From assembly GCA_944385125.1 (NCBI GenBank), contig CALWVZ010000021.1, positions 1 to 32,091 on the forward strand: 32,091 bases of DNA, read 5' to 3'. How positions within the stretch are numbered: the stretch's first letter is position 1; every line of letters starts with the position of its first letter. A program made the translations under genes and the position numbers. The notes beneath the pieces are model-generated. The model was not told the DNA's origin and made no database searches. It saw nothing but the letters and a program-made list of their open reading frames with translations. The stretch is from an uncultured Oscillospiraceae bacterium. Lineage in GTDB: Bacteria; Bacillota; Clostridia; Oscillospirales; Oscillospiraceae. Positions 1-32,091 of this stretch are shown here, piece after piece.

Positions 1-138
1 GCGCCACTTCACTTAAAACGCAATATTTCCTACGTAGGGGCTTTTTTGTACTGTCCGCACAACTTGGGGCTGTTCACATCTCGATTCTGCGGCGGGCCCT
101 TTAATGTTTAAAGCTTATTATTGAACTGCTGCAAGGAC

Positions 139-843
139 TCACAGGGGACTCTTTTTTATCTGGGCCCAGCGGCGGGGATATTTGGCGGGGGTATTGCACA
201 GCTTGCGGATAACAAGAAGACTGTGGGTCACGTCGCTGCCGGGAATAGTATAGTCCAGCTTCCGCTCCACCTTGCCGCCCAGCAGAGCAATGGCTTTTTC
301 CGCCTCTTTCAGCTCCTGGTCCAAGTCGCTGCCCTTCATGGCGATAAAGGCGCCGCCTTTTTTCACATAGGGCAGGCACAACTCGCTGAGCAGGTTCAGC
401 CGGGCCACGGCCCTGGACAGGACAAAGTCAAAGCTCTCCCGATAGCCCCGGGGGATCTCCTCTGCCCGGGCGTGGATACACTCCACATCGTCAAAGCCCA
501 GACGCCGGCAGCAGTCCTTGAGAAAGCCTATGCGCTTATCCAGGCTGTCCAGCAAAGTCAATTCCATATTCGGGCAGGCTATCTTCAGGGCAAGGCCGGG
601 AAAACCAGCTCCCGTGCCCACGTCTATTACTCGCTTGCCGGCAAAAGAGTCTGCCTTCAATAACTGGACACAGTCCAGAAAATGGAGCCGGGCCACATCT
701 GCCTCCCCGGATATGGCAGTGAGGTTCATGAGCTTGTTCATCTCTTCCAGATATTCGTAGTATATACGGTAACGCTCCAGAGCCCGGGGATCCAAATGAA
801 GATCCAGAGACTCAAAGCCGGAGCGGAGCAGCTCTTCAAGCAT
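139..843 (-). CDS. rsmG: 16S rRNA (guanine-N7)-methyltransferase RsmG
   Basis: The 234-residue product matches RsmG (GidB), which methylates N7 of G527 in 16S rRNA using SAM. The Rossmann SAM-binding motif VIDVGTGAGFPGL is at residues 72-84, followed by the acidic strand TLLDSLDKR that contacts the cofactor. Length is close to the usual ~240. The ATG start lies 2 bp beyond the stop of the SleB-like gene, so this is the last visible gene of a three-gene minus-strand operon. In many Firmicutes rsmG sits near mnmG and the origin, but neither is in view. The identification is secure; operon membership is inferred from spacing. Confidence 0.95.
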   Translation of the reverse strand: MLEELLRSGFESLDLHLDPRALERYRIYYEYLEEMNKLMNLTAISGEADVARLHFLDCVQLLKADSFAGKRVIDVGTGAGFPGLALKIACPNMELTLLDSLDKRIGFLKDCCRRLGFDDVECIHARAEEIPRGYRESFDFVLSRAVARLNLLSELCLPYVKKGGAFIAMKGSDLDQELKEAEKAIALLGGKVERKLDYTIPGSDVTHSLLVIRKLCNTPAKYPRRWAQIKKSPL

Positions 844-845
844 GT

Positions 846-1766
846 TCAGGCACCTCGGACTGAATAGAAATTGTGGTCGCCTATGGTCACAGTCAGGTCC
901 AAAGCAGAGTCGAACCAGCCGCTGCCATAGGAGGGATTTACAAAGTATAGGCTGTCTCTTACGGTATTATAGCCGTCCAGACACAGACAGGCGGCTATGC
1001 GGGCCATCTCATCGGGCTGGGAATAGACGCTGCCATTGGATATGGGCTCGAACTGGACTATGTTGTGGTCCATGTCGAAGATAACGTCAAAGACGGTGGA
1101 GGGAAAATCAGGGCTTTCCACCCGGTTCATCACCACATTGCCCACGCCTATCTGCCCTGCCAGGGGCTGCTGCCAGGCCTCGGCATGGATTATCTGGCTG
1201 AGCCAGAACAGCTCCTCACTGGGATAGTTGAGCTCATAGTAGTCTTCCCCGCCCGGAATGATACGGGCGTTGAGACTGGAGAGATACAGGGCGCTGCCGT
1301 CCGCCCCCGGCTGCGCATCCAGACAGAGAAAACGGGAGAGCAGGTCATAGGGGAGGTACAGCTTGTCCCCGGCGGTGAACCAGCCCTGGGGAGCATAGAA
1401 ATATCTGCCGTTGCCGCTGAGATACTCCATGTCGCTGCTGCCGGTGAAATCCGTATCGGACAGGCTGAGGGTGAAGGATCTATCGTCCCCCTTCCAGCTC
1501 CATGCAATATCCAGATAAGCGCATATTTCCCCGGGACTGATATACAGATCCCCGTCACGGATACAGCCCTGGTCCATAAGCAGGCCGTCAAAATATACGG
1601 GAAACTGCTCATAGCCCGGGTCGGTATGCTCTTTGGGAAGGCTCAGCTCCAGAAGCTCCGGCTCAGGGCTGCTGCCGGCTGCCGGCTGCCGGGAACAGCC
1701 TGGCAGCCAGGGACACAGCAGCGCCGCCAGCAGCGCCGCACCGGCAGCCTTATGCCTGAGACTCAT
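846..1766 (-). CDS. SleB-type cell-wall/cortex hydrolase lipoprotein
   Basis: About 306 residues. The N-terminus is a hydrophobic signal ending in LPGC, a near-lipobox with Pro at -2, so lipid attachment at Cys ~25 is likely but not certain. The middle (about 60-170) looks like a stalk/copper-amine-oxidase-N-like beta domain. The C-terminal half is the Hydrolase_2 (SleB) domain: SQIIHAEA with the presumed catalytic Glu near residue 197, then VGNVVMNR and a late FVNPSYGSGWF block. The family holds lytic transglycosylases that open spore-cortex peptidoglycan at germination. A GTG at 1769 is followed directly by an ATG at 1766; neither has a clear Shine-Dalgarno. It overlaps the upstream TSCPD gene by ~17 bp, which suggests translational coupling. 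The cell-wall role is family knowledge; a role in germination specifically is inferred. Confidence 0.88.
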   Translation of the reverse strand: MSLRHKAAGAALLAALLCPWLPGCSRQPAAGSSPEPELLELSLPKEHTDPGYEQFPVYFDGLLMDQGCIRDGDLYISPGEICAYLDIAWSWKGDDRSFTLSLSDTDFTGSSDMEYLSGNGRYFYAPQGWFTAGDKLYLPYDLLSRFLCLDAQPGADGSALYLSSLNARIIPGGEDYYELNYPSEELFWLSQIIHAEAWQQPLAGQIGVGNVVMNRVESPDFPSTVFDVIFDMDHNIVQFEPISNGSVYSQPDEMARIAACLCLDGYNTVRDSLYFVNPSYGSGWFDSALDLTVTIGDHNFYSVRGA

Positions 1767-2007
1767 CACGCATCTGCTTGAGGGCCTGGGCCAGCTGGTC
1801 GGGACAGGAAGTCTTCTTCATACCGCAGCGTATACCATCCATCCGCTCTATGGCGTCGTCCACGCTCATACCCTTTAAAAGCCGGGATATGCCCTGAAGA
1901 TTGCCGGGGCAACCGCCCATGATGTCCACCTTCACTATGCGTCCGTCTTCTACCTCTATATCCATAAGCTGGGAGCATACGCCCCGAGGTCTGTACTGAA
2001 ACTTCAT
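1750..2007 (-). CDS. TSCPD-domain protein (TIGR03905-like)
   Basis: An 85-residue protein with the conserved features of the small TSCPD family: RPRGVCS near the N-terminus, MGGCPGNLQG in the middle and TSCPDQLAQAL near the C-terminus. The three Cys-containing motifs suggest metal or cofactor binding, and the domain also occurs at the end of some ribonucleotide reductases. Its function is unknown. I chose the ATG at 2007 because AAAGGA lies upstream of it and the family begins with MKFQYRPRG; an in-frame start further upstream at 2070 would add an unlike extension. It is the first gene of the operon with the SleB-like protein and RsmG. Confidence 0.85.
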   Translation of the reverse strand: MKFQYRPRGVCSQLMDIEVEDGRIVKVDIMGGCPGNLQGISRLLKGMSVDDAIERMDGIRCGMKKTSCPDQLAQALKQMRDESQA

Positions 2008-2096
2008 ATTCTGTCTTATCCTTTCCCTTTTTATCCAGCCAATGATAACATGGGCGGGAGCTTTTTTCAAGTGGCCATGATATCCGGCGAAGGAGA

Positions 2097-2126
2097 CTCA
2101 TAACTTTATATGTATAAACTTATGAG
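2097..2126. repeat. Imperfect palindrome upstream of spoIIP
   Basis: Two 14-bp arms (CTCATAACTTTATA and TATAAACTTATGAG) are separated by TG and differ from perfect symmetry at one base pair. It lies in the divergent intergenic region between the TSCPD gene and spoIIP, ending ~16 bp before the spoIIP ATG. It could be an operator or a 5'-UTR hairpin that affects the ribosome binding site. Confidence 0.6.
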
Positions 2127-2141
2127 AGGGTGGGTGAGTGG

Positions 2142-3233
2142 ATGCAGACGGCAAGAAAACTGGCGGCTCTGGGCTGCGTGACGATGATAATGTACATGCT
2201 GGCTGTGAGCGGAGCAGGGGAACGAATAGGCGACAGGCTGCAAAGGAGCCTAGGGAATAAGAGAATGAAAAACGTGTCCGTAATGTCGGACGATCTGAAA
2301 AATCCGCCGGCGGCCTCTGCGCTGAGCTTCAGTGTCAGCACTGCGGAGGAGCCTGCGGGGGGAACCGACACTATGGCGGACCAGGATACCCTGGACCTGC
2401 CGGAGATGGAGCTGATGGAGCCCTCTGAGGCGGCGGAGGAGCCGGAGCCCGGCGAGGACCTGGAGATACTGGAAACCACTATAGACGGAGGCCTTACAAT
2501 AAATAACGCCACTCAATACTGGGTGGATGCCGCCCAGATCGTGGCTGAAGGGCCGGGGACAACTCTGCCGGCCGACGGGCCGCAGATACTCATTATACAC
2601 ACCCACTCCAGCGAGGCCTACACCCAGGCGGGCCTGGACCGCTATGAGCCCAGCGACACCAACCGCACAGAAAACACGGAGTTCAATATAGTGCGCATAG
2701 GCGACGAACTGACGGAGATATTCCAGGAGGCGGGGCTGAACGTCATCCATGACCGGGGCATCTATGATTATCCCAGCTACACCGGCTCATATACCCGCTC
2801 CGGCCAGGCCATAGAGCAGTATCTCAGAGACTATCCCAGCATAAAGTTAGTGCTGGATATCCACAGGGATGCCCTGGGTACTGACGACGTGGTCTATAAG
2901 ACCATGGCCGAGGAGGAGGGCGTGGTGGCCAGCCAGATAATGCTGCTGGTGGGCACCGACGAGAGCGGACTGGAACATCCAAACTGGCGGCAGAACCTGG
3001 CTATGGCCCTGTACCTCCAGAATGCGGTGAATGCCAGGCATCCCACCTTGATGCGCCCGGTATCTCTGGTTAGGGAGAGGTATAACCAACAGCTGTCCCC
3101 GGGCTCCATGATAGTGGAGGTGGGCAGCAACGGCAACACCCTTCAGGAGGCCCTGGCGGCTATCCGCCTTTTCGGCAAGGCCTCCGCCGATGCTCTGGTC
3201 CAGCTGGTGGAGCAGCCCCGGGAAGGGGCATAG
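2142..3233 (+). CDS. spoIIP: Stage II sporulation protein P (SpoIIP)
   Basis: A 363-residue protein with an N-terminal membrane anchor (about residues 6-25), an acidic low-complexity linker (about 65-115) and a C-terminal SpoIIP catalytic domain. Zinc-amidase features visible are HTHSSEAY (~residue 152), LDIHRDA (~237) and the glutamate in MIVEVGSNGN (~323). SpoIIP is the amidase/endopeptidase of the DMP complex (SpoIID-SpoIIM-SpoIIP) that degrades septal peptidoglycan during engulfment. The ATG at 2142 is preferred over a GTG at 2130 because GAGAGG is correctly spaced only for the ATG. spoIIP is often next to gpr, which is not here. This gene is good evidence that the host makes endospores. 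Confidence 0.95.
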   Translation: MQTARKLAALGCVTMIMYMLAVSGAGERIGDRLQRSLGNKRMKNVSVMSDDLKNPPAASALSFSVSTAEEPAGGTDTMADQDTLDLPEMELMEPSEAAEEPEPGEDLEILETTIDGGLTINNATQYWVDAAQIVAEGPGTTLPADGPQILIIHTHSSEAYTQAGLDRYEPSDTNRTENTEFNIVRIGDELTEIFQEAGLNVIHDRGIYDYPSYTGSYTRSGQAIEQYLRDYPSIKLVLDIHRDALGTDDVVYKTMAEEEGVVASQIMLLVGTDESGLEHPNWRQNLAMALYLQNAVNARHPTLMRPVSLVRERYNQQLSPGSMIVEVGSNGNTLQEALAAIRLFGKASADALVQLVEQPREGA

Positions 3234-3260
3234 AGACTGAAAATTTTTTTCAAAAAGCCC

Positions 3261-3289
3261 TTTACAAATCTCTTTTCCTATGCTATATT
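3261..3289 (+). promoter_or_regulatory. Promoter of the PerR-like gene
   Basis: TTTACA (3261-3266), 17-bp spacer, then TATATT (3284-3289) with an extended -10 TG at 3281. It is a near-consensus sigma-A promoter whose predicted start falls at or next to the operator at 3298. Confidence 0.8.
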
Positions 3290-3297
3290 AATTTCAG

Positions 3298-3315
3298 TAA
3301 TAAGAATCATTATTA
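3298..3315. promoter_or_regulatory. Fur/PerR-type operator box
   Basis: TAATAAGAATCATTATTA is an inverted repeat (perfect 6-bp outer arms) matching the AT-rich Fur/PerR box pattern. It lies 9 bp downstream of the -10 and ~8 bp before the ribosome binding site, so binding would block initiation. Autoregulation of the downstream gene is inferred from position. Confidence 0.75.
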
Positions 3316-3328
3316 ATTTGAGGTGCCG

Positions 3329-3730
3329 ATGGAGAACAGGAGAAAAAACAGCAGAAAGCGTCAGGCTATACTGGAGGCTCTCTGCGCCACAAAAGAGCAC
3401 CCCACAGCCGAGATGCTGTATAATCGGCTGAAAGCAGATTACCCGGAGCTGAGCCTGGGTACCGTATATCGGAATCTGGGAGTTCTGGCTGAGGAGGGGC
3501 TGGCAGTAAGCGTATGCCGGGTGGCCGGGCAGGAGCGCTATGACGCCGATACCGCCCCCCACGCCCACTTTGTCTGCCGCCGCTGCCGCAAGGTAATGGA
3601 TATGGAACTGCCCAAGGCGGTGGAGAAATGCTGCGGAGAACTGGACAGGGAATACGGCTTTATTGCCGAGGAATGTTCCTTGACTATAAGGGGCCTGTGC
3701 AGCGCTTGCCGCAGGATCCAGGCCAGTTGA
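3329..3730 (+). CDS. perR: Fur-family peroxide-responsive repressor, PerR-like
   Basis: A 133-residue Fur-family regulator with a winged-helix N-terminal half (TVYRNLGVLAEEG, ~45-57) and a C-terminal dimerisation/metal domain. All five regulatory-site ligands of Bacillus PerR line up by spacing: H24, D72, H78, H80 and D91 (PerR H37, D85, H91, H93, D104). The Asp at the last position is the residue associated with PerR-type peroxide sensing rather than Fur. Two CxxC pairs (C83/C86 and C124/C127) form the structural zinc site. The ATG at 3329 follows GAGG at a 5-6 bp distance. An operator lies at its promoter, and peroxide-defence genes follow. The symbol rests on ligand spacing and context. 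Confidence 0.88.
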   Translation: MENRRKNSRKRQAILEALCATKEHPTAEMLYNRLKADYPELSLGTVYRNLGVLAEEGLAVSVCRVAGQERYDADTAPHAHFVCRRCRKVMDMELPKAVEKCCGELDREYGFIAEECSLTIRGLCSACRRIQAS

Positions 3731-3746
3731 CAAATTTCAGTTTTTT

Positions 3747-3776
3747 ATTGCAAAAGCTGCAATGAAAGTATATAAT
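3747..3776 (+). promoter_or_regulatory. Promoter and palindrome of the rubrerythrin gene
   Basis: TTGCAA (3748-3753), 17-bp spacer, TATAAT (3771-3776). A perfect inverted repeat, ATTGCA-N5-TGCAAT (3747-3763), overlaps the -35 and the spacer, a typical place for repressor binding. It does not resemble the PerR-type box at 3298, so a different regulator may act here, or the symmetry may be incidental. Confidence 0.7.
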
Positions 3777-3816
3777 CTTTACACCAGATATTATTTTTAT
3801 CAGGAGGAAATTAACT

Positions 3817-4383
3817 ATGAAGAAATGGGTTTGCCCCGTATGCGGTTACGTTCATGAGGGAGACACTCCCCCCGAGTTCTGCCCCCAGTGCAAGGTCCCC
3901 GGCTCCAAGTTCACCGAGATGAAGGTAGGCATGGCCTGGGCTGCCGAGCACGTGGTAGGCGTTGGCAAGCAGTTTGGCGCCGACGTCCCCGAAGAGGTGA
4001 AGGCTGAGATAATTGCCGGTCTGAAGGCCAACTTCGAAGGCGAGTGCACTGAAGTGGGCATGTATCTGGCCATGGCCCGTGTGGCCCACCGTGAGGGTTA
4101 CCCTGAAATCGGTATGTACTGGGAGAAGGCCGGCCTGGAGGAGGCCGAGCATGCCGCCAAGTTTGCCGAGCTCCTGGGCGAAGTGGTCACCGACAGCACC
4201 AAGAAGAACCTGGCCATGCGCGTAGAGGCCGAGAACGGCGCCACCGCAGGCAAGTTCGAACTGGCCAAGCTGGCCAAGAAGTACAATCTGGACGCTATCC
4301 ATGACACCGTACATGAGATGGCCCGGGACGAGGCCCGCCACGGCAAGGCTTTCGAGGGCCTGCTGAACCGCTACTTCAAGTAA
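3817..4383 (+). CDS. Reverse rubrerythrin (rubredoxin domain first)
   Basis: A 188-residue protein. An N-terminal rubredoxin-like FeS4 domain ([10 protein letters not shown] at 6-15, FCPQC at ~22-26) is followed by a ferritin-like di-iron four-helix domain with Glu/His ligands in [14 protein letters not shown] and [11 protein letters not shown]. Classical rubrerythrin has the rubredoxin domain at the C-terminus; this N-terminal order defines the reverse rubrerythrins of clostridia, which reduce hydrogen peroxide (and oxygen) with NADH-derived electrons. A strong AGGAGG lies upstream. Rubredoxin, a plausible electron donor, is encoded 40 bp downstream on the same strand. Confidence 0.93.
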
Positions 4384-4423
4384 GCCATAATTTAAGCATA
4401 AATTTATTCAGGAGGTAAGGGCC

Positions 4424-4558
4424 ATGAAATATGTGTGCAACGTGTGCGGCTGGGTCTACGACGAGGAAGAAGCCGGCGTGAAGTGGGAAGACCTGCCCGA
4501 GGACTTCACCTGCGAGCTGTGCGGCGTGGGCAAGGACCAGTTCAGCCCCGAAGAGTAA
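4424..4558 (+). CDS. Short rubredoxin
   Basis: A 44-residue protein, [18 protein letters not shown]... ending [11 protein letters not shown]. Its two iron-binding pairs are CNVC (residues 5-8) and CELC, each followed by Gly. Typical rubredoxins are 52-54 residues; this one lacks about eight residues in the loop between the first knuckle and DLPEDF. AGGAGG lies 11 bp before the ATG. It probably donates electrons to the rubrerythrin encoded just upstream in the same transcript. A strong terminator follows. Confidence 0.9.
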
Positions 4559-4562
4559 TCGG

Positions 4563-4608
4563 CATATGAAAAGGCCGGGAGCGCTTCGCTCCCGGCCCTT
4601 TCATATGA
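4563..4608 (+). terminator. Hairpin terminator after rubredoxin
   Basis: GGCCGGGAGCG / CGCTCCCGGCC stem with a 3-nt loop, extended by AAA/TTT and CATATG/CATATG flanks. The stem is very stable but the T-tract is short (TTT), so it may act in both directions or partly as an mRNA 3' end. Confidence 0.75.
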
Positions 4609-4733
4609 GGCGGGTATCCTTATTGCATACGGCCGTGATGCGCCTTATCAACCCGCTGCCGGCAGAGATATTCTAGACCGGGAAACTGTGAATAAGGAGT
4701 AGAAGGGCGTCGCAGGCTTTTAATTATTGGCTA

Positions 4734-4762
4734 TTGAAATTTGCGTTCCCCTGTGTTATAAT
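4734..4762 (+). promoter_or_regulatory. Promoter of tRNA-Gly
   Basis: TTGAAA (4734-4739), 17-bp spacer, TATAAT (4757-4762) with extended -10 TG (4754-4755). The predicted start is ~11 bp before the mature tRNA. The rest of the 4609-4779 interval shows no gene. Confidence 0.85.
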
Positions 4763-4779
4763 AACCGAGCATTGAAAAT

Positions 4780-4853
4780 GCGGGGTTGGTATATCGGTAT
4801 TACTCCAGCTTCCCAAGCTGGCTAGGCGGGTTCGACTCCCGTACCCCGCTCCA
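4780..4853 (+). tRNA. tRNA-Gly (anticodon CCC)
   Basis: A 74-nt cloverleaf with encoded CCA. The acceptor stem is GCGGGGT/ACCCCGC, the anticodon stem CCAGC/GCTGG with loop TTCCCAA (anticodon CCC, reading GGG), and the T-arm CGGGTTCGACTCCCG. The discriminator base is T, usual for bacterial tRNA-Gly. Confidence 0.93.
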
Positions 4854-4856
4854 CCA

Positions 4857-4896
4857 CGTCGCTGCGGACGCCATATCGTTCGCAGCGGCGTTTTCT
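4857..4896 (+). terminator. tRNA-Gly terminator (repeat copy 1)
   Basis: CGTCGCTGCG / CGCAGCGGCG stem, with one G-T pair, followed directly by TTTTCTCTTT. The stem and loop are the first copy of a 26-bp repeat found again at 5071. Confidence 0.75.
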
Positions 4897-5140
4897 CTTT
4901 CAGAGCAAACGCCACTTCTCACTCATTCTGTCGCAGCTCCTTTCAAGTCCGAAGCCCTGCAATGCATGGCTTCGGACTTGTGATTACGGGGGAAGCTGCA
5001 TATCGCTTGCTCCTCCTCAGCCAAACAGCAACCACATACGTTTGGTTGCTGTTTGGGGATGCGGAGAGAAGCTGCGGACGGCATATCGTTCGCAGCTCCT
5101 TTCAAGCCCCAGGCCCCGCTTTGCAGGGCCTGGGATTTGT
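4861..5140. repeat. Intergenic mosaic of short repeats and hairpins
   Basis: A 26-bp unit (GCTGCG arm, AT-containing loop, CGCAGC arm) occurs at 4861-4886 and 5071-5096 with one difference. A second unit, CGCAGCTCCTTTCAAG, occurs at 4932-4947 and 5091-5106. Interleaved are three hairpins: 4945-4979 (12-bp perfect stem), 5021-5056 (13-bp perfect stem) and 5108-5134 (9-bp stem followed by a T-tract). No coding potential stands out. The segment 5141-5265 shows nothing recognisable. Confidence 0.75.
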
Positions 5141-5269
5141 TTTTTGGGGAAGGACTGGCTCCAACGATTAAAGTCGTGGGCTGCCATGTGAGACTTCCCA
5201 TTTGTGATTATCGAGAGGAACGAAGTTCGGGACCTTGGCCGGGGCCTGCGTGCACGGTGCCGGGACAGT

Positions 5270-5297
5270 TTGATTTTAAAAACGGAAATGCTATAAT
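5270..5297 (+). promoter_or_regulatory. Promoter of the sigma factor/ABC operon
   Basis: TATAAT at 5292-5297 with extended -10 TG (5289-5290) and a weak -35 (TTGATT, 5270-5275, 16-bp spacing). This looks like a housekeeping promoter; an additional promoter read by the encoded sigma factor itself was not identified. Confidence 0.6.
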
Positions 5298-5369
5298 TTT
5301 TATAAAGAAGCCGCACATTTTGGAGAGCTTATACGTTAAGCATAGTGAGGAGGGAGGGGAAGGCCGTCT

Positions 5370-5822
5370 ATGAATTTGGAGGAACAATACGATAAGATCT
5401 ACCGCTACTGCTATTTCAAGACCCGCAGTCGGGAGACGGCGGAGGATATCACTCAGGAGGCCTTTCTCAGATTCTTTGAGAACAGAGGATACACGGACAG
5501 GGGCCGGGCTCTTCAATATCTGTATACCGTAGCCAGAAACCTATGCATTGATGAAGGCCGCAGGCAGAGGGCCTGGGCTTTGGATGAGGAGAGTGCGGGC
5601 GTCTATTCCGACGAGGAGATGCTGAGGCGAACTTCTCTCAAGGCCGCCCTTGAGACATTGGATGAAACAGACAGGGAGCTGCTGCTCCTGCGCTATGTGA
5701 ATGAGCTGCCGGTCCACATCATTGCCGGGCTGTACGGGATCTCCCGCTTTGCCCTGCGCCGCAGGCTTGCAAAGGCAGTAAAGGACTTAAAGTACAGACT
5801 GGGAGAGGAGGATATGCCGTGA
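5370..5822 (+). CDS. RNA polymerase sigma factor, sigma-70/ECF type
   Basis: A 150-residue small sigma factor. Region 2 (about residues 5-65) includes AEDITQEAFLRFFE and YLYTVARNLCIDEGRR, which carry core binding and -10 recognition. Region 4 (about 88-145) is LETLDETDRELLLLRYV followed by the helix-turn-helix GLYGISRFALRRRLAKAV. No separate extracytoplasmic-sensing domain is present. GGAGG motifs lie upstream of the ATG. The stop codon overlaps the GTG of the next gene (GTGA), so the two are translationally coupled. It probably directs expression of this ABC operon or a small regulon. The inducing signal is unknown. Confidence 0.88.
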   Translation: MNLEEQYDKIYRYCYFKTRSRETAEDITQEAFLRFFENRGYTDRGRALQYLYTVARNLCIDEGRRQRAWALDEESAGVYSDEEMLRRTSLKAALETLDETDRELLLLRYVNELPVHIIAGLYGISRFALRRRLAKAVKDLKYRLGEEDMP

Positions 5823-6535
5823 ACGGTAAAATGAAGATGCAGCTAAAAGAATATTTTGAGGCGCCGGAGCCGGAGAAGAAGCAGGAGTTTATGGCCGGCC
5901 TCCCCTCCCAGGGCGTGAGTATAATGGATTTTCTGCTGCTCCAGGCGGCATATATACCAAAATGGGTATGGGGGCTCTCCGCCCTGATTTTTGCCTTGGC
6001 CCTGATAGGGGCGGGATATCTGAAAAAGGACATACTCTGGTGTGTTTCCGCCTGCATGCCCCTGCCGGCCCTGGCCTTCGTGGCAGAGAGCGGACGCTCG
6101 GAGGCCTGGGGCATGGCGGAACTGGAGATGTCCTCCCGCTTTTCCCTGAGAAGCGTACTGCTGGCCAGGCTGGGGATACTGGGCCTTGCCGATCTGCTCC
6201 TGTTTTTCCTGCTGCTGCCCCTGGCATACATGAATGGGGACAAACCGCTCTTTGAGACAGGGGTATATATGCTCTGCCCTTATCTGCTCACGGTCTTTCT
6301 GGGATTGCGGGCGAGCCGCAGGGCGCAGGGGCGGGAAGCCGCCTGGCTGTGCGGAGCCATCGCTCTGGGCGTGGGACTGGGATATATTTTGATGTATCAA
6401 TGGAGTTTAGAGTTTTACGCAGCAGGAAATTTCCCCTGGTGGGCGGCGGCCTTTGTGCTGCTGTCCCTGGGAACTGCAAAGCAGTGCGCCGAGACGCTGA
6501 AGCAAAAGGAGGAGCTGGTATGGAGCTTAGGATAG
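5819..6535 (+). CDS. Multi-pass membrane protein of the sigma/ABC operon
   Basis: A 238-residue protein not recognised as a named family. The first ~45 residues are hydrophilic and charged; then come about six hydrophobic segments (roughly 49-66, 75-90, 117-140, 147-163, 178-195 and 208-222). It starts at a GTG overlapping the sigma stop by 4 bp, and its 3' end overlaps the ATPase gene by 16 bp. Lying between a sigma factor and an ABC-2 exporter, it could be a membrane-bound anti-sigma factor (the cytosolic N-terminus would hold the sigma) or an extra transporter subunit. Both roles are inferences; no zinc-finger anti-sigma motif is visible. Confidence 0.8.
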   Translation: MNGKMKMQLKEYFEAPEPEKKQEFMAGLPSQGVSIMDFLLLQAAYIPKWVWGLSALIFALALIGAGYLKKDILWCVSACMPLPALAFVAESGRSEAWGMAELEMSSRFSLRSVLLARLGILGLADLLLFFLLLPLAYMNGDKPLFETGVYMLCPYLLTVFLGLRASRRAQGREAAWLCGAIALGVGLGYILMYQWSLEFYAAGNFPWWAAAFVLLSLGTAKQCAETLKQKEELVWSLG

Positions 6536-7389
6536 ACCGGGTGTCAAAGCAATACAAAAACAAGCTGGCAGTGGACCGGGTGTCCCTGGAGCTGCATGAG
6601 GGTGTATACGGACTGCTGGGGGAAAACGGCGCAGGAAAGACCAGCCTTATCCGCATGGTCTGCGGGGTCTTGAGACCAAGCAGCGGCAGCATCAGCTTTG
6701 ACGGTCTGGACGTGGGGGATGAGGAATACAGGGCTGTATTGGGTTATTTGCCCCAGGATTTTGGGTATTACCCGGAATTTTCCGCTCAGGACTTTATGTA
6801 CTATATGGCAAGCCTGAAAGGACTTAACAAAGCCAGGGCCAGAGCTAGGACCCGGGAACTGCTGGAGCTGGTCTCCCTCAGCGATGTGGCAAAGAAAAAA
6901 ATCAAGACCTTCTCCGGGGGAATGAAGCAGCGCCTGGGCATTGCCCAGACCCTGCTCAACGATCCGAAGCTGCTGGTGCTGGACGAGCCTACGGCAGGAC
7001 TGGACCCCAAGGAGAGGATACGCTTCAGAAACCTTATCTCCCGGCTGGGCAGAGACAGGATAGTGCTTTTATCCACCCACATCGTTTCCGATGTGGAGCA
7101 CATTGCCGGGACCATACTGCTGATGAAAGAGGGCCGGCTGCTGCAAAAGGGAAGTCTGGAGGAGGTCACGCAAGTCATCCAGGGCAAGGTATATGAGCTC
7201 ACAGCCTGTGCAGAGAGGGCTGAGGAGCTGGCCCGGAGCTACGTTGTCATCAATTATCGCAGCGAAGGGGAAAAGGTTTTCCTCCGCTTTGTATGCGAGG
7301 GACAGCCTCCTGAGGAGGCGGCGGCGGCGCCCGCCGGGCTGGAGGATCTGTATCTCTACTATTTTTCGGAGGCTAAAGGACATGAATAA
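6520..7389 (+). CDS. ABC transporter ATP-binding protein
   Basis: A 289-residue nucleotide-binding subunit with Walker A GENGAGKT (34-41), Q-loop in YLPQDFGYYP, signature FSGGMKQR (~131-138), Walker B LLVLDEP (~151-157) and H-loop in STHIVSD (~186). The C-terminal ~70 residues form the accessory extension common in ABC-2-type exporters. The start is the ATG at 6520, preceded by AAAGGAGG; upstream in-frame codons belong to the overlapping membrane-protein gene. It overlaps the permease gene by 8 bp. The substrate is unknown; lipid, antibiotic or peptide export or resistance is typical for this subclass. Confidence 0.93.
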   Translation: MELRIDRVSKQYKNKLAVDRVSLELHEGVYGLLGENGAGKTSLIRMVCGVLRPSSGSISFDGLDVGDEEYRAVLGYLPQDFGYYPEFSAQDFMYYMASLKGLNKARARARTRELLELVSLSDVAKKKIKTFSGGMKQRLGIAQTLLNDPKLLVLDEPTAGLDPKERIRFRNLISRLGRDRIVLLSTHIVSDVEHIAGTILLMKEGRLLQKGSLEEVTQVIQGKVYELTACAERAEELARSYVVINYRSEGEKVFLRFVCEGQPPEEAAAAPAGLEDLYLYYFSEAKGHE

Positions 7390-8662
7390 CTTTTGGACTC
7401 TGGCAGGCTTTGAATTCAAAAAAATATTTCGGAGAAAGACGTTTCCCGCCGCAATCCTCATTTGCCTGGGAATAATGGCGGCGGCAGTGTTTTCCAGCCT
7501 CAGCGGCGGTTCCTTCCACCACAGTGTGGGCAGGGACATCTCCAAATACGAGGCTATGAAGCTGGATAAGGAAGTCATCCTCACAAACAGGGGATACATC
7601 ACGCCTCAACTCATCTCCCGGGCCATACTTTCAAATCGGGAAATGATATCCAATAAGGACAACTACTTCGTAAACGAATACGGCAGCCACTTAAAAGAAG
7701 ACGCCTACATCCGATACATCCTGCCCTATGAGCCGGTGGTGGAGCTGATAAACAAGGTATATGCGGAAGACCTGGACTGCTTGGCCATGGATGCGCTGAG
7801 CCTTGAGTACATGGGTGAGGACAAGGCCGTGGACAGGCTCGGCCCGGAGACGGCGGAGGATTTCGACTCCGCATTAAAAAGCTTTGCCCGGGCTATGGCG
7901 CTGAGGGAGGAGGGTCTGTCGCAGGCCGAGGTGGAGAAAAACCTGGAGCTTATAGACAGTATAGAGACGCCCCTGTACAATGACTATTTTGGGGGATATG
8001 AGGCCTATATAATGAGCTCCAAGAGTCTGGCCCTTACGGTACTGTTCCTTATCCTTCTGCTGCTTTCCCCGGTGTTTTCCAATGAATACGAGGAGAAAAC
8101 GGACCAGGTGATCTTATGCACCAAAAACGGCAAGGGCAGTCTGTGCAGGGCAAAGCTGTTCGTATCCCTTGTTGTCTCCCTGCTGAGCGCAGTTCTGGTC
8201 ATGGGCCTGAGCTGGCTGGCTCTCCTGCTGCTCTATGGCTTTGAGGGAGGGAAGGTGAACATCCAGGTGGTGAACCCGGGGTGCAGCTATCCCCTTACTC
8301 TGCTGGAAGCCTGCTGCATCCACTTTATTTCGGTGGTCTTTGCCTCGGTGCTTTTTGGGGCTTTCATTGCCTTCATGTCCGCCAGGGTGAAAAGGAGCAC
8401 GGCTCCGGTGGTGGTAATGGGCACTCTGCTGACTATAATACCCATGTTCATATGGATACCCTTGAAATCGTCAGGCTTTATGTATGAGCTTCTAAAATTC
8501 TTCCCGGTAAACTCGGTGACTTTTGACTTTGACAGGAGCTTTGTTGAGATCTTTGGCATGCTGTTCACACCCTACAAATTCATCTGGACCCTCAGCGCAA
8601 TATTGATCATAGTCTTTTCCCTTCTGGCAGTGCGCAGCTTTAAAAGACATCAGCCCGGCTGA
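7382..8662 (+). CDS. ABC-2-type transporter permease
   Basis: A 426-residue membrane protein. The N-terminal EFKKIFRRKTFPAAILICLGIM is an amphipathic/first TM start typical of ABC-2 permeases. A large extracytoplasmic loop (about 35-215) follows, then a cluster of five to six TM helices between ~217 and 420 (including SLALTVLFLILLLLSPVFSNE, the usual start of the ABC-2 membrane core). It would form a homodimeric or mixed channel with the ATPase encoded immediately upstream. The last gene of the sigma-factor operon, followed by a strong terminator. Confidence 0.88.
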   Translation: MNNFWTLAGFEFKKIFRRKTFPAAILICLGIMAAAVFSSLSGGSFHHSVGRDISKYEAMKLDKEVILTNRGYITPQLISRAILSNREMISNKDNYFVNEYGSHLKEDAYIRYILPYEPVVELINKVYAEDLDCLAMDALSLEYMGEDKAVDRLGPETAEDFDSALKSFARAMALREEGLSQAEVEKNLELIDSIETPLYNDYFGGYEAYIMSSKSLALTVLFLILLLLSPVFSNEYEEKTDQVILCTKNGKGSLCRAKLFVSLVVSLLSAVLVMGLSWLALLLLYGFEGGKVNIQVVNPGCSYPLTLLEACCIHFISVVFASVLFGAFIAFMSARVKRSTAPVVVMGTLLTIIPMFIWIPLKSSGFMYELLKFFPVNSVTFDFDRSFVEIFGMLFTPYKFIWTLSAILIIVFSLLAVRSFKRHQPG

Positions 8663-8669
8663 GACATGA

Positions 8670-8706
8670 AAAAAGAGAGGAAGCACTTGACTCTTCCTCT
8701 CTTTTT
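8670..8706. terminator. Bidirectional terminator
   Basis: AAAAAGAGAGGAAG / CTTCCTCTCTTTTT stem around a 9-10 nt loop, with A-tract and T-tract flanks. It separates the convergent ABC operon and the DUF364-type gene. Confidence 0.88.
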
Positions 8707-8731
8707 GCCCTTTGATAGCTAGGTATTCCTT

Positions 8732-9469
8732 TTACCGGCTCAGGAGAAAGGCGCGGCCCAGGTGGTGGGGGCTGCCGGGGACGCTGCCTTCCACATGGCG
8801 GAGCATGGCCTCCCGCTCCGTCACCACCAGGCCCGCCAGGCGGTCTATGCCAAGTTCCAGCAGCGCCGGACACATTGGGACGCTGGGGCCGGTGAGGATG
8901 GTATAGGCATTGGGACACAGCTCCAGCAGATGGGGCAGGCTCTTGTTTATAAGGCTGCTGCCGGTGATGATGACCAGGTCACATTTTGGCAGGATATAGT
9001 CACAGGCGGTGTCGGGATAGTCCCCGGGCTTGGGGCTGCGCTCCAGGATATACACTTCTTTTGCCGTCTCCCGCAGGCCCGCAGGGCCCCGCATGTGGCC
9101 CACGATGCCCACAGTCATGCCGGTGAAATCCATACCGTCCCCATAATGGCCGCCCTCCGGCAGGGAGGAACCCAGCAGCTCCATACGCTCCCGGGTATTG
9201 TAAAAAGCGTTCACCGCCGCCATGGCAAAGCTGGCTTCCACCATGTTCCAGCTCATGAGGGCCCGGGAGGCCCCGGCCAGAGGGAGCCCGTCAAGCCCGT
9301 GGGGGAACATGGGGGCTATGCTGCTGCCCGGGGTGTGCATGGCTATGCCCAGACTGTCCTCCGTGGCTGCCAGGCACCACTGCTCCCCGGAGAGAGTCAT
9401 TGCGATGGGAGAGGCTGAATCCAGGCCGGAAAACAGCGTCTCATATAGGGAATCAATACTTCTGACCAT
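8732..9469 (-). CDS. DUF364/DUF4213-type protein
   Basis: A 245-residue protein resembling the putative heavy-metal-chelation family: an N-terminal DUF4213-like half (with GIAMHTPGSS and AVNAFYN) and a C-terminal Rossmann-like DUF364 half (MTVGIVGHMRG, YILERSPKPGDYPDTACDY, PKCDLVIITGSSLINKSL). The family is structurally linked to enolase-N-like and Rossmann folds and often sits with metal-uptake genes, but no such neighbour is present here. The ATG at 9469 has GGAGG at correct spacing; an upstream in-frame start would add a non-homologous extension. Substrate and reaction are unknown. Confidence 0.8.
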   Translation of the reverse strand: MVRSIDSLYETLFSGLDSASPIAMTLSGEQWCLAATEDSLGIAMHTPGSSIAPMFPHGLDGLPLAGASRALMSWNMVEASFAMAAVNAFYNTRERMELLGSSLPEGGHYGDGMDFTGMTVGIVGHMRGPAGLRETAKEVYILERSPKPGDYPDTACDYILPKCDLVIITGSSLINKSLPHLLELCPNAYTILTGPSVPMCPALLELGIDRLAGLVVTEREAMLRHVEGSVPGSPHHLGRAFLLSR

Positions 9470-9502
9470 GGCTGGCCTCCAATGCATGTATTTATAAAAA
9501 CC

Positions 9503-9531
9503 AGTATACAACCCTACTGCGGCCTTGTAAA
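9503..9531 (-). promoter_or_regulatory. Promoter of the DUF364-type gene
   Basis: On the minus strand, TTTACA (9531-9526), 17-bp spacer, TATACT (9508-9503). Confidence 0.7.
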
Positions 9532-9615
9532 TCAAAAAAATTTGTAGAATATTCACGGAAAATTCATAAATGCGCTGTAGCAATTTAACACATCGCCCAA
9601 TTAAATATTTTTCCC

Positions 9616-9644
9616 TTGAAATCCCTGGGCCGCAGTGGTATAGT
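9616..9644 (+). promoter_or_regulatory. Promoter of the glycine-riboswitch transcript
   Basis: TTGAAA (9616-9621), 17-bp spacer, TATAGT (9639-9644), ~50 bp upstream of the aptamer. Confidence 0.75.
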
Positions 9645-9689
9645 TAGCCCATAATTTCATAACCCGATGAAGCTGTCAGGCCGCTGGCA

Positions 9690-9780
9690 GTGGAGGGAAC
9701 TCTGGAGAATCTCATTTATGAGTGCCGAAGGTGCAAGGTTTAAGGACCGAATCTCTCAGGCCAAAGGACAGAGAAGTGCG
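9690..9780 (+). promoter_or_regulatory. Glycine riboswitch (single aptamer)
   Basis: The conserved glycine-aptamer elements are present in order: CTCTGGAGA (from 9700), GTGCCGAAGGTGCAAG, AATCTCTCAGGCCAAAGGAC and the closing CAGAG (P1, 9700-9704 with 9769-9773). Only one aptamer is recognisable; I do not see a second. It sits before a glycine/alanine symporter gene and before a terminator hairpin, so it probably controls transcription read-through in response to glycine. Confidence 0.9.
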
Positions 9781-9807
9781 TGGAGAATTTTTTTCCCGCC
9801 TACACCG

Positions 9808-9840
9808 GAGTTGTTGCTTTGCAGCAGCTCTTTTCTTTTT
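9808..9840 (+). terminator. Riboswitch-associated terminator
   Basis: GAGTTGTTGC / GCAGCAGCTC stem (wobble pairs included) with a TTT loop, followed by TTTTCTTTTT. It lies between the aptamer and the symporter start, consistent with glycine-dependent attenuation. Confidence 0.8.
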
Positions 9841-9925
9841 CCCCGCCACGGGGAGAATCGACAGGTATCACATTCAGCTCCGGCATAGACTTGTTTAAGG
9901 AGCTGTGAATAAAGGAGAGGACAAT

Positions 9926-11335
9926 ATGCAGGCAATTTTGAATTTCTTTACGGGACCCCTGAACACGGTGGCTTGGCTGTACATCTTCCTGCCCTGTGTC
10001 ATGATAGGCGGAGTGCTGCTCACCGCCAGGACCGGCTTCATCCAGTTCCGGCGTTTTGGCTATGCCATGAAAAACACCGCCGGCAAGATGTTTAAGAAGG
10101 CTGAGGCAGGCCAGGGCGCCGTCACCCCCCTCCAGGCCGTTACTACGGCTCTGGCCGCCACAGTGGGCACCGGCAATATCGTGGGAACTTCCCAGGCCAT
10201 AGCCCTGGGCGGCTACGGCGCAGTGTTCTGGCTGTGGCTGGCGGCTCTTATGGGCATGGTGGTGAAATACTCAGAGGTCACTCTGTCCGTTCATTTTCGC
10301 CAGAGAGACGCCCACGGCGACTGGGTTGGCGGCCCCATGTACTACATAACCAATGGCCTGGGCCCCAAGTGGAAATGGCTGGCCGCAGTCTTTGCTGTCT
10401 TTGCGGTGCTGGCCTCCTTCGGCATAGGCAACATGAGCCAGGTCAACTCCATCACCGGCTCCATCACCGACGCCATCAACGTATTCTTTAAGCTCAGCGA
10501 CTCCGCCAAAACCACTGTCCACTGGGCGCTGGGCATATCCATGGCCCTGCTCATCGCTGTCATCCTCCTGGGCGGCATCAAGCGTATAGGCAGCGTCACT
10601 GAAAAGCTGGTGCCTTTCATGAGCGTTATCTACATCATAGTATGCGTAGTGGTGCTCATCTGCCATGCCCAGAACATCCCCGGCGCTTTTGTGAAGATAT
10701 TCAGCGCAGCTTTTGCGCCCCGGGCCGTCATGGGCGCCGCCTCCGGCATCGCCCTGAAGCAGGCCATAGTCTGGGGCCTTCGCCGCAGCGCCTTCTCCAA
10801 TGAGGCCGGCCTGGGCTCCGCCGGTATCGCCCACGCAGCTGCCGACGCTCCCAGCGCAGTGGACCAGGGACTCTACGGTATCTTTGAGGTCTTCATGGAC
10901 ACCCTGGTCATCTGCTCCCTCACCGCTCTCACCATCATTTGCAGCGGCATCGACATCAGCTTCGGCACAAAGCCCGGCTCCGAGCTCATCATGGCCGCCT
11001 TCTCCACCGTTTTTGGCGAGAAGTTCTCCTCCCTCTTCGTGGCCGTGGCCCTGATGCTCTTTGCCTTTTCTACCGTCCTGGGCTGGGCCCTCTACGGTAC
11101 CCGCTGCACCCAGTACCTCTTCGGCAGCAAGAGCATCCGTATCTACCAGGTGATCTTTGCAATAATCATTGTGGTGGGCTGCGTATCTCCCATAGACGTG
11201 GTCTGGGATGTGGCCGACACCTTCAACGGCCTTATGGCAGTGCCCAACTTCGTGGCCATCTTCGCCCTGTCCGGCGTGGTGGCAAAGCTCACCAAGGAAC
11301 ACTTTGAAGCTGTGGACAGCAAGCTTAGAAAGTAG
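9926..11335 (+). CDS. Sodium:glycine/alanine symporter (AGCS family)
   Basis: A 469-residue multi-pass membrane protein of the AGCS family. Signature segments are VTTALAATVGTGNIVGTSQAIALGG (substrate and sodium site; shown here in part), GGPMYYI and RRSAFSNEAGLGSA. Roughly ten to eleven TM helices fill the length, the usual size. The start is the ATG at 9926, preceded by AAAGGAGAGG; an in-frame GTG at 9905 would precede this ribosome binding site. The glycine riboswitch upstream argues that glycine is a substrate; since high glycine typically turns these switches on, the gene may serve catabolic uptake. It is monocistronic. Confidence 0.94.
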   Translation: MQAILNFFTGPLNTVAWLYIFLPCVMIGGVLLTARTGFIQFRRFGYAMKNTAGKMFKKAEAGQGAVTPLQAVTTALAATVGTGNIVGTSQAIALGGYGAVFWLWLAALMGMVVKYSEVTLSVHFRQRDAHGDWVGGPMYYITNGLGPKWKWLAAVFAVFAVLASFGIGNMSQVNSITGSITDAINVFFKLSDSAKTTVHWALGISMALLIAVILLGGIKRIGSVTEKLVPFMSVIYIIVCVVVLICHAQNIPGAFVKIFSAAFAPRAVMGAASGIALKQAIVWGLRRSAFSNEAGLGSAGIAHAAADAPSAVDQGLYGIFEVFMDTLVICSLTALTIICSGIDISFGTKPGSELIMAAFSTVFGEKFSSLFVAVALMLFAFSTVLGWALYGTRCTQYLFGSKSIRIYQVIFAIIIVVGCVSPIDVVWDVADTFNGLMAVPNFVAIFALSGVVAKLTKEHFEAVDSKLRK

Positions 11336-11375
11336 AGGGCGAAAGCAGTAGGCAAGAGACAGATAACGGATAATA

Positions 11376-11640
11376 TCACCGGCAGGCGGATAGTTCCGCC
11401 TGCCGGTCAGCTTGTCGAAGAAGGCCAAGCCTTCTTCGACAAAAGGGCTTGCACTTCGCTCCATGCCTCAGTTGTACGCCAGAGGCGTACAATTCGACAC
11501 TTCGCTCCGTGAGAAGTGTTTTCTGCGACGTACACGCCGCCGCAGAAAACGATTTAAATTATTTTTTCGCTGCGGCGAAAAAACTCTGCGAGGCTTTTTC
11601 GACAGTCTCACCGGCAGGCGGATAGTTCCGCCTGCCGGTT
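11376..11640. repeat. Hairpin-packed intergenic block bounded by identical inverted repeats
   Basis: An identical 32-bp sequence, itself an inverted repeat (ACCGGCAGGCGGA / TCCGCCTGCCGGT), occurs at 11376-11407 and 11608-11639. Between the copies are five more stems: 11412-11442 (14 bp perfect), 11472-11492 (9 bp perfect), 11498-11519 (7 bp), 11518-11550 (10 bp) and 11562-11583 (9 bp). CACTTCGCTCC is repeated at 11452 and 11499. No ORF is credible. The right-hand copy is followed by TTTT and can serve as a terminator for the symporter or, on the other strand, its left neighbour for the XRE gene. Confidence 0.85.
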
Positions 11641-11646
11641 TTACGC

Positions 11647-13074
11647 TTATTTGGATTTGAAATTACGGTATATCCCCAGACACAGCAGCGCCAGGGCTGC
11701 GGCGGCAAAAACAAGTATCAGTGCGGCGTACCAGGTCAAGGGGCCATAGGGCAAGGCTTTTACGAAGGGCGTTGCCAGGGTATAGTTGTCGACGGCCCCA
11801 CGCCAGCCGTAGACCGGGGCCAGGGCGGCGTCCAGGAGGATGGGCCAGGTCCAGAGCCACAGGGCGGTATATCCGCAGGCGGCGGAGCTGCGCAGGGGAC
11901 GGCTCAGCGGCAGGTAGCGCAGGCACAGCATAACTCCCCAGGGCAGAGCCATGGGAATGAGGCTCACCATGAGGTTCATGAGATAGTCTCCTCCCCGGGC
12001 CCGGCTGTTGGCGGCGGTGGCCAAGATGACGATGATGAGCAGAAGCAGGCTCTCCAGAGAGAAATACAGCAAAAGCAGGTTCCTGCCCCAGGAGCCGGGG
12101 AGCCGCAGCTGACGCAGCACCGGGGGCAGCAAAACCATGCCCAGGCCAAAAACCACAGACACTGCCGCCAGGAAAAACCAGCTGCCGCCGGTATAGAGGC
12201 AGGAGACCAGAAGCAGCAAAAGCAACAGGGCGGTCTCTATGCCCACATATAGGCTGAATTTCCTGGAGCCGAGGCTTCTGGGCAGAGGCAGCTGCCGGAG
12301 GAACACCGGCAGGAAGAACAGGCCCAGACCGAAGAGGAGGGCGCAGGCGGTGATGATAAACCAGCCGCCGCCGGTATAGAAGCTGCACACCAGCAGCAGA
12401 AGCAGCAGCATCAGAGTCTCGGCGGCCAAATACAGCGACAGCCTGCAGCGCCGGTACTTTTCAGGCAACAGCGGGCTTCTCAGCAGAAAAGGCAGACAGA
12501 CCAGACTCAGGCCGAAGAGCGCCGCCATACCTGCCCAGCCGAACCAGTCGCCCCCTACATACAGGCAGCTGGCTAAAAGCAGCAGTTCCAGGGAAAGGGT
12601 AAAGCCGCCCAGACTGATAAAACGGCGGTAGGGCTCCAGCCTGCCGCTGAGGGCACAGAGGCTGGGGGTGAGGGTGATGGAGGCGCACAGCAGCAGCGCA
12701 GGCAGGAGAATGAAAAACCAGTCCAGCCTGCCTGCAGTGGAGAGATTGACCACAGCGCAGACAAGTAAAATGCCGCCGTAAATTATATACTGGCTTAGCC
12801 GGGTGTTTCGGCAGAGCTTCACATAGCGCTCCGCCAGGCGGTAGGAATCCCGCTGGCGGGTGTCCTCGCTGCCGGAGAGCAGCTCATGCTCCGACACCTC
12901 CAACACGGCACAGATATTTTGCAGCAGGGTGATGTCCGGGTAGCTCAGGCCCCGCTCCCACTTGGAGACGGCGGACTCGGTGACGAAGAGCTTTGCGGCA
13001 AATTCCTTTTGGGTCATGCCCAGCTCCCGGCGTCGCTGGAGTATGAACATGCCGAAGGTCTTTTTGTTGTCCAT
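11647..13074 (-). CDS. XRE-family regulator fused to a triplicated membrane domain
   Basis: A 475-residue protein. Residues ~8-62 are a Cro/C1-type helix-turn-helix (MTQKEFAAKLFVTESAVSKWERG). After a ~30-residue linker come about twelve hydrophobic segments. Three of the two-helix units are repeats: the motifs LYVGGDWF (171), FYTGGGWF (232) and LYTGGSWF (293) are exactly 61 residues apart, each followed by a helix and an LP-F/VLR turn. XRE proteins with C-terminal membrane domains are common in Firmicutes and are thought to be membrane-tethered sensors or repressors; the signal is unknown. The ATG at 13074 has GGAG upstream. Its promoter carries a palindrome suited to autoregulation. Confidence 0.85.
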   Translation of the reverse strand: MDNKKTFGMFILQRRRELGMTQKEFAAKLFVTESAVSKWERGLSYPDITLLQNICAVLEVSEHELLSGSEDTRQRDSYRLAERYVKLCRNTRLSQYIIYGGILLVCAVVNLSTAGRLDWFFILLPALLLCASITLTPSLCALSGRLEPYRRFISLGGFTLSLELLLLASCLYVGGDWFGWAGMAALFGLSLVCLPFLLRSPLLPEKYRRCRLSLYLAAETLMLLLLLLVCSFYTGGGWFIITACALLFGLGLFFLPVFLRQLPLPRSLGSRKFSLYVGIETALLLLLLLVSCLYTGGSWFFLAAVSVVFGLGMVLLPPVLRQLRLPGSWGRNLLLLYFSLESLLLLIIVILATAANSRARGGDYLMNLMVSLIPMALPWGVMLCLRYLPLSRPLRSSAACGYTALWLWTWPILLDAALAPVYGWRGAVDNYTLATPFVKALPYGPLTWYAALILVFAAAALALLCLGIYRNFKSK

Positions 13075-13102
13075 GGTGAGGGCTCCTTTTAGAGGAAGTA
13101 TC

Positions 13103-13150
13103 AACTTGCAAGTTCACTTTGAGGATATGTCTCAAGAAACAAAAAGTCAA
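13103..13150 (-). promoter_or_regulatory. Promoter and operator-like palindrome of the XRE membrane gene
   Basis: On the minus strand, TTGACT (13150-13145), 17-bp spacer, TATCCT (13127-13122). A perfect 12-bp palindrome, AACTTGCAAGTT (13103-13114), covers the predicted transcription start. Binding by the encoded XRE protein is inferred. Confidence 0.7.
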
Positions 13151-13198
13151 TACTTCCCGGATGCCCGGCGGCTCGACTGTTGGGAAAGTCCTGTGTTT

Positions 13199-14245
13199 TC
13201 AAGTCTTTGAAGCTTCTGCCTCCACAGCTTTCTCCACATTCTCCTGAATATGGGAGCGGGTGAAAGCGTCCAGGGCCTTGAAGTCCATATAGGGCTTATA
13301 TACCGCCTCCAGCTGGTCGTGGAGGGATTTGGCCTGGGAGAGGATCAATATTGCCCGGGACAGAGCGGAAGCATACTGCTCGGGAAGTACCGCCGGCTCC
13401 GGCAGCTCCAGGCCTTCCATGTCCATGCCCTGCTGGCCGGGCACGCCCCATGTCTCCGGCACAAAGGCCAGGGAACAGCCGGGAAGCAGCAGGGCCTCAA
13501 AACGGGAAGGATCCAAGGGCTGGGGAACCGATACGCCGGCCAGGCCCCGGCTCTCTGCCTCCTTAATGGCCATGGCCATGAACTGAGGGGCAATTTGCTC
13601 CGGCAGGGAGAAGACACGGCTGCAAAGACGGGAGACGCTCTCCTTCAGACAGAGCCGGCCCTTGCAGCTTATGGCGCTGAAAAAGCGGGGCATGGCCGCT
13701 GACGGGTGGGAAGCCATGCTGGGAGTGGCGTCCAATACCCTGGCAAGACGGCGGTACAGCTGGGCAAGCTGCTCCGAACTGAGCCCGGCTTCTCCCTCGC
13801 CGTCCCTTATCTCAGCGGCGGCTGACAGGTATTTATAGGCCTTTTCATAAAGCGACTTATATTCCCGGTTAAGAAGGGCTATCTGCCTGGAGTCCTGGGC
13901 GCTGAGAGGCAGACGGCAAAAGCTGCCTAGGTTTACATAATCAGCGGTGACTGCAAAGATGCGGGGCTCGGTGACATGGGGAGCGGTGCCGTCGCACCAG
14001 GCAGAATGGAGAGCCGGGATGTAGACGCCATCCAGGGAGTCCGGGTCCCCGGAGCAGAGGACGTACTCCACATCCAGGCCCCGGCTCTCCGCTGCTGCGC
14101 CGATACGGCGCATAAAACGGGACTTGCCGTTTCCGGGACCGCCTTTGATAATGTGGAGGAACGTGTTTTCCCCGGGGGGAAAACTGTCGTACAGGGAATA
14201 GAAGCCGCTGCGGCTGTTGGCGCCTAGGAAATAACTTATGTTCAT
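13199..14245 (-). CDS. P-loop ATPase with degenerate tandem repeat (PRK06851-like)
   Basis: A 348-residue protein built from two related halves. The first half carries an intact Walker A, GGPGNGKS (35-42), followed by RRIGAAAESRGLDVEYVLC and a SLDGVYIPAL block. The second half repeats this order (SRLCSR..., AIKEAESRGLAG, PSRFEALLLPGCSLAFVPE), but the position of the second Walker A (ISCKGRLCLKES) has lost the GxxGxGKS pattern. In the family I recognise (PRK06851-like ATPases) both halves usually hold a P-loop. The function is not established. The ATG at 14245 follows GGAG at good spacing. It is divergent from the HAD gene. Confidence 0.75.
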   Translation of the reverse strand: MNISYFLGANSRSGFYSLYDSFPPGENTFLHIIKGGPGNGKSRFMRRIGAAAESRGLDVEYVLCSGDPDSLDGVYIPALHSAWCDGTAPHVTEPRIFAVTADYVNLGSFCRLPLSAQDSRQIALLNREYKSLYEKAYKYLSAAAEIRDGEGEAGLSSEQLAQLYRRLARVLDATPSMASHPSAAMPRFFSAISCKGRLCLKESVSRLCSRVFSLPEQIAPQFMAMAIKEAESRGLAGVSVPQPLDPSRFEALLLPGCSLAFVPETWGVPGQQGMDMEGLELPEPAVLPEQYASALSRAILILSQAKSLHDQLEAVYKPYMDFKALDAFTRSHIQENVEKAVEAEASKT

Positions 14246-14410
14246 TTTCTTCTCCTTTCCTGAGCCTGGTCCCGGCTTTAAAGCTGGGGCCGGCGCTCTT
14301 TTCAACATGTACATTATATGCCCCCGGCGCCGGGAACTTTCCTGCCGGCCAAGGGCGGCGGGAAATTTTCCCGGGGAGTTAGGGCGGGGAAAAGTTTAAA
14401 ATAATATCTA

Positions 14411-14439
14411 TTGTGCCCGGCCCCCTTTACTGTTATAAT
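14411..14439 (+). promoter_or_regulatory. Promoter of the HAD phosphatase gene
   Basis: TTGTGC (14411-14416), 17-bp spacer, TATAAT (14434-14439) with extended -10 TG at 14431. Confidence 0.7.
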
Positions 14440-14457
14440 CGGGGCGAGGTGAAATAA

Positions 14458-15099
14458 GTGTACAAAAATATTCTCTTCGACTTTGACGGCACCGTTTTCG
14501 ACACGGTGGAGGGCATAACAAAATCCGCCCAATATGCTTTGAAAAAACAGGGGATAGAGGCGAGCCTGGAGCAGCTGCGCTGCTTTGCAGGACCTCCCCT
14601 GGTGGATAAGTTCATGGAGGTCTACGGCTTTGACAGAGAGACTGCGGAGCAGGCCACCAGAGATTTCAAGGAGCGCTATGTGCCCATAGGAGTCCATGAG
14701 TGCCGGGTTTTCCCGGGGATAAAACAGCTTTTGCAGGCCCTGAGGGACCGGGGTTTCAAAACAGGCATAGCCACCTCCAAGCCCCAGGTGCTGGCAGAGC
14801 AGCTGCTGGCCCAGGAGGATATGACGGAGCTGTTCATGGTCATCTGCGGCAGCGGCAGCGACGGCAACAACAGCGCCAAGTGGCAGGTGCTGAAGCGGGC
14901 CATGGAGGAGCTGGGGGCCAGCCCCGAAGACAGCGTGCTGGTGGGGGACACCAAGTACGACGTGGAGGGGGCCAAGCTCTGCGGAGTGCCCTGCATTGGC
15001 GTGGCCTACGGATATGCCGCCCCCGGCGAGCTGGAGCAGGCCGGGGCCCTGGCCATAGCCAGGGACATGGACGAGCTGCTGGAGCTGCTGAGCAGGTAG
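14458..15099 (+). CDS. HAD-superfamily hydrolase, phosphoglycolate phosphatase-like
   Basis: A 213-residue class-I HAD phosphatase. Motif I is DFDGT with nucleophile D8 and acid D10; motif II is IATSK; motif III includes K141 in the SAKWQVL region; motif IV is VLVGDTKYDVEGA. The alpha-helical cap lies between ~15 and 85. The family hydrolyses small phosphate esters; the exact substrate (phosphoglycolate, pyrophosphate or nucleotide) cannot be read from the sequence. The start is a GTG at 14458 with GAGGTG upstream. It is followed by a strong terminator. Confidence 0.88.
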   Translation: MYKNILFDFDGTVFDTVEGITKSAQYALKKQGIEASLEQLRCFAGPPLVDKFMEVYGFDRETAEQATRDFKERYVPIGVHECRVFPGIKQLLQALRDRGFKTGIATSKPQVLAEQLLAQEDMTELFMVICGSGSDGNNSAKWQVLKRAMEELGASPEDSVLVGDTKYDVEGAKLCGVPCIGVAYGYAAPGELEQAGALAIARDMDELLELLSR

Positions 15100-15103
15100 T
15101 ATC

Positions 15104-15143
15104 AAAAAGCCTGAGTTCCCGAAACCGGGAACTCAGGCTTTTT
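15104..15143. terminator. Bidirectional terminator
   Basis: GCCTGAGTTCCCG / CGGGAACTCAGGC perfect 13-bp stem, flanked by AAAAA and TTTTT. It separates the convergent HAD and YpsA-like genes. Confidence 0.93.
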
Positions 15144-15158
15144 ACCGCCGGACAAGGC

Positions 15159-15659
15159 TCATATGCTGATTATCACCGTCTCAACCCCGCTGCGGCGGGC
15201 GTAGAGGATGGTGTTCATGGTGCCGCCGGGCTGCCCTGCATAGCAGGCCAAAAGCAGGGAGGAGTGGTCCACCATATATTTGTTCCGACGCTGCATGCAG
15301 CCGGGGCTGTACTTTTCCTGGACCAGATGGCGGCTGTTGCAGCGGGAGAGGAGTTCTATGTAACGCTCCTGCTGTTCTTTGCTCCAGGCCTCGGCCTGAG
15401 TGGAGCAGGGGATGGCGGCCTCCAGGCTCACGTCCGGGTGTATCTCCCTCAGCTCCAGCACCGCCTCGGCAAAATACATGTCGCAGCCGATGGCCATGCC
15501 GCAGATGAAATGCCGGTAGCCCCGGGCATACAGCTGTTCCAGATTTTGGGCCAGCTCGTATTTCAGCTCCAGGCAGCGGGGGTCGCTTTCCCACTCCCCC
15601 CAGGGCAGACGGTTGGGCCGGTGCCCGGTGAAACAGCAGCTTTCCTCTGGAGTATACAT
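15159..15659 (-). CDS. YpsA/DUF1273-like SLOG-domain protein
   Basis: A 166-residue protein. The N-terminal FTGHRPNRLPWG matches the nucleotide-binding start of the DUF1273/YpsA group within the SLOG (DprA/LOG-like Rossmann) superfamily, followed by FICGMAIGCDMYFAEAVLELR, the glycine-rich central strand. DprA-like folds bind nucleotides or nucleotide-derived ligands; Bacillus YpsA has been linked to cell division and stress, but the reaction is not known. The ATG is at 15659 on the minus strand. Convergent with the HAD gene. Confidence 0.82.
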   Translation of the reverse strand: MYTPEESCCFTGHRPNRLPWGEWESDPRCLELKYELAQNLEQLYARGYRHFICGMAIGCDMYFAEAVLELREIHPDVSLEAAIPCSTQAEAWSKEQQERYIELLSRCNSRHLVQEKYSPGCMQRRNKYMVDHSSLLLACYAGQPGGTMNTILYARRSGVETVIISI

Positions 15660-15720
15660 CCCTATCCCCCCATGTAAATGAAAAATTTTACGAAAATGAT
15701 TGTAACTTAAAAATTCCCTC

Positions 15721-15749
15721 TTGTCAAAACAATAGCGCAGTGCTATACT
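15721..15749 (+). promoter_or_regulatory. Promoter of the FMN-riboswitch transcript
   Basis: TTGTCA (15721-15726), 17-bp spacer, TATACT (15744-15749) with extended -10 TG; just before the RFN element. Confidence 0.85.
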
Positions 15750-15755
15750 GAGGCC

Positions 15756-15864
15756 GTCTTCAGGGCAGGGTGTGATTCCCGACCGGCGGTAAAGTCCGCA
15801 AGCCGAAAGGCATGATTCGGTGCAAGTCCGAAACCGACAGTACAGTCTGGATGAGAGAAGATGC
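15756..15864 (+). promoter_or_regulatory. FMN riboswitch (RFN element)
   Basis: Conserved RFN blocks are present in order: CTTCAGGGCAGGGTG, ATTCCCGACCGGCGGT, AGTCCGCAAGCC, a variable arm, TCGGTGCAAGTCCGAAACCGACAGT and AGTCTGGATGAGAGAAGA (given here in pieces). It precedes the riboflavin transporter gene ribU. Confidence 0.97.
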
Positions 15865-15882
15865 AGATATGCTTTTTTTGCC

Positions 15883-15920
15883 GCCTGAGGATATTTGTAT
15901 CTTCAGGCTTTTTCTATTTT
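15883..15920 (+). terminator. FMN-riboswitch attenuator
   Basis: GCCTGAGGATA / TATCTTCAGGC stem with a 4-nt loop, followed by TTTTTCTATTTTT. It sits between the aptamer and ribU; FMN binding would favour this terminator. Confidence 0.88.
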
Positions 15921-15941
15921 TGTTATGGAGGCAGAAAAAAC

Positions 15942-16604
15942 ATGAGCAAACAGAGAATTTCCACCCGCAACATGGCGGTTATCGCCATGTTCTCCGCAGT
16001 CAGCTTCGTGGCGGTGCTGATAAGCCGGGTGATCCCGGATGTGGCCGGCTTCCTCAGCTACGACCCCAAGGACGCCGTCATCGTCATCGCCGGTTTCATA
16101 ATGGGACCCATGGCCAGCGTAGCTATCTCCGTCATAGTCTCCTTTATAGAGATGATATCCATCAGCTCCACCGGCCCTTACGGTTTTCTGATGAACGTGG
16201 TGTCCACCTGCGCCTTCGCCGTGCCCGCAGCCTGGTTCTATAAGAAGAACCGCTCTCAAAAGGGCGCTGTGGTCGGCCTGCTGCTCAGCGTTGTTGTGCT
16301 GGTGATATGCATGGCCATTTGGAACTACGTGGTCACCCCCTACTACATGGGCGTGGAGAGAAAAATGGTGGCGGATATGATGATGACCGTGTTCGTGCCC
16401 TTCAACCTGGCAAAGGGCGGCATCAACGCCGGTCTTGCCCTGATGCTTTACAGGCCCATCGTCAGCTCCCTGCGCAAGGCAGGTCTGGTGGAACAGAGCT
16501 CCAGCGGCCACAAAAAGACCTTCAGCGCAGGCTTCACCCTCTTTGCTGCGGCTGTGATAATCACCTTCGTGCTGCTGCTCCTGGTGCTGCTGGGAGTTCT
16601 CTGA
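15942..16604 (+). CDS. ribU: Riboflavin ECF transporter S component RibU
   Basis: A 220-residue membrane protein with five to six TM helices, matching the RibU S component of energy-coupling-factor transporters. Family-like features are the N-terminal MAVIAMFSAVSFVAVLIS helix, the SYDPKDAVIVIAGFIMGP substrate-pocket region and PFNLAKGGINAGLALMLY near the C-terminus. It captures riboflavin and is energised by a shared EcfAA'T module encoded elsewhere. The FMN riboswitch upstream supports the substrate. The ATG at 15942 has GGAGG upstream. Its 3' end overlaps the convergent flippase gene by 44 bp. Confidence 0.94.
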   Translation: MSKQRISTRNMAVIAMFSAVSFVAVLISRVIPDVAGFLSYDPKDAVIVIAGFIMGPMASVAISVIVSFIEMISISSTGPYGFLMNVVSTCAFAVPAAWFYKKNRSQKGAVVGLLLSVVVLVICMAIWNYVVTPYYMGVERKMVADMMMTVFVPFNLAKGGINAGLALMLYRPIVSSLRKAGLVEQSSSGHKKTFSAGFTLFAAAVIITFVLLLLVLLGVL

Positions 16605-17904
16605 CGGTCTTCCACAGACGCCTTGCACTGAGTGCGAAGTTCAGAGTTTCTGTTATATATATCATTGCGATGTAGGCCGCCAGCGCATAGCTGGGGAGAA
16701 AGGCCCACACCAGAAGCAGACCCAGCAGGGAGTCAAGGATGTTGATGCCCATACACCACACCTGCTGCCCCAAACCCTTGAGACAACCGTCCACCGTCAT
16801 GTCGGTGTACATGACGGGGACCAAGGGGGCCAAAAGGCGGATGTAGCGTCCGGCATCGTAGCTCTTATAGACGGCAACCCCCAACTGGTCGGCAAAAACA
16901 AACATGAACAGACCCACCGCCGAGGAAAACAGCAGGCTCAGGGAAAATAGCTTCCCGGTGGCCCGGCGGATACTTGCCCCGTCCTTCTGCATCTGGGCCT
17001 CCGTCAGCTCCGGGACGATGAGCTCCGCTACAGCGGACATGATGCAGGAGGGGAACAGGATTATGGGCAGCACCATCCCCTGGATGGTGCCGTAGCCCGA
17101 CAGGGCCCCGTCCGCCGAATAGCCCGCCGCTTTGAGCCCCTTTGGCACCAGCAGGTGCTGGATGGTGTTCAGGGCGCTGCGGGCATAGGCGGACACTGCC
17201 AGAGGCAAGGCTATGCCCAGCATCCTGCCGGTGAGAGAGGCGCTGCCGCTGCGCTGGCCGTAGTGACGGCGCCAGTCCAGAAGATACACCGCAAACATGA
17301 GAATAAGGCTGAGAAAGTCCGCCGCCAGTCGCCCCAGGGTGACGGCGGCGCAGCTTCTTTCTATGTCCGCCGAGGGAGTTAGATACAGGCAGAGAGCCAC
17401 CAGCACGATGCCCGCTACCTGCTCTATCAGATGGATGAGAGTGGGCTTCCACACCCGGCCGCTGGCGGTGAAGTAGCCGGAGATGGAGGAGCAGAGGGAG
17501 ACGCAGGGCATGCTCCAGGCCGACAGCCGCAGGCTCATCACTGTACGGGCGTCGCCTATCCACAGAAAGCCTATGGGCTCTGCCAACAGCCACAGCACCG
17601 CCGAGGCCGCAAGGCCGAAGAAGGCTCCGTAGCTGAGACAGCGGTTCATGGCCGAACGGACTGCAGCCGGATTCTCCTTTCCCAGCTCCTCCGCCACCAG
17701 GCGGGTGGTGGCAAAGCGTATGCCGGAGATGGCAAAGGTGGCGCAGAGATTGGTCACGGAACACACCAGCTGGTACAGCCCTATCCCCGCCGAGCCTATG
17801 CGCCCTACCAGCCATACCTGAAAGGCTATGCCTATGCAGCTCATCAGCAGGGACGAGCTGGTGAGCAGCGCAGTATTGTATACCAGTTTCCTTCGGGATA
17901 TCAC
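16561..17904 (-). CDS. SpoVB/MATE-like polysaccharide flippase
   Basis: A 447-residue integral membrane protein with about 12-14 TM helices, in the MOP (MATE/SpoVB/MurJ) exporter superfamily. The start is a GTG at 17904 with GGGAGGT well placed; an upstream in-frame ATG at 17991 would add an unlike segment. Typical features are the long hydrophobic N-terminal half and CLKGLGQQVWCM in the later part. Related SpoVB proteins act in spore cortex or lipid-linked precursor flipping; membership of the superfamily is clear but the substrate is not. Confidence 0.85.
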   Translation of the reverse strand: MISRRKLVYNTALLTSSSLLMSCIGIAFQVWLVGRIGSAGIGLYQLVCSVTNLCATFAISGIRFATTRLVAEELGKENPAAVRSAMNRCLSYGAFFGLAASAVLWLLAEPIGFLWIGDARTVMSLRLSAWSMPCVSLCSSISGYFTASGRVWKPTLIHLIEQVAGIVLVALCLYLTPSADIERSCAAVTLGRLAADFLSLILMFAVYLLDWRRHYGQRSGSASLTGRMLGIALPLAVSAYARSALNTIQHLLVPKGLKAAGYSADGALSGYGTIQGMVLPIILFPSCIMSAVAELIVPELTEAQMQKDGASIRRATGKLFSLSLLFSSAVGLFMFVFADQLGVAVYKSYDAGRYIRLLAPLVPVMYTDMTVDGCLKGLGQQVWCMGINILDSLLGLLLVWAFLPSYALAAYIAMIYITETLNFALSARRLWKTVRELPAAPGAAARR

Positions 17905-17973
17905 GCACAGACCTCCCCTCAGACAAAGTCTATGCTGTGCTTGGGCCCCACTTGTCCCGGCGACACAAAATAC

Positions 17974-18002
17974 TTGAAAAAAGCCCGGCAAAGTGGTATC
18001 TT
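17974..18002 (+). promoter_or_regulatory. Promoter of the cytidylate-kinase-like gene
   Basis: TTGAAA (17974-17979), 17-bp spacer, TATCTT (17997-18002). Confidence 0.55.
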
Positions 18003-18056
18003 TAATTCAACAAGATAAAGCACTGAATAATACACTGCTATAAAGGAGGTCGGAAT

Positions 18057-18656
18057 ATGATCATTACTATCGGAAGAGAACACGGCAGCAACGGCCACGA
18101 CATAGCCAGGGAACTGGCCAGGCAGCTGGGTTACAAGTGCTATGACAAGGAAATCATCGAACATGCTGCGGAGCTGTCCGGCTTCAGCAAGGAAATTTTT
18201 GACTCCTACGATGAGAAAAAAGTATCCGCTTATGTGGTGCCCAATCCCCATTACATAGGTATGGCCGACGGCTTCAGGCTGAATATGCAGGTGGCTTCCG
18301 CCAAGTTTGAAACGATACGTACCCTGGCAAAAGAGGGCGACTCTATTTTTGTCGGCCGCTGCGCCGACTATGTGCTGAGAAACCGCAAGGACCTGGTGCG
18401 TATATTCATCATGGCCAACACCGATTTCAGGATCAAGACCCTGATGAAACGCAAAGGCATCAGCGCCGCAGAGGCAAAAAAACTCATGCGGCAGGTGGAT
18501 AAGGACCGCTCCAGTTACTATAAATATTACACCGACCAGATCTGGGGAGAGGCGGAAAACTATGACCTGTGCGTAGACAGCAGCCGCATCGGGGTTGCCG
18601 GAGCCGTGGAGGTCATTAAAGCCTACATGGAGGCCATCAACAAAACTAAAGCTTGA
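18057..18656 (+). CDS. Cytidylate kinase-like family protein
   Basis: A 199-residue protein of the cytidylate-kinase-2-like group. The N-terminal ITIGREHGSNGHDIARELA acts as the phosphate-binding loop, though it differs from the canonical GxxGxGKST. SIFVGRCADYVL and an LMRQVDKDRSSYYKYYT lid follow, as in this family. Nucleoside monophosphate kinase activity is assumed from the family but many members are uncharacterised. AAAGGAGGT is upstream of the ATG. Its stop codon overlaps the -35 (TTGACA) of the next promoter. Confidence 0.85.
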   Translation: MIITIGREHGSNGHDIARELARQLGYKCYDKEIIEHAAELSGFSKEIFDSYDEKKVSAYVVPNPHYIGMADGFRLNMQVASAKFETIRTLAKEGDSIFVGRCADYVLRNRKDLVRIFIMANTDFRIKTLMKRKGISAAEAKKLMRQVDKDRSSYYKYYTDQIWGEAENYDLCVDSSRIGVAGAVEVIKAYMEAINKTKA

Positions 18657-18681
18657 CAAGCTCCCGCAGCTGTGATAATAT
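18653..18681 (+). promoter_or_regulatory. Promoter of the manganese-riboswitch transcript
   Basis: A consensus -35 TTGACA (18653-18658), 17-bp spacer, TAATAT (18676-18681) with an extended -10 TG. The predicted start is near 18688. The -35 contains the stop codon of the upstream gene. Confidence 0.85.
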
Positions 18682-18700
18682 CCCTTACCAATGGTAAGGG
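18682..18700. promoter_or_regulatory. Palindrome over the transcription start
   Basis: CCCTTACC-AAT-GGTAAGGG is a perfect 8-bp-arm inverted repeat directly downstream of the -10. Its right arm is the 5' strand of the riboswitch P1. Most of its left arm would not be transcribed, so its symmetry is better explained as a DNA operator or as chance than as RNA structure. Confidence 0.55.
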
Positions 18701-18786
18701 AGTAGTTACCGCTATTGCGGAACTCTAGTCAACATTCGGCAGTTTTACTGCCTGGCTATTGTTATAATTAACGAGACTTATCTGCA
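18688..18786 (+). promoter_or_regulatory. Manganese (yybP-ykoY) riboswitch
   Basis: The GGGAGTAG block, TAGTCAACATTCGG, a variable stem, CTGGCTATTGTTA and TTAACGAGACTTATC match the conserved order of the yybP-ykoY (Mn2+-sensing) aptamer. P1 forms between GGTAAG (18693-18698) and CTTATC (18777-18782). That 3' strand also belongs to the terminator at 18771, so ligand binding would prevent termination: an on-switch. Confidence 0.85.
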
Positions 18787-18815
18787 ATGTGCTTGCGGAT
18801 AGGTCTCGTTTTTCT
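18771..18815 (+). terminator. Manganese-riboswitch terminator
   Basis: ACGAGACTTATCTGCA / TGCGGATAGGTCTCGT 16-bp stem (two wobble pairs), 7-nt loop, then TTTTT. It shares 18777-18782 with aptamer P1 and so is mutually exclusive with it. Confidence 0.92.
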
Positions 18816-18848
18816 GTAATAAGCCGGCTTTTTGGGGGAGGAAACGCT

Positions 18849-19790
18849 ATGGATATGTTTATCTGTCTTTTGCTTTTTGCCGTGGGAATAGCTCTGGTGG
18901 TCAAGGGCGGCGACGCCTTTGTGGATGCCGCCAGCTGGATAGCAAAGGCTATGGATATCCCTACCTTTATCATAGGGGCCACCATAGTCAGCCTGGCTAC
19001 CACTATGCCGGAAATGATAGTATCCGTTATGGCTGCCGCCGACGGAAAGGTGGACATGGCCATAGGCAACGCCGTGGGCTCGGTGATAGCCAACACGGGC
19101 CTTATTATGGCCGTGGCCATGGTGGCCATGAGCATTCCGTGCAGCAGGGAGAAATATCTGCCCCAGTGCCTGCTGCTGATAGCTGCCTCAGCCGTGCTGC
19201 TCATTGGCTGCCAGGGCGGCAGGCTCGGCATCGGCTGGAGCCTGGCCCTTATCGTTATTTTCCTGCTGTTTATGGGGGAAAACCTCCGGCAGGCAAAAAG
19301 CGAGATGAAAAGCGTTCAGGACCATCAGAGCGTGGACAGAAAGGCTATGGCCGGGAACATCGCCAAGTTCCTCATTGCCGCTGCCGCTATCGTTCTGGGC
19401 AGCCGCTTCATGGTGGACAACGGCAGCCGCATAGCCTATCTGCTGGGCGTGCCGGAACGCATCGTGGCTCTGACCCTGGTGGCCATAGGAACTTCACTGC
19501 CGGAGCTGGTGACCACGATCACAGCCATAGTTAAAAAAGAATCCGCCCTGTCTATAGGCAACATCATCGGCGCCAACATCATAGACCTGTCTTTGATACT
19601 GCCTATCTCCTCCCTGGCTGCCGGAGAGCCTCTGCCCGTATCCGCCCAGAGCCTGGCTATGGACCTGCCCGCCTGTCTGCTGATAAGTTTGCTGGCCATG
19701 CTGCCCCTTATATTCAGGCAAAGGGCCTGCCGTTTACAGGGCGCAGCCCTGCTGGCGGCCTATGGGGCATATCTTGCGCTTGTGCTGTGA
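18849..19790 (+). CDS. CaCA-family cation exchanger, probable Mn2+/Ca2+ exporter
   Basis: A 313-residue membrane protein with the two alpha-repeats of the calcium/cation antiporter superfamily: LATTMPEMIVSV...GNAVGSVIANTGL and IGTSLPELVTTI...GNIIGANIIDL. About ten TM helices, as in YrbG-like bacterial members. In repeat 1 the usual GTSxPE is replaced by ATTMPE, while both key glutamates remain. The riboswitch upstream suggests that the physiological substrate includes manganese and that the protein exports excess metal. The ATG at 18849 follows GGGGGAGG. This assignment of substrate is inference. Confidence 0.9.
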   Translation: MDMFICLLLFAVGIALVVKGGDAFVDAASWIAKAMDIPTFIIGATIVSLATTMPEMIVSVMAAADGKVDMAIGNAVGSVIANTGLIMAVAMVAMSIPCSREKYLPQCLLLIAASAVLLIGCQGGRLGIGWSLALIVIFLLFMGENLRQAKSEMKSVQDHQSVDRKAMAGNIAKFLIAAAAIVLGSRFMVDNGSRIAYLLGVPERIVALTLVAIGTSLPELVTTITAIVKKESALSIGNIIGANIIDLSLILPISSLAAGEPLPVSAQSLAMDLPACLLISLLAMLPLIFRQRACRLQGAALLAAYGAYLALVL

Positions 19791-19808
19791 GGGGGAAAAT
19801 ACATAGCA

Positions 19809-19843
19809 AAAAATCGGAAGACCTGGATGGCCTTCCGATTTTT
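19809..19843. terminator. Bidirectional terminator
   Basis: AAAAATCGGAAG / CTTCCGATTTTT stem around an 11-nt loop, between the convergent exchanger and thrB genes. Confidence 0.9.
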
Positions 19844-19866
19844 CATGTCTAATTTCAAATATCTGT

Positions 19867-20745
19867 TTAGAGACAGCGGGCGCCACGGTGATCCACGGCC
19901 AGCTCCCGGATGTCCCAATGGCGCTCCAGGGAACGGGCGGCTTCGGCAAGCCGGGACGCCAGACTGCCGTCCCGGGTGAGGCAGAGCAGGGTAGGGCCGG
20001 CTCCACTGATACAAAAGGCATCGCAGCCCAGCTCATGGGCAAGCTGCCTCAGCTTATCGCTCTCATGGATAAGGGGGAAGCGGTAAGGCTGGTGGAGAGA
20101 GTCGTTTAGGCAAAGGGCTATTAGTTCCTCGTCTCCCTGCTCCAGGGCCTTGGGCAGCAGGGCCAGGCGGGACAGCTGCCCTACGGCGGTCCTGAAAGGT
20201 ACCGACTCCGGCAGCACGGAGCGGGCGGCATGGGTGCTCAGGGGAAAGTCCGGGGACATGAGCACGAAGCGCAGCTCCCGGTGGATATCATAAGAGAGGG
20301 TATAGACACGGCCGGCTTGGGTCATGGAGGCGGTGAGGCCGCCGAAAAAGGCCGGGGCCAGATTGTCCGGGTGGCCCTCGATAGGGGTGACGATGCTGAG
20401 AAGTTCTCCGGCGGTCAGGCCGAAGCCGCCCAGGGCGTTTGCCCCCAGGGCTCCGGCGGCTATCATTGCGGCGGAGGAACCCAGGCCACGGCACACTGGG
20501 ATATGGGCGGAGATGTCTATATGCACGCCGGGGGCCTTATGGCCCAGATGCTCGTACACAGCCTTGAAGCCCTGATAGGCCAGATTGTCCGAAGTCTGGT
20601 ACTCCGTTTCACAGCCGCTGAAGCTGAGACCCTCGGCCGGGCTGAAGCTCAGAGTATTATACAGCTCCAGGGCGCAGCCCAGAGTGTCAAAGCCCACGCC
20701 CAGATTGGCGGTGGTGGCGGGGACGCAGACGCTCACTTTTTCCAT
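19867..20745 (-). CDS. thrB: Homoserine kinase
   Basis: A 292-residue GHMP kinase, ThrB. The ATP-binding motif is PVCRGLGSSAAM (83-94), the N-terminal segment VSVCVPATTANLGVGFDTLG is typical, and the C-terminal ISGAGPTLLCL is the third GHMP motif. It phosphorylates homoserine on the way to threonine. Its ATG (20745) overlaps the end of thrC by 13 bp, so the two are co-transcribed and probably coupled. Confidence 0.96.
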   Translation of the reverse strand: MEKVSVCVPATTANLGVGFDTLGCALELYNTLSFSPAEGLSFSGCETEYQTSDNLAYQGFKAVYEHLGHKAPGVHIDISAHIPVCRGLGSSAAMIAAGALGANALGGFGLTAGELLSIVTPIEGHPDNLAPAFFGGLTASMTQAGRVYTLSYDIHRELRFVLMSPDFPLSTHAARSVLPESVPFRTAVGQLSRLALLPKALEQGDEELIALCLNDSLHQPYRFPLIHESDKLRQLAHELGCDAFCISGAGPTLLCLTRDGSLASRLAEAARSLERHWDIRELAVDHRGARCL

Positions 20746-22205
20746 ACTTTTTCAGCCGCCTTTTCCATAACATAGTCCTTCATGCCGGACTTGCTTACAC
20801 AGTCGAAGTGGAGCCGGGGACGCTGGCGCAGACCACGGAGATTCTCCGGCATGGCTACGCCGGTGACCTGCTCGATGCGGTCCATAAGTGAGAATTCATC
20901 CCCGGTATGCTCCAGCTTCAGGGCCTCCATAACGGCTCCTGGGAACTTGTAGGGGGAGGCGGTGGACAGGACCACTACAGGATTGCAGTCAGGGTTTGCA
21001 GCCTTGTACTGCTGGGCCACGTTCCAGGCCACGGCGGTATGGGTATCCATTAGATAGTGGTGCTCACGCCACACGGAGGCGATGGTCTCCACGGTGGAGG
21101 CATCGTCGCACCAGGAGGCATAGAAGCGCTGCTGGGCCTTTTTCATCAGCTCCTGGGGCAGCTGGTAGCCGGAATTCCTGTCCAACTGGCCCATGAGGGA
21201 GGACACCAGGCGGCAGTCCCCGGAGAGATAGAAAAGAAGGCGCTCCAGGTTGCTGGAGACCAGGATATCCATGGAGGGGGAAAGGCTGCGGTGGAAGGGG
21301 CGGCGCCGGTCATAGCAGCCGGTGCGGAAAAAGTCCGTCAGTACATTGTTGACATTGGAGGCGCAGACCAGGCGGCCCACAGGCAGGCCCAGCTCCCCGG
21401 CAATATAGCCGGCCAGAATGTCTCCAAAGTTACCGGTGGGCACTACAAAGTCCACTTTGTCCCCAAGACAGATGCGGCCAAGACGGAGCATGGAGGCGTA
21501 GGCGGAGAAGTAATACACCACCTGGGGCACCAGGCGGCCGATATTGATAGAGTTGGCGGAGGACAGGCGCAGACTGCCGGACAGCTGGGAGAAGATGTTC
21601 TTTACCCCGGTTTGGGCATCGTCAAAGTTGCTCTCCACGGCGCAGACCTTTACATTGCCGCCCTGCTGGCTGAGCATCTGAACCTCCTGCACGGGACTGA
21701 CTCCCGATTTGGGATAGAAGACGATTATCCGAACGCCGGGCACGTCCCGAAAACCTTCCATGGCGGCTTTGCCGGTGTCGCCGCTGGTGGCGGTGAGGAT
21801 GAGCACATCCTCCTTCTCCCCGCACTTGTCCCCGGCGGCTTTCATCAGCCGGGGCAGCAGGCACAGAGCCAGGTCCTTGAAGGCGCTGGTGGGACCGTGA
21901 AACAGCTCCAGGACCGCATCCTCGCCCACAGGCTTCAAGGGAGTGAGGTCATGGGAGCTGAAGCGGTGCTCATAGGCGGAGCGCACCAAGCCCAAAGCCT
22001 CTTCCCGGCTCAGGTCGTAGAGCAGGGTGGAGACTATATTCGCCGCCATGCCGTAATAGTCCAGCTTTAAAGCGCTGCGCCAGTCAAAGTTCAGAGAAGC
22101 CAGATCCGGCAGCACATACAGTCCGCCGTCCGGGGCCAGACCCTGGAGCACGGCATGGGAGGGGTCGGTCTTTATACTTGAAGATCGGGTACTTTGGTAG
22201 TTCAT
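20733..22205 (-). CDS. thrC: Threonine synthase
   Basis: A 490-residue PLP-dependent threonine synthase of the long, E. coli-like type. The PLP-binding lysine is K110 in HGPTSAFKDLA; the phosphate cup is TSGDTGKAAMEGF. It converts O-phosphohomoserine to threonine using the product of thrB. The ATG at 22205 follows GGAGG; an in-frame upstream start at 22232 has none. No T-box or other leader is visible in the ~50-nt 5' region. The promoter's -35 lies in the next gene's terminator. Confidence 0.96.
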   Translation of the reverse strand: MNYQSTRSSSIKTDPSHAVLQGLAPDGGLYVLPDLASLNFDWRSALKLDYYGMAANIVSTLLYDLSREEALGLVRSAYEHRFSSHDLTPLKPVGEDAVLELFHGPTSAFKDLALCLLPRLMKAAGDKCGEKEDVLILTATSGDTGKAAMEGFRDVPGVRIIVFYPKSGVSPVQEVQMLSQQGGNVKVCAVESNFDDAQTGVKNIFSQLSGSLRLSSANSINIGRLVPQVVYYFSAYASMLRLGRICLGDKVDFVVPTGNFGDILAGYIAGELGLPVGRLVCASNVNNVLTDFFRTGCYDRRRPFHRSLSPSMDILVSSNLERLLFYLSGDCRLVSSLMGQLDRNSGYQLPQELMKKAQQRFYASWCDDASTVETIASVWREHHYLMDTHTAVAWNVAQQYKAANPDCNPVVVLSTASPYKFPGAVMEALKLEHTGDEFSLMDRIEQVTGVAMPENLRGLRQRPRLHFDCVSKSGMKDYVMEKAAEKVWKK

Positions 22206-22251
22206 GGGGACCTCCATTCTGTAGGGAAACAAATCGTTGCAGCTTTACAGG

Positions 22252-22280
22252 ATGATAAAATATTTGGGGGAAAAAGTCAA
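22252..22280 (-). promoter_or_regulatory. Promoter of thrCB
   Basis: On the minus strand, TTGACT (22280-22275), 17-bp spacer, TATCAT (22257-22252). The -35 hexamer is part of the terminator stem at 22271-22315. Confidence 0.65.
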
Positions 22281-22315
22281 GGGACGCAGAGCATTTCTGC
22301 GTCCCTTGACTTTTT
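22271..22315. terminator. Strong bidirectional terminator
   Basis: A perfect 20-bp stem (22271-22290 with 22296-22315), 5-nt loop, A5 and T5 ends. It directly abuts the stop codon of the ImmA-like gene and terminates the repressor operon before thrC. Confidence 0.94.
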
Positions 22316-22665
22316 CAAAGATACAGGCTTTCCAGATCCAAGCGCTGCTGGGCGCAGAGATTTTTCAACCAATGCTCCAGAGCCGCCTCGGAGCGAAAAC
22401 AGGGTATATAACCCTCCGGGGGATGGAGCACCACGTTTATATGCTCCCCCTCAGCCTGGCGCTCCATTAGGCTTATAGGCATGTCCAGGTAGAAATGCTC
22501 CCGGCGGATGTGAGACAGCTCGTGCTCCAGTACTTCCCGGCGCCTTTGGGGCGGCAGGAGGGAATTGATATATATATCGAAGCTGCCGTCCTCATTTAGG
22601 ACGCTGACGCCCTCGACCCGCCGGGGCAGCTCCAGCAGACGCATATAGTAATCAGTCATTCCCAC
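22315..22665 (-). CDS. ImmA/IrrE-like zinc metallopeptidase
   Basis: A 116-residue protein with zinc-peptidase motif HELSH (48-52) and following RREHFY, typical of ImmA/IrrE metallopeptidases that cleave the cognate phage or element repressor. It overlaps the upstream HTH gene (GTG at 22665, or ATG at 22659), so the two form a repressor-antirepressor pair. The arrangement is standard for ICEs and Firmicute prophages. Confidence 0.85.
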   Translation of the reverse strand: MGMTDYYMRLLELPRRVEGVSVLNEDGSFDIYINSLLPPQRRREVLEHELSHIRREHFYLDMPISLMERQAEGEHINVVLHPPEGYIPCFRSEAALEHWLKNLCAQQRLDLESLYL

Positions 22666-23008
22666 GCAGCGCCTTTATTATTTTTACCGCCTGACGCACA
22701 TCCTCCGGGGCGGCATCCTTGGCCAGAGAAAAGAGCATGCGCATATCCTCCCGCTCCCGCAGGGCTGCAAGCAGCTGGGTCAGCTCGTCGCCCACAGAAG
22801 AGGCGGGTTCCTCCGCCTCGCCCATCAGATAGGCGGGAGTGGTATCCAAAATGGCTGCCACCCGCTGAAGCTGCTCCAAACTGGGCTGGGACTTGCGCTG
22901 CTTCCAGTCCTGGCAGAGAGTGGCGCTGCGGCCCAGAGACTGGGCGATAAACTTCTTGGTTATGCCCTTGGACCGGCGCAGCTGCTCAAACCTGTCATAA
23001 TCGAACAA
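22652..23008 (-). CDS. XRE/Cro-C1-type phage repressor
   Basis: About 118 residues. The N-terminal helix-turn-helix spans roughly 5-60 (GITKKFIAQSLGRSATLCQDWKQRKSQ in part). I prefer a TTG start at 23008 (MFDYDRFEQL...) because AGGTGAGG is properly spaced there; GTG at 23017 and TTG at 23032 are alternatives. Its promoter region carries repeated operator-like sequences. It overlaps the ImmA-like gene. It likely maintains lysogeny by repressing itself and the rightward phage promoter. Confidence 0.85.
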   Translation of the reverse strand: MFDYDRFEQLRRSKGITKKFIAQSLGRSATLCQDWKQRKSQPSLEQLQRVAAILDTTPAYLMGEAEEPASSVGDELTQLLAALREREDMRMLFSLAKDAAPEDVRQAVKIIKALRGND

Positions 23009-23030
23009 AAGCCTCACCTCATTTATGTGC

Positions 23031-23061
23031 AATATAACAAATCTTAAAAAAGCAAGAGCAA
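23031..23061 (-). promoter_or_regulatory. Leftward promoter of the repressor operon
   Basis: On the minus strand, TTGCTC (23061-23056) and TATATT (23036-23031), a long 19-bp spacing. Operator repeat 1 lies within the spacer. Weakly supported as a promoter. Confidence 0.45.
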
Positions 23062-23202
23062 AGACTAGAAAATCTTAATAAAATAGGATATACTTGGCCA
23101 TGTCAAAGAAAGGGGAACAGGGAGAAAGCTCTGAAAACCTGATATAGACTGATTCAATACTAATTTAGACCACAGATTTTGTCAAGCATAAATCTTAAAA
23201 AA
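23039..23202. promoter_or_regulatory. Phage operator repeats
   Basis: AAATCTTAAnAAA occurs at 23039-23051, 23070-23082 and 23190-23202. The first two are 31 bp apart, three helical turns. Repeat 1 covers the probable leftward promoter; repeat 2 lies between TAGAAA (23066-23071) and TATACT (23089-23094), a possible rightward promoter with 17-bp spacing. The layout matches a lysogeny switch region. The 23095-23244 leader shows no other feature. Confidence 0.65.
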
Positions 23203-23244
23203 ATGCGAAAAATCTGCGAATAGTGAGAATGAGGAGGGAGAGCC

Positions 23245-23364
23245 ACGGTCCAGATAAGAGACGACCCCATTATCAGCGCCATTGAGCGCAGCGGATATCC
23301 GCCTTGGTTTCAAGAGGAAACCGGGGAAAAGAGGGAAGGAGTAGAGGAAGATGGCAAGTTATAA
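23245..23364 (+). CDS. Small phage protein, non-canonical start
   Basis: A 39-codon frame reading VQIRDDPIISAIERSGYPPW and ending ...EEDGKL before a TAA inside the next gene. An in-frame TGA lies seven codons before it, and no ATG, GTG or TTG occurs between that stop and the DDPII motif. GAGGAGGG is about 8 bp before an ACG codon, the best start candidate. The motif (DDP-xxxAxExxGYPPW) resembles small proteins encoded at this place in clostridial prophages. It may be real with an unusual start, or decayed. It overlaps the next gene by 14 bp. Confidence 0.5.
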   Translation, partial: TVQIRDDPIISAIERSGYPPWFQEETGEKREGVEEDGKL

Positions 23365-23602
23365 AAAAATATGCTGGACTATGGCGGATGTGAAATGCCC
23401 CTTTTACAAAAAGGACAGCCGCCAGGAGAGGAGCATCAGCTGCGAGGGCTTTGACCGGGACAGCACCGTGGAGACCCGCTTTAAAAATCTGGAGCTGAGA
23501 GAGAAGCATATGGGCCGCTACTGCGTGGCCAGATTTAAGCTCTGCCCCATTTACAAAAGCACCTACGATACAAAATACAGAGAGGACGGAGAGGAGGCAT
23601 GA
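23351..23602 (+). CDS. Cys-rich small phage protein
   Basis: An 83-residue protein with Cys at positions arranged in VKCPFY, ISCEGF, YCVARF and LCPIY. The four-Cys pattern suggests a zinc-binding fold. Similar small proteins sit directly before the small terminase in clostridial phages. The function is unknown. The ATG is preceded by GGAGTAGAGG and its end overlaps the TerS gene (ATGA). Confidence 0.75.
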   Translation: MASYKKICWTMADVKCPFYKKDSRQERSISCEGFDRDSTVETRFKNLELREKHMGRYCVARFKLCPIYKSTYDTKYREDGEEA

Positions 23603-23991
23603 GCTGGGAGTCGGGCAGAGACTGGGAAAAGATCCGGCAGGATTATCTCAACTCCTCCATCAGCCTCAGAGCCCTGGCGGAGAGCTCCGGCGTAAGTCTC
23701 AGCACACTTGAAAAACGCAGCAGCAGAGAGGGCTGGCAGCAGATGAGAAAGCAGAGACAGCTGGAGCTGGGCTCGGCAAGGCTGGAACAGGTGGCGGACA
23801 AGCTGCTGGGCAGCATATCCCGAGCCCTGGACCAGGGAGAGAACCTGGAAGCCAGAGACTACAAAGCCCTCAGCTCCGCCGTAAAAGAGTTGGGAGAGAT
23901 AAAGGAGCAGCTCTGCTCCGCCGGCCTCAAAGGCGGCAGGGAGCCGCTGGAGGTGCGCCTGGCCCCGGAGCTGGAGGAACTGAGCGGATGA
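23599..23991 (+). CDS. Phage terminase small subunit-like protein
   Basis: A 130-residue protein. The N-terminus holds a helix-turn-helix (ISLRALAESSGVSLSTLEKRS, ~18-38, DNA-recognition) and the rest is helical with a coiled-coil-like oligomerisation part (~60-115). Size, fold and position directly before TerL fit the packaging subunit that recognises phage DNA. Starts at an ATG overlapping the upstream stop by 4 bp. Confidence 0.75.
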   Translation: MSWESGRDWEKIRQDYLNSSISLRALAESSGVSLSTLEKRSSREGWQQMRKQRQLELGSARLEQVADKLLGSISRALDQGENLEARDYKALSSAVKELGEIKEQLCSAGLKGGREPLEVRLAPELEELSG

Positions 23992-24004
23992 GGAGACAGC
24001 TTAT

Positions 24005-25441
24005 ATGCCCCAGCTGCTGATACCCCCTCCCAGCGAGAAGCAGAGGCTGTTCATGGCCGACAGGCACAAATATGTGGGCTACGGCGGAGCAAGAGGCGGG
24101 GGCAAGAGCTGGGCGGTGCGCATCAAGGCGGCGCTGCTGTGCATCAAGTACCCGGGGATAAAGGTGATGATAATACGCAAAACCTATCGGGAACTGAGGG
24201 AAAACCACATCGTCCCCCTATGTCAGCTGCTTTGCTGCATGGGTGATAAGGAGGAAAGGATAGCTCAATACTCCGACAGCCGTAAAGAGATAGATTTTCC
24301 CAACGGCAGCAGGATACTCTTCCGTTACTGCGACAGCGACCGGGACAGCCTGCGCTTTCAGGGTACGGAGGTGGATGTGCTCTTTGTGGACGAGGCCACC
24401 CAGCAGAGCGAGGAGAAGATGGACGCATTGAAGGCCTGCGTTCGGGGGGTGAACGACTTCCCCAAGCGTATCTACTACACCTGCAACCCGGGAGGCGAGG
24501 GCCACGGCTGGGTGAAGAGGCTCTTTATAGACAGAAGATACAAGGACAACGAGAGGGCGGAGGAGCACAGCTTCATACAGGCTCTGGTGACGGACAACAA
24601 GGCCCTGATGGAGGCGGACCCGGAGTACATAAGGCAGCTGGAGGCTCTGCCACCCAAGCTGCGGGAGGCCTGGCTCCACGGCAACTGGGACATCTTTGAG
24701 GGTCAATTCTTTGAGGACTTCCGTACGGAGCCGGACATGAAGGCGGCAAAAGAGGCCGGCTGCATCCTTACGGCGGAAGAACTTAAACAGCAGCACCGCT
24801 GGGTCCACGTTATAGAGCCCTTTGACATCTCCGCCGGAAGCCGGAGGGGCTGGAAACTGATGCGCTCCTATGACTTCGGCTACGGAAAACCCTTCTCCTG
24901 CGCCTGGTGGGCCATAGACTACGACGGGGCGATCTACCGTATACTGGAGCTCTACGGCTGCACGGAAAACCCCAACGAGGGCGTGCGCTGGACCCCGGAC
25001 CAGCAGTTTCGGGAGATAGCCAGAATAGAACGGGAGCACCCATGGCTGAGAGGCAGGTACATAGAAGGGGTGGCCGACCCGGCTATTTGGGACGCCAGCC
25101 GGGGCGAGAGCATTGCCGACACGGCGGCAAAATACGGCCTGGTTTTCATCCCCGGGGACAACCAGCGCATACCCGGCTGGATGCAGTGCCACTACCGGCT
25201 CCAGTTCGACAGGGAGGGGCGCAGCAGAATGTATGTTTTTTCAAGCTGCAAGGCCTTCATCCGCACCATACCTCTTATGATGTACCACAAGCACAGGCCG
25301 GAGGACCTGGATACGGATCTGGAGGACCATGTGGCCGACGAGTGGAGATACCTGTGCATGTCCTGCCCAGTGGCGCCCCTGCGGCCCGTGGTAGAAAAGA
25401 GCTATATGAACGACCCCCTGGACCAGTTTAAAAAATACTGA
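24005..25441 (+). CDS. Phage terminase large subunit
   Basis: A 478-residue packaging motor. Walker A is GGARGGGKS (27-35) and Walker B is VLFVDEAT (~124-131). The coupling motif includes YYTCNPGGEGHGW. The RNase-H-like nuclease domain follows with RSYDFGYGKPF, YIEGVADPAIWD and a late acidic region. The motor moves DNA into the prohead and cuts it. GAGGAGA lies upstream. This is a full-length, intact protein, which suggests selection on packaging. Confidence 0.95.
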   Translation: MPQLLIPPPSEKQRLFMADRHKYVGYGGARGGGKSWAVRIKAALLCIKYPGIKVMIIRKTYRELRENHIVPLCQLLCCMGDKEERIAQYSDSRKEIDFPNGSRILFRYCDSDRDSLRFQGTEVDVLFVDEATQQSEEKMDALKACVRGVNDFPKRIYYTCNPGGEGHGWVKRLFIDRRYKDNERAEEHSFIQALVTDNKALMEADPEYIRQLEALPPKLREAWLHGNWDIFEGQFFEDFRTEPDMKAAKEAGCILTAEELKQQHRWVHVIEPFDISAGSRRGWKLMRSYDFGYGKPFSCAWWAIDYDGAIYRILELYGCTENPNEGVRWTPDQQFREIARIEREHPWLRGRYIEGVADPAIWDASRGESIADTAAKYGLVFIPGDNQRIPGWMQCHYRLQFDREGRSRMYVFSSCKAFIRTIPLMMYHKHRPEDLDTDLEDHVADEWRYLCMSCPVAPLRPVVEKSYMNDPLDQFKKY

Positions 25442-25466
25442 GCTCAGGGAGAAAAGGAGCGTAAAC

Positions 25467-27338
25467 ATGGAAAATGAAATTAAGCTGCCGGTGGACGGCC
25501 AGCGGCTGAGGGAGTTCACCGGGATATTGCAGAAATACAAAACGGGCAAACACAGCGTTGAAAGGCGTACCATTGCAGCGGAAAATTGGTGGAAACTGAG
25601 AAACCAGGCGGAGGAGAGAAAAACCAGCGAAGGTCTCAGAGGCTTTCAGGCCGTGTCCGGCTGGCTGCACAATGTGATCGTCTCCAAACACGCCGACGCT
25701 ATGGAGGCATATCCTGAGCCCAGCATCCTGCCCCGGGAGGCGGGTGACCGGCAGGAGGCCGCAGTGCTCAGCAAGATAATCCCGGTCATCCTGGAGCAAA
25801 ACGAATTTGAAAAGACCTACTCCGACGCCATGTGGCAAAAGCTGAAGACCGGCACCGGCGTGTACAAGGTCTACTGGGACACCGAGAAACTCAACGGCTT
25901 GGGAGACATAGCCATAGAGCGGGTGGACCTGCTGAACCTCTTCTGGGAGCCGGGCACGGAGGATATTCAAAACAGCCCCTACTTCTTCCACACGCGGCTG
26001 GAAAACAACCGGGAGCTGGAGGAGACCTATCCCCAGCTGAAGGGGCAGCTCAAAGGCACAGGCTTCCTGGCTTCCCGCTTCCTCTACGATGATGCGGTCT
26101 CCACCGAGGGCAAGTCCACGGTGGTGGACGTGTACTACAAGAGAAAAGAGCAGGGCAGAACTGTGCTCCACTACTGTAAGTATGTGGGGGACAAGGTCCT
26201 GTACTCCACGGAAAACATGAAGCTGCTCAGGCTGGGCTCTCCTGCCGGGGAGCTGCCGGAGGAAATTCCCCCCGGCGGCGGGGGGCTGTATGAACATGGA
26301 CTATATCCCTTCGTCTTTGACAGCCTCTTCCCCGTAGAGGGCAGCCCCTGCGGATACGGCTTTATCGACCTGTGCCAGAACAGCCAGACCCAGATAGACA
26401 TGATGCAGACCGCCTTTATAAAAAACACTATGGTGGGCTCGGTGCCCCGCTACTTCCAGAGAGTGGACGGGGCCATAAACGAGGAGGAATTTTTGGACCT
26501 CAACAACCCTATCATCCATGTCAGCGGCAATCTGGGCCAGGACAGCCTGCGCACCGTGGACTACCGGCCCCTCAGCGGAAACTACATTGACATGCGCACC
26601 AGCGTCATAAACGAGCTGCGGGAGACCTCCGGCAACACCGAGACCTCCGTGGGACTGGTGAGCTCCGGCGTAACGGCTGCCTCCGCCATCGCAGCCCTTC
26701 AGGAAGCCAGCGGCAAGGGCAGCCGGGACGCTACCCGTTCCAGCTACCGGGCCTACGGGAAAATCATTTCCCTTTGCATCGAACTGATACGCCAGTTTTA
26801 TGAGCTGCCGCGCCAGTTCCGCATCACCGGCAACCTGGGGGTGGAGCGCTTTATCCACTACAGCAACCAGGGACTGCTGCCCCAGCAGCAGAGCTACCAG
26901 GGCATAGAGCTGGGGATGCGCCTGCCGGTATTCGACATCAAGGTGATCCCCCAGAAGAGCAGCTCTTACACAAGGCTGAGCCAGAACGAACTGGCATTGC
27001 AGTTTTACCAGCTGGGCTTCTTTTCCCCAAATCAGGCCGACCAGGCCCTGGCCTGCATGAGCATGATGGAATTTGAGGGCAAGGACGAGCTGATGCAAAG
27101 AATATGCGCCAACGGCACCATACAGCGAAAACTCTCCATGTTCCAGCAATACGCCTTGGCTATGACGGAAAAATACGAGCCGGAGAAAGCCGGGGAGCTT
27201 ATGGGCAGTATCACCGGGGACGCAGGGATAGTACAGCGCAGCAGAGCAAAGCTCAAGGAGAACGGCACCGGGGAAAACAGCAGAGTGGCCCAGGCCCGGC
27301 GCAGGGCCCAGAGCGTATCCCAGCCGGGAGGCCGCTGA
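25467..27338 (+). CDS. Phage portal protein
   Basis: A 623-residue protein with the position and features of a large portal: mid-region RVDLLNLFWEPGTEDIQNSPYF, SQTQIDMMQTAFIKNT and GNTETSVGLVSSGVTAASAIAALQEASGKGSR, then a helical C-terminal region. Length exceeds that of HK97-type portals (~400-500) and approaches P22-type portals (~700). It forms the dodecameric ring for DNA entry. AAAGGAG precedes the ATG. The stop is one base from the Prp start. Confidence 0.88.
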   Translation: MENEIKLPVDGQRLREFTGILQKYKTGKHSVERRTIAAENWWKLRNQAEERKTSEGLRGFQAVSGWLHNVIVSKHADAMEAYPEPSILPREAGDRQEAAVLSKIIPVILEQNEFEKTYSDAMWQKLKTGTGVYKVYWDTEKLNGLGDIAIERVDLLNLFWEPGTEDIQNSPYFFHTRLENNRELEETYPQLKGQLKGTGFLASRFLYDDAVSTEGKSTVVDVYYKRKEQGRTVLHYCKYVGDKVLYSTENMKLLRLGSPAGELPEEIPPGGGGLYEHGLYPFVFDSLFPVEGSPCGYGFIDLCQNSQTQIDMMQTAFIKNTMVGSVPRYFQRVDGAINEEEFLDLNNPIIHVSGNLGQDSLRTVDYRPLSGNYIDMRTSVINELRETSGNTETSVGLVSSGVTAASAIAALQEASGKGSRDATRSSYRAYGKIISLCIELIRQFYELPRQFRITGNLGVERFIHYSNQGLLPQQQSYQGIELGMRLPVFDIKVIPQKSSSYTRLSQNELALQFYQLGFFSPNQADQALACMSMMEFEGKDELMQRICANGTIQRKLSMFQQYALAMTEKYEPEKAGELMGSITGDAGIVQRSRAKLKENGTGENSRVAQARRRAQSVSQPGGR

Positions 27339-27339
27339 G

Positions 27340-27657
27340 ATGACCAGAGTGAGCTATGACCGGGCGGGACTGAGAATGAAAATACAGGGCCACGCAAACT
27401 CCGGGGAATACGGCAGGGACATTGTCTGTGCTGCCGAGTCGATACTGATGCTGACTCTGGAAAGACAGCTTCAGGAGCTGGAGGGCCTGGAGAGGCTCAG
27501 CGTGCTGAAAGGCCCGGGCAGGGCGGACATCAGCTGCTGCCCCAGCCGGGAAAAGACGCTTCGGTGCAGAGACATCTTCGAGACGGTATTCCTGGGATAT
27601 CAGCTACTGGAGAGCATGTACCCGGAATACGTGGAGACTGAGATACTTACGCAGTAG
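27340..27657 (+). CDS. Phage-encoded Prp-type cysteine protease
   Basis: A 105-residue protein with the Prp catalytic signature GHANSGEYGRDIVCAAES: presumed catalytic His18 and Cys30. Cellular Prp in Firmicutes removes the N-terminal extension of ribosomal protein L27 after the NLQFF residues; staphylococcal Prp also processes phage capsid proteins with similar N-termini. This copy is within the phage head module, between portal and scaffold, and the capsid encoded 1.7 kb downstream contains NLQFFA. Processing of the capsid is inferred. Confidence 0.88.
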   Translation: MTRVSYDRAGLRMKIQGHANSGEYGRDIVCAAESILMLTLERQLQELEGLERLSVLKGPGRADISCCPSREKTLRCRDIFETVFLGYQLLESMYPEYVETEILTQ

Positions 27658-27671
27658 GAGAGGTGGAGACT

Positions 27672-28529
27672 ATGGCACAGTTGGAAAGTAATGAAAAGGA
27701 TAAAAGTACCCAGAGCGCAGAACAAAAAACAGATAAACCCCAGCTCAGCGTCGGCCAGGGGAGCTCAGTCCAGAACAGCTCCCAGGATTACAAAAACACT
27801 ATGGAGGCGCTTAAGGAGAGCGAATACAGTCTGCCGGAATACACCAGCAGCTATGACGAACAGATAAGCCAGATATACAACAAGATAGTGAGCCGGGAGC
27901 CCTTCAGCTACGACCCCATGTCCGACAGCCTGTACGGCCACTACAGGGAGCAGTACACCCAGTTGGGCAGGCAGGCCATGAGAGACACCATGGGTCAGGC
28001 TGCCGCCCTTACCGGGGGCTATGGCAGCAGCTATGCCCAGCAGGTGGGGCAGCAGGAGTACGACAGCTATTTGCAGAAATTGGGGGAGGTACTGCCGGAG
28101 CTCTACTCCGCCGCCTATCAGAGGTACAAGGACCGGGGAGAGAGCCTGGAAGAGGAGTACCAGAGACTGCTGACTATGGAGCAGGCGGAGTACGGCAGGT
28201 ACAGAGACCAGATCGAGGATGTGAAATACCAGCAGGGTATGGCTGCGGATGCGGCTGCCGCAGAGCAGGAGCGCAAGGACAAGAACTATGAGCGGCTGGT
28301 GGAGCTCATCACCAAGACAGGCTATGCCCCCAGCGCGGAGGAACTGGAAGACAGCGGCATGACCCAGGCCCAGGCAGATGCCTACAGGAACCGATATAGC
28401 GGCGGAGGCGGAGGAGGCGACAGCAGCCATGGGCCCAGCAGCACCTATCTGGCCTACTATTATGGAAATAAGTCCAACTACCTGGGCGGAGGCAAGGCAC
28501 AGACCAAGATAAACGCCAACAACAGATGA
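27672..28529 (+). CDS. Gln/Gly-rich phage head-module protein
   Basis: A 285-residue protein of unknown function. The first ~40 residues are polar and disordered; a helical middle contains MRDTMGQAAALTGGYGSSYAQQVGQQEY and a Tyr/Glu/Arg-rich coiled region; near residue 240 comes a run of Gly (RYSGGGGGGDSS) and a basic tail. I recognise the GGYGSSYAQ-type segment from clostridial prophage head modules but know no role; a virion-internal or ejection protein is possible. The ATG at 27672 follows GGAGAGG; a GTG at 27663 is the alternative. Confidence 0.7.
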   Translation: MAQLESNEKDKSTQSAEQKTDKPQLSVGQGSSVQNSSQDYKNTMEALKESEYSLPEYTSSYDEQISQIYNKIVSREPFSYDPMSDSLYGHYREQYTQLGRQAMRDTMGQAAALTGGYGSSYAQQVGQQEYDSYLQKLGEVLPELYSAAYQRYKDRGESLEEEYQRLLTMEQAEYGRYRDQIEDVKYQQGMAADAAAAEQERKDKNYERLVELITKTGYAPSAEELEDSGMTQAQADAYRNRYSGGGGGGDSSHGPSSTYLAYYYGNKSNYLGGGKAQTKINANNR

Positions 28530-28583
28530 CGGAGCCCTTAATATGCAGCAATGCACTATATATAAGGAGAATGGAGGCATCCT

Positions 28584-29339
28584 ATGCAGAATGAAAAAAC
28601 GCAGCCCCTGCAGGAGAGCGATAAGCTTGAATCCGGGGAACAGACGGGCGCAGCAGCTGCCGACGCCGGGCAGAACAAACTAAAGCCGGAAGGCAAAAAA
28701 AGCTGGGAAGAGATACTGGCGGACCCGGAATACCGAAGCGAGTATGACCGTCAGGTCCAGAGCATCGTTAAAAAAAGACTCAGGGACCGGCAGGGAAACG
28801 AGGAAAGGCTGAAGAAACTGGACGCAGTTGTCAATGAGATAGGCCGGAGCTTCGGCATGGATGTGCAGCAGGGACAGGAGGCAAGCCTGGATAAGCTGGC
28901 GGAAAAGGTACGCCGGTCAATGCAGGAGCAGCTGAAAGGAGAATACGGCAGGGCATGGCGGGCCAAGGCTCAGCTGGACAGTCTCAAGCAGCAGGCCGAG
29001 ACCATGAAAAAGAACTTCCCGGACTTTGACCTGGCCAGAGAGCTGGAGAACAGAGAGTTCCTGAAGCTCACCGCACCCCACACCGGACTGAGTCTGGAGG
29101 AGGCTTACTATGCCCTGCACCACAGGGAACTGGCTGAAAACCTGAGCAAGGCCGCTACCCTGTCCGCTGCCAAGTCAGTCAGCTCCGGGGCTGCAAGACC
29201 CAGAGAACTGAAAGGCGGCCAGGCTGCCCTGAACAGCTCCGGGGACCCAAGGCAGATGTCCCGGCAGGAAAGGGAAGAGCTGAAGAAACGCATCTACCAG
29301 GCCAGCGCCCAGGGGAAAAAATTGCCCTACGGCTCATAA
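28584..29339 (+). CDS. Putative phage scaffold protein
   Basis: A 251-residue, strongly charged and helical protein with little hydrophobic core: an acidic N-terminus, a long coiled-coil region (about 50-150, including SIVKKRLRDRQGNEERLKKL), and a C-terminal SRQEREELKKRIYQ. Composition, size and position immediately before the major capsid gene are those of scaffold or DUF4355/GP20-like proteins that guide prohead assembly. It has no NLQFFA-like sequence, unlike many proteins of this class. Confidence 0.75.
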   Translation: MQNEKTQPLQESDKLESGEQTGAAAADAGQNKLKPEGKKSWEEILADPEYRSEYDRQVQSIVKKRLRDRQGNEERLKKLDAVVNEIGRSFGMDVQQGQEASLDKLAEKVRRSMQEQLKGEYGRAWRAKAQLDSLKQQAETMKKNFPDFDLARELENREFLKLTAPHTGLSLEEAYYALHHRELAENLSKAATLSAAKSVSSGAARPRELKGGQAALNSSGDPRQMSRQEREELKKRIYQASAQGKKLPYGS

Positions 29340-29358
29340 GAAATGAAAGGATGAGACA

Positions 29359-30453
29359 ATGGAGACTATCACTAGAGAAAATCTGCAATTCTTTGCCGAT
29401 GCGGGGACCGTGGTCAACAGCACGGCGGGATATGTGAACGCCGGCACCGGCGCAGTCACCGAGTTTGACGCAGGCAAGACCCTGGCCCCTGAGCTGAAGG
29501 CCTTCTACGACACGGAGCTGCTGGAAAATGCCCGCACCGAACTGTTCTATGCTCAGTTCGCCAAGCGCCAGGCCCTGCCGGCAAACCACCACGGCAGCGT
29601 GGAATGGCGCAAGTGGAACACCTTTGAACGGGCTGCAAAGCTCACTGAAGGCGTTATACCCACCGGGCAGAAGTTCGGCGTCACCACTGTGACCGGCAGC
29701 GTGGACCAGTACGGCACCTACACATCCATCACCGACAAGCTGGAGCTGAGAGCCTATGACGACGTTATACTGGGCGCTACCGAGGAGATGGGTGCCTCCG
29801 CCGCTGAGACTCAGGAGAAGCTCATCAGGGATGCTCTGCTGGTGGGCACCAATGTGCTTTACTGCGACAATATCAACAAGAGCACAGGGGCGGTAATATC
29901 CGCACCCACCAGCTGCGCCGCAATGGGGGCCAGCGACACCAACGGCTGGAGCCTGCTCACTCCCGCCATGATAAACAAAGCCGTCACCATTATGAAGAAG
30001 AACAGGGCGCCCCGTATAAACGGCCGCTACTATGCCGTTGTCCACCCCTCGGTGGCCCACGACCTGAGAGAGTGCGAGGGCTGGATAGAGGCCCACAAGT
30101 ATGCCTCCCCAGAGGAGCTCTTTAACGGAGAGATAGGCGAGCTCCACGGAGTGCGCTTTATCGAAAATGTATTTGCTCCCGTTCTGGGCGACGGCGACGA
30201 ATACGAGAACAAGGACGGAGGCCGCAGCTATGCCACCTATTTCTTCGGCAAGGACAGCTTCGGCATCATTGACCCTGAGGGCGGAGCCCTGGAGATGATA
30301 ATCCACGACAAGGGAGAAATAGGCGGACCGCTGAATCAGTTCAGCACCATAGGCTATAAGTTCGAGACCAACGGCGCCACTATACTCTATCCCGAGAGGC
30401 TGCTGAGAGTAATGAGCACCTCCAGCTTCAGCGATGTGGATGAGCTCAACTGA
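29359..30453 (+). CDS. Major capsid protein, N4-gp56 family
   Basis: A 364-residue protein with features of the N4-gp56-type major capsid family, an HK97-fold protein: GKTLAPELKAFYDTELLENARTELFYAQFA, KLTEGVIPTGQKF and INGRYYAVVHPSVAHDLRE (shown in part). The N-terminus is METITRENLQFFADAG, and residues 8-13 (NLQFFA) are identical to the Prp cleavage core of Firmicute L27. Cleavage between F12 and A13 by the nearby phage Prp is predicted. Ribosome binding site AAAGGATGAG is upstream. Confidence 0.9.
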   Translation: METITRENLQFFADAGTVVNSTAGYVNAGTGAVTEFDAGKTLAPELKAFYDTELLENARTELFYAQFAKRQALPANHHGSVEWRKWNTFERAAKLTEGVIPTGQKFGVTTVTGSVDQYGTYTSITDKLELRAYDDVILGATEEMGASAAETQEKLIRDALLVGTNVLYCDNINKSTGAVISAPTSCAAMGASDTNGWSLLTPAMINKAVTIMKKNRAPRINGRYYAVVHPSVAHDLRECEGWIEAHKYASPEELFNGEIGELHGVRFIENVFAPVLGDGDEYENKDGGRSYATYFFGKDSFGIIDPEGGALEMIIHDKGEIGGPLNQFSTIGYKFETNGATILYPERLLRVMSTSSFSDVDELN

Positions 30454-30465
30454 GGAGGAGAGAGC

Positions 30466-30669
30466 ATGGAAGAGAGAATTGAAATCTACATACCCAGGGT
30501 TTCCGACAGGGAGGACCCCAACCTTTTCGTGGCGGTGAACGGCGTAAACTATCTGCTGCCCAGAGGCAAGAAGTCCATGGTGCCCAAGTTCGTGGCGGAG
30601 GAGATAGAGCGCAGCAACCGGGCGGCGGATATCTTCTACGAAAACGTCAGCGGCATGAAAAACAACTGA
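30466..30669 (+). CDS. Small phage head-module protein
   Basis: A 67-residue protein (MEERIEIYIPRVSDREDPNL...). Similar short proteins with an NGVNYLLPRGK motif follow the major capsid in clostridial phages; the function is unknown. GGAGGAGAG lies before its ATG. Confidence 0.7.
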   Translation: MEERIEIYIPRVSDREDPNLFVAVNGVNYLLPRGKKSMVPKFVAEEIERSNRAADIFYENVSGMKNN

Positions 30670-30676
30670 GGCGCAG

Positions 30677-30703
30677 CCCCTCCCGGCCCCAGGCCGGGAG
30701 GGG
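30677..30703 (+). repeat. Perfect GC-rich hairpin inside the phage operon
   Basis: CCCCTCCCGGCC / GGCCGGGAGGGG perfect 12-bp stem with a CCA loop between two structural genes. It has no T-tract, so it is not a standard terminator; it may protect or tune the upstream mRNA. Confidence 0.75.
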
Positions 30704-30721
30704 CGGGAAGGGGGAGAGCCA

Positions 30722-31087
30722 ATGAAAGCCATTGAGGCTATACGCCGGGTTGATATCCTGGAGCCTAACCAGTATGCCGTGGACCAGAAGCTGCGCTGGC
30801 TGTCTCTTCTGGACGGGCAGATATACGAGGAGCTCATCAGCGCCTATTCACCCGAAACGGAAAAACCGGGAGAATACCTTAACGGAGATGAGGAACTGCT
30901 GGCGCCTATGCCCTATGCAGAGAGTATTTACTGCCCCTATCTCCAGGCTATGATAGCTGCGGAGAACTTTGAAAGCGCCAAGTATAACCAGCAGGTAGCC
31001 ATCTATAACGGGGCCTTTCAGCAGTACCGGGACTGGATATGCCGCAGAGGCAGACACAGGAACCGGGGCAGGGGATTCATTTTTTGA
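30722..31087 (+). CDS. Possible head-tail connector protein
   Basis: A 121-residue helical protein. Residues 1-60 and 70-105 (PYLQAMIAAENFESAKYNQ and FQQYRDWICRR) look like those of small helical adaptor proteins following the capsid gene in many phages. No decisive motif is visible; the role is inferred from order, size and helical character. GGGGGAGAG precedes its ATG. Confidence 0.55.
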   Translation: MKAIEAIRRVDILEPNQYAVDQKLRWLSLLDGQIYEELISAYSPETEKPGEYLNGDEELLAPMPYAESIYCPYLQAMIAAENFESAKYNQQVAIYNGAFQQYRDWICRRGRHRNRGRGFIF

Positions 31088-31099
31088 GGAGGAGAGGCC

Positions 31100-32091
31100 A
31101 TGCCCATTTTGCCGAAACTGCCGCAAAGCCAGCAGAAACGGGACTTGACGGACACATTCAAGGGATATAATCACCGGCTCAAAATAAAAAAGGGCGAGTT
31201 TTACGACATGATGAACCTGTCCAGCACCGGCTATCCCATGCTCAGCTGCCGAAAAAAGAGGGGCCTTATGCAGAGCATGCTAAAGCCCCAGGGCTTGCTG
31301 GCCAAGGAAGCCCTGGCCTGGATAGATGAGGGAAGACTGTATTATGCCGGGGAAGAGACGCCTCTGAATGTTTCCGATGGGGAGAAGCAGCTGGTGAGCA
31401 TGGGGGCCTACATCTGCATTTTCCCGGACAAGCTCTTCTACAATACGGCCGACCCTGCCGACTACGGCAGCATGGAGGCCTTTTACAGCTCCACCGGCTC
31501 GGTGAGCTGCACCCTGTGCAGAATGGACGGCACGGAATACGAGACGCCAAGAGTATCCGACAGTCCGGCAGCTGCGCCGGAAAACGGGGAGCTATGGATA
31601 GACAGCTCCGGGGATGCAGACGTACTCAAGCAGTGGAGCCAGGAGAACCAGAGCTGGACGGAGATAAGCACCGTATACACCAGAATGCGCTTCGTATCTC
31701 AGGGAGAGCTGCCGGGGCTTTTCAAGGCCTTGGACGGAGTGGAGATAAGCGGCTGCCAGGCTGAACAGCTCAACGGCTCAAAGATAATCCAGGCCATAGG
31801 CGGAGGCGAGGGGGAGCCGGATTTCATCGTAGTGACCGGGCTCATAAGAGAAGCCCTGGTACAGAGCCAGGGCAGCATCAAAATAGAGCGCAGCGTGCCG
31901 GATATGGACTTCGTCTGTGAAAGCCAGAACAGGCTCTGGGGCTGCCGCTACGGAAACGACGGAGAAAAGAACCTGAACGAAATATATGGCTGCGCCCTGG
32001 GAGACTTTAAAAACTGGCGGCAGTACCAGGGACTTAGCACCGACTCCTGGACCGCCTCCGTGGGCTCCGACGGGCCCTGGACCGGGGCGGT
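31100..32091 (+). CDS. Large phage virion protein, partial at window edge
   Basis: An open frame of at least 330 residues from the ATG at 31100 to the end of the window without a stop. It begins MPILPKLPQSQQK and contains repeated beta-rich, Trp/Gly-containing segments (NRLWGCRYGNDG, DFKNWRQYQG, DSWTASVGSDGPWTG). Such a pattern suggests a beta-propeller-like tail or hub protein; similarity to a P22 gp10-like tail hub is a weak inference. GAGGAGGAGAGG is upstream. Confidence 0.65.
   Translation, partial: MPILPKLPQSQQKRDLTDTFKGYNHRLKIKKGEFYDMMNLSSTGYPMLSCRKKRGLMQSMLKPQGLLAKEALAWIDEGRLYYAGEETPLNVSDGEKQLVSMGAYICIFPDKLFYNTADPADYGSMEAFYSSTGSVSCTLCRMDGTEYETPRVSDSPAAAPENGELWIDSSGDADVLKQWSQENQSWTEISTVYTRMRFVSQGELPGLFKALDGVEISGCQAEQLNGSKIIQAIGGGEGEPDFIVVTGLIREALVQSQGSIKIERSVPDMDFVCESQNRLWGCRYGNDGEKNLNEIYGCALGDFKNWRQYQGLSTDSWTASVGSDGPWTGA

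What the first reader, a model, noticed from the sequence alone, without database searches (positions are those of the whole stretch)
27340..29397. Phage-encoded Prp protease paired with a capsid carrying the NLQFFA cleavage core
The head module encodes a Prp homologue (GHA...GEYGRDIVC, catalytic H18/C30) and, 1.7 kb later, a major capsid protein whose residues 8-13 read NLQFFA (29380-29397). Firmicute Prp cleaves L27 after NLQFF. Known cases use the host Prp on phage capsids; here the phage carries its own enzyme and an N4-gp56-type substrate. Together this predicts proteolytic maturation of the capsid (loss of 12 residues), and perhaps processing of host L27 during infection. The scaffold-like protein lacks the motif.
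Basis: partly seen in the sequence, partly recalled or inferred. Interest (0 to 1): 0.8.

Follow-up and report, generated by a model that had tools for sequence, protein, structure and literature searches.

The report
Phage-encoded Prp that trims its capsid
A phage living in a gut bacterium that seems to have lost the ribosome-trimming protease Prp carries its own copy of that protease, apparently to trim its own shell protein, and in related phages the protease and the cut site tend to come and go together.

Summary
In detail: a Prp-family cysteine protease gene (27340-27657, His18/Cys30) follows the portal gene, and the major capsid protein begins METITRENLQFF|ADAG (motif 29380-29397). Comparison supports an enzyme-substrate pair. 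Of 139 non-redundant capsid N-termini, 120 hold [LIF]Q.[FLY][AGS] (shuffles 1.3%; terminase 0 of 99). The host has short L27 and no chromosomal Prp was found; all 62 Prp genes found in its genus lie in phage head modules. Processing of host L27 is therefore not supported. Among 50 MAGs with capsid relatives, the two with no Prp anywhere carry leaderless capsids; the two whose phage cassette lacks Prp but keeps the leader have a host Prp and a near-identical L27 leader. Phage and ribosomal Prps part on one branch (support 89). The same arrangement, with leaders on scaffold and capsid, occurs in isolated phages with another head cluster (phiFL3A, Lj965, phiS13 and others), so the gene was already in databases; eight searches found no paper stating the pairing. 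Exceptions remain (motif without a known Prp source; Prp with a degenerate leader). Cleavage itself is inferred and its purpose unknown; on the 80alpha capsid it is dispensable.

The parts
23599..23991 (+). terminase small subunit (likely)
   Evidence: phrog_1206 6.3e-10
24005..25441 (+). terminase large subunit
   Evidence: PF04466 4.4e-16; phrog_979 2.8e-46
25467..27338 (+). portal protein, P22-like
   Evidence: PF16510 8e-24
27340..27657 (+). Prp-family cysteine protease, 105 aa; catalytic His18 (27391-27393) and Cys30 (27427-27429)
   Evidence: PF04327 2.3e-15; AlphaFold2 pLDDT 90.7, TM 0.82 to S. aureus Prp 7kld; dyad invariant in 29 of 29
27663..28529 (+). uncharacterised 288-aa protein that travels with the module
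   Evidence: no Pfam or PHROG match at E 0.001; homologues in many relatives
28584..29339 (+). scaffold-like protein, no Prp leader
   Evidence: phrog_13908 5.6e-24, no known function; N-terminus read; scaffold role inferred from position and homologues
29359..30453 (+). major capsid protein, N4-gp56 family
   Evidence: TIGR04387 2.4e-55; phrog_1357 5.1e-63
29359..29394 (+). capsid leader, residues 1-12, predicted to be removed
   Evidence: METITRENLQFF|A; core conserved in relatives; cleavage inferred
29380..29397 (+). NLQFFA cleavage core; predicted cut between 29394 and 29395
   Evidence: sequence
30466..30669 (+). small head-module protein of unknown function
   Evidence: phrog_15239 1.1e-10
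30722..31087 (+). head-module protein of unknown function
   Evidence: phrog_12105 6e-23

Best explanation
The prophage supplies its own Prp, a small His/Cys protease, from the gene directly after the portal. During particle assembly it cuts the newly made major capsid protein between Phe12 and Ala13, removing METITRENLQFF. Shown here: gene, predicted fold, catalytic residues, leader, their conservation, and several cases of linked presence or loss of leader and protease. Inferred: that this enzyme cuts this bond, when, and why. The phage needs its own enzyme because its host keeps none: L27 in this genus has no leader and no chromosomal Prp was found. Phages of Prp-bearing hosts either carry their own Prp or, in one small group, lack it and wear a leader almost identical to host L27's, presumably using the host enzyme as 80alpha does. 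As for purpose, I favour a role of the leader in early folding or assembly, with Prp removing it afterwards; the 80alpha data show that cutting the capsid protein itself can be dispensable.
For: Family and dyad; predicted fold matches substrate-bound S. aureus Prp 7kld, TM 0.82. Leader in 120 of 139 nr90 N-termini, in capsids down to about 37% identity to the window's. Genus: 58 of 102 genomes have Prp, 62 places, 62 of 62 in phage head modules; 21 of 21 genus L27 N-termini read lack a leader. 50 MAGs: long L27 in 19, Prp beside rpmA in 19 of 19; short L27 in 26, Prp beside rpmA in 0 of 26; 5 without L27 found. The only 2 of the 26 with no Prp (G169, G193) are the 2 with leaderless capsids. 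The only 2 of the 19 without a second Prp (G195, G198) have phage cassettes without Prp, with leader LKLNLQHFA against host L27 LRLNLQLFA and LKLNLQLFA. A third Prp-less cassette (L185) has a capsid starting MPETNTTTVIN, near the predicted mature end. Phage Prps and ribosomal Prps lie on two sides of one branch (91 v 32 rows, SH-aLRT 89). Isolates with another head cluster: of 7 opened, the scaffold has the motif in 7 and the capsid in 6.
Against: No cleavage assay or mass spectrum. Ten closed cassettes with Prp lack the motif pattern (8 at nr97), though most keep degenerate forms such as NLRAFEG. Eight closed cassettes have motif without Prp on the stretch (4 at nr97): L362 and L365 have a host Prp and L332's Prp is on another contig, but L217 and L408-L411 are unresolved: no Prp in the whole records of L217 (25 kb), L410 (42 kb) and L408 (6 kb), hosts unknown; L409 and L411 were checked only on the fetched stretch. 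Five of 9 virus records searched whole had no Prp (L119, L133, L145, L155, L185); the first four are fragments without a portal on the stretch. The tree-based test of linked loss had 5 independent pairs: about 1.9 agreeing, 0 opposed, 3.1 undecided, not significant (in which L332 was still counted as Prp-less). At nr80 the Prp-motif association is p 0.09. The two pairs of MAG exceptions are each near relatives (85% and 91% MCP identity), so perhaps two events, not four. Cutting the 80alpha capsid is dispensable (PMC5744158).
Confidence: 0.85

Rival explanations
1. The LQxFA leader is conserved as an assembly or folding signal shared by scaffold and capsid, and the phage Prp mainly serves another substrate (for example scaffold or a tail protein); capsid cutting is incidental.
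For: In 80alpha the scaffold N-terminus is essential but need not be cut, and capsid cutting is dispensable (PMC5744158). 80 of 131 relatives' scaffolds carry the leader; the phiFL3A major tail protein starts MKKLDLQLLA.
Against: In the window and its near relatives L061 and L064 the scaffold leader is absent while Prp and the capsid leader remain; no other window ORF of 40 aa or more has the motif; leader and Prp are both missing in L185, L325 and L360.
Confidence: 0.1
2. The phage Prp processes host L27 or another host protein such as FlhB during infection.
For: Prp cuts L27 in S. aureus, and FlhB has been proposed as a substrate (PMC9405229, passages).
Against: Host L27 starts MAHKKG without a leader; no FlhB was found in the genome, which is 76% complete.
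Confidence: 0.02
3. The prophage Prp is an inactive or passenger relic and the leader a neutral inheritance.
For: The window ends inside the prophage, so its intactness is unknown, and no activity has been shown.
Against: H18 and C30 invariant in 29 of 29 sequences, down to 21% identity to the window Prp; core leader letters 95-98% conserved among leader-bearing rows.
Confidence: 0.03

Closest known systems
Host Prp (MEROPS C108) acting on Staphylococcus phage 80alpha capsid and scaffold
   Same: Same protease family and an LQxF|A leader on a capsid protein (PMC9405229 and PMC5744158, abstract and passages read)
   Different: There the host supplies Prp and the phage has none; here the phage supplies it, and the host has short L27 and no Prp was found on its chromosome
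Prp-like genes of phages phiFL3A, Lj965, phiS13, PLgT-1, BL3, DO134P1 and TMW 1.1365 P3
   Same: Prp gene after or near the portal; LQxFA leader on the scaffold in 7 of 7 and on the capsid in 6 of 7 (DO134P1 capsid reads LQVFT; its head proteins are annotated hypothetical and their roles inferred by me)
   Different: Another head cluster (in phiFL3A annotated with an SPP1-type portal and a Mu-F minor head protein); Lactobacillus johnsonii, host of Lj965, has a long L27 by Table 2 of PMC9405229
Clan CR capsid protease of phage Cp-1
   Same: Phage protease of clan CR that removes an N-terminal stretch of a capsid protein (as stated in PMC9405229; that it is phage-encoded is recalled)
   Different: Other enzyme of the clan; about 40 residues removed; not compared by sequence here
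Ribosomal Prp beside rpmA
   Same: Fold and dyad
   Different: Other side of one branch, other gene neighbourhood, scores far below NCBIfam ribosomal Prp cut-offs (47.8 v 171 for the best)

Membership tests
Prp cysteine protease family (PF04327 / MEROPS C108) | profile match over the curated cut-off | tested here: met
   57 v 27 bits
Prp cysteine protease family (PF04327 / MEROPS C108) | catalytic His and Cys | tested here: met
   H18, C30; 29 of 29
Prp cysteine protease family (PF04327 / MEROPS C108) | bba-bba-b fold of solved Prps | tested here: met
   model order E E H E E H E; 7kld_B TM 0.82, rmsd 2.3; a predicted structure
Prp cysteine protease family (PF04327 / MEROPS C108) | cleaves after Phe in LQxF|A | not testable with these tools
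   motif present in the capsid; no assay
Ribosomal-processing Prp (L27 maturation) | gene beside rpmA | tested here: not met
   lies between portal and scaffold; rpmA is on another contig with no prp beside it
Ribosomal-processing Prp (L27 maturation) | L27 with N-terminal leader in the same genome | tested here: not met
   MAHKKG start
Ribosomal-processing Prp (L27 maturation) | NCBIfam equivalog cut-off | tested here: not met
   best 47.8 v 171 bits
N4-gp56 major capsid family (TIGR04387) | score over cut-off | tested here: met
   188 v 60 bits
Phage capsid maturation protease (functional class) | encoded in the head module with its substrate | tested here: met
Phage capsid maturation protease (functional class) | processed capsid in mature virions | not testable with these tools
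   needs mass spectrometry

The most novel reading that the evidence does not exclude
Prp-plus-leader is, by origin or at present, a phage capsid-processing system carried by more than one head cluster, and the ribosomal Prp/L27 pair of Firmicutes is one cellular branch of it. Phages keep a private enzyme with its own leader preference, so that they stay independent of whether a host has kept or lost L27 processing.
Probability: 0.3. Interest if true: 0.75.

Novelty: new variant of a known kind. Interest (0 to 1): 0.6.

Why it matters
It gives a clean setting for a question left open by 80alpha: why phages put the Prp leader on capsid and scaffold. Here the enzyme is in the phage, no other Prp was found in the host, and nature supplies both kinds of loss (no Prp and no leader; no phage Prp but a host-like leader). 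It also bears on Prp as a proposed antibacterial target: phage-borne copies exist in bacteria with short L27, so finding a prp gene does not mean that L27 processing exists. And it offers a rule for annotating 'peptidase' genes beside phage portals.

Tried and rejected
Host L27 and FlhB as targets were tested and not supported. The window's own Prp as query found nothing in INPHARED and one locus in IMG/VR; divergent Prps were needed as queries. A scaffold leader was looked for: common in relatives, absent in the window. The tree test of linked loss was underpowered. Leader-Prp co-divergence is weak: partial rank correlation 0.17 given MCP distance, 0 of 499 permutations as high, 81 rows; permuting rows does not remove shared descent. 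The capsid model was poor (pLDDT 57.9; residues 1-20 under 50, as are 40-149) and was not used further. L332 was first counted as Prp-less; its Prp very likely lies on another contig, in a layout with Prp downstream of the capsid gene. Paper searches; listings only, except passages of PMC9405229, PMC5744158, PMC8008677, PMC6893505 and PMC8569155. Wall et al. 2015 was not held and may already mention phage copies.

Full report
What is there. The window is the whole of contig C21 of a 2.0 Mb, 76% complete genome. Up to about 22.2 kb the genes that I named are bacterial (rsmG, an alanine symporter, threonine synthase; not every ORF there was searched). Then follow an ImmA-like gene and a repressor (22315-23032), terminase small subunit, terminase large subunit, portal, Prp, a 288-aa protein, a scaffold-like protein and the capsid protein. 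I take it for a prophage joined to its host's chromosome and cut by the contig end. Prp and the NLQFFA leader are at the stated coordinates.

The protease. PF04327, 57 bits. H18 and C30 are invariant in 29 of 29 aligned sequences, two of them ribosomal. The AlphaFold2 model (pLDDT 90.7) has 13 matches in the PDB at E 0.001 or less: S. aureus Prp (7kld, 7jvs, 4peo), T. maritima 1s12, and streptococcal 2idl, 2g0i and 2g0j, titled as of unknown function; that the last are Prps is recalled. Substrate-bound 7kld_B has TM 0.82. The protein scores far below NCBIfam's ribosomal Prp cut-offs. In a tree of 123 Prps, 91 phage rows and 32 rows from loci beside rpmA are parted by one branch, SH-aLRT 89, with few columns and most forks unresolved.

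The leader. Capsid relatives came from IMG/VR, GTDB genomes, INPHARED and the genus. Each scan kept only its best 80 loci. One retrieval pattern contained the motif, but all 80 of its loci also hold at least one other pattern; the other scans' patterns did not contain it. Of 346 loci, 342 had a capsid match, 337 a readable N-terminus and 262 a portal end upstream on the same stretch; several contigs appear more than once before clustering. Closed cassettes: Prp and motif 238, Prp only 10, motif only 8, neither 6; at nr97 133, 8, 4, 4 (Fisher p 0.0015, kinship ignored), at nr80 52, 5, 3, 2 (p 0.09). The strict motif is in 120 of 139 nr90 N-termini, shuffles 1.3%, terminase 0 of 99, portal 4 of 111, Prp 1 of 107, scaffold 80 of 131. 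The stretch examined runs up to 75 residues before a conserved anchor and may extend past the true start.

The host. L27 of this genome starts MAHKKG and no prp gene lies beside rpmA. In the genus 58 of 102 genomes have Prp, in 62 places. I looked at all 62: 19 including the window, 43, one of which needed. All lie beside phage head genes. L27 was read in 21 of the 33 genus genomes with a hit; none has the leader. At order level the 6 genomes read with long L27 have Prp and the 3 with short L27 have none.

Linked loss. 19 have long L27, and all 19 have Prp beside rpmA; 26 have short L27 and none does; in 5 no L27 was found. Short-L27 set: 24 have a Prp elsewhere and 2 (G169, G193) have none, and exactly these 2 have capsids without leader (MPVTDITAN, MAVTDITVN). 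Of the 24, Prp lies on the fetched capsid stretch in 18, on the same contig by its length in 3 more (L311, L330, L334), on another contig in 2 (L301 and L332, both at contig ends), and for L354 I did not settle it. G030, the same genome as G193, is 92% complete; the completeness of G169 is not known to me. Long-L27 set: 17 have a second Prp (13 on the fetched stretch, 4 only elsewhere in the genome). The 2 without (G195, G198) have phage cassettes in which the scaffold follows the portal with no Prp, and the capsid leader LKLNLQHFA, equal to host L27 at 7 and 8 of 9 positions, against 3 to 6 in the other 17. The phages of G169 and G193 are 85% alike in capsid and those of G195 and G198 91%, so each pair may be one event. 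A third leaderless capsid without Prp is L185 (12 kb record). L217 and L408-L411 keep the motif without a Prp found; their hosts are unknown. Five of 9 virus records searched whole had no Prp; besides L185 these are fragments without a portal on the stretch. L334 and L336 sit in MAGs titled Bacteroidales and Bacteroidaceae whose L27 differs from the rest; binning error is likely, and both are among the 26.

Generality. Divergent Prp queries hit 11, 26 and 31 INPHARED records, overlapping. I opened 7, mostly complete phages with annotated head genes. The scaffold carries the motif in 7 of 7 and the capsid in 6 of 7; DO134P1 has LQVFT, and there I inferred which genes are scaffold and capsid. 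Their Prp is annotated as peptidase (with a DUF464 note in phiFL3A) or hypothetical, and is unannotated in DO134P1. Lj965 is telling: its leaders end LDLQRF|A, while L27 of Lactobacillus johnsonii ends EALKLF|A (PMC9405229 Table 2), so phage and host sites differ. The cultured phages with distant capsids of the window's family that I opened, API480, Page and BS162P1, have neither Prp nor leader on the stretch.

Function. In 80alpha the host Prp cuts capsid and scaffold; uncleavable or pre-cut capsid protein is viable, and the scaffold N-terminus is essential but need not be cut (PMC5744158, abstract and passages). That, among short-L27 hosts, the leader was seen only with a Prp in the genome suggests that an uncut leader is harmful or useless here; that step is inference. 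Leader and Prp diverge together only weakly.

Novelty. Phage Prp genes are in PHROGs (phrog_4478) and in annotated phages, so the gene is not new. In eight paper searches I found no statement that phages carry Prp with matching capsid leaders; the library holds open papers only, and Wall et al. 2015 was not available. The genus is probably that of 'Candidatus Limivicinus': L300 carries that name and its contig has the same length, 16,232, as G003's C161; this is an inference.

Noticed in passing
22315-23032: An ImmA-like protein and a repressor stand directly before the terminase genes, next to the host threonine synthase gene; I saw no integrase among the genes searched on this side, so this prophage end looks unusual or compact.
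   Followed up: partly
L103 130-2616; L376 7959-10445; L541 22-1525: A layout with Prp about 1 kb downstream of the capsid gene instead of after the portal.
   Followed up: partly
L563 9905-10267 (phiFL3A): The major tail protein starts MKKLDLQLLA, a possible third Prp substrate besides scaffold and capsid.
   Followed up: no
L130, capsid N-terminus: The leader reads DIQFFT where L133, otherwise near identical there, has DIQFFA.
   Followed up: no
L410 4802-6978: Scaffold (MNLQLFA) and capsid (INLQLFA) both carry the leader, but no Prp was found in the 42 kb record; host unknown, perhaps a host-Prp user.
   Followed up: partly
L334, L336: Phage contigs of this kind binned in MAGs titled Bacteroidales and Bacteroidaceae; their L27 differs from the other hosts'. 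Probable binning errors.
   Followed up: partly
L369 894-1892: Another capsid without leader (MSNIINTTGGYVN); the stretch upstream is too short to tell whether Prp is present.
   Followed up: no
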